From Acidobacteriota bacterium (lineage in GTDB: Bacteria > Acidobacteriota > Terriglobia > Terriglobales > Acidobacteriaceae), in assembly GCA_021846985.1 (NCBI GenBank), contig JAJZVX010000004.1, forward strand, positions 1-64,000: a stretch of DNA of 64,000 bases, given 5' to 3'. Below are positions 1 through 64,000 of this stretch, piece after piece. The notes below the pieces were generated by a model. The model saw only the letters and a list, made by a program, of their open reading frames with translations. It did not search any database and was not told the origin of the DNA. Each line of letters starts with the position of its first letter. Position 1 is the first letter of the stretch. A program made the translations under genes and the position numbers.

Positions 1-260
1 ATCAGCCGCTGCACTTCCCGTTCCTGGTTTGAATTCAAAGCCCGTCCCGCGCCCCGCGGACGATGCCCGTGGCGCACCTTCACCGCCTGCCATCCACCCT
101 GCCGATATGCCTTGACCGCCCCCCATATCGTCCGCTCGGCCAACTCGCACTGGTTGGCAGATACGGCAAGGGTCGCGCCACCAAGAACCATCTTGACCGC
201 CCGTCGGCGCCTCTCATTCAGCGCCGCCTCAGGCAACTTCCTTCCGTCGCATGAACTCAT
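1..260 (-). CDS. IS630-family transposase, N-terminal part (cut by window edge)
   Basis: The minus strand reads open from an ATG at 260-258 to the window edge, giving 86 residues that begin MSSCDGRKLPEAAL. Residues 20-65 look like the helix-turn-helix of IS630-type transposases: a basic helix (NERRRRAVKMVL), then the pattern A-x-S-A-x-x-x-x-x-x-E-R-T-I-W, then a Y-R-x-G-G-W turn followed by a basic linker. This region binds the element's terminal repeats. The DDE catalytic domain would lie left of the window, so intactness cannot be judged. No terminal inverted repeat could be assigned between here and the kinase gene at 485. The family call is from motif pattern only. Confidence 0.6.
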   Translation of the reverse strand, partial: MSSCDGRKLPEAALNERRRRAVKMVLGGATLAVSANQCELAERTIWGAVKAYRQGGWQAVKVRHGHRPRGAGRALNSNQEREVQRL

Positions 261-484
261 GCCATGTTAGACGCTGAAATCAAGCATTCCTTTCATGCCG
301 GATCAATAGAATCGAGTCACAGCACCCATTCTTATGCGGAGCGATCCCGCCCTATGCGGTTTAGCGTATCCGGTCTGTTGCAGCCATTTCAGCGTATCCT
401 TCATAACCCGCCTTCACATTCAGTACTTCTTATTACTATGGTGCTTAAGGCGCGGATAGAGGGTCGTACACTGGGTGTAGCCGT
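261..484. other. Intergenic region between transposase and histidine kinase
   Basis: No gene is supported here. The stretch contains two copies of the word TATGCGG (around 334 and 354) and two of AGCGTATCC (around 363 and 391). These could be parts of an insertion-sequence end or of the kinase promoter. No convincing -35/-10 pair was found. Confidence 0.3.
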
Positions 485-3400
485 ATGTCGGATCGTTTCA
501 GTGGCGTGATGGATCGGCCAGTTGCGCGTTACGCAATGGCCCTCGCGGCCGTAGCCGCCTCGGTTCTGCTGTGCTACCTCCTTGTCCAGGGCCTCGGCAT
601 GGAGATGCCGGCATTCATCACCTTCTATCCGGCCATCATGCTTGTCGCCCTTCTGGCAGGCTTCTGGCCCGGCATCTTTGCCACAGCGCTCTCCGTGTTG
701 AGCTGGAACTACCTCTTCCTGGCCCCCATCGGCCATTCTGTTGCAGACAGAGCATCGGATATTGTTGCTCTGAGCCTCTTTTCCGCGATGGGCGTTTTCA
801 TCAGCCTGGTGGCTGAGCATTACCGCCGCAGCCTCCGCGCCATCGCGGACCTCCAAGCCGAACAGCTCCGCCGCGAGAGCGAAGACAAACTCCGCCAGGC
901 CTCGGAATATCGGCGCCTCGCTCTCGATGCCGCCAGCCTCGGCGCATGGGACCTGCAAATTGAAACAGGAGAAGTGTTTTGGGATGATAGCTGCCGCACC
1001 GGGTATGGCTTCCCCTCCGGCCACTCCGTCACCTATGAGGAGGCCATCGCCCGCATCCTCCCTGAAGACCGCCCAGGCGTCGACGAAGCTGTCAAACAGG
1101 CCGTCGCCGGCGTCCACGACGGCGCCTATCATCGCGAGTATCGCGTCGCCTGGCCCGATGGCTCCATCCACTGGATCGCCTCCCACGGTCGGGTTTACTT
1201 CGACGGCGAAGGAGATCGAAAGCGCCCTGTCCGCTTCCTCGGAGTCAATGCCGACATCACCGGGAACAAGCAGATGGAACAGCACCTCCGTCAGCTCAAT
1301 CGCATCTATAACGTCCTCAGTGACGTCAACCAGACCATCGTCCGCGAGAAGGACTCCGCGGCCATGCTGGAAGCCGCCTGCCGCATCGCCGTCGAAAAGG
1401 GACAATTTCGCATGGCCTGGATCGGGATGGTCAACCCCGATACGCAGGTTCTTGAGCCGGTCGCCTCCAGCGGCGTTGTCGAGGGCTATCTCGATCGCAT
1501 CAGGATCGACTTCGGCGAATCCGCGCCAGACGCCGGTCCCGCCGCCCGCTGTTTCTTCAGTGGCCGGCACGCCATCTGCAACGACATCGAACACGAGATC
1601 CGCCGCCCCTGGCTCCAGGACGCCCTGCGCCACGGCTATCGCTCCGAGGCCTCGTTTCCACTCCTGGACAATGGAACTGTCATAGGCATCTTCTCCCTCT
1701 ATGCCGGCGAGCGGGACTTTTTTGACGAAGACGAAGTCAAGCTCCTCGACGAGATGGCCATGGACATCTCCTTCGCCCTTCGCGTTAACCGCAACGAAGA
1801 GAAGCGCCGCAAGGCCGAACACCACGTCCAGCAGCTCAACCGCGTCTATGCCGTTCTCAGTGACGTCAACCAGACCATCGTCCGCGAGAAGGACTCCGCG
1901 GCCATGCTGGAAGCCGCCTGCCGCATTGCCGTCGAAAAGGGACAATTCCGCATGGCCTGGATTGGCATGATCAATCCCGATACCCATGCCGTCGAACCGG
2001 TCGCCTCCAGCGGCGACGTCCAGGATTATCTCGATCTGCTCGGGATGGACTTTCTCGCTCCCGGCGCTCCGGCGGGGCCGTTGTCGCAGTGCATCCACTC
2101 CGGAAAATATGCCATCTGCAACGACATTGAACACGATCCTCTCTATTCACACTGGCGCGAAAACGCCATGCGGCACGGCTTCCGCTCCTCCGCTGGCTTT
2201 CCCCTCATCGTCGATGGCGCAGTGGTCGGCGCCTTCAACTTCTACACCAGTGAACCGGAGTTTTTTGCCAGCGACGAGCTAGCCCTCCTCGACGAAATGG
2301 CCAAGGACATCTCCTTTGCCCTCGAAGTCAGTCGCCATGAAGCCGACCGTCACAAAAAAGAAGAAGAGCTGCGTTGGCGCACCGCCTTCTTCGAGGCTCA
2401 GATCGAGTCCTCCATCGACGGTGTACTGGTCGTCGACAGCCAGGGAAAGATCCTGCTCCAAAATCAGCGCATGAGAGACCTGTTGCATATTCCCGCCGAG
2501 ATCGCAGACGACCCCGACGATTCGCGGCAGTTGCAATATGTCCACGACCTCGTCAGGAACGCTGATCAATTTCAAGAGAAAATACAGTATCTCTACGCCC
2601 ATCCCGACCAGATCAGCCGCGATGAGATCGAACTCATCGATGGAACGATCCTGGACCGCTTCTCCGCCCCCGTCCGCAACAAGGCCGGCAACTACTACGG
2701 CCGCATCTGGACCTTCCGCGACATCACCCAGTCCCGCCAGATCGAGGAACAGTTCCGCCAGGCCCAGAAAATGGAGTCCATCGGCCAGCTCACCGGCGGC
2801 ATCGCCCATGACTTCAACAACCTCCTCACCATAATCCAGGGCTGTTCGGAGTTCCTCGCCGAGGAAACCAGAGACAATCCCCGCCTCGCCAAAATGGCCG
2901 GGATGATTCTCGACGCATCCCGGCGCGGCTCCGACCTCACCCATCGCATGTTGGCCTTTGCCCGCCGCCAGTCCCTGCAGCCCAGACCGGTCGACATGAA
3001 CCTGCTCATCTCCAATATGGAAAGTTTTCTGCGCCGAACCCTCAGCGCCGACATCGACCTTCAGGTCGTCCCCTCCAGCGAGGAGTGCAACACCCTCATC
3101 GACCCCACTCAGCTTGAAAGCGCCCTGCTCAACCTCTGCGTCAACGCGCGCGACGCCATGCCCGGCGGAGGTAAGCTCATCGTCGAGACCCGCATCGTCG
3201 ACCTCGACGATACCTATGCCGAGCAGTTCGCAGACGTTACCCCAGGCCGCTACATTCAGCTTGCCGTCTCTGACACCGGCACCGGCATCAGCCCGGAAAA
3301 CCTCGTCCGCGTCTTCGATCCCTTCTTCACCACCAAGGGCGCCGGAAAGGGCACCGGCCTCGGCCTCAGTATGGTCTACGGCTTCATCAAACAGTCTCAG

Positions 3401-3916
3401 GGACACATCCGCATCCACTCCGAGCCGGGACAGGGCACCTCCGTCAAGCTCTACCTGCCCATCGCCGATAAGGGCAGCGAACCCGCCCGCCCGGAGCCCA
3501 CGATCCTCACCGATCTCTCTGGCTCTGAGACCATTCTGCTCGTCGAGGACAATGATTCCGTTCGCGAGTACGCCATCTCCCTGCTCGCCGATCTCGGCTA
3601 CCGCATCCTCTCCGCCGCTAACGGCAGGGACGCATTGGAAATCATCAGAAGCCATGGTCGTGCCGATATCGATCTGCTGTTTACTGACGTGGTCATGCCC
3701 GGCATGAACGGTCGCGAATTGGCCATCGAGGCCTGTAAGCTGAACCCCAGGCTCAAGGTGCTCTACTGCTCCGGATATGCCGAACAGGCGATCCTTCATC
3801 AAGGGCTCCAGAACGAGGATGTGCGCTTGCTCAACAAACCCTATAGCCGCCTGGAAGTGGCAAGAAGCGTCCGTGCAATCCTTAATGAAAATCAGCCCAC
3901 GGCAGAAGGGGGATGA
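485..3916 (+). CDS. Hybrid sensor histidine kinase/response regulator (DUF4118-PAS-GAF-GAF-PAS-HisKA-HATPase-REC)
   Basis: This 1143-residue membrane sensor kinase begins with about four transmembrane helices (residues 15-120, DUF4118-like, as in KdpD-type sensors). A short coiled coil follows, then a PAS domain (about 130-260), two GAF domains (about 275-440 and 455-620) and a second PAS (about 630-755). The HisKA phospho-acceptor is H775 in GGIAHDFNN. The HATPase carries DTGTGI and GKGTGLGLS boxes, and a C-terminal receiver has D1068 in LLFTDVVMPGM. All catalytic motifs look intact, so autophosphorylation and relay to its own receiver are expected. The two GAF domains are partly identical at DNA level (see the repeat feature). 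The stop codon overlaps the start of the REC-EAL gene as ATGA, so the pair should be co-translated and the partner is the likely output. The signal sensed is unknown. Confidence 0.92.
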   Translation: MSDRFSGVMDRPVARYAMALAAVAASVLLCYLLVQGLGMEMPAFITFYPAIMLVALLAGFWPGIFATALSVLSWNYLFLAPIGHSVADRASDIVALSLFSAMGVFISLVAEHYRRSLRAIADLQAEQLRRESEDKLRQASEYRRLALDAASLGAWDLQIETGEVFWDDSCRTGYGFPSGHSVTYEEAIARILPEDRPGVDEAVKQAVAGVHDGAYHREYRVAWPDGSIHWIASHGRVYFDGEGDRKRPVRFLGVNADITGNKQMEQHLRQLNRIYNVLSDVNQTIVREKDSAAMLEAACRIAVEKGQFRMAWIGMVNPDTQVLEPVASSGVVEGYLDRIRIDFGESAPDAGPAARCFFSGRHAICNDIEHEIRRPWLQDALRHGYRSEASFPLLDNGTVIGIFSLYAGERDFFDEDEVKLLDEMAMDISFALRVNRNEEKRRKAEHHVQQLNRVYAVLSDVNQTIVREKDSAAMLEAACRIAVEKGQFRMAWIGMINPDTHAVEPVASSGDVQDYLDLLGMDFLAPGAPAGPLSQCIHSGKYAICNDIEHDPLYSHWRENAMRHGFRSSAGFPLIVDGAVVGAFNFYTSEPEFFASDELALLDEMAKDISFALEVSRHEADRHKKEEELRWRTAFFEAQIESSIDGVLVVDSQGKILLQNQRMRDLLHIPAEIADDPDDSRQLQYVHDLVRNADQFQEKIQYLYAHPDQISRDEIELIDGTILDRFSAPVRNKAGNYYGRIWTFRDITQSRQIEEQFRQAQKMESIGQLTGGIAHDFNNLLTIIQGCSEFLAEETRDNPRLAKMAGMILDASRRGSDLTHRMLAFARRQSLQPRPVDMNLLISNMESFLRRTLSADIDLQVVPSSEECNTLIDPTQLESALLNLCVNARDAMPGGGKLIVETRIVDLDDTYAEQFADVTPGRYIQLAVSDTGTGISPENLVRVFDPFFTTKGAGKGTGLGLSMVYGFIKQSQGHIRIHSEPGQGTSVKLYLPIADKGSEPARPEPTILTDLSGSETILLVEDNDSVREYAISLLADLGYRILSAANGRDALEIIRSHGRADIDLLFTDVVMPGMNGRELAIEACKLNPRLKVLYCSGYAEQAILHQGLQNEDVRLLNKPYSRLEVARSVRAILNENQPTAEGG
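1316..1946 (+). repeat. Intragenic 540-bp-period duplication encoding the two GAF domains
   Basis: Bases 1316-1386 recur exactly at 1856-1926, a run of 71 identical bases. Identity continues with a single mismatch to about 1406/1946. Shorter identical blocks recur at the same 540-bp (180-codon) offset, for example around 1459/1999 and 1570/2110. The remainder of each GAF domain has diverged. Confidence 0.9.
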
Positions 3917-5157
3917 GACTTATGCCAGAAAAACGCATTCTCATCTTCGACGATGACGAGGCCGTCGCCCAAACCATCCAGTGGATCGCCGAGAGCCTCG
4001 GCTATCAGGCGGAGTTCACCACCTGCGCCGCCGATTTCTTCGCCTGCCATGACCGCTCCTGCCCGGATGTCATCACCCTCGATCTGGCCATGCCCGGCCT
4101 CGACGGCGTCGAGGTTATACGCCGCCTCGCCGAACGCAAATGCCGCGCCCGCATCGTCATCTCCAGCGGCATGGGCACCCGCATCCTCGAAGCCGCCCAG
4201 CGCTCCGCCGCCGAGCACGGCCTCAACATCGCGGGCGTCCTGCCCAAGCCCATCTCCCGTGAGGCCTTCAGCTTTCTGCTCGGCAAAGACGACGATCCCG
4301 CACCCTCCCCATCCGCCCAGGAGCCCTGCGCCGGCTGCGCGGCCCCGGTAGCCGCGGCGACCACCGTCAGCCCCGGTGTCTTCCGTCCCGCGCCCTCCGG
4401 CCTCGAAGCCGCCATCGAGCACCGCGAGTTCGTCATGGCATACCAGCCCAAAATCCATTGCAAATCCGGCGCGATCGCCGGCTTCGAGGCCCTCGTCCGG
4501 TGGCAGCATCCCGGCTACGGCCTCATCATGCCCGACAGCTTCATCCCCCTCGCCGAGCAGACCGGACTCATCGCCCCCCTCACCACCCAAATCGTCGAAC
4601 AGAGCCTCGCCTGGTTCTCCGCCGCCTTCCCGCAGTCAGGCCTTATGCTCTCCCTCAACCTCTCCGCGTGCAGCCTCGGCGACCTCCAGTTCGCTGACAG
4701 ACTCTCCGCCCTCTGCCGCCGCTTCCAGCTCCCCACCGAGCGCATCATCCTCGAGGTCACCGAATCCAGCGCCATGGTCGACCCCGTCCTCTCCCTCGAC
4801 CTGCTCACCCGCCTTCGCGTCAAGGGCTTCCACGTTTCCATCGATGACTTCGGCACCGGCTTTTCCTCCATGGTCCAGCTCGTCCGCCTGCCCTTCTCTG
4901 AAATCAAAATCGACAAATCCTTCGTCCTCCACGCCAGCCAGTCCCAGGAGTCCCGCACCGTCATCAAGTCCATCGTCGAGCTAGGCCACAGCCTCGGCCT
5001 CACCGTCGCAGCCGAGGGCGTCGAAACCCCCGAGGCCCACGGTTACATCAACACCATCGGGTGCGATCTCGCCCAGGGCTACCTCATCGCCCGCCCCATG
5101 CCCCCCGTTGCCGCCCAATCCTGGGCCGCCCGCCACCTTTCCCCGCCCACCCCCTGA
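3913..5157 (+). CDS. REC-EAL response regulator, c-di-GMP phosphodiesterase
   Basis: The 414-residue protein has an N-terminal receiver (acidic patch D13-D15, phospho-acceptor D57 in TLDLAMPGLDG), a Pro/Ala-rich linker near 135-155, and a C-terminal EAL domain. The EAL motif is at 192-194 (GFEALVRW). The other metal and catalytic signatures, SLNLS, EVTES, DDFGTG, IDKSF and AEGVE, are all present, so active hydrolysis of c-di-GMP to pGpG is expected. There is no DNA-binding domain. The start ATG at 3913 overlaps the upstream kinase stop; an alternative ATG lies 9 bases later. The overlap makes the kinase the obvious phosphodonor. The protein resembles a compact RpfG/PvrR-like cytoplasmic output module. 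Confidence 0.92.
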   Translation: MRLMPEKRILIFDDDEAVAQTIQWIAESLGYQAEFTTCAADFFACHDRSCPDVITLDLAMPGLDGVEVIRRLAERKCRARIVISSGMGTRILEAAQRSAAEHGLNIAGVLPKPISREAFSFLLGKDDDPAPSPSAQEPCAGCAAPVAAATTVSPGVFRPAPSGLEAAIEHREFVMAYQPKIHCKSGAIAGFEALVRWQHPGYGLIMPDSFIPLAEQTGLIAPLTTQIVEQSLAWFSAAFPQSGLMLSLNLSACSLGDLQFADRLSALCRRFQLPTERIILEVTESSAMVDPVLSLDLLTRLRVKGFHVSIDDFGTGFSSMVQLVRLPFSEIKIDKSFVLHASQSQESRTVIKSIVELGHSLGLTVAAEGVETPEAHGYINTIGCDLAQGYLIARPMPPVAAQSWAARHLSPPTP

Positions 5158-5219
5158 ACCCTCTCCCCAAACCGGCTCTTGTCGAGAATCTGTAAAGGTG
5201 CGGATGGTACGCGTTCGTT

Positions 5220-5234
5220 TGCTGCTCGGCAGCA
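5220..5234. terminator. Small hairpin between convergent REC-EAL and B12 genes
   Basis: TGCTGC-TCG-GCAGCA is a perfect 6-bp inverted repeat with a 3-base loop between two convergent genes. It has no T-tract, so it is a weak terminator candidate for either side. Confidence 0.35.
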
Positions 5235-5251
5235 GGAATGCCGGAGTCCGG

Positions 5252-6301
5252 TCAGATCGTCGCCAAAGCCTGCCTCAGGTCAAGGATCGTTTCAGCCGGG
5301 CCGTTTTCCTCGACAAACCGGGGCGACAGCCCGTACGCAGCCCCGCCCAGTATGATTCTCGGCGTCCGCTCGCCCAGCCTCCCCCGGATACTCCGGATCA
5401 ACTCCGCGGCGGCTGGCAGGTTGGAGACTAGTGTCGTCGAGATGCACAGCGTATCCGGAGAAAACTCTTCAACGGTTTCCAGAACCGATCTTTCAGGCAG
5501 ATTGCTGCCGAGGAACCGCACATCCCACCCAGCCGCCTCCATGGCATCCGCTACCATGTTGGAGCCAATCTGGTGCAGTTCGCCGCAAACGCCGGTGACC
5601 ACCATCTTCCCCCGCATGGGAGTCGGGGGAATCATGCGCGGGTAAATCATGGCCACTACATACTGCGCGATCGCGGTCGCCATGTGTTCCTCCGCGACAC
5701 TGATCTTGTTTTGCTCCCAAAGGGAGCCCATCCTGTGTAGCGCCTCCGTGATGACATCGACATAAATATCCACATGCCGGGCGCCGTTTCGAAGCGCCTC
5801 TTCGACAATCGTCAGCGCGGCTTGACGCTGGCCGCCCAGAACCGCGCCGAGAAATGCGCGCATCGTCAGGCTGAGCCCTTCCTCTCCTGTTTCCTCGAGA
5901 CCAGATCCCTGGGCCCCGCATTCCTGTCGGCCCACGGACAGAAACTTCATGACCTCTTCCTGTTCTGAAGGCAAAAGCAGTCCGGCCATGTGCTTTCCTA
6001 ACTGGTCCAGGTTCTCCTCCACCGAGTGCGCATCGATGCCCCGTGCCCCAAGCATCCTCGCCGTCCACCGTGCGTAGTCCCCAAACGCTTCCGGAGAACC
6101 CGCTTGCAAAGCGCCGGCAAGAAACTCGATGTGATAGCACGCATCCGCCGTGCAGAACTGCCGCCCACGCGCGCCAAAGCGTGCCACCCACTCGGGATGG
6201 ATGCGGAAAAACTCCTCGGTCATGGCCTCGGCGGCGCTCTGTTTCACACGCAGCAGCTTTTGCACCAGCTCGAAACGGTTGTAATTCGATTCCCGTGTCA
6301 C
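5252..6301 (-). CDS. Cobalamin-binding sensor protein, CarH/LitR photoreceptor-like
   Basis: The 349-residue soluble protein has a helical N-terminal domain (1-125) that I do not recognise with certainty; it is faintly reminiscent of RsbR-type non-haem globin domains. A four-helix B12-cap domain follows (145-225), then a Rossmann-type B12-binding domain (230-349). The cap carries W195-x9-E205-H206, the W-x9-EH signature that places adenosylcobalamin in light-sensing CarH/LitR proteins. The Rossmann domain has E241-L-H243-Q-I-G246, where H243 would be the lower axial ligand; corrinoid methyltransferases normally show DxHxxG. No MerR DNA-binding domain is present, so output must be by protein contact. 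The gene starts 5 nt after the GGDEF gene and must share its transcript. A corrinoid-shuttle role is possible but less likely. Confidence 0.82.
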   Translation of the reverse strand: MTRESNYNRFELVQKLLRVKQSAAEAMTEEFFRIHPEWVARFGARGRQFCTADACYHIEFLAGALQAGSPEAFGDYARWTARMLGARGIDAHSVEENLDQLGKHMAGLLLPSEQEEVMKFLSVGRQECGAQGSGLEETGEEGLSLTMRAFLGAVLGGQRQAALTIVEEALRNGARHVDIYVDVITEALHRMGSLWEQNKISVAEEHMATAIAQYVVAMIYPRMIPPTPMRGKMVVTGVCGELHQIGSNMVADAMEAAGWDVRFLGSNLPERSVLETVEEFSPDTLCISTTLVSNLPAAAELIRSIRGRLGERTPRIILGGAAYGLSPRFVEENGPAETILDLRQALATI

Positions 6302-6306
6302 ACGCG

Positions 6307-7605
6307 TCAGGCTCCGATCGCACCCGCTGTCCGCGGGCCTTGCGCGATTTCAATCCTGTTTCTGCCCTTTTCCTTGGCGCGGTAAAGGGCTGCATCGGCC
6401 CGCGCCACCAGCTCTTCACCGGTCTCTCCCGGTCCGAAGCTCGCGATGCCCATGCTCACCGCGATCTGCCGTGGACATCCGGGCACCGTCAACTCTGCAA
6501 CTTTCTTCCGGATGCGCTTGGCAAGGGTGACTGCTCCTTTCACCGTCGTCCCCGGTAACAGCAGAACGAACTCGTCACCTCCGAATCGGGCCGCCAGCGC
6601 GTAAGCCCGCATCTGGCTTTTCACAACCGCTCCAAAGCCCTGCAGAACCTTGTCGCCGGTCTTATGCCCAAACTCGTCGTTGATCGATTTGAAACGATCG
6701 AGGTCGGCAAAGATTACGCTCAAGCTCTCTCTGAGACGTTCTGCGCGCGCCGTTTCTCGCGGAAGGGCTTCCTCCAGCATCCGGCGATTGGCCAGTCCGG
6801 TCAGCGCGTCGGTGCGCACCAGCGATTCGATGGTTTCGTTAGTCTTTTGCAACTGCCGGTTCACCCGTGAACTCTCGCGCAAGGCCGCCGAGAGTTCGTT
6901 GGTCAGCTTCAATATTTCCGTCTGAAAAACGGAATCGTGACGGCTTTCCTGGGTCCCCAGCAGAAGAAAGAATCCAGTGCACCGGATCAGTTGAACATCC
7001 CAGGTAACCGGGCTCCGCTCCCCATCGGCCAGATTCAGCAGAAAAGAGCCGTCCTCGGGTCTGTCCTTCGCCGCAAGCCGACAACGCAGGTTCTTGATGT
7101 CGGCGGAAATGAGATAGTGCCAAATTTCCGACGCCCCCTCACCGCCCGGTCCAGTTGGAAAGATGCGCTCTGCTGCGCGGTTTCGGGCGCGGATCGTCCC
7201 GTCCGGCTCCAATAGCAGCGCAAACACCGCTTCGGACCCTATCAGCCACTGTGAGAGCGCAGTCGCTTGCACTTCCAGTGCTTCGTTCAGATCCCGCCCA
7301 TTCTCCGGGCTCTTGAAGCTCTCTGCAACGGTGACTGATGTGAACGATGCATCCAGTTTCAATCCCTTCGGAATCAGCCGGTGCGACTCATGGTGAGCTT
7401 CGCTCCGATGCCACGCGCGAAATGATTCTGCGTCCGTCCATCGCGTCAACAGTAAAAATACCGAAGAGTCCTTGGCGTCCGTCAGAACGTCGAGGCCGCG
7501 GAAACCGGGCGTGCCTTCCACCAGTCGAGGACGGTCGAGGAACGCCCTGCGCACCTCTGCTTCCATCCCGTTGCGAACCCTAAATTGCGAGATTACGGTG
7601 ACCAC
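6307..7605 (-). CDS. Diguanylate cyclase with N-terminal ABM-like and PAS domains
   Basis: The 432-residue protein starts with an antibiotic-biosynthesis-monooxygenase/IsdG-like domain (1-90: an N-terminal strand, then LTRWTDAESFRAWHRSEAH). A PAS-like domain (about 115-225) and a coiled coil (228-265) connect it to a GGDEF domain. The active-site loop is GGDEF at 342-346, preceded by FADLDRFKSINDEFGHKTGD. Substrate and metal residues are therefore intact and c-di-GMP synthesis is expected. No RxxD inhibitory site precedes the loop. The start is a GTG with no clear Shine-Dalgarno. It is first in a two-gene operon with the cobalamin-binding protein. The ABM fold usually handles haem or quinones, so it may be a ligand sensor here; that is inference. 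Confidence 0.9.
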   Translation of the reverse strand: MVTVISQFRVRNGMEAEVRRAFLDRPRLVEGTPGFRGLDVLTDAKDSSVFLLLTRWTDAESFRAWHRSEAHHESHRLIPKGLKLDASFTSVTVAESFKSPENGRDLNEALEVQATALSQWLIGSEAVFALLLEPDGTIRARNRAAERIFPTGPGGEGASEIWHYLISADIKNLRCRLAAKDRPEDGSFLLNLADGERSPVTWDVQLIRCTGFFLLLGTQESRHDSVFQTEILKLTNELSAALRESSRVNRQLQKTNETIESLVRTDALTGLANRRMLEEALPRETARAERLRESLSVIFADLDRFKSINDEFGHKTGDKVLQGFGAVVKSQMRAYALAARFGGDEFVLLLPGTTVKGAVTLAKRIRKKVAELTVPGCPRQIAVSMGIASFGPGETGEELVARADAALYRAKEKGRNRIEIAQGPRTAGAIGA

Positions 7606-7629
7606 GATTCACAGTCTAGCAGTTCAAAA

Positions 7630-7658
7630 CTATTCGGTTCTTTGCGAGAATCTGTAAA
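7630..7658 (-). promoter_or_regulatory. Possible promoter of the GGDEF/B12 operon
   Basis: On the minus strand TTTACA (7658-7653) is followed after 17 bases by GAATAG (7635-7630), 24 bases before the GTG start. The -35 is good and the -10 is weak. The -35 lies inside one copy of the 14-bp repeat. Confidence 0.3.
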
Positions 7659-7686
7659 CACCCCATTTTTACTGGGGTTTTGAGGA

Positions 7687-7863
7687 ATGGCCATTTCCGT
7701 TATTCTGGCAGGCATGAAGGAGACCGACTGGAGCAAGATTCTTGACTGGCCGGGGTACAAGGTAGTGTCCCGGAACCCAGACCGGCAGAGGACGAAGATG
7801 CTGTTGCTCCATTGGCAAAGTCCTCTCGGAATCGAACAGGCACGCGGAACCATTGGTCGATAG
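7687..7863 (+). pseudogene. Short fragment resembling the start of an ISL3-type transposase
   Basis: A 58-codon open frame encodes an internal segment MKETDWSKILDWPGYKVV, which resembles the opening of ISL3-type transposases. Similarity is lost afterwards and the frame ends at TAG 7861. No zinc-finger or DDE region follows. It may be a transposon remnant or a chance ORF; the assignment rests on one short motif recalled from memory. Confidence 0.3.
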
Positions 7864-7889
7864 ATGACAAATCAACCGGCGTTCGTGTT

Positions 7890-8441
7890 TCAGAATAGGA
7901 AGGGAATGAAGCGCCACGTCTGTCTCATGTAGGCCGAATATGATGGGCCAAAATGAACAATGTTCTCGCGCTCTTCGCGAATCGAGGTCGCAACAAGAAA
8001 CCCTGTTCCACACACTGCCAGTACGAGGCCTGCGGTTGCGGATGGCCTCTTTAGAAATGCGCACCAGATCAAAGCTAATAGCGAACTGTACAGTGGATGC
8101 CGAATGAACCGGTACGCACCAACGGTGACTAACTTCGTTGTCTTTTCGAAGCCTAAATCAGTAGTACTGCCCGCGACCGATGAGGGCCTGCCGATTACCC
8201 GGAGTAACCTGAATCCTTCAACTGCCAACGCGATCGAAGCTGCCCCGAATGACCACGACACAAGTTGAGGAACTGACAGAGGCTTAGTAAACCAAAACGG
8301 TGCATTTAGAAGAACCAGGGCGGTCAGTAGCTCAAATGCGAAAAATCGATAGAATCCGTGTGAGCGCGGATGCGCGAGCGATCGACGCGATAACCAAACA
8401 ATAGCTGCGGAAGTGGCAAGGAAAATGAGTACGCGCAACAT
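7890..8441 (-). CDS. Isoprenylcysteine carboxyl methyltransferase-family membrane protein
   Basis: This roughly 183-residue integral membrane protein (starting MLRVLIFLATSA) has about four hydrophobic helices. Its C-terminal block is typical of the ICMT/NnrU-like methyltransferase family: GAYRFIRHPLYSSLL, then EERENIVHFGPSYSAYM and a final RFIPFLF. The RHPxY and EE motifs form the SAM and cofactor site in this family. An upstream in-frame extension to 8600 exists but is polar and unlike the family, so the ATG at 8441 is preferred. Bacterial members methylate unknown small molecules or lipids, so the substrate is open. It is separated from the GGDEF operon by about 280 nt and seems independent. 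Confidence 0.75.
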   Translation of the reverse strand: MLRVLIFLATSAAIVWLSRRSLAHPRSHGFYRFFAFELLTALVLLNAPFWFTKPLSVPQLVSWSFGAASIALAVEGFRLLRVIGRPSSVAGSTTDLGFEKTTKLVTVGAYRFIRHPLYSSLLALIWCAFLKRPSATAGLVLAVCGTGFLVATSIREERENIVHFGPSYSAYMRQTWRFIPFLF

Positions 8442-9385
8442 TGGGGCGTCCCGCTTAGGTGGTGTTCTGGATTTTGTGTAAACGCCGTTCCTGCCTGTGA
8501 TCGTCCGGGCGGAATTTTCTTCCCTTCCTATGCCCCGGATAGTTGGATTATTTGGCCGGATGCGGCTGCCGTCAAGGGCGCGCGTTGTTTGCGCGTTCAT
8601 CGTAGCGCAGCGGAGACCCTTGACGGCAGCTGCAGCCAGCCGTATCGCAGAAGATCCGGGGCGTAGTAGGAATGGATGCTACTTTCCGGTCGCCGCCAGG
8701 ATGCGGTCTTCCCACAAGAGCGTGAAGCAGTTCAGCGCCGCCTTCCAGTGAATCTTCGGCGCTTTTGAGATTCTCGAAAGCGCCGAAGCGTTCAGTTTCC
8801 GATCGACGCGTGACTCGGCAATAATGCGCTCGCCGAAGCGGCATTGCAGCGTAGGCTCAAAGCCATCTTTCCCATTTACGTGAAGCGTCTCGATCGATGG
8901 TCGAGGCTACTTCATCACCATCCGTGCATCGATTCCGGCGCGAAGCAGGTTGGTTGTGTATGGGCGCGAAACTTGCGAAGAAACCAGCGCTCTGTCCTAG
9001 GTACTGACATCGAGAGCCGATTCCAGTAAAAAGGGATGACCTCTTCCCTTGACGAGAGCTTCAGGTTTGATGGTGATTCTTAGACCTCTTCCGTGTGGTC
9101 GTCATTCGAGTTCGCGGTAACTTGTTCAAATCAAGATAGTTGTGGGTGCGCTATATTCTCCGGAAGGTTCGGATTTCCCTTTCCAACTGGCTTGACCGGT
9201 CTGGGAACGAACCTGACCTATTGTTTTGTTCAACTTGCAGCGAAAAGACCTCCTCCGATGCGCTCTTTTTAGAGTTCGATTAGGGTGCTGAAGCCTCAAA
9301 ACCGGTGCTTTTGTGCGCTTTCTGAGCCATCAGTGCGCAATAGAATCAATGAGTTGTGGATTCGCCAAGATTTGACACGGAAACG

Positions 9386-9413
9386 GTCGTAGGTTCGAAT
9401 CCAATCGTGTCGG
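9386..9413 (+). other. Remnant of a tRNA 3' end (T-arm and acceptor half), possible att site
   Basis: GGTTCGAATCC at 9392-9402 is a textbook T-loop, with the T-stem context GTAGG/CCAAT and a following acceptor-like CGTGTCGG. No matching 5' acceptor strand, D-arm or anticodon arm is found in the 90 bases upstream, so this is not a complete tRNA. Such 3'-end copies are left by integrases that target tRNA genes. Confidence 0.4.
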
Positions 9414-9431
9414 ACTGGTCGATCTGGTGGT

Positions 9432-9605
9432 CTCAGCCTTTGCGTTAATCGTATTGAGCGCCGCTTTGCCATCCTTCGACCAGAACGGCATCAAACCCCA
9501 GCGCATCACGGTCACTTCACGTTCACCTGTTTCAGTATCCAGCCGGACAACCGGCTGGTAGCTCTGCGGAGCAACGTTGTCTGGTGCCTGTTTTGGTGCA
9601 TGTTG
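9432..9605 (-). pseudogene. Fragment of a SRAP/YedK-type SOS-associated peptidase gene
   Basis: In one frame the minus strand encodes NVAPQSYQPVVRLDTETGER, then MRWGLMPFWSKD, then NTINAKAET. These are the consecutive conserved blocks of SRAP (YedK/HMCES) proteins, which crosslink to abasic sites. The catalytic N-terminal MCGR block is missing upstream and the C-terminal half is missing downstream, where similarity stops next to the tRNA-end remnant. It is a non-functional internal fragment of about 58 codons. Confidence 0.7.
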
Positions 9606-9958
9606 GTACCGGAATTTGGGGCAGATTTACTGTCCAAATTTACTGTCCACGGCCCTCAAAACGAGCTAAAAGTGCCAAATCTGCTCAAATCTGCCCACGG
9701 ATGCAGCAGAGCCGGGACGCGCATAAACCTCAATGTTTATGAGGGTTTTATTCAATTTTTCAGGGGGTTTTGATGATTGGCAGGATAGAAAGGCGGCTGA
9801 ATCTCACCTCCTAACCCCTAGACGATAGCGCCATACTTAGGAAGGGTAAGACCCGATGAGGCGGGCCACTTGTTTACTGTAACAAAAATCCGGGTTGGTG
9901 CCAAAGGGCGGCGAAGCGGGCCGATGGGTGAAGGCAGAGCAGGCCCGACGCGCGGGCG

Positions 9959-10234
9959 TCAGATGCCCAGCTTGCGGACTTCGTCGTTGTAGTACTTGCG
10001 GTAGAGGATCTCCCACTCCTGGGAGCCTTCGAGGATGATCTTGCGCTGGTTGGCGATTTTGAGGCGGGCAGCGGTGTCGATGCGGGCCTCTTCGGTGAGC
10101 AGCGTCTCAAGGATTTTGCGGGCTTCCTGGCGGATGGTGTTGCGATCTTCAAGGAACCCGACCTCGTTGGTTTCGGCCAGTGTGTCGGCCACGGTGTGGG
10201 CCAGCTTGTTGAGCTTGTCGCGGCTGAGCCTCAT
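9959..10234 (-). CDS. DUF507 family protein
   Basis: A 91-residue, highly charged helical protein of the DUF507 family (MRLSRDKLNKLAHTVADTL, ending in the family-like YRKYYNDEVRKLGI). Function is unknown; members occur in acidobacteria and deltaproteobacteria, commonly as adjacent pairs. Its ATG overlaps the stop of the upstream DUF507 gene by 4 nt, so both are translated from one message. There is no signal peptide or membrane helix. Confidence 0.85.
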   Translation of the reverse strand: MRLSRDKLNKLAHTVADTLAETNEVGFLEDRNTIRQEARKILETLLTEEARIDTAARLKIANQRKIILEGSQEWEILYRKYYNDEVRKLGI

Positions 10235-10509
10235 AGCACCGCCTTGTATTTGCGCGCCAGTTCGGTTTTCACTTTTTTGAACATCTCGGCGTACTGGGCG
10301 CCAGATTTGCGCATTTCTTCGGAGTAGGCGTCGAGGATAACGCGAACCTCTTCGTTGATGCGGTCCTCGAGGGAGAGCTCCTCGACGAGGGCGTCGTGGA
10401 CGCGAGACTCGACCGCCTTGAGATTGCTGGCGGTGATCATCTTGGCGTCAATAAGATGCTTAACCGTGCGGCGGGCGAGATACCCAATGTAGTCGCGGGA
10501 GAAAATCAT
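10231..10509 (-). CDS. DUF507 family protein (upstream paralogue)
   Basis: A 92-residue helical protein (MIFSRDYIGYLARRTVKHLI) related to the gene that follows it. Both share the pattern FSRDxxxxLAxxxVxxL and a charged C-terminal helix. It is the first gene of an overlapping pair, and the two products may form a hetero-complex (inference from the coupling). No known function. Confidence 0.85.
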   Translation of the reverse strand: MIFSRDYIGYLARRTVKHLIDAKMITASNLKAVESRVHDALVEELSLEDRINEEVRVILDAYSEEMRKSGAQYAEMFKKVKTELARKYKAVL

Positions 10510-10602
10510 TGGCTAAAAGTTAGAATAACGCATCCGGGGGCAGGATGTCATCGGAAGTCCCATGCGGAGAGGACGATCCGTGCTTGCGGTCCGAGGACAC
10601 GT

Positions 10603-11076
10603 TTAGAAGTGGACAGGAATGGCCAGACTGGCCGTGGCGCCGGCGGGCGGATACGCCACGCGGATGCGACTGGAGCGGCTTGCGGGCGACAGACCGAAGG
10701 CGCCTACAGCCTGAATCTCATAGCTGAGGTCGATGCCGGAACCGAGGGCGCCCACCGACCAGTAGAACGGGATCTGGACGGAGCAGTTGGCGGTGTTGCC
10801 GGCAACGGTGGCCTGGCTCTGGGCGGCGCGGACGGGCGCGATCCCAGGGCTGAAGCTCTGGAAAGGCGCCGGACCGGGTTCGATGCGGGCTTTACAAAGG
10901 ACGGCGGCGCCGGCTGGGAGCGGCGATGCCAGGCTGACATTGAAAGTAATAAAGTAGGCGCCGCCGATGGCGGTTGTCGCTTGCGGAGCGCACCTGTTAG
11001 CCGGCAAAGCGGCAGGTGCGGACGCCGCAAAGAGCAGGGCGAAGAGCGGGAAGACGAGAGCGCATGTCCGGTTCAT
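10603..11076 (-). CDS. Secreted hypothetical protein
   Basis: A 157-residue protein with a clear Sec signal peptide (MNRTCALVFPLFALLFAASAPA) and probable cleavage near residue 23. The mature part is rich in Ala, Pro and Ser and in alternating hydrophobics, compatible with a small beta-sandwich of the fibronectin type III or invasin kind (IDLSYEIQAVGAFG). It has two cysteines in the mature half (near 60 and 97) that might form a disulfide. A strong GGAGG lies 7 nt before the ATG. No family is recognised. Confidence 0.65.
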   Translation of the reverse strand: MNRTCALVFPLFALLFAASAPAALPANRCAPQATTAIGGAYFITFNVSLASPLPAGAAVLCKARIEPGPAPFQSFSPGIAPVRAAQSQATVAGNTANCSVQIPFYWSVGALGSGIDLSYEIQAVGAFGLSPASRSSRIRVAYPPAGATASLAIPVHF

Positions 11077-11194
11077 GGAACCCTCCGCACTCTGTTCATC
11101 GGGCGCGGTGGAAAAAAGAAGAGGAAAAAACAGGCTGAAGGATGGATGCGGGGATTACGGAAGTGATGGGATGCGGGCAAACCGGATGCGGAGA

Positions 11195-11545
11195 TCAACT
11201 TTGGTGGGGGCAGTTGCGGTTGTTCAGGCAGGCGTCAGCCACGCGCAGGCGCTCGACAGGGCAGCCGCCCACGAGATGCTCTTCGACGATGGCGGCGGCA
11301 TCGTCCGGGGTGACGCTGCCGTACCAAACTCCTTCCGGATAGACCACGACCACGGGACCGTGCTCGCACTGGTCCAGGCAGCCGGACTTGTTGATGCGGA
11401 CCCGTCCGGCGAGACCGGCGGCCTTGGAAAGCTGCTGCAAGCGGGCGAACAGCTCGCTGTTTCCATCGGTGGTGCAGGAGCGGCGCGGAGCGCCCGCGGG
11501 GCGGGTATTGTGACAGACAAAGACATGGCGCTCGAAGGCAGGCAA
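11195..11545 (-). CDS. Thioredoxin-like [2Fe-2S] ferredoxin
   Basis: A 116-residue protein in the thioredoxin-fold 2Fe-2S ferredoxin family. Cluster ligands are C11 and C24 in VCHNTRPAG...RRSC and C56 and C60 in KSGCLDQCEHGP, the family's C-x12-C...C-x3-C spacing. EHGPVVVVYPEGVWYG and the C-terminal GGxPVERLR are also family marks. I chose the TTG at 11545 because AGGAGG sits 7 nt upstream and the protein then begins where the family does; the frame stays open to 11704 but the extension is not family-like and would run into the divergent gene at 11661. Likely a soluble electron carrier with unknown partners. Confidence 0.85.
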   Translation of the reverse strand: MPAFERHVFVCHNTRPAGAPRRSCTTDGNSELFARLQQLSKAAGLAGRVRINKSGCLDQCEHGPVVVVYPEGVWYGSVTPDDAAAIVEEHLVGGCPVERLRVADACLNNRNCPHQS

Positions 11546-11660
11546 GGACGGTTCCTCCTGCTTCCAGAGTATCTGCCGGCCCCGCGTCTGGCGAACAGAA
11601 TGCGGTAGGATTGCCGAGAATCGCCGCCTCATCCCGGGGCGCATCTGAGAAAATAGAACC

Positions 11661-12146
11661 TTGACTATGAGCACGGACGACCTGATTTCGCTGAAAGACG
11701 ACATGGTGGCCTTTATCGAGGGCCACGGCCTGCACCGCCTTCCTGGCTACGTAACCGAAGATATCCCCTCGATTGTGTGGGAAGACGAAGGCAACCCCGA
11801 CGCGTGGAAAGATTTTGTGGAGATGGCCAAGCGGGTGGGGGCGCCGTTTGTAACTTTCAGCGAAATGACTCTAGAGCGCGAGGAATTGGAGGCGCTGATT
11901 GAGCAAGCCAGCGAGATGAACTTCCCCGATGAGGAAGCCACCGAACTGGTGGAGGCGCAATGGCTGCGCAAGTACGTCGGCAAGATAGGGTACATTCAGC
12001 TCGGCTTTGTATACCAGGGGCTGGTGTTTTTGCACGAGGCCACCACGGAGTGGTACGAGCGCTTCCAGGCGCTGCTCGAAGACATCGACAACTTTCATGA
12101 CATCGTGATCGATGACCACGAGCATGATCGCGGCGAGGACGAGTAG
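11661..12146 (+). CDS. Conserved hypothetical acidic protein upstream of recJ
   Basis: A 161-residue acidic cytoplasmic protein without signal peptide or membrane helix. The C-terminus is a run of Asp, Glu and His (DDHEHDRGEDE), and EREELEALIEQASEM suggests an alpha-helical middle. A second ATG 6 nt downstream (11667) is equally possible. The gene ends 10 nt before the chosen recJ start, so the two are probably co-transcribed. I recognise no family. Confidence 0.7.
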   Translation: MTMSTDDLISLKDDMVAFIEGHGLHRLPGYVTEDIPSIVWEDEGNPDAWKDFVEMAKRVGAPFVTFSEMTLEREELEALIEQASEMNFPDEEATELVEAQWLRKYVGKIGYIQLGFVYQGLVFLHEATTEWYERFQALLEDIDNFHDIVIDDHEHDRGEDE

Positions 12147-12156
12147 CACCAGGGTG

Positions 12157-13932
12157 ATGGCGCAGGCGGAAAGCCCGGTCCCTCGGCAGCGCTGGGTGCT
12201 GGCGGCGGCGCATCCCGCCGAGGCCGCCGCGTTGGCCAGCGCCGCGCGGTTGCCGCTGGCGGTGGCCGAACTGCTGGTGGCGCGCGGCGTGAAGGATACG
12301 GCGCAAGCCTTCGCCTTTCTTTATCCCCGGGCCGATCAGCTCCACGATCCCTTTCTCATGCGGGGCATGGCTGCTGCGGTGGCGCGCCTCGAACAGGCGG
12401 TGGCCCGGCGCGAGCCCGTGCTGCTCTACGGCGACTACGACGTGGATGGCACCACGGCGGTGGTGCTGCTGAAGACGGCCATCGAGATGCTCGGCGGAGT
12501 GGCGCGCTTCCACGTGCCCCACAGGCTCAATGAAGGCTACGGCCTGCAGTCCAGCGTGCTCGAGGCGGCCCACGCCGAAGGGGTGCGGCTGGTGATTACT
12601 GTGGACACCGGCATGCGCGCCTTTGCCGAGGCGGAGACGGCGCGGCGCCTGGGCATGGACCTGATCGTCACCGACCACCATCTGGCACGGGCCGACGAAG
12701 CCGTCCCCCAGGCCCTGGCGATTCTGAACCCAAACCAGCAGGGATGCCCGTATCCGGAGAAGGGACTCTGTGGAGCGGCCATTGCGCTCAAACTGGCGCA
12801 GGCGCTGCTCGAACGGCGCGACAAGGTGCGCACCCGCGAAAAAACCCTGCCCAGTTTTTTGAAGTTGGCCGCCATTGCCACCATCGCCGATGCCGTGCCC
12901 CTGCGCGGAGAGAACCGCGTCATTGCGGCCCTCGGCCTCGCCGCGCTGCGCCGGCCCGTGGGAGCGGGGCTGCGCGCGCTCTTTGCCGCCGCCGCGCTGG
13001 ACCCGGCGGCCAAACCGGTCACCGGCTTCGACGTGGCCTTCCGCCTGGCGCCGCGCATCAACGCCGCGGGGCGCATGGACGTGGCCTCGGACGTGGTGGA
13101 GCTGTTCTGCACGCGCGACGCAAAGCGCGCCCAGGAGTTGGCCGCCAAGCTCGAACGGCTGAACCGCGAGCGCCGCGACACCGAAGCGGCGGCATTGCAA
13201 GCCATTGAGGCGCGCCTGGCGCAAGACGCGGAGCTGCGCGCCCAGCGGCTGCTCGTGGTGGAGGGAAACGACTGGCACCGCGGCGTGATCGGCATCCTGG
13301 CCGCGCGCGTAGTCGAGCGCACGGCCAGGCCGGCCATCGTGGTCAGCGTCGAAGATGGGGTGGCCTATGGCTCCGGCCGCTCGGTCGACGGCTTTCCGCT
13401 GCTGGAGGCCATTGAGCGCGGTGCGGACCTGTTTACCCGCTTTGGCGGACATGCCTTTGCGGTGGGCTTTGCGCTGCCCGCCGAACGGCTGCCCGAGCTC
13501 AAACAACGGCTGCGCGCCCATGCCGAAGAAAGACTGGCGGCGCGTGAGCCGGAGCGCCTGCTGCGCATCCATGCCGAACTGCCCCTGGATCGCATTACGC
13601 CCATGCTGGCCGGCTGGCTGCGCAAGCTCGAGCCGCTGGGGCACGGCAATCCGGAGCCCGTGTTTGTGGCCCGCAATGCGCGCCTGGCAAGCGCCCCCCG
13701 GATCATGAAGGAGAAGCATCTGCGCCTGGAACTGGCGCAGGATGGCACGGCCAGCCCCGCAGCAAGCGTCGCCATGCGGGCGGTGGGCTGGGATCTGGCC
13801 CGGCGCGCCGCCGAGCTGGAGCTCCGGCAGGGTAGCCGCATCGATCTGGCCTATAAAATCCGCGAGAACGATCACCCCGACTTTGGCGGCCTGGAAGTGG
13901 AGATTGCGGGCATGGAGCGCCCCGGAGCCTGA
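12157..13932 (+). CDS. recJ: Single-stranded-DNA exonuclease RecJ
   Basis: A 591-residue DHH-family 5'-3' ssDNA exonuclease used in recombination and mismatch repair. Motif I is GDYDVDGTT at 92-100. TVDTGM, the DHH motif in VTDHHLA and the following ILNPNQQGCPYP are intact. DHHA1 (WHRGVIGILAARV) and a C-terminal OB-fold with GHGNPEPVF follow. An in-frame ATG at 12112 would add 15 residues that overlap the previous gene and are not family-like, so the start at 12157 is preferred. Length matches typical RecJ. A strong hairpin follows the stop. Confidence 0.93.
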   Translation: MAQAESPVPRQRWVLAAAHPAEAAALASAARLPLAVAELLVARGVKDTAQAFAFLYPRADQLHDPFLMRGMAAAVARLEQAVARREPVLLYGDYDVDGTTAVVLLKTAIEMLGGVARFHVPHRLNEGYGLQSSVLEAAHAEGVRLVITVDTGMRAFAEAETARRLGMDLIVTDHHLARADEAVPQALAILNPNQQGCPYPEKGLCGAAIALKLAQALLERRDKVRTREKTLPSFLKLAAIATIADAVPLRGENRVIAALGLAALRRPVGAGLRALFAAAALDPAAKPVTGFDVAFRLAPRINAAGRMDVASDVVELFCTRDAKRAQELAAKLERLNRERRDTEAAALQAIEARLAQDAELRAQRLLVVEGNDWHRGVIGILAARVVERTARPAIVVSVEDGVAYGSGRSVDGFPLLEAIERGADLFTRFGGHAFAVGFALPAERLPELKQRLRAHAEERLAAREPERLLRIHAELPLDRITPMLAGWLRKLEPLGHGNPEPVFVARNARLASAPRIMKEKHLRLELAQDGTASPAASVAMRAVGWDLARRAAELELRQGSRIDLAYKIRENDHPDFGGLEVEIAGMERPGA

Positions 13933-13940
13933 CGCGCAAA

Positions 13941-13961
13941 AGCCCGCGGCGTGCGCGGGCT
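13941..13961. terminator. Terminator hairpin after recJ
   Basis: AGCCCGCG-GCGTG-CGCGGGCT is a perfect 8-bp stem with a 5-base loop, preceded by AAAA on the plus strand. It lies between recJ and the convergent gene ending at 13993. On the minus strand the stem is followed by TTTTGCG, so it may act in both directions. Confidence 0.7.
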
Positions 13962-13992
13962 CCTGCGGCCAAATGCAGAAGGGCTTCTCTTG

Positions 13993-14928
13993 TCAGCGGC
14001 GCCAGTTGTCTCCTCTCGGCTCTGGCCCCCGCTGGGGTGCCGGCCGCGACTGCTCCTGTGGCCTGGATTGCGGCTGCCGGTTCTGCGGTCGCCCTTGCCG
14101 GTACTGTGGCTGCTGTTGCCGGTACTGCGGCTGCTGCCAGTTCTGCGGTCGCCCTTGCCGGTACTGCGCCTGTTGTTGCCGGTACTGCGGCTGCCGCTGC
14201 CACGCTCCACCCGCGGGCGCGCCGTAGCTCTGCCTGCCCAGGGGCCGTTGCGCTGCCAGATTCTGGGGCTGCCCATGGTTGTGATTAAAGTAGGCGGAGC
14301 GGTCGCGCATGGCCATGTTCATGTGCTGCGCCTGGAAGGAGGTGCGGCCCATGTGCTGGTCGCGCTCGGCGAGCCGCTCCTGCGCATTGGCCATGTGGCG
14401 TATGCCGCCCGGACCGCCGCTATAGGCTACGCGGCTGCCGCGCTCCACATAGCTGCGCTCCACAATGGCGCGATCCTCGTAGGTATCATGCACAAAGCGC
14501 CGGTCGACGTGCATCACCGCGGTGTTGTACTCGAAACGATGGCCGTACCAGCGGCCGCCCACGAATCCGATGCCCATGTAGCCGAAGCCGTAGTTGATGC
14601 CGCCGTAGTAGCCCACGTGGAGGCCCCAATAGCCCGGATGAAACATATAGAGGCCGCCGTCCCATCCCCAATAAGGAGGCGTCCACAGGGCGCCTTCATA
14701 AGGCGCGGGCACCCAGGCGCCGGGAACCCAGTAGTAGCCCTCAGGCCCATAGGCCCAATAACCGGGGACCCACATCAGGCCGGGTTCCGGGCAGGGAGGC
14801 TGAACATAAACGGGCAGCGGCGGCGGGGCAAAGCCTACGCTGATGAATACCCCGGCGTAAGAAGGTGCGGGGAGCACCCAAACCAGCAACGCCAGCCACA
14901 GCCAGCGCATGGAGCGAACATGCTTCAT
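13993..14928 (-). CDS. Secreted YXWGXW-type repeat protein with Gln/Arg-rich tail
   Basis: A 311-residue exported protein with signal peptide (cleavage after PAPSYA). The N-terminal half is rich in Trp, Tyr and Gly with repeats of the form MWVPGYWAYG, YYWVPGAWVP, PPYWGWDGG and HPGYWGLH, as in YXWGXW/WxPGxW repeat proteins common in acidobacterial periplasm. The last 90 residues are low-complexity Gln/Arg/Pro with repeated QPQYRQQ and YRQGRPQN units encoded by a 60-bp tandem duplication. No enzymatic motif is seen. It may be structural, envelope- or metal-associated; function unknown. Confidence 0.75.
   Translation of the reverse strand: MKHVRSMRWLWLALLVWVLPAPSYAGVFISVGFAPPPLPVYVQPPCPEPGLMWVPGYWAYGPEGYYWVPGAWVPAPYEGALWTPPYWGWDGGLYMFHPGYWGLHVGYYGGINYGFGYMGIGFVGGRWYGHRFEYNTAVMHVDRRFVHDTYEDRAIVERSYVERGSRVAYSGGPGGIRHMANAQERLAERDQHMGRTSFQAQHMNMAMRDRSAYFNHNHGQPQNLAAQRPLGRQSYGAPAGGAWQRQPQYRQQQAQYRQGRPQNWQQPQYRQQQPQYRQGRPQNRQPQSRPQEQSRPAPQRGPEPRGDNWRR
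14081..14200 (-). repeat. 60-bp (20-codon) tandem duplication in the Q/R-rich tail
   Basis: Bases 14081-14140 and 14141-14200 are near copies. The first 25 bases are identical and later positions differ at a few sites. They encode two 20-residue units around YRQGRPQN and QPQYRQQQ. Confidence 0.8.
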
Positions 14929-15097
14929 CTTGGAAGCCTCCTGAATCCTGAAATTTGTCCCAATGGCAATTCCGGTGTCTTTCCGAATACGCCGGTTGAA
15001 ACCCTGCCAGAGGGCAAAAGTTGCACTTGAACTGATGAGCGAGAAGCAAAACGCGTAGCTCCCCCTGTCGCCAGTGAGATAGCGGCCGCCCGACGCA

Positions 15098-15128
15098 CAG
15101 ACGCCCGCGGCAAGCGCGCGGGCGTCTG
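15098..15128. terminator. Terminator-like hairpin after the outer-membrane protein gene
   Basis: CAGACGCCCGCG (15098-15109) and CGCGGGCGTCTG (15117-15128) form a perfect 12-bp stem with a 7-base loop, 14 bases past the stop of the gene at 15143. There is no T-tract. Confidence 0.65.
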
Positions 15129-15142
15129 GTGGGCGAGCAAGT

Positions 15143-16114
15143 TCAGTAGCGGTAGCTCAAGCCAATGCCGACAAGGTGCTTGGCCTGCAAATCGACGGGA
15201 AGCAATCCGACCACCGTGCCGCCGACCATCACTGGCGTCTGGCCAATGATCCCGGCCACCTGGCCAACGCCTACGTCAAAGGCGAAGTGCGGGTTGTCCT
15301 TCTGGGTCACGCGGACAGCATAGTCCAGCGTGGTGGGAATGTGCGCCGCGCCGCCAACAAGAATGGCGCCGAGGTTCTTCACCTGCGGAGGCTCCTGGGT
15401 AAATCCGAACGATGGCACGGCAAAGATCCCGTGGCTCAGCGGCACCGGTATGCCCAGTCCGCCGAACAGGCGTCCCATGAAGCGGGTGGACTGGCCGCCC
15501 AGACCGTAGATTTCGGCGTTGGTAAACTTCACGCCGAAGTTAAAAAGAAACGGCACCGGAGGCTTGATCCAGGTCTTGGTCAGTACGGCATAGACGTCGC
15601 CGTTGGTGTATCCCTTGGCTGGAATGGTCACTCCCCGCAAGGCGGCAAACTCCTGGTCCAGGGCGCCGGTGACAAACTTGTCGTTGGTGCGCACCAGTCC
15701 GCCCACGGCGATGCCGGGCACCCATGCTCCCCCCTGGCCGTCGTTCAGCAGAACCACTTTGCCGTGAAACACATTCATGCCGTCGAAGTTCCACAGGCTG
15801 CTGAAGGCTGTGCTGTTGCCCTCCTGGTGAACGCTGCGCGTATAGCCGATCTCGGCGCGGTTGGCAAATCCCTCGGTGACGCTGAAGGTCTCCACATTCC
15901 CGATGACGCTCGAAGCGCTCACAAAGTGGAAGCTGACCGAGGGGTGCGAGAAGATTTGTCCTTTGGATGAGTAAACCACATAGGCTGTCGGGGTCAGGAA
16001 CCCCCCGGTTTGACCTTCCAGAGTGAGGTTTTGTGCGCCGAGCTGGCTGGCGAAAAGCATGGCTCCCGCAAGGAAGCCCAAAAACAACAGTGTGCGGATC
16101 GTGCGAAGGTTCAC
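15143..16114 (-). CDS. Putative outer-membrane beta-barrel protein
   Basis: About 323 residues with a hydrophobic signal segment (LLFLGFLAGAMLFASQLGAQ). The mature part opens with TGGFLTPTAYV, alternates short amphipathic strands with Gly- and Asn-rich turns, and ends in the aromatic LVGIGLSYRY, the usual terminal signature of outer-membrane barrels recognised by BamA. The TPTAYV opening recalls YjbH/DUF3034-type barrels but I cannot settle the family. The GTG at 16114 follows a GGAG; an in-frame TTG at 16147 has poorer support. It is monocistronic, with a hairpin downstream. Confidence 0.7.
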   Translation of the reverse strand: MNLRTIRTLLFLGFLAGAMLFASQLGAQNLTLEGQTGGFLTPTAYVVYSSKGQIFSHPSVSFHFVSASSVIGNVETFSVTEGFANRAEIGYTRSVHQEGNSTAFSSLWNFDGMNVFHGKVVLLNDGQGGAWVPGIAVGGLVRTNDKFVTGALDQEFAALRGVTIPAKGYTNGDVYAVLTKTWIKPPVPFLFNFGVKFTNAEIYGLGGQSTRFMGRLFGGLGIPVPLSHGIFAVPSFGFTQEPPQVKNLGAILVGGAAHIPTTLDYAVRVTQKDNPHFAFDVGVGQVAGIIGQTPVMVGGTVVGLLPVDLQAKHLVGIGLSYRY

Positions 16115-16270
16115 GTTCTTTTCAACTCCAAAGGAGCCGCGCTTCAAAAGAAGAGTAGCTCCGATTTTCGTAGAATGTACCCCCCTTGTACCACACGAGT
16201 CGCCGCTCCGTCTTGATCTTTATTCCGTGGAGATTTTGAGGGGGCAATTGGCCGGGTGGTAAACTGGGGC

Positions 16271-16939
16271 ATGGTTCGTGGTCTTTTTATCACGCTCGAA
16301 GGGCTGGACGGCTCAGGGAAGACCACGCAAATCAAGCGTTTAGCGGCATGGATGCAACGCCGCGCGCTGCCGGTCACGATGACCCGGCAGCCCGGCGGCA
16401 CGCCGCTGGGAGATCGCATCCGCGAGATCCTTCTCGACCCCGTATCCACAGGCGTGGCTCCGCTCACAGAGATGACTCTGATGTTTGCCGACCGGGCCCA
16501 GTGCATTGCGCAAGTGATCCGCCCGGCGCTGGAAACGGGACAATGCGTTCTGTGCGACCGCTTTACCGATTCCACAGAGGCCTACCAGGGCGGTGGCCGC
16601 GAGCTTGGCTCCGAGGTGGTTCTCGATCTGCACCGGCTGGTATGCGGCAATCTGCAACCGGATCTGACGCTGCTGCTGCTGCCGTCGCTGGAGGTTTCCC
16701 TGGGGCGCGCGCGGAGCCGCAACCGGCGCGTGGCAGAGAAGACCGGACAGGACGAAGGGCGCTTCGAGCAGGAGCAGGATGCCTTTTATCGCCGTGTGTG
16801 GCAAAAATACAGGGAGATTGCCGCCCGCGAACCGGAAAGAGTGGTTCCGATCGAGGGCAACCTCAGCGTGGACGAAGTCCACGAGCAGATAGTGGAAGCC
16901 GTGGCCGAAAAGCTGCTGGCGATGGCCGGAAACCAGTAA
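16271..16939 (+). CDS. tmk: Thymidylate kinase
   Basis: A 222-residue dTMP kinase, which makes dTDP for DNA synthesis. The P-loop EGLDGSGKTTQ is near the N-terminus, the TRQPGGTPLG motif binds dTMP, and the DRFTDSTEAYQG motif and an Arg-rich LID region (RARSRNRRVAEKTGQDE) complete the active site. The ATG at 16271 gives the usual N-terminus; a GTG at 16256 is in frame. It is followed by a sugar isomerase-like gene and then holB; tmk and holB are commonly neighbours. Confidence 0.93.
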   Translation: MVRGLFITLEGLDGSGKTTQIKRLAAWMQRRALPVTMTRQPGGTPLGDRIREILLDPVSTGVAPLTEMTLMFADRAQCIAQVIRPALETGQCVLCDRFTDSTEAYQGGGRELGSEVVLDLHRLVCGNLQPDLTLLLLPSLEVSLGRARSRNRRVAEKTGQDEGRFEQEQDAFYRRVWQKYREIAAREPERVVPIEGNLSVDEVHEQIVEAVAEKLLAMAGNQ

Positions 16940-17044
16940 CCGGCCCGGCTGCGTTGCCCGGCGCTCTCCGGCCCCTCATCGGCCGCGGCGCAGAGACAGA
17001 TTCCTGCATATCCCGCAGGCAGCAGAAAGGCAGACTCGATCACG

Positions 17045-17950
17045 ATGCCCATGAATCGCCGCAGGTTTCTCGCATTTTCCGCCGCATGGGCGGGCAGCGC
17101 GGCTGCGCCCGCCCTGGGCCTGAACGCCGTCGAGAAAGTCAAGCGCGAATCGGGCGTGAGGCTCAAGCTGGGGTTGAACGCCTATTCGTTTGACGCCCCG
17201 TTGCGCAAGGGAACCATGACGCTCACCGACGCGGTGCGCTTTTGCGCCCGCAACAATGTGGATGCGCTGGATGCCACCGGCTACTACTTCCCCGGCTATC
17301 CCGGCATCCCGGCGGACGATTATGTGTACGGCCTCAAGCGCACCGCCTTCGTCAACGGAGTAGCCATCTGCGGTACCGGCGTGCGCAACGACTTTGCCGT
17401 ATCCGACCCGGCCGCCAGGACCGCCGACATGCAAATGGTGAAGGACTGGATTGTGGTGGCGAGCAAGCTGGGAGCGCCCGTGATCCGCGTTTTCTCCGGC
17501 AAAGAACGGCCGGCGGGGTACACCTTCAACCAGGCGGTCAAATGGATGGCCGCCAATTTTGCGGAATGTGCGGACTTTGGCCGTCAGCACGGCGTGATGG
17601 TGGCTCTGCAGCCGCACAACGATTTCCTCAAGACCGCCGCGGAGACCATCCATGTGATCGAGGCCGTGGACTCGCCCTGGTTTGCCTGTATTCTCGACAT
17701 CGGCAGCCTGCGGTCCGGCGACCCCTACGCGGAGATCCAAAAGCTGGTGCCCTACGCCGTCTCCTGGCAGATCAAGGAAAAGGTGTGGCGCAACGGGCAG
17801 GAAGAGCCCACCGACCTGGCCAGGATCAAGGAGATTATCGATCGCTCCGGCTACCGCGGCTACGTGCCCTTCGAAGCGCTCGACGCCGGCGATCCCATCC
17901 AGGATGTAACCTCGTTTCTGCTGAAGATTCGCCAGGCGTTTGCGCTCTAG
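17045..17950 (+). CDS. Tat-exported sugar phosphate isomerase/epimerase-like TIM-barrel protein
   Basis: A 301-residue protein with a twin-arginine signal (MNRRRFLAFSAAWAGSAA) and an AP-endonuclease-2/xylose-isomerase-like TIM barrel: LKLGLNAYSF, ALDATGYYFPGY, LGAPVIRVFSG, VMVALQPHNDF, FACILDIGSL and YVPFEALDAGD. In this superfamily the Glu, Asp and His residues of these blocks hold a divalent metal. Tat export suggests that it folds with metal in the cytoplasm before export. The substrate is unknown, perhaps a keto-sugar or inositol derivative. It sits between tmk and holB, which gives no functional clue. An ATG at 17045 precedes the one at 17051. Confidence 0.85.
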   Translation: MPMNRRRFLAFSAAWAGSAAAPALGLNAVEKVKRESGVRLKLGLNAYSFDAPLRKGTMTLTDAVRFCARNNVDALDATGYYFPGYPGIPADDYVYGLKRTAFVNGVAICGTGVRNDFAVSDPAARTADMQMVKDWIVVASKLGAPVIRVFSGKERPAGYTFNQAVKWMAANFAECADFGRQHGVMVALQPHNDFLKTAAETIHVIEAVDSPWFACILDIGSLRSGDPYAEIQKLVPYAVSWQIKEKVWRNGQEEPTDLARIKEIIDRSGYRGYVPFEALDAGDPIQDVTSFLLKIRQAFAL

Positions 17951-18423
17951 ACGATGCGCGCTGGTTCTTCGCCCGCCGCTCCCATTCTGCATGCGCTCAT
18001 CCCCGGCCTTCGGGCAGGCCGCCTCGATCCCGGAATGTTTCCCGCCGGCAAGCGCCGCAGGCTCGCGATCCAGTCTTGTCCCCCAGGCAGGCCAGCCCCA
18101 GCCCTGCCCGGAGCCTTGCAGAAAATTACCCCCCTCCATGGGACAATGGCTTCAAGAATCGCCCTCGGGCGGCACAGAAGCGCCGCTCGGGGAGCAGCGG
18201 CGAGAGCAAAAGCACCCCCCTACCCCCCCGGGGGGCCTATTCTCCTTTCTTTCGCCTCCAGGATCACTTCAGCCTCGACCCGTCAGCAGCGTGCAAGCGC
18301 CTGGCTTGGGACTGACTTGTTGACCTCTCTGGCATGTGCCGGTCGTCCTCTCGCTGCGGAACAAGCCTCCGCGCATCCGCCATTCTGTAAGGAGCGGAAT
18401 CGAAAACGCTGTAGACTCAAGCT
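17951..18423. other. Intergenic region, no gene supported
   Basis: The 470 bases before holB contain open frames but none shows coding features. A C/G homopolymer-rich tract lies at about 18216-18236 (runs of six and eight C, then six G). No promoter or RNA gene could be assigned. Confidence 0.6.
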
Positions 18424-19533
18424 GTGGGCTTCAGTGAATTCCTGGGCAATGCGGCGACGGTGACGCGGCTGCGCGAGAGTGTGCGCGGCGGCCGTTTTCC
18501 GCATTCGCTGATCCTGGCCGGTCCCCGCGGAGCCGGCAAGTACACGCTGGCGCTCATGCTGGCCCGGGTGGTGAACTGCCAGAGCCCTGTGGAGACGGGC
18601 GGCCTGCCGGACTTTTGCGGCGCCTGCGCCAACTGTGTCCGCACGGGCGATGCGGCGAACCTGGAAGAGCGCGTGGCCGAGGCCGTGGCGGCCCGCGACG
18701 CGATGCGCGATGCGGACAAGCGCGAGACGCGCATCCTGATCCAGACGCATCCCGATGTGCTGATCGTGCCGCCCGATCCGCCGCAGTTGCTGATCAAGAT
18801 TGGCCAGGTGCGGCAGGTGATTCACATGGCGTGGTACCGTCCGCCGGTCGAGGCGCGGCGCGCGTTCACCATCTTCACCTCGTCGGCATTTATGAAGGAG
18901 GCTGCCAATAGCCTGCTCAAGGTCCTGGAGGAGCCGCCGGAACATACATCGCTGATTTTGCTCACTGAGAATCCGCAGGAACTGCTGCCAACCATTCGTT
19001 CGCGGGCGGTGGTGCACCGGCTGGAAGCGCTGCCCGCCACCGAGTTGGAAGCGCTGCTGGCCACCCGGCGGCCTGACCTCAGACCGCGTGACCGCGCCCT
19101 GGCAGCGCGGCTGGCGGAGGGCGCTGTGGGCCGCGCGCTCTCCATGGATCTGGGCGCTTATGTGGCCAGCCGCCAGGACGCCCTGACCATCTTGCGCAAC
19201 GGCCTGAGCGGCCCCGATTATGCACAACTGTTCCGCGTGACCGAGAGCTACCGCGCCGGGGCCGATGGACAGGAAAAGACCACCCGCCTGCTGCGCGCGC
19301 TCGGCAGCCTGGTGGAGGATCTGCTGCTGGTGACGGCCGGCACGCCGCAACTGATCCGCAATCTCGACCTCGAATCTGAACTGGTCCGCATGGCGCAGGG
19401 CGTGACCGTGGAATGGATCGACGCCGCCGCGCACGCGCTGGTGCAGGTGGAGCAGGGCATGCGGCGCAATCTGCTGCGCTCACTTTCGCTGGATGCGATG
19501 GCGGCCGGTCTGGAGGAAAGGCCGGTCTGGTGA
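18424..19533 (+). CDS. holB: DNA polymerase III delta' subunit
   Basis: A 369-residue clamp-loader subunit. It has an AAA+ fold with a modified Walker A (GPRGAGKYTLAL), a zinc module (CQSP...DFCGACANCVRTG) and the conserved EAANSLLKVLEEPPEHTSLILLTENPQELLPTIRSR block with the SRC-like sensor SRA. The delta' subunit acts as stator in loading the beta clamp. The GTG at 18424 gives the usual G-F-S-E-F-L-G-N start. An insertion of about 25 residues after the zinc module (EERVAEAVAARDAMRDADKRE) is longer than I expect. Confidence 0.9.
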   Translation: MGFSEFLGNAATVTRLRESVRGGRFPHSLILAGPRGAGKYTLALMLARVVNCQSPVETGGLPDFCGACANCVRTGDAANLEERVAEAVAARDAMRDADKRETRILIQTHPDVLIVPPDPPQLLIKIGQVRQVIHMAWYRPPVEARRAFTIFTSSAFMKEAANSLLKVLEEPPEHTSLILLTENPQELLPTIRSRAVVHRLEALPATELEALLATRRPDLRPRDRALAARLAEGAVGRALSMDLGAYVASRQDALTILRNGLSGPDYAQLFRVTESYRAGADGQEKTTRLLRALGSLVEDLLLVTAGTPQLIRNLDLESELVRMAQGVTVEWIDAAAHALVQVEQGMRRNLLRSLSLDAMAAGLEERPVW

Positions 19534-19802
19534 GGCGAAGGGCAACCCCGGTCTGCAAGGCCGCATCTTTTTGAATACAAGCAATCCAGCCACCGATTCA
19601 GAACAGGAGCAGCGATTGAGGCATAGCGGCTTGGTAACAGGCGGTGCCTCTGCGTGTGTTGCACGATGCGAACTGCTTCCCGAGCCAGAGCTTCACCAAA
19701 ACATAAGAGCGAGGGAAAAAGAGCCGCCTCCATTTTTTGCCTCCTGCGCCTGCGGTTGATTGTTGATTACAGACACAGGCAACTCCAGAAAGGAACACCT
19801 GC

Positions 19803-20156
19803 ATGACCGGCCGGACAGCATCGAATGGACGCGGAAACCAGAGCGTCAGCAATGGCGGCGCCCTGCCCAGCGCGCCGTCACCACCAGCAAAGAAGCATTG
19901 GCAACCACCACAGCCGTTCCGCATGACGGCGCACGCCCGGGAGGAAGAGAACGGCGCGCGCCAGGCCGAGCTTTTCTACCTGCAGAAGCAGATCCAGTCG
20001 CAAACGCCGATGGTAATTGTGCTCGATGACGGGGAGACGATTGAGGGCTGCATCGAGTGGTACGACCGGCAGGTGCTGAAGGTGCGGGGCAAAACCAGGA
20101 CGCTGGTCTACAAGTCGGCCATCAAGTACATGTATAAGCTGGGCGAAGCAGAGTAG
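19803..20156 (+). CDS. hfq: Hfq-like RNA chaperone with N-terminal extension
   Basis: A 117-residue protein. Residues 53-115 match the Sm fold of Hfq: QAELFYLQKQIQSQTPMVIV, LDDGETIEGCIEWYD (Sm1, cf. the NGxxLxGxIxxFD pattern) and LVYKSAIKYM (Sm2). The canonical Sm2 YKHAI is YKSAI here, so the usual proximal-face His is replaced by Ser. Residues 1-50 are a low-complexity, Pro/Ser/Gln-rich extension absent from enterobacterial Hfq. A Shine-Dalgarno AAAGGAA precedes the ATG. It probably forms a hexamer that helps sRNA-mRNA pairing, with altered RNA contacts (inference). Confidence 0.8.
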   Translation: MTGRTASNGRGNQSVSNGGALPSAPSPPAKKHWQPPQPFRMTAHAREEENGARQAELFYLQKQIQSQTPMVIVLDDGETIEGCIEWYDRQVLKVRGKTRTLVYKSAIKYMYKLGEAE

Positions 20157-20162
20157 GAGCAG

Positions 20163-21221
20163 TCATAGGCCGGACGGATGGGCGGCTTTACGCAGCCGGT
20201 CGCGCATGGCCACGCCGATGCCTTCGGCCGGCGGGAGGGGGCAAAGGATGACCGAACAGCCTTGCCTGTCGAGCGCGCGCAGACAGGCGTAAAGATGTTG
20301 TGCCAGTTGGGCGGCATCGTCCCAGCGGCCCCAGGTCATGGCCACACTGACGCCGGGCGGCGCCGGCCAGCCGATAGGCAGCATGACGCCTATCTTTTCC
20401 CCAGCAAGAGCGCGGGCGGACTCAGCAAGCCGGGCTTCCATATCCTGCGCGGAGCCTTCGACAAGGACGAGCCGGGCGCGCGGCGCGTAATGGCGCAGAC
20501 CCACGCCGGGAGACGGCAGCGCCTCGCGAGGCTGGGTTTCCGAGGTCAGGGGCGCGCGGAAACTTTTTACGGCGCTGCCAGCGGCTTTGCGAATGTCGAA
20601 GGCCGTGATTGCGCCGGGGCGATAAATCACCATGGGACTCTGGCAGGGATCGAGGACCGTCGATTCGACGCCATGCTCGGCGGGACCGGCATCGAGCACG
20701 GCATCGATGCGGCCATCGAGATCCTCGAGCACGTGCGCGGCGGTGGTGGGACTGGTGTGGCCGAAGAGGTTCGCGCTGGGCGCGGCCACGGGTACGCCGG
20801 CCTGGTAGATGAGCTCGAAAGCAACCGGATGCGCGGGCATGCGCACACCCACCAGCGGACGGCCGGCGGTAACGGCCTCGGGAACCTCTGGGCCGCGCGG
20901 AAGCAGCAGCGTGAGCGGACCCGGCCAGAAGGCTTTCATCAGCTTGTGGGCCGCCTCGGGTATTGCGGCGACGATTCCATCCAGCATGCGCAGGTCGGCG
21001 ATGTGAACAATCACCGGATCCCAGGCGGGGCGCTGTTTGGCGGCGAAGATGCGCTGAACAGCCGCCGCATCGAGCGCGTTGGCGCCGAGGCCATAGACGG
21101 TTTCGGTGGGCAGAGCTACCAGGCCGCCGTGGCGCAGAATTCCAGCCGCCAGCCGCAGGGACTCCTGCGCCTGGGCAGTTTCAAGATGCGCGGGATCAAC
21201 GGCCAACCGCAGAGTGTTCAC
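20163..21221 (-). CDS. L-threonylcarbamoyladenylate synthase, Sua5 type
   Basis: The 352-residue enzyme makes threonylcarbamoyl-AMP for t6A37 of tRNAs reading ANN codons. The YrdC domain (about 20-210) shows LVALPTETVYGLGANA, KQRPAWDPVIVHI, FWPGPLTLLL, VGVRMPAHPVA, VAAPSANLFGHTSPT and STVLDP. The linker SPGVGLRHYAP and a C-terminal Rossmann domain identify the long Sua5 form and not the short TsaC. It is convergent with the Hfq-like gene, with only 6 nt between stops. Confidence 0.92.
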   Translation of the reverse strand: MNTLRLAVDPAHLETAQAQESLRLAAGILRHGGLVALPTETVYGLGANALDAAAVQRIFAAKQRPAWDPVIVHIADLRMLDGIVAAIPEAAHKLMKAFWPGPLTLLLPRGPEVPEAVTAGRPLVGVRMPAHPVAFELIYQAGVPVAAPSANLFGHTSPTTAAHVLEDLDGRIDAVLDAGPAEHGVESTVLDPCQSPMVIYRPGAITAFDIRKAAGSAVKSFRAPLTSETQPREALPSPGVGLRHYAPRARLVLVEGSAQDMEARLAESARALAGEKIGVMLPIGWPAPPGVSVAMTWGRWDDAAQLAQHLYACLRALDRQGCSVILCPLPPAEGIGVAMRDRLRKAAHPSGL

Positions 21222-21281
21222 GCTTCCATTGTCGCCTCTGACGGCGCGGCCGCGCCACTTGCCGTATACTCACTGTTTACG

Positions 21282-21866
21282 ATGGCGGTTGAAACGGAGA
21301 TCAAATTTCGCGTAAACAGCCTGGAGGATCTTGCCCGGCGGCTGGAGCAGGCCGGATTCCAGGTGCGGACGCCGCGTGCCTTCGAGAGCAATGTGCTGTA
21401 TGACACGCCGGACCGGCAGATGCGGGCGCGGACCGAGATTCTGCGCATTCGCAGCTATGCCGGCCGCTGGACGGTTACCCACAAGCGGCTACCCGACAAC
21501 GGGCCGGGCGAGGATACGCACAAACACCGCGTGGAAACGGAGACCGAAATCGCCGACGGCGGGACGCTGGAAGAGATTTTTCTGTCGCTGGGACTGGTAG
21601 CGGCCTTTCGCTACGAGAAATGGCGGACGGAGTGGTCTGACGGCGAGGGACATTGCGTGGTGGATGAGACGCCCATCGGCAACTATGCCGAACTGGAAGG
21701 CGCGCCTGCGTGGATCGACAGGGCAGCCGGGCGTCTGGGAGTGGAGCGGGAGCGCTACATCACGCTGAGCTATGGCCGCCTCTTTGACCTGTGGCGGGAA
21801 GAACATGGCGCAAGCGCGCAGGATCTGACCTTTGCCGCGGTAGACGCCGCCCAGGGAGCGGCGTAA
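21282..21866 (+). CDS. CYTH domain protein (class IV adenylate cyclase/CyaB-like)
   Basis: A 194-residue CYTH-superfamily protein. It starts MAVETEIKFRV with the defining ExExK (E4, E6, K8) and continues with YDTPDRQMR, LRIRSYAG, WTVTHKR, RVETETEI and a final acidic strand pattern (VVDETPIGNYAELEG). The tunnel fold hydrolyses or cyclises triphosphates; CyaB-like members may be adenylate cyclases or thiamine- or tripolyphosphatases. The ATG is 61 bases from the divergent Sua5 start, with TATACT 12 bases upstream as a possible -10. Confidence 0.85.
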   Translation: MAVETEIKFRVNSLEDLARRLEQAGFQVRTPRAFESNVLYDTPDRQMRARTEILRIRSYAGRWTVTHKRLPDNGPGEDTHKHRVETETEIADGGTLEEIFLSLGLVAAFRYEKWRTEWSDGEGHCVVDETPIGNYAELEGAPAWIDRAAGRLGVERERYITLSYGRLFDLWREEHGASAQDLTFAAVDAAQGAA

Positions 21867-21992
21867 CGAGCGGCAACCGCCGATTCCTTCGGTAATCAAA
21901 GCCTCGAAAATCTGATTCAGAAATTGAGTTCCCTGCCGATAACCTCACTGCGCAGGGAAATCACTCCGGCAGGAGACAACAAGGGGGGCCCG

Positions 21993-22337
21993 GTGGGGAA
22001 ACGTGTATTGGGATGGAAACATGCGACGGTAAGGCTGCTGCAGGCAGCGACTCTGGCGTTGGTGGTGGCGATGGCGGTGTCTGTCAGGGCGGCCGATCAG
22101 CGCGCCGTGCAATCGCGCGTTGCACCTGCCTATCCGGAGATCGCCAAGCGCCTGAAGATTACCGGCGTAGTGCATCTTGAGGTGACCGTGAACGCGGCTG
22201 GCAGGGTAACGGGGGTGAAGACGATCAGCGGCAACCACATGCTGGCGGTGGCCGCCGAAGAGGCCGTGCAGGAGTGGAAGTTCGAACCAGGCGCCGGCAG
22301 TGCGACGGTCGAGGTGGACGTGAACTTCACCCTCTAG
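21993..22337 (+). CDS. TonB C-terminal domain protein (periplasmic energy-transducer type)
   Basis: About 114 residues: a hydrophobic signal or anchor (LLQAATLALVVAMAVSVRAA) and a single TonB C-terminal domain (VAPAYPEIAKRLKITGVVHLEV, VTGVKTISGNHML, AAEEAVQEWKFEPG). TonB domains contact outer-membrane receptors, but the proline-rich spacer of true TonB is absent. It may be a short accessory TonB-like protein. The GTG at 21993 has GGGGG upstream; the frame is open to 21924 with a less likely start. No ExbBD genes are nearby. Confidence 0.75.
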   Translation: MGKRVLGWKHATVRLLQAATLALVVAMAVSVRAADQRAVQSRVAPAYPEIAKRLKITGVVHLEVTVNAAGRVTGVKTISGNHMLAVAAEEAVQEWKFEPGAGSATVEVDVNFTL

Positions 22338-22390
22338 GATGTAGAGGCACGGGGCGGGAGGATGCTCCGCCGCGTTTCACGCGCAAGCGC

Positions 22391-25408
<3,018 letters not shown>

Positions 25409-25463
25409 ACATATCTCCGTATACCAGTGTAAATCGCAGAGCGGCCAGCGCGTGCGGCAGCGG

Positions 25464-25820
25464 TCATGGACGCGGTTCGCCGCTTCCCGTACTGGCCGGC
25501 ATCCCAAGATGCAAGACAAGCCTTTTCCCCAGTTCACTTGGCCGGATCTTTCCGAGTTGCCTCAGCAGATGCTTGTGGGGCGAGTTGGGATCGCCCTGAT
25601 CGCCGTCTGCCACCCGCACGTACTACCTTGCCTCCCGGATGTGCAGGACGCTGGGCCGGTAAAAGACGGGCAAGATCAGCAAGGCCGTCGCGCGCGCCGC
25701 TGCGGATGGGCAAAATCCCGGAGATTTCACGCCCCGCAGCTTCCGGCGCCGCCAGAGAGCCCGGCGCAATGCGTAGTGGAGAAAAATCACGATGAGAAAC
25801 GCGAGCGCGGAGAAGAACAT
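25464..25820 (-). pseudogene. Small membrane-anchored protein gene interrupted by an in-frame TAG
   Basis: From the ATG at 25820 the frame gives an N-terminal membrane helix (MFFSALAFLIVIFLHYAL), a basic stretch and YRPSVLHIREAR, then TAG at 25625-25623. The same frame continues open for 52 codons after the stop ([36 protein letters not shown]) and ends at TGA 25464. The second part is charged and looks coding; I recall similar Asp-rich then HLxRQL endings in acidobacterial proteins of about 110-120 residues. I read this as one gene with a nonsense mutation or sequencing error, or two pieces. The product function is unknown. Confidence 0.5.
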
Positions 25821-25856
25821 GCCCGTGTAGTTTTGCGCGGGCCTGCCGTGATGCGA

Positions 25857-26912
25857 TTAGGATGACGGCGCAGAGGACTCCATCGCTTTCAGCGATTCGC
25901 CGTAGGGCGCGCGCAATACACCGCGCTCGGTGAAGATGGCGGTGATGTACTTTGCCGGCGTGACGTCGAAGGCGGGATTGCGGATGCCGACTCCGTGGGG
26001 CGTGAGTTGCTTGCCGCCGTGATGCGTGACCTCGATGGCCGGACGCTCCTCGATGGGAATCGCTTCACCCGTCGCCGTCGCCATGTCGATAGTGGACCAC
26101 GGCGCGGCCACATAGAAGGGGATACCGTGCTCCTTGGCCAGGATGGCCACATTGTAGGTGCCGATCTTGTTGGCGGTGTCACCGTTGGCGGCGATGCGGT
26201 CGGCGCCCACCACCGCGGCCTTGATGAGCCCCTGGCGCATCAGGCTGGCAGCCATGTTGTCACAGATGACCGTGGTGTCGATGCCGTCGGCCATCAACTC
26301 CCAGGCGGTGAGCCGCGCGCCCTGAAGGAACGGCCGCGTTTCATCGGCGTAGACGCGGATGTTTTTGCCCATCTCGACGGCGGAGCGGATCACGCCCAGC
26401 GCGGTTCCGTAGCCGCAGGTGGCCAGGGCGCCGGCGTTGCAGTGGGTGAGCACGCCGCCCTCGGCGGGCAACTGCGCGCCGCCATGCGCGCCCATGGCCT
26501 TGCAGGCGGCAATGTCCTCGTCGTACATGGCGTGGGCTTCGGCGAGCAGCTTTTCCTGGATATGGGCGAGGGAAGCTCCGGAGGCGAGGAGGCGCGCAAA
26601 GAGGCCCTTCATGCGATCAATGGCCCAGAACAGGTTAACGGCGGTGGGCCGCGTGCCGGCCAGCCGGACGCAGACGCGCTCAAACTCCGGCGCAAACTCG
26701 GCGGGTGTTGCAGCCTTGGTGCGCAGAGCGCCGAGCGCGACCCCGTAGGCCGCCGAAACGCCAATGGCCGGCGCGCCGCGAACCACCATGGTGACGATCA
26801 CGTCGGCGACCTGCTCATAGGTAGAAGCAAGTACGTAACTTTCTTCGAGAGGGAGCCGGGTCTGATCGATAAAGCGAACGCCTTCCTCGGTCCAGGCAAG
26901 AGTAGGAATCAT
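25857..26912 (-). CDS. mtnA: S-methyl-5-thioribose-1-phosphate isomerase
   Basis: A 351-residue isomerase of the methionine-salvage pathway, converting methylthioribose-1-phosphate to methylthioribulose-1-phosphate. Marks are [40 protein letters not shown] with the catalytic Cys, [20 protein letters not shown] with the catalytic Asp, and the C-terminal [20 protein letters not shown]. The start MIPTLAW (26912) matches the family; the frame is open for another 231 nt but that part lacks homology. GGAGG is very close (1 nt) to the ATG. No other salvage genes lie within the window. Confidence 0.93.
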
Positions 26913-27144
26913 GCCTCCAGTGTAAACCGCCGGCAGGCGCGCGCTGGGGCGGTTCGATTTCCATCCCGGTCTGGACGCCACATGGCTCCGGTGCGTAAAG
27001 TGGTGCCAATACCTCAAGGCGGCCCTGCACCTCTTTGTCCGCATCCATGTGGTTCGCACAGTAGTGTCGCGAGTGAGCAGGACCAGACAACCGGGCGCGG
27101 CCGCAGCCGCGATTTTCCCGGAAGGAAGCGAGAGAAGTTTCATT

Positions 27145-28398
27145 ATGGTTACTAGACCTGCGTCAACGGAAAGCGCCGGTGCGCCCAGTTACATGGGACC
27201 GTTTTTGACGGTCACATTTCTGTTTGCCATCTTCGGTTTTCTCACCAGTCTAAACAACACACTGGTGGCCAAGATGGAAGAGATCTTCCGGCTAGCCCAT
27301 GGCCCCGCCATGCTGGCCACTGCGGCGTGGTTCTTCGCCTACCTGGTTTTTTCGGTACCCTCGGCCAAACTGATCGAGTGGGTAGGCTACAAGCGCTCCA
27401 TGGTGATCTCGCTATTCATTATGACCGGTGGTGCGCTGTTGTTTCTTCCCGCCGCCGCCATGGTCAGTTTCCCCATGACGCTGCTGGCCATCTTTGTGCT
27501 GGCGGCGGGTGTTTGCGCATTGCAGACCTCGGCCAATCCATACGTTTCGATTCTGGGACCGGAACATAACGCCCCCGCGCGCCTCACGCTGGCGCAGGCC
27601 TTCAATTCGGCAGGCTCGGCCGCCGCGCCTTGGGTGGCCGCCCACTTCATCCTGTCCCAGACCGGCAACCGCGCCAGCTCGGCCAGCGATGCGCACATGC
27701 TTCAGCCTCCCTATATCGCTATCGCCGTGGCGCTGCTGGTTCTGGGGTTCGCCGTCAGTCTGATGCACCTGCCGGCGGTTGTCCCGGCGTACTCTTCCGC
27801 TTACGAAGCGAACGAGGCAAGGAGCCCCGGCCGCAACATCTGGACTTATCCCCATACTGTACTTGGCATGGTGGGCCTGTTCTTCTATGTGGGCGTGGAA
27901 ATCTCGCTGGCCGCCATCACCATCCAATATTGCCACGCGCAGGGTATGAGCAGCGTCAAGACCGCCGGCCTGATGTTGGTTCTTTATAACGTCTTCATGA
28001 TGGTCGGCCGTTTCCTGGGCAGCTTTGTCATGAAGTGGGTAAAGGCCGAAAAACTCCTCGTTATTCTAGGGTTCCTGGGCGTAGCGCTGCTCATTACTTC
28101 CATGTCTACGTCGGGAACGGCCGCCATCGCCACACTGGCGCTGTGCGGCCTGGCCAACTCTGTCATGTATCCCAATGTTTTTGCCCTGGGCATCGCGGAA
28201 CTGGGACCGCTGACCAGCAAAGGATCGGGCGTGCTGAACCTGGGCAATGTGGGCGGCGCAGTGATTCCGCCGCTCTTTGGACTGTTAGCCGACAAAGCCG
28301 GGATCCAGACGGCCTTCATCATTCCCATAATCGGTTATCTCTATGTGGCCTATTACGGCTTTTCCGGCTACAAACCACGGCGTTCCCGTCCGGTGTAG
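27145..28398 (+). CDS. MFS sugar permease of the FHS (L-fucose/glucose/galactose) family
   Basis: A 417-residue inner-membrane transporter with about 12 hydrophobic helices. [79 protein letters not shown] and [14 protein letters not shown] resemble FucP and the glucose/galactose permeases GluP/HP1174, which are proton or sodium symporters. The start at 27145 follows GAGAGAAG. It is divergent from mtnA and upstream of a sodium:solute symporter gene. With the GH29 fucosidase 10 kb away, fucose is an attractive substrate, but this is inference. Confidence 0.87.
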
Positions 28399-28445
28399 AC
28401 AGCGCACTCCGTCGCGGGCAGGGCTCTCGGGCGGCTTGCCGACGC

Positions 28446-28552
28446 AAGCTCTGGAGCGGCCCCCATCGAGGAGCAGGCAGTGTTGCCTTTTGGTTGGATT
28501 GCCCGCTACTTCTTGACGAAAGCTCTGGAGCGGCCCCCATCGAGGAGCAGGC
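28446..28552 (+). repeat. 33-bp exact direct repeat in an intergenic region
   Basis: The same 33 bases, starting AAGCTCTGGAGCGGCCCCC, occur at 28446-28478 and 28520-28552, 74 bp apart. Each copy contains the small palindrome GCTCTGGAGC. No gene lies between. Confidence 0.9.
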
Positions 28553-28623
28553 TTCTGGACGCGCATCCCCTGTCCTTCGTAGAGTGATTGCAGAGCTGTG
28601 GATGCAGCCAGGAGCCGCGTACA

Positions 28624-30405
28624 TTGATTCTCACTTCGAATGATTGCCTCATTACCCTGATCTACTTTGCCTTTGTGCTGGCCATTGGGCTGAGGCCCGC
28701 AGCGCGCGCCAAAACGGGTCTGGAGTACTTTGAGGCGGGCAAGGCGCTGTCCGCTCCGCTGTGCGGCGCGGCATTTCTGATGGCCGGCCTGGGCACGCCG
28801 GAACTAATTGGCCTGAGCGCGGCGGGAGCGCGCTATGGCTTTACCGCGGCGCGCATGGTGTGGCTGGGCGCGATTCCGGCCATACTCTTCGTGGCTCTCT
28901 TCATGATGCCTTTCTACTACGGATCGCAGGCTCGATCCGTGCCGGAGTTTCTCGGCATCCGGTTCGACCGCAAGACGCGCGCGCTAAGCGCCGGCCTGTT
29001 TGCCCTGCTGTCGCTGCTCAGTTCCGCCGTCGGGCTTTACATGATGGGCCGCATCATTGCCGCGCTGCACATCTTCGACGGCCTGTTTCGCTCCATGGGC
29101 TGGCCGCTCGCGGATATTCTCATACTCTCGATGGTGGCGCCCGCGGTGGTGGTGGTTTTTTATACCGCCCTGGGCGGCTTGCGCGGCGCCGTGTATAGCC
29201 AGGCGCTGCAACTTGCGGCTCTGATGGCGGGCATGGCGCCAGTGGTCTTCAAGGGGCTTGGGGAGATTGGCGGCTGGAGCGGCCTCAAGGCGTCCATGCA
29301 CGTTGCCAGCCCCGGTTTCGCGCCTGCTCCCGCCGGAGCGGGCTTTGTTGCCATGAGTCTTGGCTTCGGGTTGATTCTGGGCTTCGGCGTCTGGTGTTCC
29401 GATTTTCGCGTGCTGCAAATAGCGCTGGTTGCCAAGAATGCCGCCGCCGCACGTCGCGCCCCGCTCATTGCGGCCGTTCTTGCCCTGCTGGTTCCGCTCC
29501 TGCTGGTGTTGCCGGGGATGGTGGCCATTGGGCTACCCACGCCGCGCAACACAACCATTACCCGCGTGGAGAACGGCAGCATTTATAGCAGCACGACAGT
29601 GGTGCGGCCCGAAGCCGCGGCGGGCGACGGACTGATTCCCGCGCAGATGGATGAAACGGCCAACAAGCCGCGGCGCGACGCCAATGGACACACACTGCTG
29701 AATTACGCCATGGCTTTGCCCAGCCTACTGCTGCAAGCGCTGCCCAATGGGCTGCTGGGGCTGGGACTGACGGCCCTGCTGGCCAGCCTGATGAGCGGGC
29801 TGGCCGCCAATACCACGGCCTTCAGCGCAGTGTTCGCACGCGATCTGTATGCGGTCGGCATGAGGCGCGAGGTGGGCGAGACGCATCTGGTGACCGTGGG
29901 CCGGGTGGCGGCGCTGGGCTCGGTCTTGCTGGCGCTGGGGGCGGCGTGCGCCGCGCTCAGGCTTGCCCATCTGCCGGACCTGCTGCTGCTGGTGGTTACG
30001 GCTGTGGATGTGCCTCTGTTTGTGGCGGCGGCGCTGGCTATCTTCTGGAAGCGGGCCACGGGACACGGCGCGTTTGCCGGACTTGCTGCAGGCGCCGGCG
30101 CGGCGGTGCTGCATCACGGCTGCACGCTGGCGGCGAGCGCACAACGCGGACTGCAGGGCGGCTGGATCGCCCCTGTTTATACATATTCCGGGGTCATTGC
30201 GCAGGCCTGCGCCACGGCCGTCTGCGCGCTGGCCGCTGCTTTCCTTGCCGGCGCACTGGTAAGCCTAGCCACCAAGGCGCGCGAGGAAGCTGAACTGAGG
30301 GGCATACTCCTCGCCACCAGGCGCGGGCCGCGGTGGAAACGGCCCGCAGCGCTGGCGGCAGCGGTGCTCGTGGTTGCTGCCGGATTGGCGATCCTCTTTC
30401 CCTGA
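28624..30405 (+). CDS. Sodium:solute symporter family transporter
   Basis: A 593-residue polytopic protein with about 14 hydrophobic segments, of the SSS (SGLT-like) fold. EYFEAGKALSAPLCGAAFLM, GTPELIGLSAAGARYG, FYYGSQARSVPEFLGIRFD, VVVFYTALGGLRGAVYSQAL and LLASLMSGLAANTTAFSAVF are the conserved SSS blocks, with Na+-site serines in the last. A long periplasmic loop (about 310-360) is unusual. I chose the TTG at 28624 because AGGAG sits 9 nt upstream; an in-frame TTG at 28588 is possible. The UroD-like gene converges on it. Substrate probably a sugar or organic acid, but unknown. Confidence 0.85.
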   Translation: MILTSNDCLITLIYFAFVLAIGLRPAARAKTGLEYFEAGKALSAPLCGAAFLMAGLGTPELIGLSAAGARYGFTAARMVWLGAIPAILFVALFMMPFYYGSQARSVPEFLGIRFDRKTRALSAGLFALLSLLSSAVGLYMMGRIIAALHIFDGLFRSMGWPLADILILSMVAPAVVVVFYTALGGLRGAVYSQALQLAALMAGMAPVVFKGLGEIGGWSGLKASMHVASPGFAPAPAGAGFVAMSLGFGLILGFGVWCSDFRVLQIALVAKNAAAARRAPLIAAVLALLVPLLLVLPGMVAIGLPTPRNTTITRVENGSIYSSTTVVRPEAAAGDGLIPAQMDETANKPRRDANGHTLLNYAMALPSLLLQALPNGLLGLGLTALLASLMSGLAANTTAFSAVFARDLYAVGMRREVGETHLVTVGRVAALGSVLLALGAACAALRLAHLPDLLLLVVTAVDVPLFVAAALAIFWKRATGHGAFAGLAAGAGAAVLHHGCTLAASAQRGLQGGWIAPVYTYSGVIAQACATAVCALAAAFLAGALVSLATKAREEAELRGILLATRRGPRWKRPAALAAAVLVVAAGLAILFP

Positions 30406-30420
30406 GCCGCGGGGCCCCGC

Positions 30421-31626
30421 TCAGCGCAGGATAACGCCGCGCGCTGTATCAAAGAGCGCCAGCACGTTCTCCGGAGGAACACCCGGCTGGATGTTATGCA
30501 CCGCGCCGCTGACGTAGCCTCCGCCCGCGCCGAAGATCCTGACGTTGGCCTCGACTTCGCGAGCCACATCTTCCGCTGTGCCCAGCGGCAGGGTCTTCTG
30601 GCAATCCACCGCGCCGCCCCAGAAGACCATCTGGTTGCCATAGGTCTCTTTGAGCCGCGCCGGATCCATATTCTTTGCGGTGATCTGCACGGGGTTGAGA
30701 ATATCCACGCCCATCTCGATGAGCGAAGGAATGAGCGGGAAGATGGCGCCGTTGCTGTGCAGCAGAACTTTCATCCTGGTGTTCTGGTGGATCCAGTCGA
30801 GGCCGCGCTTGTAGTGAGGCATAATGAGCGACTTGAACATCCGCGCCGAAAGCAGAAGCGACTCATGGGTGCCGAAGTCATCCGTCATGTGCAGGATCTG
30901 CACCTTGTCGCCAACCGCGGCGGCCACCCGCTTCAGGTTCTCGATCCACACATCGACAGTCTTTTCCATCAGCGCGCTGGCATACTCGGGCTCGGTGGAG
31001 AGCGTCATGCACCAGCCGGCAAAGTCACCCCGGCCCAGGCCGGTGAACAAAGAAGACGGAGGGCCGGAAGAAACCACCAGCGCGTAGTCTGTGGCGCTGG
31101 AAAGCCACTCTGCCTGAGCGTGCATGAATTCGAGATCTTGATTGCTGATGGAGCGGGGCTGGTACTTGTCGAGATCGACGTGCGCTGCGCCGGGCGCCTT
31201 GGCCACGGTGTTGAAGTAAAAACCTTCTTTTAGCATGCGGGCGACGGGAACGCCGTCGCGCATCATGGCGTACCCGCCGTCGTCTTCGAGCACGGGATTG
31301 AAGCCGCCGGGCACCTCCACGGGGGTTCCGTCGAAAAGCGTCCAGGGCTTCCAGTCCTGCCGGAGGAACCCAATGCCGGGATTGGTTTCAGGCCGGAGCA
31401 CGCGCACCACATCCACGCCGAGCCGCTCGCGGACGGGCTGTTCCAGTTCGGCGGTCATTTCGATAAGGTCGCCGATCCGGGTGGGCGAATGAAGACCGAG
31501 CTTCTGTTTCACCCGGTGATAAGTGGAAGCAGCAATGCCCGACTGCGGAAGGCCGCCCAGATCGATGGGCACCCGGTCCGGCTGCTGATGGTTGATGGCG
31601 CGCAACACTCGCTCTCTGGATGTCAT
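30421..31626 (-). CDS. Uroporphyrinogen-decarboxylase-family protein (methyltransferase-like)
   Basis: A 401-residue TIM-barrel protein of the UroD/MtaA superfamily: MTSRERVLRAINHQQPDRVP (family start), LHMTDDFGTHESLLLSARMF, KVLLHSNGAIFPLIPSLIEM, GVDILNPVQITAKNMDPARL, and the C-terminal VSGAVHNIQPGVPPENVLAL. True HemE enzymes differ, and the length and start place this in the large group of zinc or corrinoid methyltransferase-like paralogues of unknown substrate. Such genes often lie beside sugar-catabolism genes in acidobacteria and planctomycetes. There is no adjacent corrinoid protein, although a B12-binding protein lies at 5.3 kb. Confidence 0.85.
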   Translation of the reverse strand: MTSRERVLRAINHQQPDRVPIDLGGLPQSGIAASTYHRVKQKLGLHSPTRIGDLIEMTAELEQPVRERLGVDVVRVLRPETNPGIGFLRQDWKPWTLFDGTPVEVPGGFNPVLEDDGGYAMMRDGVPVARMLKEGFYFNTVAKAPGAAHVDLDKYQPRSISNQDLEFMHAQAEWLSSATDYALVVSSGPPSSLFTGLGRGDFAGWCMTLSTEPEYASALMEKTVDVWIENLKRVAAAVGDKVQILHMTDDFGTHESLLLSARMFKSLIMPHYKRGLDWIHQNTRMKVLLHSNGAIFPLIPSLIEMGVDILNPVQITAKNMDPARLKETYGNQMVFWGGAVDCQKTLPLGTAEDVAREVEANVRIFGAGGGYVSGAVHNIQPGVPPENVLALFDTARGVILR

Positions 31627-31662
31627 GAGTCTTCCTCCACCGGCATAAGCCGGGATTAGTGT

Positions 31663-33204
31663 CTATTCGGGCCTGACGGAAAATCGCATGGTTCGGTAGT
31701 CGAAGGTATAACTCTTGAGTTGATCGAGCGCATCCACGCCCAGCACGCCGTAGACATCGTCGAGTGCGGCGTTGCCCAGTGGCTCGGTGAGCACCTGGAT
31801 GTAATGTACCTTCACGGTGGTGCGCCCCACGGTGAGGGGAATGGTTTCAGCCATGTAGGCTGGCTGGGGCGGCAGCGAATCGGAGCCGGGAATAGAGAAC
31901 AACTGCATCTGCTGGCCGGCGAACTGCGCGCTGTACTCATCGTAGTAGCGGGCGGTCAGATAGGTCTGCTGGCCGGACGCATCCACCACGAACATGCGCG
32001 CTCCACGGCCGTCCGGCGCGCCATGCCCGCCCAGCGCCACGATAATCTCGTCGCCGTCGAGAAAGAACGGCGCTCCGCGTTTGAGCAGGTCGTCTTTTTC
32101 CGGAGGCAGAATCTGTTTGGCCGGGCGCACCTCGATCGTCGAATCGGCGGTGATGGTGAGGCTGCCCAGCGCCTGCAACGCGGGATAGCCCAGCACGCCT
32201 TCCACCTGGTATTGCGTGCGCGGAAAGAAGTAGTCCGCGTCGTCAAAGACAAACACCGTCATGTTGCGCAGTTCGAGCCGGCCGCCGATGGTGAAGCGCG
32301 GAATCACCGTAACGCGCACCTTGATTGGCTTGCCCGTGAGCGTGCGGATAGTGGCGAATTGGTCGGAAACCTTCAGCCCGACTTCTTTGGCAATGGAACT
32401 GGAGATCAGATTGAAGGGCGCAGTGGGATCGAGCATGAATGTCTGCGGCTGCGCGTCCACAAAAACGGGAATGTCGGTAAGCCCGAGTGGATCGCGGCTG
32501 ACCTGCAACTGGAACGGATCGCATGGCTCGACAGTCATGGGCGGGTTAGCCGCGGCCAGCGGCAGCAACTTCAGCGGCATCTCGATCTCGTCCTCTTCGT
32601 CGGGAGTCAGCTTTGACTTCAGGCGGCTTTCCAGCGTCTGGTAAGCCTCGGCCGCCTTGGCCCAAGCGCCCAAGCGCAGATAGTCTTCGGCCAGAGCCTT
32701 GCGGAGCACCTTCTCCTGTTCCACATTACCGCTGGCGGTTACCTTGTCCACCAACGGCTCCAGCAGCGCGATTGATTTCCTGGCATCGTTGTCGCGGTTC
32801 GCCAGAATGCCGCGATAGAACTGCGCCTCCTGCGGAGGCATTTTGCCAAGTTGGTCGCGAAGCACAAGGAACTGGTGGTCGGCCAGCAGGTTCAGCAGCC
32901 GCGTATTGGCAGTGAGGCCGCTGGCAGTGCCGGTGCGCACCTGGGCGCTCTGGCCGGGCTGCTGTGCGGCTTCAGGCCCCGTCTCGGTTTGAACCGGGGG
33001 CGCCGCAAGCACACTCTGCACGGCCGGTGTCTGGGCGCGGCCGCCGGGTAGCGGGGACGCGGCCTGTTGTGCGTGAAGCGGAAACGCAGCCAGCACACAA
33101 ATTGCCGCTGCGCACGGCAGCCGCCACAGCGAAGATGCCTTTCCGCCTGGGCCACCGGGCGCGTGCCGGATCCTTCGTGCCCTCTCCTCAAGCAACGCGC
33201 TCAT
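31663..33204 (-). CDS. Secreted aspartyl-protease-fold protein with helical repeats
   Basis: A 513-residue exported protein. A long N-region precedes a signal segment (LPCAAAICVLAAFPLHAQ). Residues 100-200 form TPR-like helices (LLNLLADHQFLVLRDQLGK, DDYLRLG-type repeats with AWAKAAEAYQTLE). The C-terminal half is a retropepsin-like fold: FVDAQPQTFMLDPTAPFNLI, GVLGYPALQALGSLTI and a last GVLGVDALDQLKSYTFDYRT. The catalytic D-T/S-G is D259-P-T here, so proteolytic activity is doubtful. Such proteins are frequent in acidobacteria. It is divergent from the Ser/Thr kinase gene. Confidence 0.75.
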   Translation of the reverse strand: MSALLEERARRIRHAPGGPGGKASSLWRLPCAAAICVLAAFPLHAQQAASPLPGGRAQTPAVQSVLAAPPVQTETGPEAAQQPGQSAQVRTGTASGLTANTRLLNLLADHQFLVLRDQLGKMPPQEAQFYRGILANRDNDARKSIALLEPLVDKVTASGNVEQEKVLRKALAEDYLRLGAWAKAAEAYQTLESRLKSKLTPDEEDEIEMPLKLLPLAAANPPMTVEPCDPFQLQVSRDPLGLTDIPVFVDAQPQTFMLDPTAPFNLISSSIAKEVGLKVSDQFATIRTLTGKPIKVRVTVIPRFTIGGRLELRNMTVFVFDDADYFFPRTQYQVEGVLGYPALQALGSLTITADSTIEVRPAKQILPPEKDDLLKRGAPFFLDGDEIIVALGGHGAPDGRGARMFVVDASGQQTYLTARYYDEYSAQFAGQQMQLFSIPGSDSLPPQPAYMAETIPLTVGRTTVKVHYIQVLTEPLGNAALDDVYGVLGVDALDQLKSYTFDYRTMRFSVRPE

Positions 33205-33310
33205 TCTCAGTACGAAGGTATCAGATTAGGGGCGTGCCTTTCGGCTGCGCCGCGCGAGGATTTGTGCTCTCGGCCACTGACCCTCCTCACGCCTCGACCA
33301 GTACACTTGG

Positions 33311-35812
33311 ATGGTGCCTACCAAGCGCAGGACCATCGAGCACTACGAAATTGTGCGCCGCCTCGGCGAAGGCGGCAGCGGCGTGGTGTATCTGGCCACC
33401 GATCTGCGCTTGCAACGGCCGGTGGTGCTGAAGATTCTGCGCACCGGCCTGCTTTCGGCCGAGCAGATGCGCTCCACCGTGCTGCGCGAGGCGCGGCTGG
33501 CTTCGGCCATTGAGCATCCCAACGTTTGCGCCATCTACGAAGTAGGGGAAAGCGGCGACGAGGGCTTCATTGTGATGCAGTACGTGCCCGGCCGCTCTCT
33601 TGACCAGTTGATCGCGCAGGGGCCGTCAAGCCTGCAACTGGTACTCTCGGTGGGCATCCAGATTGCCGACGGATTGCAGGCCGCGCACGCGCTGAGCATC
33701 TTCCATCGCGATCTGAAGCCGCAAAACGTGATGCTGACCGATGGCGGCCTGGTGAAGATTCTCGATTTTGGCCTGGCGCGCCGCCGTCAGCCGGAAGATG
33801 TCCGCGCCGACCCTGACCGGCCGGACAAAGACGGGCATCTCTCCGCACCCGAAACCCACACGGCGCGCGGCGGCACCATTCGCTACATGGCGCCGGAGCA
33901 GTTTGTCACGGGGCAGTCGGGAGCGCAGTCCGACGTGTGGGCGCTGGGCGTGATTCTTTACGAGCTTGCCGCCGGCCGGCATCCCTTCGTCCGTCCCGAT
34001 GCCGAGGATTCCGAAACCATCCGCGCCATTCAATTCTCGGAGCCCGAGAACCTGGGCGCGATGATTCCCGGCATCTCTGCCGAACTCAAGGGTGTGATTG
34101 CTGCCTGCCTGGAGAAGAATCCGGGGGCGCGCTACGCCTCGGCAGCCGAGGTACGCGAAGCGTTGAAAACCATCATGAAGGCGCTCCGCATCGAAACCGG
34201 CGTCATCCCCGGCGAAGCAGCAGCCAACCTGCCCACTACCGGCCCAGAGGCGGAGAAGCGGACCACGGGTTTTCTGTCCATGCTGGCCGAACGATTTCGC
34301 GAGTCCGCGGCCGAACATCCGCCGCAGAATTCGCTGGTGGTGCTGCCCTTCACCAACCTCGGCGCCGAGGAAGTGGCTCCGCTCTATGGTTTTGCCCTGG
34401 CGGACGCCATTGCCGCGCGCCTGGCGCGGATTCCCGAATTGATCATCCGGCCGTCGAGCACGCTGATGCAGGTGCCCATGGCGCAAATGGATCCGCTGGC
34501 CGTGGGCAAGAGGCTGCTCGTATCGTTTGTGCTGGCCGGCAACTTTGTCCGCTCCGAGGAGGGATTCGATCTGAACTGGCAATTGCTCGACGTGGCATCG
34601 CAAAGCGTGCGTTCGGGCGGCGCCATTCGCATCAGCTCGCTTGACCTGGTGGCGGTGCAAACCGCCATCTCCAACGAGGTCTTTTCCACGCTTCACGGCA
34701 TGCCGGCCGCGGAAAGGATCGAAGGCGCAAAAGCGGACGCGCCGCGGTTCGCTGGCGGCGCCGCGCTCCACGATGCGTCGTTGCCAGGGCTGGCCAGCGA
34801 AGAGTATCTGCAGGCCCGCGCGCTGCTCAGCGCGTTCATGGTGCGCACAGGCTCGCGTGCCGATCTGGACCGCGCGCACGCGCTTTTCTCCGGGGTCACA
34901 TCCATGAATCCTGGCTTTGCCGCAGGCTGGTGCGGGCTAGGCATCTCCGAACTGCAGTACGCGCGCCACGGCTTTGGCGGGCAGATCCACCTGATGCATG
35001 CGCGGCGCGCCTTCGACGAGGCCTTGCGCCTCGATCCCGCCTCAACCGAGGCCAATCTCTACCGCATTTTCATGCTTCTCTCGCGCGGCGACAAGGAGTC
35101 AGCGCGCCACGGCATTGCCGAATTGCTGGCGGACGCGGCTAACGACTGGAACGTGCGCATGGTAGCCGGCCTGGCGCTGCGCGGCGACGGCATGTACGAG
35201 GAAGCGCTCGAGGAATTCAACCGCGCGCTGCGCCTGAACCCCGCCAACGCCCCAATCCTCTATAACCACCGCGCCCGCGTCTACCACTACCGCAACCAGA
35301 TGGAGCTGGCGGGCAACGAATTGGCCAAGGGTCTGGCTCTGGAGCCGCGCCATCCGCTGCTGAGAACCTCGGCCGGCTACCAGCAAATGCGCATGGGAAA
35401 ACTGGCCGCTGCCATCGACATGCTGGAGAGCGTCATCCACGACGACGAGTCCATGCGCATTGCCGTGCCCACGCTGGCCATCTGTTATGTGCAGGCCGGA
35501 AACCGCGCGCGCGCCGCAGCGCTGCTGAAGGACGGCACACTGACCGCCGCCGAGGCCGACAGCGAAATGGCCTATCGGCTGGCCACCTACTTCGCCGTTG
35601 AAGGCGACTCCAGCGAAGCGCTCCACTGGCTGCGCCGCGCCATTTACCTGGGCAACGAAAACTATCCCTGGTTCCGCATCAATCCGGCATGGAACAACCT
35701 TCGCACCAATGCGGACTTCGAGCGCATTCTCGAAGATTTGAAGCGGTCCTTCCGCAGGAACCAGAAGACGTGGACGCGCCTCCTCGATCAGGTCGGTCCC
35801 GGCATCCAGTAG
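33311..35812 (+). CDS. Serine/threonine protein kinase with TPR domain
   Basis: An 833-residue Hanks-type kinase. The catalytic domain (10-290) has GEGGSGVVY, K41, HRDLKPQN with D134, DFG at D152 and the MAPEQF activation-segment end, all intact. Residues 335-480 look like the TolB-like/FlgO-like domain that accompanies acidobacterial kinases and cyclases (NSLVVLPFTNLGAEE). The rest is TPR repeats (NPGFAAGWCGLGI, EEALEEFNRALRLNPANAPI). No obvious transmembrane helix, so probably cytoplasmic. The ATG at 33311 starts right at the promoter gap shared with the protease-like gene. Phosphorylation targets are unknown. Confidence 0.92.
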   Translation: MVPTKRRTIEHYEIVRRLGEGGSGVVYLATDLRLQRPVVLKILRTGLLSAEQMRSTVLREARLASAIEHPNVCAIYEVGESGDEGFIVMQYVPGRSLDQLIAQGPSSLQLVLSVGIQIADGLQAAHALSIFHRDLKPQNVMLTDGGLVKILDFGLARRRQPEDVRADPDRPDKDGHLSAPETHTARGGTIRYMAPEQFVTGQSGAQSDVWALGVILYELAAGRHPFVRPDAEDSETIRAIQFSEPENLGAMIPGISAELKGVIAACLEKNPGARYASAAEVREALKTIMKALRIETGVIPGEAAANLPTTGPEAEKRTTGFLSMLAERFRESAAEHPPQNSLVVLPFTNLGAEEVAPLYGFALADAIAARLARIPELIIRPSSTLMQVPMAQMDPLAVGKRLLVSFVLAGNFVRSEEGFDLNWQLLDVASQSVRSGGAIRISSLDLVAVQTAISNEVFSTLHGMPAAERIEGAKADAPRFAGGAALHDASLPGLASEEYLQARALLSAFMVRTGSRADLDRAHALFSGVTSMNPGFAAGWCGLGISELQYARHGFGGQIHLMHARRAFDEALRLDPASTEANLYRIFMLLSRGDKESARHGIAELLADAANDWNVRMVAGLALRGDGMYEEALEEFNRALRLNPANAPILYNHRARVYHYRNQMELAGNELAKGLALEPRHPLLRTSAGYQQMRMGKLAAAIDMLESVIHDDESMRIAVPTLAICYVQAGNRARAAALLKDGTLTAAEADSEMAYRLATYFAVEGDSSEALHWLRRAIYLGNENYPWFRINPAWNNLRTNADFERILEDLKRSFRRNQKTWTRLLDQVGPGIQ

Positions 35813-35875
35813 CGCCGATGCGCCGGGCGCCATCCTCCGCACCCTGCAACGCCGAGGTTATTGTTGTGTTTCGCC

Positions 35876-37306
35876 TCAGAAGAATAACGAGGCCGACGCC
35901 AGAAAGAGCAGCGCTCCCTGCAACCGCGGCGTAATCGCCGGCCGCAGGTTGTAGCTGATGCCCGTGGACACGTACGTTCCCCGCATCAGGCGTATGTTAT
36001 AGCTGCCCGTGATGGTGCCCGTGCGCACCGCCGCCGTTTTGCCCTGGGCTAGCAATTGCTTAACCGTGTAGGAGCTGTAGGTGGAATAGGAAGCCACCAG
36101 TGAAGTCATATCCTTGGGCCGGCGGCGGAAGGGCGCGTTCTGATACATACGCAGCTCGTAGTAGCGCGAGTAGGCATTCATGCTCTCCGGCGCCGTCATG
36201 CCGGAGATGCCCACATAGAATCCGTGATCGGGGTGGTCCTGGTCGTGCTGTGTGAATTGCCGGTCGGCCAGGAAGAATCCGCAGTAGTTCCCCGTGGTAT
36301 TGGTATTCGTTCTTAAGTTCGGATAGGGAGTTGTGTTTCCCAGGTAGCCGCCGCGCAGCCAGAACTCTGGTTTCCCTGGCGCCGACGGCCGGTTGTATCC
36401 CGCCTCCGACATCAGCAGCGCTTTGTCTCCCTTGGGTATGAACCGGAATCCGGCCTGGTCGCGTTGCAGATCAACCAACTCTCCCTGCGGGCTGATGGAG
36501 CGCTGCACGCCGCCCTTCAGATAGAAATTGCCCACTGGCTGAACGCGCATGATGAAGACCGGCGAACTGAGAGGTGGATACGACATCCCCACTTCGTACG
36601 GCAACACTGCATAAACGCCCTGCGAACCGGAGGCTGCGCTGCCGCCCACCTGCATGCCGAGAAACTCGCTTTCGGTGTGCTCGTAGCCGGTTCTGAAGGC
36701 CAGCCGTCCGTTAAAAAATGTTTTGTAGAAGACGGCCTCCAGCATTTTTACGTTGTTCGGCTCCGCCCAAACCCAGTTGGCGCGCCCCATAATCAAGGTC
36801 AAGGTCAATTGATATCCGGGAAGGTGCAAGTCCTTCAGGTCGGCAACCAGGGAAACGGCTCCGCCGACCGCCCACGTCGGCAGTTGACCGTCGTACACCT
36901 GCCCCGCATCCGTGGTCGGCGGCTGCCTCACGTCGAGCGCGAAGTTGGGAAAACTGGCTCCGCGATAGGTGTAGTTGTGACAGAGCATCTTCTGCCGCAG
37001 CGCATTGGTGCCCGTGATCGTATCGGTAAACACAGGCATGGTGCTGTCGAAGCCCAGCGAGTTCAACTGTTCGATGTCTACGTGCGGACCGCCGCAGGGA
37101 TTGTAAAGGTGTGCCGCTTTGGACCGGATTGCGAAGCCATCGTCAGGCGTTGCCGTTCCGGTTTGCGATGCCATTGCTGCCGTCTGCGCAGCTGCGTCCT
37201 GATTCTGCCCATCCACCACCTGCGCCATAGCCAGCACACCGCCGCATACGATAACCGCCGCATACACAACAACCGCGCGCTGCTGCCAATGCCGGCAAAT
37301 ACGCAT
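35876..37306 (-). CDS. Carbohydrate-selective porin, OprB family
   Basis: A 476-residue outer-membrane protein with a signal peptide (VVYAAVIVCGGVLAMAQ). LSLVADLKDLHLPGYQLTL, GRANWVWAEPNN, EAVFYKTFFNGRLAFRTGYE and the late block QHDQDHPDHGFYVGISG are OprB-like strand and loop blocks, and it ends FLASASLFF with a terminal aromatic. OprB forms 16-stranded channels for sugars. The start at 37306 gives the signal peptide; the frame is open another 288 nt upstream with no homology. It lies downstream of and in the same direction as the ThuA gene, and divergent from GH29 beyond it, suggesting a glycan-use cluster. Confidence 0.82.
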   Translation of the reverse strand: MRICRHWQQRAVVVYAAVIVCGGVLAMAQVVDGQNQDAAAQTAAMASQTGTATPDDGFAIRSKAAHLYNPCGGPHVDIEQLNSLGFDSTMPVFTDTITGTNALRQKMLCHNYTYRGASFPNFALDVRQPPTTDAGQVYDGQLPTWAVGGAVSLVADLKDLHLPGYQLTLTLIMGRANWVWAEPNNVKMLEAVFYKTFFNGRLAFRTGYEHTESEFLGMQVGGSAASGSQGVYAVLPYEVGMSYPPLSSPVFIMRVQPVGNFYLKGGVQRSISPQGELVDLQRDQAGFRFIPKGDKALLMSEAGYNRPSAPGKPEFWLRGGYLGNTTPYPNLRTNTNTTGNYCGFFLADRQFTQHDQDHPDHGFYVGISGMTAPESMNAYSRYYELRMYQNAPFRRRPKDMTSLVASYSTYSSYTVKQLLAQGKTAAVRTGTITGSYNIRLMRGTYVSTGISYNLRPAITPRLQGALLFLASASLFF

Positions 37307-37439
37307 CGAAAAGCTGGCCCCTTGCAGGATTTCCCGTATTGTACATTCCGATGTTGCGCCGCGGCGGTCTGCGCATCTGCTCCGCATGCGCCGCCGCAGC
37401 GGCACACATGCGCAGGACCGCCTTTGTGCGCGCGGATCC

Positions 37440-38324
37440 CTAGTGCGCTGCCGGCCGCGGATGCGGCGCGGTGCTTCCCTCGGTAAGCCGCAGAGCCCAC
37501 TTGACGGCCTCAAAGTACATCGTGCGAATGTCGGGATCTTCCCACGACTCCTCGGTGTGGCCGAGTGTGGAATAAAAGACGCGGCCCTTGCCATACATCT
37601 TGGTCCATGCCACTGCGAAGTCGTGGTCGGCGCGATGGATGCGCGGATTGTTTTCGTAATTGAGCTTGGCCGGATCGAGGCTCAGCAGCACGTTCACCTT
37701 GTCGCGCGACCAGTCTTTCGGCTGGTAAATCTCGTCGTACTTCACAAACTCGGCGGGAAAGTGCCGCACTGCAGGAAAGTTCGGATCTTCGTTGACGATG
37801 GGCGCATTGAAGGTCATCCAGGGGTGCTGGTCGAACCAGCCACCGATCATCTCGCCGTATTCCGGCCAGGTGTAGTTGGTGTCGAGCGCGGCATGAATGC
37901 CGACGAAGCCTTTGCCGTCGTCCTTGATAAACGACATCATGTCCTGTTTCTGGCTGGCATCCATGTCCAGTTCGCCCGTGGTGCTGGCGAAGACAATGAC
38001 ATCGAAGTAGTTCAGGTTCTTCGCGTTTCTGCCCAGGTCTTTCTTGGTAATCAGTTCGCAGTCTGTACGCATGGTGGTGTCCCACAGGCCGCTTTCCTTG
38101 CCCATGTTGTAGATGGCGGCCATGGCCGCCGATACGGAATCGTGCTCAAACCCCTTGGTCTGGCCGATCACCAGCACATGCCTGACACGAATTTCCTTTG
38201 TGTGGGGCACGGGCGGCAGCGTGTCGCTGGCGGCAGCTTGCGCGCCGGCCGGCTGGATGAGCGCGAAAACGGCTAGCCCTGCAAGGACTGGAAGTAGCTT
38301 TTGAATGCTGCAAAATGCGCGCAT
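37440..38324 (-). CDS. Secreted ThuA-domain protein
   Basis: A 294-residue exported protein with a signal peptide (cleavage near AQAAA, residue 32). The mature part is a ThuA class-I glutamine-amidotransferase-like domain: RHVLVIGQTKGFEHDSV, YFDVIVFASTTGELDMD, GFVGIHAALDTNYTWPEYGE, MIGGWFDQHPW, HDFAVAWTKMYGKGRVFYST and LGHTEESW. ThuA proteins occur with keto-sugar or trehalose catabolism, and the activity is uncertain. It is divergent from the GH29 fucosidase gene and followed by the OprB porin. Confidence 0.88.
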   Translation of the reverse strand: MRAFCSIQKLLPVLAGLAVFALIQPAGAQAAASDTLPPVPHTKEIRVRHVLVIGQTKGFEHDSVSAAMAAIYNMGKESGLWDTTMRTDCELITKKDLGRNAKNLNYFDVIVFASTTGELDMDASQKQDMMSFIKDDGKGFVGIHAALDTNYTWPEYGEMIGGWFDQHPWMTFNAPIVNEDPNFPAVRHFPAEFVKYDEIYQPKDWSRDKVNVLLSLDPAKLNYENNPRIHRADHDFAVAWTKMYGKGRVFYSTLGHTEESWEDPDIRTMYFEAVKWALRLTEGSTAPHPRPAAH

Positions 38325-38477
38325 GACTCTCCTTTGCGATGGCGATACTCTATCCTGTTGCGCGGCGTCCTTCCGGGTAAGACTTCAGAACGGCGCCGCA
38401 TGGCGCTTTGGTTCGCAAGAAAGTCTATCAGCATCGCGAAACAACAGGCCGGCGGCTTTCGCATGGCGTGAAAAAGA

Positions 38478-38483
38478 CTAGAA
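38478..38483 (+). promoter_or_regulatory. Possible -10 element upstream of the GH29 gene
   Basis: TAGAAT lies in the 255-bp divergent gap between ThuA and GH29, with TTTCG-like sequence about 19 bases upstream. The pairing is weak and the leader to the ATG at 38580 would be about 95 nt. Confidence 0.25.
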
Positions 38484-38579
38484 TTGCCGATGAACTGAAA
38501 GGCGGGACATTTCCGCGGACAAGCGAGATGCGCGGCCTCCGTTCTCGGTTCGTCAGCAGAAACTACCTGGAGAAACTCC

Positions 38580-40157
38580 ATGCGGTCCCATCGATTTTTT
38601 GTTTCCGCCCGGCGCGCGGCCGGTTCACACGCAGAAAGGCTCACGCGCTTTATGGCGCCAAAGAAGGCAGCGCGTTTTAGATGGATTGCCGTGCTGGCGG
38701 CCGGTTTTCTGCTGCTTTGCCTTGCGACGGGCCGCCTGAACGCCCAGGAATACCAGGCCAACTGGGCCTCCGTCGATTCGCGGCCTACGCCGGCGTGGTT
38801 TACCAACGCCAAGTTCGGCATCTTCATCCACTGGGGCGTGTACTCTGTTCCGGGCTATGCGCCAGTAATTCCCGGCAGGCTGGCCTACGCCGAGTGGTAC
38901 TGGCACCAGATGGTCGAAGGCCGCGACAATGCCAAGGCAAATCCGGTGGAAACCGGCACCTGGGCTTATCACAAGAAGGTGTATGGCGCCGACTATCCTT
39001 ACCAGAATTTCGCGCCGCAGTTCAAGGCGCAGCTCTTCGATCCCGATCAGTGGGCTGGTCTCTTCGCGCGTTCCGGCGCGAAATATGTGGTGCTGACCTC
39101 GAAGCATCACGAGGGCTTCGCGCTCTGGCCCAGCAAAGAAGCCTCGGCCACCTGGGGCCGGCCATGGAATTCGGTCGAAATCGGTCCTCATCGCGACCTG
39201 CTCGGCGACCTAACCACGGCAGTGCGCAAGAAGGGCCTGCGTATGGGCATCTACTACTCGCTCTATGAGTGGTACAACCCGCTGTGGCTTAGCGATAAGC
39301 CGCGCTACGTCAAGGACCACTTGTTCCCGCAGTTCAAGGATGTGGTCACGCGCTACAAGCCCTCGATCATCTTTACCGATGGCGAATGGGAGATGACCTC
39401 GGCCCAATGGCGCAGTCCTGAGCTGCTGGCCTGGCTCTTCAACGATTCGCCGGTCAAAGATGAAGTAGTCATCAACGACCGCTGGGGCTCCGACACGCGT
39501 CACAAGCACGGCGGCTATTGGACCACCGAGTACACGCCGGGCATGAGCGGCATGACGCATCCCTGGGAGGAAAGCCGTGGCATGGGCTTCAGCTACGGCT
39601 ACAATCGCGCAGAAACCCTCAAGGACTACCACACCGGCCGTGAGCTGGTCCTTATGCTTGTGGACATTGTGAGCCGCGGCGGCAACCTGCTGCTCGACAT
39701 CGGCCCCAGGGCCGACGGCACCATTCCTGTCATCATGCAGGAACGGCTGGAGCAGATCGGCAGTTGGCTCAAGATCAACGGCGAAGCCATCTACGGCACC
39801 CGCCCATGGAAGGTGACGCGGCAGTGGAGCGAGGGCGAGGTGCCAAAGATTGGCTACAACACCGAGTTCGAGACCGCCTATGACGTCTCCAAGCTGGTCA
39901 ACCAGCAGGCCCCAGGCAAAGCCGCCATTGAAATCTTCTTCACCAGCAAGGGCAACGACCTCTACGCCATCCTGCCGCGCTGGCAAGCCGGCCCATTCGT
40001 GCTCAAGAACGTCACCGGCGTCCGGTCAGTCGCACTGCTGGGTTCCGAAGCGCCTCTCCAATTCACCTCCGCTGCCAACGGCGTGACCGTAAAGCTGCCC
40101 GTCCTGCCTGCGGACCTGCGCCGGCAACCCGCCTGGGTTCTCAAGTTGAGCCTGTAA
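38580..40157 (+). CDS. Secreted alpha-L-fucosidase, GH29
   Basis: A 525-residue retaining fucosidase. The catalytic barrel shows WFTNAKFGIFIHWGVYSVPG, YAEWYWHQM, YVVLTSKHHEGFALWPS, MGIYYSLYEWYNP and IFTDGEWEM, where D267 is the likely nucleophile; GGNLLLDIGPRADGTIP closes the barrel and a beta-sandwich domain follows. The N-terminus carries a signal segment (IAVLAAGFLLLCLATGRLNA). The ATG at 38580 has GGAG 8 nt upstream; an alternative at 38652 lacks one. It would release terminal L-fucose from glycans in the periplasm or outside, and convergent GH3 and nearby GH42 suggest sequential trimming. Confidence 0.94.
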   Translation: MRSHRFFVSARRAAGSHAERLTRFMAPKKAARFRWIAVLAAGFLLLCLATGRLNAQEYQANWASVDSRPTPAWFTNAKFGIFIHWGVYSVPGYAPVIPGRLAYAEWYWHQMVEGRDNAKANPVETGTWAYHKKVYGADYPYQNFAPQFKAQLFDPDQWAGLFARSGAKYVVLTSKHHEGFALWPSKEASATWGRPWNSVEIGPHRDLLGDLTTAVRKKGLRMGIYYSLYEWYNPLWLSDKPRYVKDHLFPQFKDVVTRYKPSIIFTDGEWEMTSAQWRSPELLAWLFNDSPVKDEVVINDRWGSDTRHKHGGYWTTEYTPGMSGMTHPWEESRGMGFSYGYNRAETLKDYHTGRELVLMLVDIVSRGGNLLLDIGPRADGTIPVIMQERLEQIGSWLKINGEAIYGTRPWKVTRQWSEGEVPKIGYNTEFETAYDVSKLVNQQAPGKAAIEIFFTSKGNDLYAILPRWQAGPFVLKNVTGVRSVALLGSEAPLQFTSAANGVTVKLPVLPADLRRQPAWVLKLSL

Positions 40158-40163
40158 GCAAAA

Positions 40164-40196
40164 CGGGCGCGGGAGCTTGGCTGGCTCCCACGCCCG
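40164..40196. terminator. Bidirectional terminator between GH29 and GH3
   Basis: CGGGCGCGGGAGC (40164-40176) pairs with GCTCCCACGCCCG (40184-40196) with one mismatch and a 7-base loop. On the minus strand the stem is followed by TTTTGCTT, fitting an intrinsic terminator for the GH3 gene. Confidence 0.75.
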
Positions 40197-40220
40197 CATG
40201 TCGCGCCTGTGCGGCCGGCG

Positions 40221-42497
40221 TTACGGTAGCGTGATGCTCTCCTTCAGCGGCAGATCCTGCGACGAGCCGCCCACCATGAAGGTGTACTGGCCCGGCACCA
40301 GAGTCCATCCATTCTTCTGCACGTCGAAAATCGACAGATACTTCGGGTTGATTTGCACGCTTACGTCTTTCTTCTCGCCCGGTTGCAGCATCACCCTGCT
40401 CCAGCCCACCAGGCGCTTGGGCGGTTCCTGGGCGCTGGCCGGCAGCGCGGCGTAGATCTCCGCCACTTCCGCTCCCGCGCGCGCGCCGGTGTTGGCCAGA
40501 GTGAAGCTCACTGTTACCTTTCCCTCGTTGGCAACCTTGAGGTCCGAGTAGCCAAAGGTGGTGTACGAAAGCCCGAAGCCGAAGGGGAAGAGCACGGGCT
40601 TCTTTTCCGCGTCGTACCACTTGTAGCCCACCTTCACGCCCTCGTCGTAGGCCACCGGAAAGGGTGGCAGCCCCTTGGCCCATTGCTCGGGCGTAGCCGC
40701 GCCGTCAAAGTGCCGCGAAGCCGGCGGCGGCTGCGTCACCGTGGGATGCGGGAGGTCCGCCTCGCTCAGCGGAAAGGTGTTGGGCAGCTTGCCGCTGGGG
40801 TTCACGGTGCCGAAGAACACGTTGCCCAGCGCGTTGGCGCCGTCGCTACCGCCATACCACGCCTCGACGATCGCCGCCGGCGCCTTCACCCACGGCATGG
40901 TCACCGGGCTGCCCGTCTCCAGCACCACGATGGTGTGCGGATTGGCCGAGGCCACCGCGGCGATCACCGCGTTCTGGTCCACTTCCCTGCCCTCGAATTT
41001 GTAGTTGGGCAGCGACAGCGACGGCAGGTCCATGCCTTCGCTCTCCCACTGGTAAGCGAAGACAATGGCCACGTCGGCGGCCTTGGCCGCCTCGGCCGCA
41101 GCAGCCGGATCGGCGCCCGGATCGTACTTCACGGTTGCGTTCGGCGCGCGCGCCTCAATTGCCTTCAACGGCGAGGTCGGAAACCAAATCTGCTCCTGCC
41201 AGTGCGTGGCACCCCCGCCCGGAGGCATGATGGCGTTGCCGCCCGGAGGATCCACCTGTGCCGAGCCGCCCCCGGAGATCATGCCCACGTCGGAGTGCGC
41301 CCCGATCACCGCGATGGAACGCAGTTGCGCCGCGTCCAGCGGCAGGGCGCCGCGCTCGTTCTTCAGCAGCACGATGCCTTCCTCTTCGATCTTTCGCGCC
41401 ACCACCAGGTCCTTGAAGGGGTCGATCACCGAGCGCTGCCGCGGATGGTCGATCACGCCTGCGGCGAACATCGACCGCAGGATGCGATGCACATGATCGT
41501 TTAGCTCGGCCTCGGAGATATTGCCTGCCTGCACCGCAGCCTTATACTTGTCGCCATACCAGAAGTGCCCGGGTTCCTCGTTATCCAGCCCCGCGGCCGA
41601 GGCCTTCTCCGTGGAATGTGTGCCGCCCCAGTCGGAGAGAACGAAACCGGGGAACTTCCAGTCTTTTTTCAGCACCTGGTTGAGCAAGTAATCGTTCTCG
41701 CAGGAGAAGTCGCCGTTCACGCGGTTGTAGGAGCACATCACCGCCGCGGGATGGCCTTCTGTCACGCCGATCTCAAAAGCCAAAAGGTCGCTCTCGCGCG
41801 CGGCGCGCTCGCCGATACTGATGTTCACCGAGTTGCGTCCGCTCTCTTGGTCGTTGAAGGCATAGTGCTTGATGTCGCCGATGACGTGCGCCGACTGCGT
41901 GCCTTGAATGAGTTGCGCCACCATGGTGCCGGCCAGAACGGGGTCTTCGCCCAGGTATTCAAACGTCCGGCCATTGCGCGGCTCCCGCGTAATGTCCACG
42001 CCGCCGCCCAGCGACATGTTGTAGCCCTGCGCGCGCAGCTCGTGGCCGATCAGCGCACCATAGTCATACGCTGCCTTGATATCCCAGCTTGCCGCCGCAG
42101 CCACGTTGGCCGGTAGCGCCGTTGAATAGCGGCCGTTCACGCCGCTGGACCGCACACCGTAGGCCGCATCACTCATGTCGATGCCGGGAATACCCAACCG
42201 CGGCACGCCCACCACGTAACCTACCCCGCGATTCGAAGCCGCGTTCTCCGGCGTGACCGGCTCGTCCGTCGGCATGCCTACACCATGCAATAGGGCGATC
42301 TTTTCGTCCAGCGTCATTTGCTGCATCACCAGGTCAGCGCGCTGGTCGGCAGAAAGACTGGTGTTCATCCACGGCCCTGTGGGCTTGGGCGGCTGCCCAT
42401 GATGATGCTGGGCCAGGCCGGCCAACGGCATGGACAGCAGACACGTAATTGCGAGCGCCGGAACCAGAACTCCGGCACGGCGTTGAGAATGCTTCAT
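40221..42497 (-). CDS. Secreted beta-glucosidase-type enzyme, GH3
   Basis: A 758-residue exoglycosidase with a signal peptide (LVPALAITCLLSMPLAGLAQ). The GH3 N-terminal barrel has EKIALLHGVG, ALPANVAAAASWD, GGGVDITREPRNGRTFEYLGED, HYAFNDQESGRN and FVLSDWGGTHS with nucleophile D289. The second GH3 domain (VLLKNERGALPL) and the C-terminal fibronectin-III-like domain (EVAEIYAALP, LVGWSRVMLQPGEKK) follow. The ATG at 42497 has GGGGG 4 nt upstream; the frame is open 45 nt further. Substrate may be beta-glucoside or beta-xyloside. Its stop faces the GH29 gene. Confidence 0.93.
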   Translation of the reverse strand: MKHSQRRAGVLVPALAITCLLSMPLAGLAQHHHGQPPKPTGPWMNTSLSADQRADLVMQQMTLDEKIALLHGVGMPTDEPVTPENAASNRGVGYVVGVPRLGIPGIDMSDAAYGVRSSGVNGRYSTALPANVAAAASWDIKAAYDYGALIGHELRAQGYNMSLGGGVDITREPRNGRTFEYLGEDPVLAGTMVAQLIQGTQSAHVIGDIKHYAFNDQESGRNSVNISIGERAARESDLLAFEIGVTEGHPAAVMCSYNRVNGDFSCENDYLLNQVLKKDWKFPGFVLSDWGGTHSTEKASAAGLDNEEPGHFWYGDKYKAAVQAGNISEAELNDHVHRILRSMFAAGVIDHPRQRSVIDPFKDLVVARKIEEEGIVLLKNERGALPLDAAQLRSIAVIGAHSDVGMISGGGSAQVDPPGGNAIMPPGGGATHWQEQIWFPTSPLKAIEARAPNATVKYDPGADPAAAAEAAKAADVAIVFAYQWESEGMDLPSLSLPNYKFEGREVDQNAVIAAVASANPHTIVVLETGSPVTMPWVKAPAAIVEAWYGGSDGANALGNVFFGTVNPSGKLPNTFPLSEADLPHPTVTQPPPASRHFDGAATPEQWAKGLPPFPVAYDEGVKVGYKWYDAEKKPVLFPFGFGLSYTTFGYSDLKVANEGKVTVSFTLANTGARAGAEVAEIYAALPASAQEPPKRLVGWSRVMLQPGEKKDVSVQINPKYLSIFDVQKNGWTLVPGQYTFMVGGSSQDLPLKESITLP

Positions 42498-42560
42498 GAG
42501 TCCCCCTTCATTCAAACCCGGTTGCAGAATCGAGGCGCGCATTCACCGTGCCGCGCGCCG

Positions 42561-44273
42561 TCAGGAAATCCGTTCATAAGGCAGATACACCGGTTCCCAC
42601 ATGTAAGTGCGGATCATATCCCTGAGCGTGGCTGGATCTTCCAGGTTGGCCACACCCTCCACAATGGCCTGCCGTCCCACGGCCTCGGCCACGGCTTGGC
42701 TCACCTTGCGCGAATCGGCCACCGGAGGCAGCAGGGGCCGCGTGCAGTCGTCGCGCATGGGCGACAGCAGCGCCAACGCCCTGGCTGCGGCCATGATCAT
42801 GCCGTCGGTCACGCGCCGCGCCCGCGCCACCAGAATACCCATCGCCAGGCCGGGAAAAATATAGGAGTTGTTTACCTGCGCGATGCGGATGCACTTCCCG
42901 TCGAGCTCCACCGGCGCAAACGGGCTGCCTGTGCCCACGATGGCGCGTCCCTCCGTCCAGCGCAGCAACTCCTGCGGCGTGGCTTCAGAGCGCGAGGTCG
43001 GATTGGACAAGGGAAAGATGATGGGCCGCCGGCATTGCCGCGCCATCTCGCGCACAATCTCCTCAGTGAACGCGCCGGCCTGCGCGGAAGCGCCCGCCAG
43101 CACCGTGACTCTGGCGTTGCGTACTAAATCGAGCAGTGAAATGCGGTCGGGATTGGCGAGTTGCCAGCCCGCGACCTCGGCTCTCGTCCGGGCAAAGGGA
43201 AGCTGGCCTTCGCGGATGCCTTTGCCGCCTTCCACCACCAGGCCGTAGCGATTGAAAACGTAGACCCGCTGCAGAGCCTGCTCGCGCGTAAGGCCCTCTT
43301 CCTCCATGGCGGTGATCAGGAACCTCGCGATTCCGGCTCCCGCCGCGCCGGTGCCATACATGGCGAAGGTTTGCTGGCTCAGCGGCGCGCCGGTGGCGTT
43401 GACCGCGGCCAACAGCGTCGCCGTAGTCACGGCCGCGGTGCCCTGGATGTCATCGTTGAAGGTGCAAAGGCGATTGCGATAGCGTTCCAGCAGACGCTCG
43501 GCATTGTCGCCGGCGAAATCCTCCCACTGCAGCAGAATGTGCGGCCAGCGGCGCTCCACGCCCGAAACAAAGGCCTCCACGAAGTCGTCGTAAGCCTGCC
43601 CGCGCACCCGCTTGTGCTGCCAGCCGATATAGATGGGATCGTTGAGCAGCGTCTCGTTGTCTGTACCCACGTCGAGCAGCACCGGAAGACAGTGCTCGGG
43701 CGGAATGCCGCCCAGCGCCGTGTAGAGTGCCATCTTGCCAATAGGAATGCCCATGCCGCCCGCGCCCTGGTCGCCCAAGCCCAGAATGCGCTCGCCGTCG
43801 CTGACCACGATGCAGCGAATTTCGTCGTAGCGCGGGTCGGAGAGCATCTGGTCGATGCGTTCGCGATTGGGATAGCTGATGAACAGGCCGCGCGGCTTGC
43901 GCCAGATCTCGCTGAAGCGCTGGCAGCCCTCGCCCACCGTTGGCGTGTAGACAATCGGCAGCAGTTCTTCAATATTGTTGGCGATGAACGAATAAAACAG
44001 AACCTCGTCGTTATCCTGCAGATCGCGCATCAGGTGATACTTGCCAAACATCGTGTCGCGATGATCGAGAGCGATCTTGCGGCGGATGCGCTGGTCTTCC
44101 AGAGTGCCCACATGCGGCGGCAGCAGGCCGTGCAGCGCGAAGGCGTCGCGCTCCGCTTCGGTAAAGGCTGTTCCCTTGTTGAGCCGTGCATTTTGCAGCA
44201 GGTCGTAGCCGGAGAGCCGGGTACGGACCACAGCCGTGCTCCCGGCGCCGGAGGAGTAAGATTCCGCGCTCAT
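42561..44273 (-). CDS. NAD-dependent malic enzyme
   Basis: A 570-residue oxidative malate decarboxylase (malate to pyruvate and CO2). NKGTAFTEAERDAFALHGLLP, YTPTVGEGCQRFS, the family signature GERILGLGDQGAGGMGIPIGK, TFNDDIQGTAAVTTATLLAA, MYGTGAAGAGIAR and FPLSNPTSRSEATPQELLRW are all present. Length and motif set fit the MaeA/SfcA-type NAD enzyme, not the MaeB fusion. Start 44273 (MSAES) is preferred over 44297. It stands between the GH3 and GH42 genes on the same strand, with a 63-nt gap to GH3, and may share their transcript. Confidence 0.93.
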   Translation of the reverse strand: MSAESYSSGAGSTAVVRTRLSGYDLLQNARLNKGTAFTEAERDAFALHGLLPPHVGTLEDQRIRRKIALDHRDTMFGKYHLMRDLQDNDEVLFYSFIANNIEELLPIVYTPTVGEGCQRFSEIWRKPRGLFISYPNRERIDQMLSDPRYDEIRCIVVSDGERILGLGDQGAGGMGIPIGKMALYTALGGIPPEHCLPVLLDVGTDNETLLNDPIYIGWQHKRVRGQAYDDFVEAFVSGVERRWPHILLQWEDFAGDNAERLLERYRNRLCTFNDDIQGTAAVTTATLLAAVNATGAPLSQQTFAMYGTGAAGAGIARFLITAMEEEGLTREQALQRVYVFNRYGLVVEGGKGIREGQLPFARTRAEVAGWQLANPDRISLLDLVRNARVTVLAGASAQAGAFTEEIVREMARQCRRPIIFPLSNPTSRSEATPQELLRWTEGRAIVGTGSPFAPVELDGKCIRIAQVNNSYIFPGLAMGILVARARRVTDGMIMAAARALALLSPMRDDCTRPLLPPVADSRKVSQAVAEAVGRQAIVEGVANLEDPATLRDMIRTYMWEPVYLPYERIS

Positions 44274-44318
44274 GGATGATTCCGTCCTTTGGTACAACCA
44301 TTCGCAATGGTATCGCGA

Positions 44319-46496
44319 TTATTGCTCTTCAATGATAGCCAAGTCCCATGGCTTAAGACTCAGTGGCTCGCCTTTGGCCACCGGCTTGCCATCCAGCAAG
44401 TTGATTCCAGCTCCACCGGCATAGACGGCTTTTACTTCCGCGCTCGAGTAGTTGAAGTAGTAGTTCACGCGCTTGCCCATGCGATTCACGCCATGCTGCG
44501 CGTGCACCGCGGCGGGCAGTTGCTGGTCGGGACCGGCAAGGCCCAGCTTCTCGATCTCGCTTCGCAACACCGCTGTCTGCAACTTGTCGGAGAGATAGGT
44601 GCCCTCGTAGAGCAGCGTTCCCGCCCCAAACTGGTTCTCCGTGATCGCCGGCCAGCGGCCGAAGAAGGGATGATCGTAGTAGGCCAGCGCCTTGGCATGC
44701 TCCGGCATCAGGAACTCCGCCCAATACTTCACCTGGTCGCCCTGGCCCACGTGATAGGGATCGCCCTTGAGCGCCAGCGGATGTTCGAGGCTCGAGAACT
44801 CCTGGTAACTAAAGCCAGCGGCCCCGCGCAGCGGACCGGGCGCGCGCACCCAGCGCACCGCCGAGTTCTCATTGCAGAATCCGCTCTTGAAGGTCATCAC
44901 CACGTGGCCGCCGTTCTTCACGTAATCGGAGATGCGCTGGAGCAGCGCATCGTCGGCAATGTAGAGCGCGGGTACGATCAGCAGTTTGTACGTCGAGAAA
45001 TCCTTGGTCGCGGGAAAGACAAAATCCGTTCCGACGTTCAGGTCGTAGAGGGCGCGGTGAATCTGTTGCACAAGGGTCTCGTATGTCGCCGTTTCACGGC
45101 CCCACTCCCAGGGCTGCGAAGCGTCTGACGTGAAAGGCATAAAGCCGATGGCATTCAGGGAGTCGCGGCTCCAGAGGATCGCCACCTGATTGTGGATTTT
45201 GAGGCCGACCAGATGAGGGCCTATCTTCTCCAGTTCATGCGCCGTGCGGCTTACCTCGGCATAGGCGCGGTTAGGCTCCAGATCGTGCGACAGCACGCCC
45301 TTCCAGTAGGTCTCCTGGTTGGCGGCGATCGACGCCCAGTGCCAGTACTCCACCATGTCGGCGCCGTTCGACAGATGCGTGTAAACGTCCTCGCGCAACT
45401 GGCCATCATAGGGCGGGAACTGAAAGGCCGAACTCCATCCGGTGGTTTGCGCGTTGGTCTCCGTGATAAGGAAATTCGAGTGCTTCAGCGAGCGGGTAAA
45501 GTCCTCCTGAATGGATTGCGTTACGCCATCGAAGTGGTCCTGCGTACCGTGGTAGACGTTGTCGGCGGGGATGTCGAGGAAGCTGGCGATGGCCTCCTCA
45601 TTCACGTCTTTGCGCATCATGCCGCCGTAGTCGGTAGTCACAAATTGCCGCGGGCTGGCGCACGCGCGCACCAGCGCCGCCTGCCAGCGCAGAAAATCCG
45701 TCACCCGCATCTGGCTCCAGCGCGTCCACTCCAGTTTGTAGCCGGTGCTCTGCGCGCCGTCGCGCACGGGCAAATCCTCCCAGGTGTGCAGGTTCTCGCC
45801 CCAGTAATTGAGGAACCAGGCCTTGCTCAGCGCTTCCGGCGTGCCGAACTTCTTCTCGAGGTAATGCTGAAATCCGATAAAGACATCGCGATTGGCAGCA
45901 TCGTAGCTGGAGGTCTCATTGTCCAGTTGCCAGCCGATCACCGTGGGGTTGTCTTTGTAGTGGGCAACGATGTGACGGATGAGGCGCTCGGCATAAAAAC
46001 GATAGGCCGGCGAATCGGTGTCCATGTTCTGCCGCATGCCGTAGGTGTTCTGGAAAGGCGGGCCGCCATACATGCCGGCGTTCATGCGCTGCGCCAGGAT
46101 CTCGGGATGCTGGTGCGCCATCCATGCGGGAATCGAGTAGGTGGGCGTGCCCAGAATCACCTTGATGCCGGCTTTGCCCATGGCATCGACAACGCGGTCC
46201 ATCCATGCGTACTCGAAGTGGCCGTCCTCCGGCTCCCACAGGCTCCAGGTCGACTCGCCCATGCGCACCACGTTCAGGCCTGCTGCCTTCATCAGGGCGA
46301 TGTCCTTTTCGAGCCGCGCCGCCTGATCCCCGGGCATGTACTCGTTGTAGTAGGCCGTCCCATATAGAACGGTGGGAAAGTCCAGATTCGGCCCCGAACC
46401 CTGTGCTTGAGCGGCCTGTTGTCCCCGTGCCGCTCCGCTGCTCAACAAAGCTGCCGCCGCGAAGATAGCCAGCGCGCAGTTGCTCCCCATACGCAT
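44319..46496 (-). CDS. Secreted beta-galactosidase, GH42
   Basis: A 725-residue enzyme with a signal peptide (CALAIFAAAALLSSGAARGQ). The A-domain barrel has YYNEYMPGD, LNVVRMGESTWSLWEPEDG, ILGTPTYSIPAWM, IGWQLDNETSSYD (acid/base E194) and FLITETNAQ (nucleophile E346). A trimerisation-like B-domain (YKLLIVPALYIADD) and a small C-domain follow. GH42 enzymes remove beta-1,3/1,4/1,6-linked galactose. The ATG at 46496 has GGGAGGG about 8 nt upstream. Export is less common for this family than a cytoplasmic location, and fits a periplasmic glycan-trimming set with GH29 and GH3. Confidence 0.93.
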   Translation of the reverse strand: MRMGSNCALAIFAAAALLSSGAARGQQAAQAQGSGPNLDFPTVLYGTAYYNEYMPGDQAARLEKDIALMKAAGLNVVRMGESTWSLWEPEDGHFEYAWMDRVVDAMGKAGIKVILGTPTYSIPAWMAHQHPEILAQRMNAGMYGGPPFQNTYGMRQNMDTDSPAYRFYAERLIRHIVAHYKDNPTVIGWQLDNETSSYDAANRDVFIGFQHYLEKKFGTPEALSKAWFLNYWGENLHTWEDLPVRDGAQSTGYKLEWTRWSQMRVTDFLRWQAALVRACASPRQFVTTDYGGMMRKDVNEEAIASFLDIPADNVYHGTQDHFDGVTQSIQEDFTRSLKHSNFLITETNAQTTGWSSAFQFPPYDGQLREDVYTHLSNGADMVEYWHWASIAANQETYWKGVLSHDLEPNRAYAEVSRTAHELEKIGPHLVGLKIHNQVAILWSRDSLNAIGFMPFTSDASQPWEWGRETATYETLVQQIHRALYDLNVGTDFVFPATKDFSTYKLLIVPALYIADDALLQRISDYVKNGGHVVMTFKSGFCNENSAVRWVRAPGPLRGAAGFSYQEFSSLEHPLALKGDPYHVGQGDQVKYWAEFLMPEHAKALAYYDHPFFGRWPAITENQFGAGTLLYEGTYLSDKLQTAVLRSEIEKLGLAGPDQQLPAAVHAQHGVNRMGKRVNYYFNYSSAEVKAVYAGGAGINLLDGKPVAKGEPLSLKPWDLAIIEEQ

Positions 46497-46555
46497 GAAA
46501 ACGCCCTCCCTGTGCAAAGAACCACTCTATCGCAGAGGGAGTTTGAATGCACGGC

Positions 46556-47665
46556 TCACGCGAAGCGCAGCAACACCATCTCCGGCTGCGTCCCCACGCG
46601 CATCGGGGGGCCCCATGTGCCCGCTCCGCTCGAGGTGAGCACCTGCAACGCGCCAAACCTTTGCAGGCCATAGGTGTAGCGGCCGAAGACGCGGCGCGTC
46701 AGCCACGTGAAGGGAAAAATCTGCCCTCCGTGCGTGTGCCCGGAGAGTTGCAGGCCCACGCCGGCCTGCTCCACAATCGACAATCGGTTGGGCACATGGT
46801 TCAGCAAGATGCAAGCCCGCCCACGATCGAGGTGAAGGCCATCGAGCATCGCTTTCAGGCGCATGGGATAGGCGGCATCCCCGAAAGGCACGCCCGCAAT
46901 CTGCAGGCCGTCCACAGTCACCTTTTCTTTGTTGAGCACACGGATACCGTTCTGCCGCAGGATTTCGGCATAGTGATCGGCGCCGCCAAACTCGTCGTGA
47001 TTCCCGGTAGAGAAGTAGAGGCCGAAAGGGGCTCTCAATTCACGGAAGGGCGCGGCGAGCTTGTGCGCGCCGGCCTTCATGCCGTCAAACAGATCGCCGG
47101 GAAGAAAAACAGCGTCGGGTTTCAACTTTGCGGCCATGGCCACAACGCGCCGGCAGAAGGCCACGCCGTTGATGTGGCCCAGGTGCAGGTCGCTCACCAC
47201 CAGCGCCGTGCGCCCGCGCCAGGCATCGGGCAGGTTTTCCAGCTTCACAGTTATGCGCCGCACGCGAATCCAATAGGCGTTGACGGCGCCATAGAGGGCG
47301 GCCAGCGCCGCCAGGCTGAAAAGCGTTGCGGCAATCTCCGGCCGGTGCGGCGGCAGCCGCAAGAGGCTTGCCGTGATGGCGGCCAGCCAGCACAGGCACG
47401 CCGCCCAAAAGAAAAAGTTCAGCAGACCCAGCCACACTGCGGCGAATTTGTAGAGCAAGCTCACCAGCGGGTTCGAGAAGTGGAAGCCCAGCAGTGCGGC
47501 GGTAACAAAGCTGAGTGAAAGCGCCAGCGCTGCTCCGCGCAGCGTTAGGCTCTGCGCCGGCGTCAGCGGATCCCAGAAGGCGATCCAGGTATGATCAACG
47601 AACCACTGAGCAAGCGTCAGAAAACCTTGCATCAGCACGATGCCTACAACCGGCCAGGCCTTCAA
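46556..47665 (-). CDS. Membrane-anchored metallophosphoesterase
   Basis: About 369 residues: four N-terminal membrane helices (about 5-130) and a calcineurin-like phosphoesterase domain with ALVVSDLHLGHING, VFLPGDLFDG, FSTGNHDEFGG, ILLNHVPN and LSGHTHGGQIFPF, that is, all five metal motifs. The YkuE/YaeI-like arrangement suggests phosphodiesters or lipid-linked substrates at the membrane. I favour the TTG at 47665 with AAGGAG 6 nt upstream; the ATG at 47710 in the same frame lacks a clear site. It is divergent from hemW. Confidence 0.87.
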   Translation of the reverse strand: MKAWPVVGIVLMQGFLTLAQWFVDHTWIAFWDPLTPAQSLTLRGAALALSLSFVTAALLGFHFSNPLVSLLYKFAAVWLGLLNFFFWAACLCWLAAITASLLRLPPHRPEIAATLFSLAALAALYGAVNAYWIRVRRITVKLENLPDAWRGRTALVVSDLHLGHINGVAFCRRVVAMAAKLKPDAVFLPGDLFDGMKAGAHKLAAPFRELRAPFGLYFSTGNHDEFGGADHYAEILRQNGIRVLNKEKVTVDGLQIAGVPFGDAAYPMRLKAMLDGLHLDRGRACILLNHVPNRLSIVEQAGVGLQLSGHTHGGQIFPFTWLTRRVFGRYTYGLQRFGALQVLTSSGAGTWGPPMRVGTQPEMVLLRFA

Positions 47666-47752
47666 TCGCGTCTCCTTGTTTCCATTTTTACACGGCGGCA
47701 GACTGGCCATGGGCAGTGCGCGCCGGCGCCTGAAGCATGCGACAATCTCTTC

Positions 47753-49024
47753 ATGAAGGCACCGCCGCAGGACTCGCTCGGGCTTTACGTTTCGGTGCCG
47801 TTTTGCCGGTCGAAGTGCACCTATTGCAACTTCGCCTCGGGCGTCTATCCGGCCGGCGAACACGCGCGCTATATAGCCCGCGTGGCGGAGGAAATGACCG
47901 CGGCCCGCGCATGGGCGGCGCGTATCGGCGCGGAACTGTCCCGCACGGCCGATTCGGTATACCTGGGCGGCGGAACGCCGACGCTCCTGGCTCCGAAGTT
48001 ACTGGAGCAGTTGTTTGCCGCCATGCGCGCGGAGTTCGATGTGGAGCCGGACGCTGAAATCACCGTCGAGTGTGCGCCCGGGACTCTGTCCGATGACACG
48101 CTGGCTGCCATGGCCGCCGCGGGCGTCAACCGCGTGAGCCTGGGCGTGCAGTCGTTCATTGACCACGAAGCCGCGGTGAGCGGCCGCCTGCACAGCCGCG
48201 CCACGGCGCTCGACGACATGCGCAGGCTTCGCGCCGCGGGCATGGCCAACCTCAGTGTGGACCTGATCGCGGGTCTGCCCGGCCAGACGCTCGCTTCCTG
48301 GCGTGAGTCGCTGGCTGTGCTCGTCGACTGCGGCGTTTCCCATGCCAGCGTCTACATGCTCGAAGTGGATGAAGACTCGCGCCTGGGCCGCGAACTACTG
48401 GCTCACGGGGCACGTTATCACGCCGGCCTGGTCCCTTCCGACGACGCCATTGTGCGCATGTACTCCGAGGCTATCGAAACGCTTGCCCGCGCCGGCTTCG
48501 AACAGTATGAGATTTCCAATTTCAGCCGTCCCGGCTTTGCTTCACGCCACAATCTGCGCTACTGGCAGCGCCGTCCTTATCTCGGCTTTGGCCTCGACGC
48601 TTCGTCTATGCTGCGCGCGGTTGCAGGCAGCCACGCTGGCGAGGTAATGCGCGCCACCACGAGCTGCGACCTCAAGACATGGTTTGACCGGCCTCAACCC
48701 GAGGAGACCATTTGGCTTTCCCGCGCGCGGCAGCACGAGGAGGCATGGTTTCTTGGCCTGCGCATGCAGGCGGGCGTGGATGCAGCAGCCGTGGAGCGCG
48801 CATTTGGCGCCAAGCTTGCCGGACGCGCCCTGCAAGCGGCAGCGCGGCTGAAGCGCAAGGGGCTGGTTGCCGTTGAAGGACGTACCATCCGCCTTACCGA
48901 CCAGGGCCGCCTGCTGTCGAACGATGTTTTCCAGGAGTTTTTGGACCTGGATGCGCTTGCGGACGACACCTGTGTACGCGATGCACACAGCGAGCCCTTA
49001 CCACGCGAGCAATTCATCTCCTGA
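47753..49024 (+). CDS. hemW: Radical SAM haem chaperone HemW
   Basis: A 423-residue HemN-like radical SAM protein. The cluster motif is C18-x3-C22-x2-C25 followed by NF; the fourth Cys of true coproporphyrinogen dehydrogenase HemN (CxxxCxxCxC) is absent, which marks HemW. SVYLGGGTPTLL, RVSLGVQSF, NLSVDLIAGLPGQT, FEQYEISNFSRPGFASRHNL and YWQRRPYLGFG are conserved. HemW inserts haem into respiratory enzymes. The ATG at 47753 gives the usual N-terminus. Its last 27 nt overlap the convergent GGDEF gene. Confidence 0.9.
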   Translation: MKAPPQDSLGLYVSVPFCRSKCTYCNFASGVYPAGEHARYIARVAEEMTAARAWAARIGAELSRTADSVYLGGGTPTLLAPKLLEQLFAAMRAEFDVEPDAEITVECAPGTLSDDTLAAMAAAGVNRVSLGVQSFIDHEAAVSGRLHSRATALDDMRRLRAAGMANLSVDLIAGLPGQTLASWRESLAVLVDCGVSHASVYMLEVDEDSRLGRELLAHGARYHAGLVPSDDAIVRMYSEAIETLARAGFEQYEISNFSRPGFASRHNLRYWQRRPYLGFGLDASSMLRAVAGSHAGEVMRATTSCDLKTWFDRPQPEETIWLSRARQHEEAWFLGLRMQAGVDAAAVERAFGAKLAGRALQAAARLKRKGLVAVEGRTIRLTDQGRLLSNDVFQEFLDLDALADDTCVRDAHSEPLPREQFIS

Positions 49025-49987
49025 AGAAGGCGAGAGAAACATGACCGGAGCGGCCACCGGCTGCGCGGTCTCGCCAAAGCAATGGATCGACTCCGGCCCT
49101 GCTGCTTTGGCTGACTTCAGCGCCTGCTCGGCCTCGCGTAACACTACCACCGGCGAGCGGCCGTGGCTGGAGGCAATGCCGAAACAAGCCGACAGGCGAA
49201 TCACGCCGCCTTCCACGCGGAACGGCACACAGAAAACCTCCTGCCGCAGGCGCTCGGCCAACATGGCGGCATTGGCTCCGGAGCACCCAGGCGTGGCCAC
49301 CAGGAACTCGTCCTCGCCCATGCGCCCCATCACGTCATAGCTGCGCAAAAGCCGGTTGGCGCGCCCTGCCACCTCGGACAAGAGCTGATCGCAGGGCCGC
49401 GGGCCAAGTCTTCCATTCCAATGACCAAAATCGTCAATGTCGAACAGAATGATGGATAACGGACTGTTGGTGCGCTGCACGCGGTCGGTTTCGCGAAAGA
49501 GCGTGCTCAGCATGGCCTCGCGGTTATATACGCCGGTCAGCGGGTCCATCTGCATTTGCAGCGCCGCGGCCTCGCGCGCCTGCTCAAGCTCGGCGGCCAG
49601 CCGGCGCGCCCGAGCCACCGCTTCCAGCCGCGGCCGCACAAAACCGGGTTCAATGGTGCCAGGCAGCAGATCGTCAATCACACCTTCGGCCAGCCTGTCG
49701 ATCCACTCCTGCGTGACGCTGTCGACGAGCAACACAAGAGCGCATTGCTGGCCCTCCGGCTCCGAACGCACCGCCGCCAGCAGTTGTGCTGTTTCCATGC
49801 CGGGCAAGCTTGCGTCCAGCAAGGCCAGGGTGGGCGCATGGGGCCCGGTAAGCGCGGCCAGCGCGGCCTCGGCGGAAAGCGCCACCGTCACCCGCGCTCC
49901 GCCACTGGCCAGCTCAGGCTCCAGCGCGCGAAGCAGATCGGGATGGGGCGATGCAAGCAGAAACGTTGGATGTGGAAGAACCAGCAC
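48998..49987 (-). CDS. Degenerate REC-GGDEF protein with intact I-site
   Basis: A 329-residue protein: a receiver-like domain (6-120) with D58 in LALLDASLPGM but without the N-terminal acidic pair, a coiled coil (125-145), and a GGDEF domain from MDPLTGVYNREAML. The active loop is GEDEF (224-228), with the second Gly replaced. The usual NDxxGHxxGD block reads NGRLGPRPCD, so cyclase activity is doubtful. RSYD at 215-218, exactly five residues before the loop, is a perfect c-di-GMP I-site. It may be a c-di-GMP receptor, not a maker. It is last in a minus-strand run after mqnD and overlaps the hemW 3' end by 27 nt. Confidence 0.85.
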   Translation of the reverse strand: MLVLPHPTFLLASPHPDLLRALEPELASGGARVTVALSAEAALAALTGPHAPTLALLDASLPGMETAQLLAAVRSEPEGQQCALVLLVDSVTQEWIDRLAEGVIDDLLPGTIEPGFVRPRLEAVARARRLAAELEQAREAAALQMQMDPLTGVYNREAMLSTLFRETDRVQRTNSPLSIILFDIDDFGHWNGRLGPRPCDQLLSEVAGRANRLLRSYDVMGRMGEDEFLVATPGCSGANAAMLAERLRQEVFCVPFRVEGGVIRLSACFGIASSHGRSPVVVLREAEQALKSAKAAGPESIHCFGETAQPVAAPVMFLSPSSGDELLAW

Positions 49988-50122
49988 GGCTTGACAACCT
50001 CGCTGCTGGTTCTATCGGCGGAGATTAAAAAACATTTAGAAACGGAGGGATTTTCTTGGGCTTTTCGAATGACGCGCAGCACTGAATCGTATGCCCAAGG
50101 TACTGCGCGCTCCCTTTCCGTC

Positions 50123-50998
50123 TTAGCTTTCGATGAAATCCACCTGCGGCGTCACGGTGATAACGCCGCGCTCGTGGCCCATCTCCAGTAGTTTCCGGAT
50201 GGCCTGGCGGCCATCGGCTCCGTAATCCAGGGTGCGCTCGTTCACATACATGCTCACGAACCTGTTGGCGAGCTGCGGATCCAGGTCGCGGGCAAATTGC
50301 ATAGCATACTCCAGTGCCTGCTCGCGGTTGTCGAGAGCGTGCTGAATGCTGTTCCGCACCGCGCGTGTCACCGTGCGCATTCCCTCCGCGCCCAGCGAGC
50401 GCCGCACCACATTGCCGCCCAGCGGCAGCACCAGGCCGGTGGTTTCCCGCCACCAGATCCCCAAATCCACAACCTTGTACAATCCGCTTGATGCATAGGT
50501 CAACTGGCCTTCGTGGATAATGAGGCCGGCATCGAAGCGTCCCGCCTGAATCTCAGGGATGATCTTGTCGAAGGGCACCACTTCGGTTTCCAGGGACGGA
50601 TTGAAGATTTTCAAAGCCAGGTATGCCGTGGTCAGCGTGCCGGGAACGGCAATCTTGATGCGGTGCAGATCCTCGATCGCCAGCGCGCGGCTGGCCACCA
50701 CCATGGGGCCGTAACCTTCACCCACGCTGCCGCCACAGCCCATCAGCGCATACTTCTCCTGCAAGTACGGATAGGCATGGAAGCTGATCGCCGTCACGTC
50801 ATAGAAGGCCTCATCCAGAGCGCGCCGGTTGAGCGTTTCGATGTCGCACAAGGTGTGATTGAACCGGTAGCCGGGCACTCTCACCTTGTTCGTGGCCAGG
50901 CCATAGAACATGAAGGCATCGTCGGAGTCGGGGCTGTGGGCAATGGAAATGTCGATGATCTTACCGGAATCGCTTGCTTCAGAGACCTGGGTCGTCAC
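50123..50998 (-). CDS. mqnD: 1,4-dihydroxy-6-naphthoate synthase
   Basis: A 291-residue periplasmic-binding-protein-fold enzyme of the futalosine menaquinone pathway. SIAHSPDSDDAFMFYGLATN is the MqnD signature, with YDVTAISFHAYPYL, GGSVGEGYGPMVV, IKIAVPGTLTTAYLALKIF, DAGLIIHEGQLTY and LGLPLGGN-like LVLPLGGNVV following. It converts cyclic dehypoxanthine futalosine to dihydroxy-naphthoate. The GTG at 50998 (10 nt after GGAAAGGAAG) is favoured over the TTG at 51028. It lies 49 nt downstream of bioY. The other mqn genes are not in this window. Confidence 0.92.
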   Translation of the reverse strand: MTTQVSEASDSGKIIDISIAHSPDSDDAFMFYGLATNKVRVPGYRFNHTLCDIETLNRRALDEAFYDVTAISFHAYPYLQEKYALMGCGGSVGEGYGPMVVASRALAIEDLHRIKIAVPGTLTTAYLALKIFNPSLETEVVPFDKIIPEIQAGRFDAGLIIHEGQLTYASSGLYKVVDLGIWWRETTGLVLPLGGNVVRRSLGAEGMRTVTRAVRNSIQHALDNREQALEYAMQFARDLDPQLANRFVSMYVNERTLDYGADGRQAIRKLLEMGHERGVITVTPQVDFIES

Positions 50999-51047
50999 GG
51001 TGTGGGAGCTTCCTTTCCAGAAACACAATGCTCTACATCAGATGCAG

Positions 51048-51659
51048 TCAGGTATCGCGGCGGCGCACGCGCGCCACTCCTTGTGCCAGTGCGGCGGCGG
51101 CGGCCACCTTCAGCGCATCTCCCGGTAAAAACGGCGCCACGGCCAGCGTCAGGGCCATGCGCACCGTGCAGTGCGCTATCGCGCCAAGCCACAATGCGCC
51201 GCAAGCCAGAATCGCCAGGTCGCCGGCGGCCGCGCTCAGCACTGCGGCGGCAAAGGTATGGCGGCTCTTGCGCCACACGAGAGAGATCAGCGCCGCGGCA
51301 AAGGGATAGGCCAGCAGGTAGCCGCCGGTCGGTCCCAGCAAGTGCGCCATTCCCCCTGCCAACGCCGGCACCGGCGCAAACACCGGCAGTCCCAAGGCTC
51401 CCTCGGCCAGGTACGCGCCCAGGGTGGCCGCGGCCAGCCGCGGGCTCAGCAGCAAGCCCAGCAGCAGCACGGCCAGGGGAGCCAGCGTCAGCGGCACCGG
51501 CGTAAAACCAAGCGGCAGGGCCAGGTGCGCGCACGCAGCCATCAGCGCGCTGCCGCCGATCACGATCCCCGCTCTCCGCAGCCAGGACTGGGCGCACGCC
51601 AGTCCTCCCGGCGCGGCGCGCGTCAAAAGATGCGGTGGCTTGGCAACTTCGTTTTCCAA
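51048..51659 (-). CDS. bioY: Biotin transporter S-component BioY
   Basis: A 203-residue membrane protein with about six helices. GFTPVPLTLAPLAVLLLGLLL, LAAATLGAYLAEGALGLPVF, GPTGGYLLAYPFAAALISL and LPGDALKVAAAAALAQG are the BioY signatures. BioY binds biotin and works with an ECF energising module or alone; no EcfAT genes are nearby. The TTG at 51659 has AGAGGAG 5 nt upstream and gives the best start; the frame is open to 51707. It begins 10 nt after the small membrane-protein gene. Confidence 0.9.
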   Translation of the reverse strand: MENEVAKPPHLLTRAAPGGLACAQSWLRRAGIVIGGSALMAACAHLALPLGFTPVPLTLAPLAVLLLGLLLSPRLAAATLGAYLAEGALGLPVFAPVPALAGGMAHLLGPTGGYLLAYPFAAALISLVWRKSRHTFAAAVLSAAAGDLAILACGALWLGAIAHCTVRMALTLAVAPFLPGDALKVAAAAALAQGVARVRRRDT

Positions 51660-51669
51660 CAGCACTCCT

Positions 51670-51831
51670 CTAAATCTCCGATTCGATCTCCGGTTCTTCG
51701 ACCGCATCCAGGCCTTCGGCGGGGGTGCGGCGCAGCTCGCGATGCTTCATCGCAATGTGATATAGGATTCCTCCGGCCGCAACCAGCAGCCCAGCCAGCG
51801 AGACGAGAAGGAAGATCACTAACCAGCGCAT
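51670..51831 (-). CDS. 53-residue single-pass membrane protein upstream of bioY
   Basis: ATG at 51831, TAG at 51672-51670. One transmembrane helix (MRWLVIFLLVSLAGLLVAAG) is followed by a short charged tail ending in acidic residues (VEEPEIESEI). The stop lies 10 nt before the bioY start and the bioY Shine-Dalgarno overlaps the gene's end, suggesting coupling. No strong ribosome site is seen before its own ATG. No family recognised. Confidence 0.55.
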   Translation of the reverse strand: MRWLVIFLLVSLAGLLVAAGGILYHIAMKHRELRRTPAEGLDAVEEPEIESEI

Positions 51832-51888
51832 GGCGGCAGACAAGGCTAAGAATACCAGACGGCCCCATAGCGAAGCCTGCCGCCCATC

Positions 51889-52224
51889 CTATGCCGGCCG
51901 GAGACTGCTGTGCAGCCATTCGAGATAGGCTCGGCTGCCGCTGTCCACCGCCAGCACCAGGCACTCCGGCGTCTGGTAGCTGTGCAGTTCCTTGAGCCGC
52001 GTCTCCAGATCTGGAAGTTGCTCCAAGCCAGTCTTTAACTGGATCAGGGTCTCCCGGGAAGTTTCGATCTCTCCCTGCCAGCGGTAGATGGATTCCGCGC
52101 CGGGGATGAGGGTGGCGCAAGCGGCCAACCCTTCCTCGACCAAAGTGTGGGCCAGCCGGGCGGCTTCATTGTGGTCAGCCGCCGTGGTCAGCACCAGGCG
52201 TGTGGGCGGATACGATTCCGGCAT
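51889..52224 (-). CDS. cutA: Divalent-cation tolerance protein CutA
   Basis: A 111-residue trimeric PII-like protein. LVLTTAADHNEAARLAHTLVEE, GLAACATLIPGAESIYRWQG, EIETSRETLIQLKT and LHSYQTPECLVLAVDSGSRAYLEWL are the full CutA pattern. The ATG at 52224 has GGAGG 5 nt upstream. CutA binds copper and has a loosely defined role in metal tolerance. It is 57 nt from the next small gene and may head a run cutA, small membrane protein, bioY, mqnD, GGDEF. Confidence 0.93.
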   Translation of the reverse strand: MPESYPPTRLVLTTAADHNEAARLAHTLVEEGLAACATLIPGAESIYRWQGEIETSRETLIQLKTGLEQLPDLETRLKELHSYQTPECLVLAVDSGSRAYLEWLHSSLRPA

Positions 52225-52599
52225 GAGGCACCTCCATGCTGCGGGATGGCTGACAACACTGTATGTCCAAAACGCGGCCGCGGAGCGATCTCTTTCGAGC
52301 GAAAAAACACCGGAAGCGGAGATCCTCCGGCTTGGGCTGCTGGCCGCCACCCGGGCGGTGCTCCCGCTCTTCGCTCCGCCGGCATGCACAGGCCCCAACG
52401 GAGGCGTATCTCCTGCTGAACCTTCGTGCGCTCCTCCGTCGTCATGCCTGCCGCCATGCTTCCACTTGTGAGGACGGGCGGCGGACGCACATATTGCATA
52501 AACAGCGCGCATCTCCTATCTCCGGCGGCTTGCCGATCACGCCCCGGTGTTGCAGTATGGACCTTGTGGCCCGTATGAGGGCGCATGGAGAAAACACGC
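52225..52599. other. Divergent intergenic region between cutA and the phosphohexomutase
   Basis: About 375 bases with no supported gene. Open frames on both strands lack family similarity and normal codon pattern. It presumably contains the two divergent promoters, which I could not place. Confidence 0.5.
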
Positions 52600-54009
52600 A
52601 TGACAACAGCGATCAAGTTTGGCACCTCCGGGTGGAGGGCCGTTGTGGCCGATGAGTTTACCGTCGCCAACGTCCGGCTGGCGGTGGCCGGCATCGCCGC
52701 CTATGTCAAGACGCTTCCCGAGCCCCACCGCGTCCTCGTGGGCCGCGATCCGCGCTTTCTCGGCGAGAGCTTCGTCGATCTCGCCGCCCGCGTGCTGGCC
52801 GGCGCCGGCGTAACGCCCATCGTGATTCCCGAGCCCGCGCCTACTCCGGCCATTGCCTATGCCGTGCGCCAGCTCAAGACCTCCGGCGCCATTAACTTTA
52901 CCGCCTCGCACAATCCGCCCGAGTACAACGGCATCAAATATTCAACGCCCGACGGCGCTCCCGCCCTGCCGGAAGTCACAAAAAAGATTGAAGCCGCCAC
53001 CGCCACGCTCGCCGCATCCGGCGTGACCGTCCCGCAAGCCGATCCCCCCGCGGCCGGCTTTCAAACCGCCGACGTCAAGCCCGATTTCCTCAAGCGCCTG
53101 GCCGAGCTCGTCGATCTCAAGGCCATCGCCAAGTCCGGCATCAAGGTGGTCTACGATCCCTTCTGGGGCTCGGGCCGCGGCTATCTTTCCGACCTGCTGC
53201 GCGAGGCGGGTGTGGTTGTCGAGACGGTGCACGATTTTCGGGACGTGCTGTTTGGCGGGCACGCGCCGGAGCCCTCCGACGAGCTGCTGGGCGCCGCCAA
53301 GGCCAAGATGCGGGAGATTGGGGCGCACCTGTGCACCGCCACGGACGGCGACGCCGACCGCTTCGGCATCGTCGACGGCGATGGAACCTTCATCCAGCCC
53401 AATTACGTCATCGCCCTGCTTTTTGACTACCTCGTTGAAACGCGCGGCTGGCGCAACGGCGTGGCCAAGAGCGTGGCTACCACCAACTTGGTCAACGTCA
53501 TGGCCGAGTTCCACAAGGTGCCGCTCTACGAAACTCCCGTGGGCTTCAAGTACATCGGTGCGCTGATCGACCAGGACAAGATCGCCATCGGCGGCGAGGA
53601 GTCGGCCGGCCTCACCATCCGCGGCCACGTGCCCGAGAAGGACGGCGTCATCGCCGGCCTGCTGGTGGCTGAGATGGTCGCCACCCGCGGCAAATCGCTG
53701 GGAGCGATGCTTGAGGACATGTTTGCCAAGGTTGGTTCCTTCTATCCCGTGCGCGAGAACTATCACTTGACCCCGGAAGCCAAAGCCGCGTTCACTGAAA
53801 AAATAAAGGCCGATCCAACCGAACTCGATGGCCGCAAGGTGACCCAGGTGGTGCGCACCGACGGGCTGAAACTGATTCTCGAAGATGGTTCGTGGGTCTG
53901 CTACCGCCTTTCCGGCACGGAGCCGGTGGTTCGGGCTTACACCGAAGCGCGCAGCCTGCAGGATACAGAGACGCTCCGGGCGGTTTCGAAGAAGTTCGTG
54001 CTGTCCTAG
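52600..54009 (+). CDS. Phosphoglucomutase/phosphomannomutase family protein
   Basis: A 469-residue alpha-D-phosphohexomutase. All four functional loops are present: phosphoserine loop NFTASHNPPEYNGIK, Mg site TDGDADRFGI, sugar loop GGEESAGLTI and phosphate loop YRLSGTEPVVR. It opens with IKFGTSGWRAV, a start typical of the PgcA/PMM-PGM branch. It interconverts hexose 1- and 6-phosphates for glycogen or envelope-sugar synthesis. The ATG at 52600 has GGAG 9 nt upstream; the ATG at 52585 is in frame. FtsB-like gene starts 16 nt after the stop. Confidence 0.92.
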   Translation: MTTAIKFGTSGWRAVVADEFTVANVRLAVAGIAAYVKTLPEPHRVLVGRDPRFLGESFVDLAARVLAGAGVTPIVIPEPAPTPAIAYAVRQLKTSGAINFTASHNPPEYNGIKYSTPDGAPALPEVTKKIEAATATLAASGVTVPQADPPAAGFQTADVKPDFLKRLAELVDLKAIAKSGIKVVYDPFWGSGRGYLSDLLREAGVVVETVHDFRDVLFGGHAPEPSDELLGAAKAKMREIGAHLCTATDGDADRFGIVDGDGTFIQPNYVIALLFDYLVETRGWRNGVAKSVATTNLVNVMAEFHKVPLYETPVGFKYIGALIDQDKIAIGGEESAGLTIRGHVPEKDGVIAGLLVAEMVATRGKSLGAMLEDMFAKVGSFYPVRENYHLTPEAKAAFTEKIKADPTELDGRKVTQVVRTDGLKLILEDGSWVCYRLSGTEPVVRAYTEARSLQDTETLRAVSKKFVLS

Positions 54010-54025
54010 GCGGCGCGAAACGTGC

Positions 54026-54436
54026 ATGGAAAACCAGAAATTCCAATTCGTGAGCGGGGGGGGTGAATGGGAGCCGCAATTCGGCTCCGCGCGCCGCCGG
54101 CGCGTGGACTGGCCGAGGCGGGTCTGGCGCCCTGCCGGCACCGGCGTCGCCATTCTTCTTGCCTTGGTGCTCACCTGGCACGTGATTCACGGCAAAGACG
54201 GCCTTTCGGTCTGGCAGCAGAAGCGCGCCGAGGACCGCCAACTCCACAAGGAAATCCTGGATCTGGAACAGGAAAACGTTCTGCTGCGCCAGCGCGTCGA
54301 GCGGCTCAAGTCCGATCCCGACGCCATTGAGCATGAGGCACGCGAAAAGCTTCACTACGCCAGGCCCGGCGAAATCATCTACAGCCTGCCTGCGCCGCCG
54401 CCAGCGCAGGGCCAGGCTGCCGCGCCGGCAAAGTAG
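54026..54436 (+). CDS. Septum formation initiator family protein (FtsB/DivIC-like)
   Basis: A 136-residue bitopic protein: a cytoplasmic basic N-terminus, one transmembrane helix (AGTGVAILLALVLTWHVIHG) and a periplasmic coiled coil (RQLHKEILDLEQENVLLRQR, VERLKSDPDAIEHEAREKLH) followed by the family's YARPGEIIY and a Pro/Ala tail. Such proteins bridge FtsL and FtsQ in the divisome. It is 16 nt downstream of the mutase gene and probably co-transcribed. The longer open frame from 53885 overlaps the mutase and is not used. Confidence 0.87.
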   Translation: MENQKFQFVSGGGEWEPQFGSARRRRVDWPRRVWRPAGTGVAILLALVLTWHVIHGKDGLSVWQQKRAEDRQLHKEILDLEQENVLLRQRVERLKSDPDAIEHEAREKLHYARPGEIIYSLPAPPPAQGQAAAPAK

Positions 54437-54728
54437 CTCTATGGCTCGCTGCTGATTTTCCCGCCCCCTTGAAACTCAACCCCGTAGCCTTGCCGTCGTC
54501 GCTCATAAGAAGACACCCGGTCTACAATAAGCAGCGAGTCGATTCGCCTCTCCGGACTGGGCCTGAATTTTGCTGCCTCTTCCGGCTTTACGGCCGGGCG
54601 GCGGTGTACGGCAACACCATCACCGCCCATCTTCAAACCGCTAGCCACGGACTGCTGCCAGTGCTCCCGGAATACTTCATACTCAGACCTCTGTTTGTGC
54701 GCCGTTCCGCAGAAAGGATGTTGCCGCT
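54437..54728. other. Intergenic region, no gene supported
   Basis: Nearly 300 bases between ftsB-like and the GH2 gene. No ORF with coding character, no clear promoter. AGAAAGGATG just before 54729 includes an AAAGGA that could serve as the ribosome site of the next gene. Confidence 0.5.
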
Positions 54729-57700
54729 ATGCGATTTCAAGATATAGTTTCAATGGGCCTGTCTATCGGCCGCCCTGCCCGCCTGCTCAGGCTGTGCGCT
54801 GCCGCAACGCTCGGCGCCTTCTTGGGCGCTGTTGCCGGCGTGGCGCAATCGCTTCCGGCCGAAGACTACGGTCCCTACAACACCACCTTTCTGCCGGATG
54901 GTTCGGCGCTGGTCAAGGATCTTGTCCCTCTGCCCCCGCCTCCGCCGCCAACCGTCAATCCCTATCATCCCCCGCGCTATGACGCGCGCTCCGCCCTGTT
55001 GCATGGCCAGGCCCCCTGGACGCTCGCTCTCTGGTTCCATTCCGTTGAGCCGTTGACCGGCAAGGTGCTGATTGCCGGTATCGGCGATCCCCAGGCCGAG
55101 GACGCGCGCTTCATCGCCGTCGACGACAACCATCTTGCCCTCTGGTTGGGCAAGAATCCGGACGCCAAGGGAATGATCGTGGCTTCGGCGGCCTTGGACA
55201 ACTCGGAGTGGCATATGGCGGTCGCGGTGGGCGATGGCGCCACCATTACCCTCTATGCCGACGGCAAACAAGCCGCCGTGCGCCGCTTGACCCAGGGAGC
55301 TGTCGCGCCCAGGCTCGAAATGGCCTCCAATCCCATCGCCTCCATGGGAACCCGCCACTTCGGCGGTGAGATTGCCGGCCTCAAGATCTATAGTCAGGCC
55401 TTCACGCCCGGGCAGGTCGCGGCCCTTGCCGCCGCTCCTCCCGACTTCGGCATCCTCACCTTTGAGGACGCCTCGCCCCGCTGGATTGTCGCCACCTCGG
55501 GCCTGGCCGGCCTGAGCGCACCCCAGGATCCCTCCACCCTACCGCGCAACAAAGGCGGATTCCAGAAGCCCGTCGCCAAACCGCTGACCTCCATCGACCT
55601 CCACACCGAGCTCGTCGGCAGCAATCCCTGGACCATCCGCGGCGGCTGGAAGCTGATCGCCGAGCCCGGCCTGGAGGCCGTCGGCCAAAAGGATGATGGG
55701 GCTGCCATCTCCATGCCCGGCTATGACACCAGCGGCTGGATGGCAGCCACCGTTCCCGGCACCGTGCTCACCACCATGATCGATCGCGGCATCTATCCCG
55801 ATTCCGATTACGGCCTCAACAACCTCGTAATTCCCGAGAAGCTGGCGCGCCAGAACTACTGGTATCGCGTTGAGTTCAAGAAGCCCACTGTCGCTGTCGG
55901 CCAGCGCCTCACCCTTACCTTCGAGGGCGTCAACTACTCCAGCGAAGTGTGGCTCAACGGCCAGAATCTGGGCGGTTTTACCGGTGCCTTCCTACGCGGC
56001 AACTTCGATGTCAGCTCGCTCGTCAAGGCCGACAACGTGCTGGCGGTGCGTGTCAGCCCGCCGCCGCATCCCGGCATTCCTCATGAGCAATCTCTCATCG
56101 CCGGCCCCGGCAACAACGGCGGCGTCGAGGTGATCGACGGGCCCACCTTTTCCGCCACCGAGGGATGGGACTGGATCCCCGGCATTCGCGACCGCAACAC
56201 CGGCATCTGGCAGGATGTTGTTCTCAGCGCCTCTGGATGGGTTACAGTCGGCGATCTGAACGTGATTACCATCCTGCCCAAGGCCGACCGCAGCGAAGCC
56301 GACATCGAAATCGAAGCTCCGCTGGCCAACACCTCCACCGCGCCGGTGGAGGGCGAGCTTACCGCCAGCTTCGACAACGTCACTGTGACCAAGCGCGTCA
56401 CTGCTCAGCCAGGCGAATCCGTCGCGCGCCTGGAATCATCTGATTTTCCGCAGCTTAAGGTGCAGCATCCCCGACTTTGGTGGCCCAACGGCTACGGCCA
56501 GCCCAATCTCCATAAGCTCACCGTCCGCTTTGCCGTCCACGGTAAGCTCAGATCCGAAAAAACCGTCGACTTTGGCATGCGCGAGGTGAGCTACGAGATT
56601 TCACTCTTCGATGCCAAGGGTCATCTCCGCCGTGTTGAAGTGTTCCCCAGCCGCACCCATGACGAAGCGCTCGCCTTGATAGACGGGACGCACGAGGGCA
56701 TCCGGCGCATCGACGACAAGACGCCGAATCTGCCGCTTTCCGGCCAAGCCCCTCCCGACCGTGTCACTTATACCTGGGTCCAGTCGCTCAGGCCAGAGGC
56801 TGAGGGCTCTGCCTCCATCCGTCCTGTGGAGGGCAGCTGGCAGGGCACCGACCTGGTGATCAAGGTCAACGGCGTGCGCATTGCCGCCCGCGGCGGCAAC
56901 TGGGGCATGGATGACAGCCGCAAGCGCGTCAGCATGGAGCGCCTCGAGCCCTACTTCCGCCTCCACCGCGACGCCCACGTCAACCTGATTCGCAACTGGA
57001 TGGGCCAAAGCACCGAAGAGAATTTCTACGCCCTCGCCGACAAGTATGGCCTCATGGTCTGGAACGATTTCTGGGAGTCTACGCAGAACTACAACCTTGA
57101 GGCCGAGGATCCAGCGCTCTTCCTCAAGAACGCCCGCGACGTCATCCTTCGCTACCGTCATCATCCGTCCATCGTGGTCTGGTGCGGACGCAACGAGGGC
57201 GTGCCGCAGCCCATCATCAACCAGGGCCTCGCCAATCTCGTTCGTACCCTCGACCACACTCGCCTCTATACCGGCAGCTCCAACCGCGTGAACCTGCGCG
57301 ACTCGGGCCCCTATCAGTTGCAGCCGCTCCAGGCCTACTACCGCATCAATCGGGGCTTTAGCGTCGAACTGGGTATCCCGAGTCTGCCCACGCTTGAGGG
57401 CATCAAGGCTTTCATGCCCGTACCCGACCGCTGGCCCATCAGCGATACTTGGGCCTACCACGACTTCCACCAGTTCTCCTATCCCGGCGTTGCACCCTTC
57501 ATGGAGGCCATGGCCACCGAGTTTGGAGCGGGCGTCAGCCTTGAGGACTTCGAACGCAAGGCGGAGATGATCGACTACGCCGCCCACCGCGCCATCTTCG
57601 AGGGCTTCGCCGCCCACCTCTGGCAGCCCAACTCCGGCCGCATGATCTGGATGACGCAACCGGCCTGGCCGAGCCTCCTCTGGAATTTTCTTGGTTCTGA

Positions 57701-58346
57701 CTACGACACCCAATCCAGCTTCTACGGCTTCCAGAAGGCCTGCGAGCCGGTGCATGCCCAGCTCAACCTGGCCGACGACGATGTGGACCTGATCAACCTG
57801 CACGAGGCGCACGCCTACAGGGTCCGCATGCGCGTCATGAGCCTCGATGGCCAGATCATCAGCGACCAGACCGACGCGGTGCAGGCCGCGGCCAACGCCC
57901 GCACCCCCGCCGGCAAGCTCGACCTCGACAAGCTGGCCAACGGCCACGCGGTTCTGGTCGAGCTGAGCGTTCTCGACGCCTCCGGCCCTCCCCTCACCAT
58001 CAACACCTACTGGTGGGCCAGGCACGAGGCCACGCTGCGCGAGCTTAACGATCTGCCTGCGGTCTCGCTCGACGCCTCGGTCAGCGTTGCGCCTTCCGGC
58101 GACGAGCGCAAGGCGACCGTCCATCTCAGGAACGCAAGCACGACTCCGGCGCTACTGGTCAAGCTCACCCTCAAGGATGCCGCCACCGGAGACCGCATCC
58201 TGCCCGCCTACTACAGCGAGAACTACGTCTCGCTGCTGCCCGGCGAAGAGCGCACTCTCACCGTCGAGTTCCCCGCCGGCCACCAGAAGCCCGCCATCGG
58301 CCTCCGCGGCTGGAACCTCACAGAGCAAACTCTCGACGCGCAGTAA
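54729..58346 (+). CDS. Secreted LamG-GH2 glycoside hydrolase (exo-beta-D-glucosaminidase/mannosidase-like)
   Basis: A 1205-residue exported enzyme. A signal peptide (to about AGVAQS, residue 40) and a polyproline linker precede a concanavalin/LamG-like domain (about 80-240: APWTLALWFHSVEPLTGKVL, VDDNHLALWLG, EWHMAVAVGDGATITLYADG). The GH2 part follows: sugar-binding domain (GVNYSSEVWLNGQNLGGFTG), immunoglobulin-like domains, and the barrel with VWNDFWESTQNYN, IVVWCGRNEGVPQP (acid/base E823) and FSVELGIPSLPTLEGIKAFM (nucleophile E880). GRNEG with VE-x-G-x-P-S resembles the exo-beta-glucosaminidase and beta-mannosidase branches. An ATG at 54753 is also possible. LamG would bind polysaccharide. 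Confidence 0.88.
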   Translation: MRFQDIVSMGLSIGRPARLLRLCAAATLGAFLGAVAGVAQSLPAEDYGPYNTTFLPDGSALVKDLVPLPPPPPPTVNPYHPPRYDARSALLHGQAPWTLALWFHSVEPLTGKVLIAGIGDPQAEDARFIAVDDNHLALWLGKNPDAKGMIVASAALDNSEWHMAVAVGDGATITLYADGKQAAVRRLTQGAVAPRLEMASNPIASMGTRHFGGEIAGLKIYSQAFTPGQVAALAAAPPDFGILTFEDASPRWIVATSGLAGLSAPQDPSTLPRNKGGFQKPVAKPLTSIDLHTELVGSNPWTIRGGWKLIAEPGLEAVGQKDDGAAISMPGYDTSGWMAATVPGTVLTTMIDRGIYPDSDYGLNNLVIPEKLARQNYWYRVEFKKPTVAVGQRLTLTFEGVNYSSEVWLNGQNLGGFTGAFLRGNFDVSSLVKADNVLAVRVSPPPHPGIPHEQSLIAGPGNNGGVEVIDGPTFSATEGWDWIPGIRDRNTGIWQDVVLSASGWVTVGDLNVITILPKADRSEADIEIEAPLANTSTAPVEGELTASFDNVTVTKRVTAQPGESVARLESSDFPQLKVQHPRLWWPNGYGQPNLHKLTVRFAVHGKLRSEKTVDFGMREVSYEISLFDAKGHLRRVEVFPSRTHDEALALIDGTHEGIRRIDDKTPNLPLSGQAPPDRVTYTWVQSLRPEAEGSASIRPVEGSWQGTDLVIKVNGVRIAARGGNWGMDDSRKRVSMERLEPYFRLHRDAHVNLIRNWMGQSTEENFYALADKYGLMVWNDFWESTQNYNLEAEDPALFLKNARDVILRYRHHPSIVVWCGRNEGVPQPIINQGLANLVRTLDHTRLYTGSSNRVNLRDSGPYQLQPLQAYYRINRGFSVELGIPSLPTLEGIKAFMPVPDRWPISDTWAYHDFHQFSYPGVAPFMEAMATEFGAGVSLEDFERKAEMIDYAAHRAIFEGFAAHLWQPNSGRMIWMTQPAWPSLLWNFLGSDYDTQSSFYGFQKACEPVHAQLNLADDDVDLINLHEAHAYRVRMRVMSLDGQIISDQTDAVQAAANARTPAGKLDLDKLANGHAVLVELSVLDASGPPLTINTYWWARHEATLRELNDLPAVSLDASVSVAPSGDERKATVHLRNASTTPALLVKLTLKDAATGDRILPAYYSENYVSLLPGEERTLTVEFPAGHQKPAIGLRGWNLTEQTLDAQ

Positions 58347-58465
58347 CCCATGGCCCTGGCAGCCTGCCATACGGCGGGCGGCCAGGGTATGCCTGTGAGC
58401 CCTCCCAAAACGCCTTGTTCTTCAAAGGATGGATATTACTGATAGGAAATATGATAGTAATAATA

Positions 58466-58485
58466 CGTCACACAACTACGTGACG
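58466..58485. promoter_or_regulatory. Inverted repeat overlapping the CRP/FNR-like site
   Basis: CGTCAC-N8-GTGACG is a perfect 6-bp inverted repeat whose right arm forms the left half of the adjacent CRP/FNR-like palindrome. Confidence 0.4.
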
Positions 58486-58494
58486 GCGATCACG
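58479..58494. promoter_or_regulatory. CRP/FNR-family-like palindrome
   Basis: CGTGA-N6-TCACG is a perfect palindrome with the spacing of CRP/FNR operators (TGTGA-N6-TCACA; FNR TTGAT-N4-ATCAA). It lies 408 bases before the usp start, a long distance unless a long leader exists. Confidence 0.45.
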
Positions 58495-58901
58495 CACGCA
58501 TTCGCATTTTTTGCGAAAACGTGCGACTATTTTTTCAATCGCGTCTTATTGCGTACGCAACCACCGCCTGCTGAGAATTCCGATCCCATGCCAAAGACGG
58601 TGCGCGCCTGAAGATTGAGTTTGTTGCCGGGGGCCGAAAAGCTGCAAATCAGAAGCTGAAGACAGAACCCTCGCGCCAGAAGGAGGGTGGAAGTCCTTCG
58701 AGCGGCCGAAGAGCGCGCATGTTCTTTGGAAACTGGATAAGGTGGCATTTGCTTGAGACAAACGCCACCGGTTCACTTGTTTCCGGAATGCGACAACTCC
58801 CAGGCCACTGGAGCGTGCAGGCCGGCATGGATCTCCCATGGATCTCCGGCAACCGGCCGTGCTTCAGCTTCTCCAACGCGCTGCGTGCGAAGGAGGCTGC
58901 C

Positions 58902-59837
58902 ATGGTTACACTCAAGCGGGAGTGGAGCAAACCCTCCTCCATTCTGTTTGCCACCGAATGTCCCGTAAATGAAAAAGCCTTTACGTTTGCCCTTGCTCAG
59001 GCCAAAGAAACCGGCGCGAAGCTGATGCTTCTCCATGTGTGCAACGAAGAGGCCAAGCCGCCGGGCTGGATTTGTCCCCAGAACCACGCGCCCAAACATG
59101 TGCTGGAGGCGCTTGTGGAGCGCGCCAGTAAGCTGGGCGTCCCCTGTCACGTGGAAGTGCGAACAGGCGAAGCTGCCGAAGAGATTCTGGGCTTTCTCCA
59201 CCGCCGCAAGGTGGATCGCGTGCTGATGGGGGTCCACACGCCGGGGCCGGTTGGCAAGCTCTTGGTGGGATCCGTGGCCGAGACCCTGTTGCGCCGGGCC
59301 GACGTTCCCGTCACGATTGTGGGTCCCTACCTCAGAGAGGCCACGTGCCTGGGTTGCTTCACCCGCACGGTCCTTTGCAGCGTTTCCTGCCATCGATCCA
59401 GCCAGGTGGTGGCGCGTTTCGCCGCCGACGTGGCGGCGCGGCTGGGCGCGCATCTTGTTGTTCAACAGGTGATTCCGCAGCAGGAGTGCGAGGAAACGCT
59501 TGCCGGCCGCACGCTCGATGAGATGAAACACAATCTCGCCGAGATGATTCCCGCAAAATTGCACGCAGGCGTGAAACTGCAGACGATGGTCACCTTGGGC
59601 GATCCAACTGACGAATTGCTCTATCAGGGCCGGGTTCTGCGGGCTAATCTCATTGTGATGGGCGCGCATAACGCCACCCACTTCGCCGCGTTGACCAATG
59701 CCTGCGCCATTTATAAAGTGCTGGCCTACGCGCATTGCCCGGTTCTCACGCTTTCGCCGGTGATTCTGGCCGATTATGGCCCCGTCGCGGAGATGATTCC
59801 ACCCCGCGAGATCAACTACCTGGCCGGCGTGGTGTAG
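58902..59837 (+). CDS. Universal stress protein with two UspA domains
   Basis: A 311-residue tandem UspA protein. Domain 1 (about 8-145) runs SSILFATECPVNEKAFTFAL, KLMLLHVCNEE, VDRVLMGVHTPGPVGKLLVG, SVAETLLRRADVPVTIVGP. Domain 2 (about 160-300) runs TVLCSVSCHRSSQVVARFAA, HLVVQQVIPQQE, ANLIVMGAHNATHF and AHCPVLTL. The G-2x-G-9x-G-S ATP motif is intact in domain 1 (MGVHTPGPVGKLLVGSVAE) but lost in domain 2. AGGAGG 6 nt before the ATG at 58902 decides the start. The start leaves a 550-nt upstream gap with a CRP/FNR-like palindrome. Probably a stress or low-oxygen response. Confidence 0.9.
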   Translation: MVTLKREWSKPSSILFATECPVNEKAFTFALAQAKETGAKLMLLHVCNEEAKPPGWICPQNHAPKHVLEALVERASKLGVPCHVEVRTGEAAEEILGFLHRRKVDRVLMGVHTPGPVGKLLVGSVAETLLRRADVPVTIVGPYLREATCLGCFTRTVLCSVSCHRSSQVVARFAADVAARLGAHLVVQQVIPQQECEETLAGRTLDEMKHNLAEMIPAKLHAGVKLQTMVTLGDPTDELLYQGRVLRANLIVMGAHNATHFAALTNACAIYKVLAYAHCPVLTLSPVILADYGPVAEMIPPREINYLAGVV

Positions 59838-60140
59838 CACGCTTTAAGGTGCCGAACGGAACCCGGATTCCCCCAACAAAGAATCCGTGGGCGCGGGATC
59901 CATCCGCAGGAAGCGATGAGACGAAGCGCGTTCTTATCGCACAGGAGTGCCTCCCGTGTTGCGGCATCGGCGGGGCGAACCGGCGTGCCTTGTGGCCCGT
60001 CGTGGCAGCATCTCAGTAGCCCGGCTTCGCCGGAAAGGGAGAATAAGCGCTCTTGGCTGGAAGCCCTGAGGTTGCCAAACGTGTGAAAATGAGTCAAATC
60101 TTAGTTAACTACCGCTCCATCTTAAGGATAAACCGAAGAA
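59838..60140. other. Intergenic region before the CSS-EAL gene
   Basis: About 300 bases without a gene. It contains several GC-rich hairpins, the clearest CCGGC-TTC-GCCGG near 60018-60032. A structured leader is possible but no riboswitch core was recognised. Confidence 0.45.
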
Positions 60141-61796
60141 ATGGGAACGTTTGGAACCCGGTGGATTCGGACTTTCAGGCTCGGCAGAGTCCTTCCAGTA
60201 TTGATTGTTTGCACCATCTGCGGCGGCGCCTCTGGGTATCTGATCGGACGGTCTGTTGCTCTGGGCCTTTCCCGGCAAAGGCTGGCGAAGAACTCCGAGC
60301 ATGCGATCGAGATGACGGATTCCTATGTAGTGGCGTTGACTGGCGTCATGGCGGATTTACGCCACTCGCCCCATCCGCGTTGTTCTGCCGCCGATGTGGA
60401 GTACATGCGCAATGTGGTGCTCCACGCTAGCTTTATAAGCGACGCCGGCTGGATGAGCGGTGACCGTATCGCATGTTCGGCGCTTCTAGGGAGGGAAGGA
60501 TATGCGAGCCTCGCTCCCTCGCTCGATGCTGTAGAGATGCATAGCTTGCGCGTCTACAGGCATTTGGAACCGTACTCCAAAGAAAACGATTCTGAAGACG
60601 GAACAGCCTTTGCGCTTCGAAGTGGCGGCGTTTTTGTGGTGCGGGATCCGCTCGTGGACCGATATATGCGAAAGGGTAACTATCCATTCCTTATCACGGT
60701 TTACAACAGCGCCAGTAGGCACTGGGAACGCCTGAGCGGCAAGGCGCCCATGTTGCCTGACGTGGCGCTCTCGCGCACTGGGGTGGGGCAGAGTCGTGAC
60801 CTGGTCTACGCAACGAGCTGCTCGAGCCGTTTTGCCGAATGCGCCGTCTCGTATGCCAGCATTCCCGCAGAGCTCACCACGATGCGTAGCGTGGTGTTTG
60901 GCACGGCCGCGGCTGGGGCGCTGATCGGGACATTGTGGGGACTGATCGTCTCGCTGCTGATCCTGCGAAGGCAGGGACTGGAGCAGCAACTGCGCCGGGC
61001 GATTGCGCGTGACCGGCTGCACATGGTTTATCAACCGATCATTGATCTGGCCACGCGCAGGATTGCCGGAGCGGAGGCGCTGGTCCGCTGGACCGGCCAG
61101 GATAAGGTGGCGATTTCGCCGGAGTTGTTTGTCCCACTGGCCGAACAGCATGGATTCACGGAGGACCTGACCCGCTGGGTGGTGCGGCACGCGCTCGATG
61201 AGTTTGCCCCGACACTGCGCGCGCAGCCCGATTTCCGCCTGAGTCTGAATGTGGCGGCAGCGGACCTGACCGACGAGAATTTCTTGCCGGTGTTGAAAGA
61301 GCAGACACAGAACGCCGGCGTGCGCCCAGGCAGCCTGGCGATCGAAGTGACCGAGCGGTCGACGGCGCAGGGCACAAGAGCAGCGGCGGGGATCCAGCGG
61401 CTGCACGAGGCTGGATTCGGAGTGCACATCGACGATTTCGGCACGGGCTATTCCAGCTTGTCCTATCTGCACGACCTCGCCGTGGACTCTATCAAGCTCG
61501 ACAGGTCGTTCACCCGCATGATCGGAACGGAAACCATCGGGCAGGGCATCATCCCGCAGATCCTTTCGATGGCCGATACGCTCCATCTGGAGGTGATTGT
61601 CGAAGGCGTTGAAACCGAGTTGCAGGCCCGGTACTTTGCCACCTACAACCAGCCCATCCTGGCGCAGGGATGGCTCTTCGGCCATCCCGTTTCGGCCAGA
61701 GAGTTCCATCGTCTGCTCGACGAAGATAAAAAAACATCAAGCGCCCCGACAAGGGAATCCCCGGGTACTGCGTCCGGGCACATCGGCTTTGCCTGA
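60141..61796 (+). CDS. Membrane c-di-GMP phosphodiesterase, CSS-motif type
   Basis: A 551-residue protein with a periplasmic sensor between two membrane helices (17-37 and 251-275) and a cytoplasmic EAL domain. The sensor resembles CSS-motif domains of PdeB/PdeC proteins, in which a periplasmic disulfide controls activity: C81 and C112 (ACSALLG) have the right spacing, although CSS itself reads CSA. C227 (in CSS) and C234 add a second pair. The EAL domain keeps E312-A-L, SLNVA, EVTERS, DDFGTG, KLDRSF and VEGVE, so hydrolysis of c-di-GMP is expected. Monocistronic, followed by a hairpin. Confidence 0.88.
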   Translation: MGTFGTRWIRTFRLGRVLPVLIVCTICGGASGYLIGRSVALGLSRQRLAKNSEHAIEMTDSYVVALTGVMADLRHSPHPRCSAADVEYMRNVVLHASFISDAGWMSGDRIACSALLGREGYASLAPSLDAVEMHSLRVYRHLEPYSKENDSEDGTAFALRSGGVFVVRDPLVDRYMRKGNYPFLITVYNSASRHWERLSGKAPMLPDVALSRTGVGQSRDLVYATSCSSRFAECAVSYASIPAELTTMRSVVFGTAAAGALIGTLWGLIVSLLILRRQGLEQQLRRAIARDRLHMVYQPIIDLATRRIAGAEALVRWTGQDKVAISPELFVPLAEQHGFTEDLTRWVVRHALDEFAPTLRAQPDFRLSLNVAAADLTDENFLPVLKEQTQNAGVRPGSLAIEVTERSTAQGTRAAAGIQRLHEAGFGVHIDDFGTGYSSLSYLHDLAVDSIKLDRSFTRMIGTETIGQGIIPQILSMADTLHLEVIVEGVETELQARYFATYNQPILAQGWLFGHPVSAREFHRLLDEDKKTSSAPTRESPGTASGHIGFA

Positions 61797-61887
61797 TCGA
61801 AGGATGCGGGACACGCGCTCTCGCGGCGGATAAACGAGGAACTCGCAGCAAAAATCATCGCTGCTGGAACCGGCGCAAAAAGAGAGT

Positions 61888-61912
61888 GGGGGCCGGCACG
61901 GCACCGGCCTCC
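61888..61912. terminator. Terminator between EAL gene and DUF4136 gene
   Basis: GGGGGCCGG (61888-61896) pairs with CCGGCCTCC (61904-61912) with one G-T pair and a 7-base loop. The minus-strand reading is followed by ACTCTCTTTTTG, so it most likely ends the DUF4136 transcript. Confidence 0.65.
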
Positions 61913-61932
61913 CTGCTCAGAACGTTCAAAGA

Positions 61933-62499
61933 CTACTTCTTAACCCCGACCGGAAATTTGCGGAACATAATGTGCAGATCTTTATAGAGCTGCTTGCGAT
62001 TCTTGCCGGACTTATCACTGAGGTCGCTACGCGAAACGCCGCGCCAGAGGAGCGTCTTCGTTTGGGTATTGAACATATCCACCACAAGGTGCGCCTCGCG
62101 AATCACATCCGTGGCGGTGGTGGCTTCCTCGCCAAAGCCGCCTCCGGGCCATCCCCAACCGCCCCATCCCCAGCCCATGCCCCAGCCGCCGCCAAGGCCG
62201 TTGTAATAGGTCTCGGCTTCTTTTTCGGTGTGCATATGATCCGTGGCGACAAGGGTCACGTCGCCGCCGGAGGGAACCTCTTTCCATCCGAGCCCCTGCA
62301 ACTCTTCGTTAACCGCGCGTCGGATGCGGCCGGCGTTTAATTGGTTGGTAACATCGACGGTTTTCCAGGAATAAGTGTGGAACTGCGAGAAATCCTCGTG
62401 ATGGTTGTAGTCCACCTTCACGGAATTGGCAAATGCCGGTAGGGAAAGGCCGATGGCCGCGGCCAGCGCCGTAGTGGCAAGTTTCAGGACGAGCTTCAT
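61933..62499 (-). CDS. DUF4136 family periplasmic protein
   Basis: A 188-residue exported protein with a signal peptide (MKLVLKLATTALAAAIGLSL, cleavage near AFA). The mature part shows the DUF4136 pattern: VKVDYNHHEDFSQFHTYSW, NAGRIRRAVNEELQGLGWKE, DVTLVATDHMHTEKE, a Gly/Trp-rich loop and LVVDMFNTQTKTLLWRGVSR. The start at 62499 has GGAGG 10 nt upstream. Members are outer-membrane lipoproteins or periplasmic proteins of unknown function; no lipobox Cys is seen here. Confidence 0.85.
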   Translation of the reverse strand: MKLVLKLATTALAAAIGLSLPAFANSVKVDYNHHEDFSQFHTYSWKTVDVTNQLNAGRIRRAVNEELQGLGWKEVPSGGDVTLVATDHMHTEKEAETYYNGLGGGWGMGWGWGGWGWPGGGFGEEATTATDVIREAHLVVDMFNTQTKTLLWRGVSRSDLSDKSGKNRKQLYKDLHIMFRKFPVGVKK

Positions 62500-62786
62500 T
62501 GTGCAGTAATCCTCCGTAGGTTTGGTTTTCACAGCAATACCGCCTCTTGCATCCACAAACTCTGGTCAACGCTTTTGAGCCGCTGATAGGGCACACAGCG
62601 CACACATTCTTTGACGTTTTATACTTGATTTCGTGTTATCGAAGAAAAATTCAGAATGAGGCGCAAGGGACAAGGCGCGGAGACATACAACACCACGGCC
62701 CGGGTTAGAAAGCAAAGCGGCGCCCGCTTCCGACTGATAGATAGGCCGGGCGCGGTACGGTTCCCGGCTCGCCGGGGCGATTGCTC

Positions 62787-63725
62787 TCAATGGCCCTGGT
62801 TGGCCCTGCTCCTGAAAAACTCGAGCGACCGCTCCAGTCCTTCCCGTAACTGAATCTTAGGCTCCCAGCCAAGAAGCGCCCGCGCCTTGGCGATATCCGG
62901 GCGGCGCCGCGCGGGGTCATCCACGGGCAAAGGTTCAAAGCGCAACTCGCTCCGCGAGCCGGTGACCGCCAGCACCTCCCGGGCGCATTCGAGGATGGTG
63001 AACTCCTTCGGATTCCCCATATTCACGGGCAGGTGCTCGCCGGATCGCGCCAGCCGCACGATGCCGTCGATGAGGTCGTCCACGTAGCAGAAGCTCCGTG
63101 TCTGGTTTCCGTCACCATAGACCGTCAGCGGCGTGCCTTCGAGCGCCTGCATCATGAAGTTGGAGATCACCCGTCCGTCGCTCGGATGCAGGCGCGGGCC
63201 ATAGGTGTTGAAGATGCGCACCAGGTGCGTGTTGACGCCTCGCGAGCGATAGTAAGCCATGACCAGCGCCTCGGCATACCGCTTGGCTTCGTCGTAAACC
63301 GAGCGCGGGCCTACTGGATTGACGTGGCCCCAGTACGTCTCCTTTTGCGGATGTTCGAGCGGATCGCCGTAGCACTCCGAGGTCGATGCGTGCAGATAGA
63401 CGGCTCCATACTTGTGCGCGATCTCCAGCGTGTTTTCGGTTCCCGCCGAGCCCACGCGCAACGTCTCAATGCCTAGCCTCAGATACTCCGGCGGGCTGGC
63501 CGGCGAAGCCATGTTAAAGACGTAGTCCACCCGCCCGAAATCGAACGGACGGCAGATGTCCCACTTTTCAAACGCGAAGCGCTTCTCCCCACGCAGATGC
63601 GCCAGGTTCTCCGCGTCCCCGGTGGACAGATTGTCCACTCCGAGCACCTCATGCCCCTCGCTCAGCAGGCGATCCGTCAGGTGTGAACCCAGGAATCCGG
63701 CCGCCCCGGTCACCATCACGCGCAT
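62787..63725 (-). CDS. UDP-glucuronate decarboxylase (UDP-xylose synthase)
   Basis: A 312-residue extended short-chain dehydrogenase. NAD-binding GAAGFLGSHLTDRLL, VDNLSTGDAENL, FNMASPASPPEYL, ASTSECYGDPLEHPQ and the catalytic YDEAKRYAEAL are typical of UXS enzymes; the HPQKETYWGHVNPVGPRSVY segment separates them from UDP-galactose epimerases. It makes UDP-xylose from UDP-glucuronate. The ATG at 63725 gives the standard MRVMVTGAAG start. The upstream gene encodes UDP-glucose dehydrogenase, the supplier of UDP-glucuronate, 95 nt away on the same strand, so the two form a two-step pathway operon. Confidence 0.9.
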   Translation of the reverse strand: MRVMVTGAAGFLGSHLTDRLLSEGHEVLGVDNLSTGDAENLAHLRGEKRFAFEKWDICRPFDFGRVDYVFNMASPASPPEYLRLGIETLRVGSAGTENTLEIAHKYGAVYLHASTSECYGDPLEHPQKETYWGHVNPVGPRSVYDEAKRYAEALVMAYYRSRGVNTHLVRIFNTYGPRLHPSDGRVISNFMMQALEGTPLTVYGDGNQTRSFCYVDDLIDGIVRLARSGEHLPVNMGNPKEFTILECAREVLAVTGSRSELRFEPLPVDDPARRRPDIAKARALLGWEPKIQLREGLERSLEFFRSRANQGH

Positions 63726-63820
63726 GGTCAAATTCAACTCGCTCCCCGGCGGCGAGAAGGCTTCTTCTCCCGCCATAGTTTCGATGCGGCCGTTGCTGCA
63801 CAGGATGGGCGCAACCCTGC

Positions 63821-64000
63821 CTAGAGCACCCGGCTCCGCGGCTTGCCCTGTTGCGCCTGATAAGTGGCCGGCCGGCCCACGCTTACATAGGTAAACCCGT
63901 GCTCCATCATCTTTCCAGGATCGTACAGGTTCCGTCCGTCGATGACGATGGGAAACTTGACGGCCTTGTTCAGCCGCACCAGATCGAGGACGGCAAATTC
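63821..64000 (-). CDS. ugd: UDP-glucose 6-dehydrogenase, C-terminal end (cut by window edge)
   Basis: The last 59 residues of a UDP-glucose/GDP-mannose dehydrogenase-family protein. The segment PIVIDGRNLYDPGKMMEHGF followed by TYVSVGRP is the conserved C-terminal domain ending of Ugd enzymes. The stop is at 63823-63821. The 5' part lies beyond the window, so completeness is unknown. It would oxidise UDP-glucose to UDP-glucuronate for the downstream UDP-xylose synthase. Confidence 0.88.
   Translation of the reverse strand, partial: EFAVLDLVRLNKAVKFPIVIDGRNLYDPGKMMEHGFTYVSVGRPATYQAQQGKPRSRVL

Follow-up and report, generated by a model that had tools for sequence, protein, structure and literature searches.

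The window, that is, the whole stretch of DNA analysed here, comprises 64,000 nt from an Acidobacteriota bacterium (GCA_021846985.1, contig JAJZVX010000004.1, positions 1 to 64,000). Its minus strand carries a gene for a 432-aa diguanylate cyclase (6307..7605, GTG start; ORF and Pfam), composed of an ABM domain, a PAS-like middle and a GGDEF domain, followed by a gene for a 349-aa photocobilin (5252..6301, GTG start), composed of an N-terminal photoglobin and a C-terminal B12-binding module according to its ORF, Pfam, and profile and fold matches. In the transcript the cyclase gene precedes the sensor gene, and 5 nt (6302-6306) separate the ORFs, so the tight same-strand arrangement of a GGDEF and a cobalamin-binding gene, proposed in an earlier sequence-only reading, was borne out. 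The next upstream ORF on the cyclase strand (7890-8600, 284 nt from the cyclase gene) showed a weak ICMT/PEMT methyltransferase match (E 7.7e-6), and on the other side of the pair lie kinase and EAL genes.

When the sensor was compared with Pfam, B12-binding_2 matched at residues 149-219 (E 1.1e-14) and B12-binding at residues 232-332 (E 7.2e-17). On the basis of Pfam, motif positions and conservation, the former is a four-helix-bundle cap over the adenosyl side of B12 (5645..5857, minus strand) with G192xxW195 and E205H206, and the latter a Rossmann-type B12-binding domain (5306..5608, minus strand) with G240xxH243xxG246 and G265xxxP269. The published signature of light-responsive cobalamin-binding domains (GxxW, EH, GxxH and GxxxP; SignatureFinder, PMC11796333) is therefore complete in the sensor, and E241xH243 adds the E/DxH element that, together with W...EH, marks photocobilins. 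Among 105 sequences including that of the window, G192, W195, E205, H206 and G265 were found in all, H243 and P269 in 104, and G240 in 83, which argues that the cap motif is not due to chance. The motifs W195-x9-E205-H206 and E241-x-H243-x-x-G246, singled out in the sequence-only reading, lie where it had placed them.

Residues 141-349 align with the B12 core of SasPcob, and the best matches of the sensor among solved structures were light sensors, with photocobilins first. The predicted fold of the B12 part gave Z values of 22.5-24.4 against photocobilins (at best VIA-align Z 24.4, rmsd 2.5 over 204 residues), 20.7 against methionine synthase, 20.6 against a methylamine corrinoid protein, 20.4-20.6 against CtMerR and 18.1 against CarH. 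In structure prediction, which had been suggested as a check, photocobilins alone stood clear; methionine synthase and the methylamine corrinoid protein tied with CtMerR and ranked above CarH. No MerR-type DNA-binding domain was found in the sensor (Pfam, E<=1). The earlier identification as a B12 light sensor is supported, but the protein is not a bare CarH-like module: it is a photocobilin, a photoglobin-B12 protein with the globin preceding the B12 module.

The N-terminal 125 residues, left unassigned in the sequence-only reading, belong to a photoglobin domain with a bilin pocket (residues 6-134; 5900..6286, minus strand; fold and profile matches) containing C50-x-x-D53 and W79. The predicted structure matched smURFP (7uqa) with Z 17.0 and rmsd 2.0 over 129 residues, and the profile search returned SasPcob first (1.6e-9), followed by phycobiliproteins. 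PF00502 matched 36 of the 54 N-terminal domains of relatives, the window's own copy not being among them. In the alignment, the biliverdin (BV) contacts D270 and W296 of SasPcob (paper numbering, equal to chain index + 6) map to D53 and W79, which are present in 90 and 104 of the 105 sequences, respectively. With such a globin at its N-terminus, the sensor may respond to red light in addition to green. This assignment ruled out a simple CarH-like sensor whose N-terminus would be new. We also discarded C50 as a phycobiliprotein-like novelty: it falls in the chromophore-Cys column of phycocyanin but occurs in only 39 of the 105 sequences, and photoglobins are already said to carry a CXQD motif in PMC10151467.

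In the cyclase, the GGDEF catalytic domain (residues 265-417; 6355..6813, minus strand; Pfam E 1.5e-45) has the GGDEF motif at 342-346 and DLDRFKSIND at 301, as a diguanylate cyclase should. No RxxD inhibitory site was found at its usual place. The naming of this gene as a diguanylate cyclase was therefore right as far as it went, but it had missed the ABM domain at residues 1-76 (7378..7605, minus strand; Pfam E 1.1e-16), which is IsdG-like, keeps W56, W65 and H75, and has S6 in place of the catalytic Asn. The structure model of the cyclase (mean pLDDT 58.5) was good over the ABM part only (79-95 by blocks over residues 1-80), and nothing was consequently read from the middle or the GGDEF part.

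The middle, with a signalling helix (residues 96-258; 6832..7320, minus strand), is PAS-like in our own reading; Pfam names PAS only in a related protein (L068). By sequence comparison it is possibly equivalent to an unnamed transducer domain carried by partners of the sensor elsewhere: hhalign against the transducer domain A10 gave a probability of 76% (E 2.2e-5), hmmsearch with the transducer domain found nothing in the cyclase at E<0.1, and the region was one of 3 out of 81 not linked in an all-against-all comparison. The transducer domain had no Pfam family matched in more than 1 of 20 members, no NCBIfam family and no PDB sequence at E<=0.1, and its comparison with the globin revealed no likeness.

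The catalytic triad of the IsdG heme oxygenase consists of Asn, Trp and His (PMC5557675). In the ABM clade linked to the sensor, the Asn is replaced by Ser in 25 of 26 members (in L068, where the start region is uncertain, this residue is R and adjoins an S), while the Trp and His (W65 and H75) are kept in all 26. The eight nearest relatives outside the clade, so classed because they are absent from the loci adjoining a globin-B12 gene, all keep the complete triad. A plain IsdG oxygenase was accordingly rejected, as the catalytic Asn is missing. The ABM profile matched 17 PDB sequences at E<=1e-3, nearly all of them the heme-degrading HmoB, IsdG, IsdI and MhuD, and the remainder, by name, TT1380 (the best match), 5uq4 and 1tz0. 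The top fold matches were ABM proteins without a heme-enzyme description, so that the fold alone does not favour heme. The clade, whose monophyly had modest support (0.695), accompanies the sensor gene in several bacterial phyla, and in 396 genomes of the window's phylum, with up to 12 best first-look candidates scored per genome, it was found only beside globin-B12 genes. We regard the ABM domain as derived from an IsdG-type heme oxygenase and as having become a tetrapyrrole-handling or docking partner. D53 of the globin was commoner in sequences with the ABM partner (26/26) than in those without it (64 of 75 with a letter at this position), but the difference (p 0.06) is confounded by descent and was set aside.

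Homologues of the sensor occur across bacterial phyla and in archaea. Among the named loci, which are the top 80 of 261 by similarity to an ABM-bearing member, a histidine kinase gene lay downstream within 200 nt of the sensor gene in 61, and a GGDEF gene in 2. Of 9 plasmid loci, one (Ilyobacter) also had a downstream GGDEF gene at this distance, and the 15 phylum loci had none; in Ilyobacter, L138 and L175 the globin-B12 gene is directly followed by the GGDEF gene. The expectation that the GGDEF/B12 pair would be conserved together largely fails, and a conserved pair as such was rejected. An ABM-clade gene lay upstream within 200 nt in 21 of the best 80 of 261, a share that the ranking overstates for the family, and the ABM partner was found in 25 of the 106 loci of the named, plasmid and phylum sets. 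No full-length sensor homologue was found in 35 genomes of the same genus, and a single-protein scan of genome contigs was also without a match. A distant homologue (L078) adjoins an amine-oxidase/desaturase-type gene, and three others (L076, L079, L075) adjoin ECF sigma or anti-sigma genes, contexts associated with light-induced carotenoid genes.

The neighbour labels kinase, GGDEF, receiver and ABM were assigned with custom HMMs built from two to five seeds, not with Pfam. Neighbour counts within 200 nt took in 15 of the 17 phylum loci, and all ORFs were searched. Phylum homologues were taken among the matches listed, with G101 (model positions 40-333) left out; G361 matches the sensor model only from position 57. 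Other phylum searches scored up to 5 or up to 9 best first-look candidates per genome. G141 has the sequence of a named Aminicenantes genome, which points to Acidobacteriota in the GTDB sense as the phylum searched. L069 and L154 are identical in sequence, and Azospirillum is over-represented, which holds between the plasmid and contig sets as well. L081 and L082, in which no globin part was found, entered neither the residue counts nor the tree of relatives, which was built by a quick method.

The genome encodes a PduO-type adenosyltransferase, a point in favour of the switch described below. A search for PF01126 heme oxygenase gave no match in it, nor in the four genomes of the window's phylum in which the pair was found, and 61 of 74 searched genomes with the sensor family showed none, the search being of the PF01126 type only and the set including many unfinished genomes and one probably counted twice. 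The search took in 40 of 59 ABM-less loci and 20 of 21 loci of another set. The canonical enzyme was present in 3 of 24 genomes with the ABM partner vs 10 of 50 without it and is thus not significantly rarer (Fisher p 0.53), and its absence was rejected as support for an ABM-made bilin.

Taken together, the two genes probably encode a light-responsive switch acting in trans, in which the photocobilin regulates the ABM-PAS-GGDEF cyclase. The computed basis of this reading is made up of the genes, domains, signature residues, predicted folds (for the cyclase, the ABM part only) and recurrent operon partners; from these we infer that the sensor binds its cofactors and responds to light, that the two proteins are in contact, and which way the effect goes. 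The sensor would bind adenosylcobalamin (AdoCbl) under the W195/E205/H206 cap with H243 as the lower ligand, and the N-terminal globin would hold a bilin at D53/W79. Light would then cleave the Co-C bond, either directly (green) or via the bilin (red), and the rearranged sensor could contact the front part of the cyclase (ABM and PAS-like), thereby changing c-di-GMP synthesis. By analogy with AbDPcob, our guess is that light activates the cyclase. The notion that a B12 module controls a c-di-GMP synthase, raised in the sequence-only reading, has a precedent in the fused and in-trans systems described in PMC10979010, although GGDEF is a rare neighbour (2/80, best 80 of 261). This rarity, the lack of a homologue in the 35 same-genus genomes and the lack of PF01126 in this genome speak against the switch.

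It is highly improbable that the sensor is a corrinoid shuttle or methyltransferase partner lying beside the cyclase by chance. The top NCBIfam score of the B12 part did go to a corrinoid protein (1.9e-16, vs 7.9e-14 for CarH), and its fold matches those of methionine synthase and corrinoid proteins at Z >20, but all families were far under their cut-offs (for the MtaC/MtbC/PylC type, 60.1 bits at best vs 215.3), and the cap motif and globin are photocobilin-like. The weak ICMT/PEMT match upstream could suggest a methyltransferase; however, such proteins are membrane enzymes that use S-adenosylmethionine, not corrinoid, and none of the kinase and EAL genes flanking the pair on the other side encodes a methyltransferase. 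We consider it quite unlikely that the sensor reads the AdoCbl level instead of light and reports this to the cyclase, as the sensor retains both the bilin globin and all elements of the light signature, and the contexts of L078, L076, L079 and L075 are of the kind associated with light-induced carotenoid genes. The same pocket would nevertheless also respond to AdoCbl occupancy, and in AbDPcob the binding of AdoCbl is by itself enough to lower DGC activity (PMC10979010). The frequent pairing of relatives with histidine kinases (61/80, best 80 of 261) might mean that the sensor acts on another output of the cell and that its operon with the cyclase reflects co-expression only; this is decidedly unlikely, since the ABM domain, encoded elsewhere by its own gene adjoining the sensor, is part of the cyclase here, a fusion that ties the cyclase to the sensor.

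The role of the ABM domain allows a wider proposal, which we offer tentatively: a photosensory operon unit spanning phyla, consisting of an ABM protein, a globin-B12 photocobilin and an output protein headed by the unnamed transducer domain, in which the ABM clade may be a heme oxygenase repurposed (Asn to Ser) as a dedicated tetrapyrrole partner that makes, hands over or reads bilin or heme. In the window, fusion to the cyclase would unite chromophore handling and c-di-GMP output in one molecule. That the ABM domain is still an active heme degrader making bilin for the adjoining globin, with chromophore synthesis and c-di-GMP output in one polypeptide, is unlikely. The nearly all heme-degrading profile matches, the invariant W65 and H75, the occurrence of the clade only beside globin-B12 genes and the lack of PF01126 in the four phylum genomes with the pair are in its favour, but the Ser in place of the triad Asn, the lack of a significant deficit of the canonical oxygenase in genomes with the ABM partner and the top fold matches without a heme-enzyme description stand against it.

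Photocobilin structures were described in 2024, and the locus offers a testable route for signalling by a standalone photocobilin, through the cognate cyclase that shares its operon, while the heme-oxygenase-derived ABM partner is a candidate bilin source. If the switch reading is true, the pair would be a two-part green/red-light switch for c-di-GMP. Since published photocobilins act on a cyclase in trans, the pair is a variant of a known arrangement and not a new kind; the new leads are the ABM partner and the unnamed transducer domain on the usual partners.

The closest known photocobilins are described in PMC10979010 (here as given in its available parts), where photocobilins are already grouped by an N- or C-terminal B12 domain, and the main texts of this paper and PMC10151467 do not mention an ABM partner (the word 'monooxygenase' is absent). 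SasPcob (Saccharothrix syringae, PDB 8J2W/8J2X) resembles the window sensor in its W/EH/ExH cap, its bilin-pocket globin with Asp and Trp contacts and its nature as a standalone gene product, and isolated photocobilins can act on a DGC in trans, SasPcob without BV doing so in the opposite sense. It differs in domain order (B12 then globin), in having Thr where the window sensor has C50 (alignment) and in that the paper reports no operon cyclase for it. AbDPcob (Acidimicrobiaceae, PDB 8J2Y) likewise joins a photocobilin to a GGDEF cyclase and its control has been demonstrated, light raising kcat >10-fold. AbDPcob is, however, a single fused polypeptide, whereas the window has two genes; it has no described ABM domain, and its BV-contact Asp is His, whereas the window sensor keeps Asp. 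A photoglobin need not bind BV well, as AbPcob illustrates; this and the opposite effect of BV-free SasPcob count against the switch reading. CarH/LitR (TtCarH, PDB 5C8A-F) and CtMerR (8JBS) have the AdoCbl-cap residues in common with the sensor and match it in B12 fold (Z 18.1 and 20.4) but have a MerR DNA-binding domain where it has a globin. The IsdG-type heme oxygenases (IsdG, IsdI, MhuD, HmoB, LFO1) share the ABM fold with the window ABM domain, in which their catalytic Asn is Ser, and the Trp-x8-Trp-x9-His spacing is common to this domain and LFO1 (W91, W100, H110).

The sensor gene (5252-6301, minus strand, 349 aa, two Pfam B12-binding domains) follows the cyclase gene (6307-7605, minus strand, 432 aa, Pfam GGDEF and ABM) on the same strand after a gap of 5 nt. 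When the sequence was checked, the light-sensor residues that the sequence-only reading had named in the B12 protein were all found where it had placed them. Comparison of the full sensor with solved structures gave the photocobilin SasPcob as the top match (8j2w/8j2x, E 1.3e-31), next the B12 light sensor CtMerR (8jbs, 1.5e-24) and the photocobilin AbPcob (8j2y, 3.1e-20), and behind these a predicted cobalamin-binding protein (1y80), methionine synthase and CarH. In a second SasPcob stretch (E 1.5e-4), sensor residues 42-102, at the N-terminus, paired with residues 253-313 of the C-terminal bilin globin of SasPcob. Thus, the domain order is reversed: the globin is C-terminal in SasPcob, whereas it is N-terminal in the window sensor. 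A profile of 54 N-terminal domains ranked SasPcob at the top (1.6e-9), followed by dozens of phycobiliproteins. The Pfam Phycobilisome family matched 36 of these domains taken singly, with no match to the window sensor's own N-terminal domain.

The sensor structure was predicted from a 77-sequence alignment (pLDDT 90.4, pTM 0.85). Predicted residues 6-134 superposed on smURFP (Z 17.0, rmsd 2.0, 129 aligned) and also on allophycocyanins, and residues 141-349 on SasPcob (Z 24.4, rmsd 2.5, 204 aligned). Since methionine synthase (Z 20.7) and methylamine corrinoid protein (20.6) both scored above CarH (18.1), fold alone does not separate a light sensor from a corrinoid protein. At the residue level, the window sensor has 4/4 of the published light-signature elements (available text of PMC11796333). 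In the numbering of the SasPcob paper (chain index + 6, anchored by W61/E71/H72), the biliverdin contacts D270 and W296 align with sensor D53 and W79. Among 105 sequences, the window's included, W195, E205 and H206 are conserved in all, W79 and H243 in 104 each, and D53 in 90. The second protein of the pair is a photocobilin. On a plasmid of Ilyobacter polytropus (locus L030:3833-5876), a fusobacterial globin-B12 gene overlaps a GGDEF gene by 20 nt; that sensor has Asn at the D53 column and lacks the Cys of the C50 column.

The sensor family is widespread, yet sporadic in the window's own genus, since many phyla have homologues while none of 35 same-genus genomes, some incomplete, has a full-length one; every match there at E<=1e-10 starts at sensor residue 107 or later. 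The named loci (best 80 of 261) come from Planctomycetota, Verrucomicrobiota, Gemmatimonadota, Pseudomonadota, Chloroflexota, Bacteroidota, Bacillota, archaea and others, by their labels, and a few belong to the window's own phylum. Homologues also occur on Azospirillum, Skermanella and Ilyobacter plasmids. The phylum set, drawn from 396 genomes, comprised 15 loci (L066-L080) in 14 genomes besides the window's, two of them in G412; the L080 match starts only at position 57, and the matches listed included at least one further locus, in G101, left out of the set. In two Lokiarchaeota MAGs (L147, L153) and Methanohalophilus (L158), the globin-B12 gene is directly followed by a histidine kinase gene. 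Distant homologues in the phylum adjoin an amine-oxidase/desaturase-type gene (L078, 5643-8105), an ECF sigma and anti-sigma pair (L079, 5933-8594), or, in L076 (1444-4665), an SDR/DUF2867 gene together with an ECF sigma gene that overlaps by 4 nt, neighbourhoods that we take to be reminiscent of light-induced carotenoid regulons.

Partner genes were sought with few-seed HMMs among all same-strand ORFs lying no more than 200 nt from the sensor gene. In the named loci (best 80 of 261, in a ranking that overstates the ABM share), a histidine kinase was encoded downstream in 61/80, an ABM protein upstream in 21/80, both in 12/80, and a GGDEF protein downstream in 2/80. In the whole set of 106 scanned loci, the ABM clade lay upstream of the sensor in 25 and at no other place, and the ABM-bearing loci had labels of at least eight phyla. 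In the window, the ABM domain heads the cyclase; it is a lone protein in L067 (125 aa) and L070 (106 aa), and part of an ABM + PAS protein in L068, the window's nearest relative. As a link between cyclase and sensor, this fusion pattern is stronger than the small distance between the two genes. The L068 protein (L068:4743-5741) ends in a paired-cysteine stretch (ICMEC...CPQC) where the window cyclase has GGDEF.

The ABM clade profile, with the best 12 or fewer candidates scored per genome, recovered only its five source loci from the 396 phylum genomes (E 1e-44 to 1e-51), and no other match was better than 9.8e-12. At E<=1e-3, it matched 17 PDB sequences; nearly all were HmoB, IsdG, IsdI or MhuD, and the top one was TT1380, of unknown function. 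An Asn/Trp/His triad defines IsdG-type oxygenases (available text of PMC5557675). Beyond the clade, the eight next-best matches retain Asn, Trp, Trp and His at the matching columns; in the sensor-linked clade, Trp, Trp and His are present in 26/26 and Ser replaces Asn in 25/26. We therefore did not class the clade as an IsdG oxygenase. Heme oxygenase PF01126 was found neither in the window's genome, nor in three other phylum genomes with the pair, nor in most genomes lacking ABM, so its absence does not discriminate.

The downstream partner proteins have a common N-terminal region of ~165 residues (e.g. at L067, L066, L102 and L126), here called the transducer domain. In an all-against-all comparison, 78 of 81 regions (kinase fronts, GGDEF fronts and orphan small proteins) linked at E<=1e-4; the conserved helix in which the region ends (consensus ELSRLNNEL.N.QRELAKKN.E) may account for part of this linkage. 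No Pfam family was matched by more than one of 20 members, and no NCBIfam family or PDB sequence was matched. The region was found in 5/396 phylum genomes, always with a globin-B12 gene as neighbour (in G120, a B12 gene); two of these five are represented in the search profile, and in G267 the helix alone matched. The three unlinked regions were the small proteins following L110 and L118 and the window cyclase middle. Profile comparison aligned the cyclase middle with the transducer domain (probability 76%, E 2.2e-5 for a single comparison), whereas neither plain HMM search nor the all-against-all comparison did so; its equivalence to that domain is therefore a lead. In three Adhaeribacter loci (L104:7048-7563, L112:7070-7591, L114:7086-7580), a lone transducer domain of 164-173 aa without a kinase follows the sensor. 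The B12-only protein of L082 (G120:C50), without a globin part, adjoins a transducer-domain gene; it is possibly a sensor with the bilin domain lost, or a mis-called start.

In the window, a plus-strand hybrid histidine kinase gene (485-3916), with DUF4118, PAS, two GAF, HisKA and receiver domains, overlaps a receiver-EAL phosphodiesterase gene (3913-5157, plus), which converges on the sensor gene with 94 nt between their ends; c-di-GMP degradation genes hence face the synthesis pair. The next same-strand gene upstream of the cyclase gene, 284 nt away, has a weak ICMT/PEMT membrane-methyltransferase match (7890-8600, minus, E 7.7e-6).

The photocobilin family, the globin-then-B12 order and light control of GGDEF are already known. 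The ABM clade as linked partner, the ABM-cyclase fusion and the transducer domain are new as far as we have seen: our literature search found no paper joining the ABM domain with B12-binding, or with cobalamin, globin and histidine kinase, and a single review for IsdG together with photoreceptor, biliverdin and B12; an earlier mention in the photoglobin paper is possible. According to the available text of PMC10979010, photocobilins are grouped by whether the B12 domain is N- or C-terminal, their adenosyl group is cleaved by light and also on biliverdin excitation, and light increases kcat more than 10-fold in a photocobilin-DGC fusion. Isolated photocobilins also act in trans on isolated DGC, probably through contact, and the sign of the SasPcob effect depends on BV (same source). 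An adenosyltransferase is present in the window's genome. Together with this enzyme, the analysis establishes the genes, their domains and residues, the predicted folds and the recurrent partners, while the cofactors, the photochemistry, the sensor-cyclase contact and the direction of the effect are inferred. The pair in the window resembles a naturally occurring in-trans form of photocobilin-DGC control.
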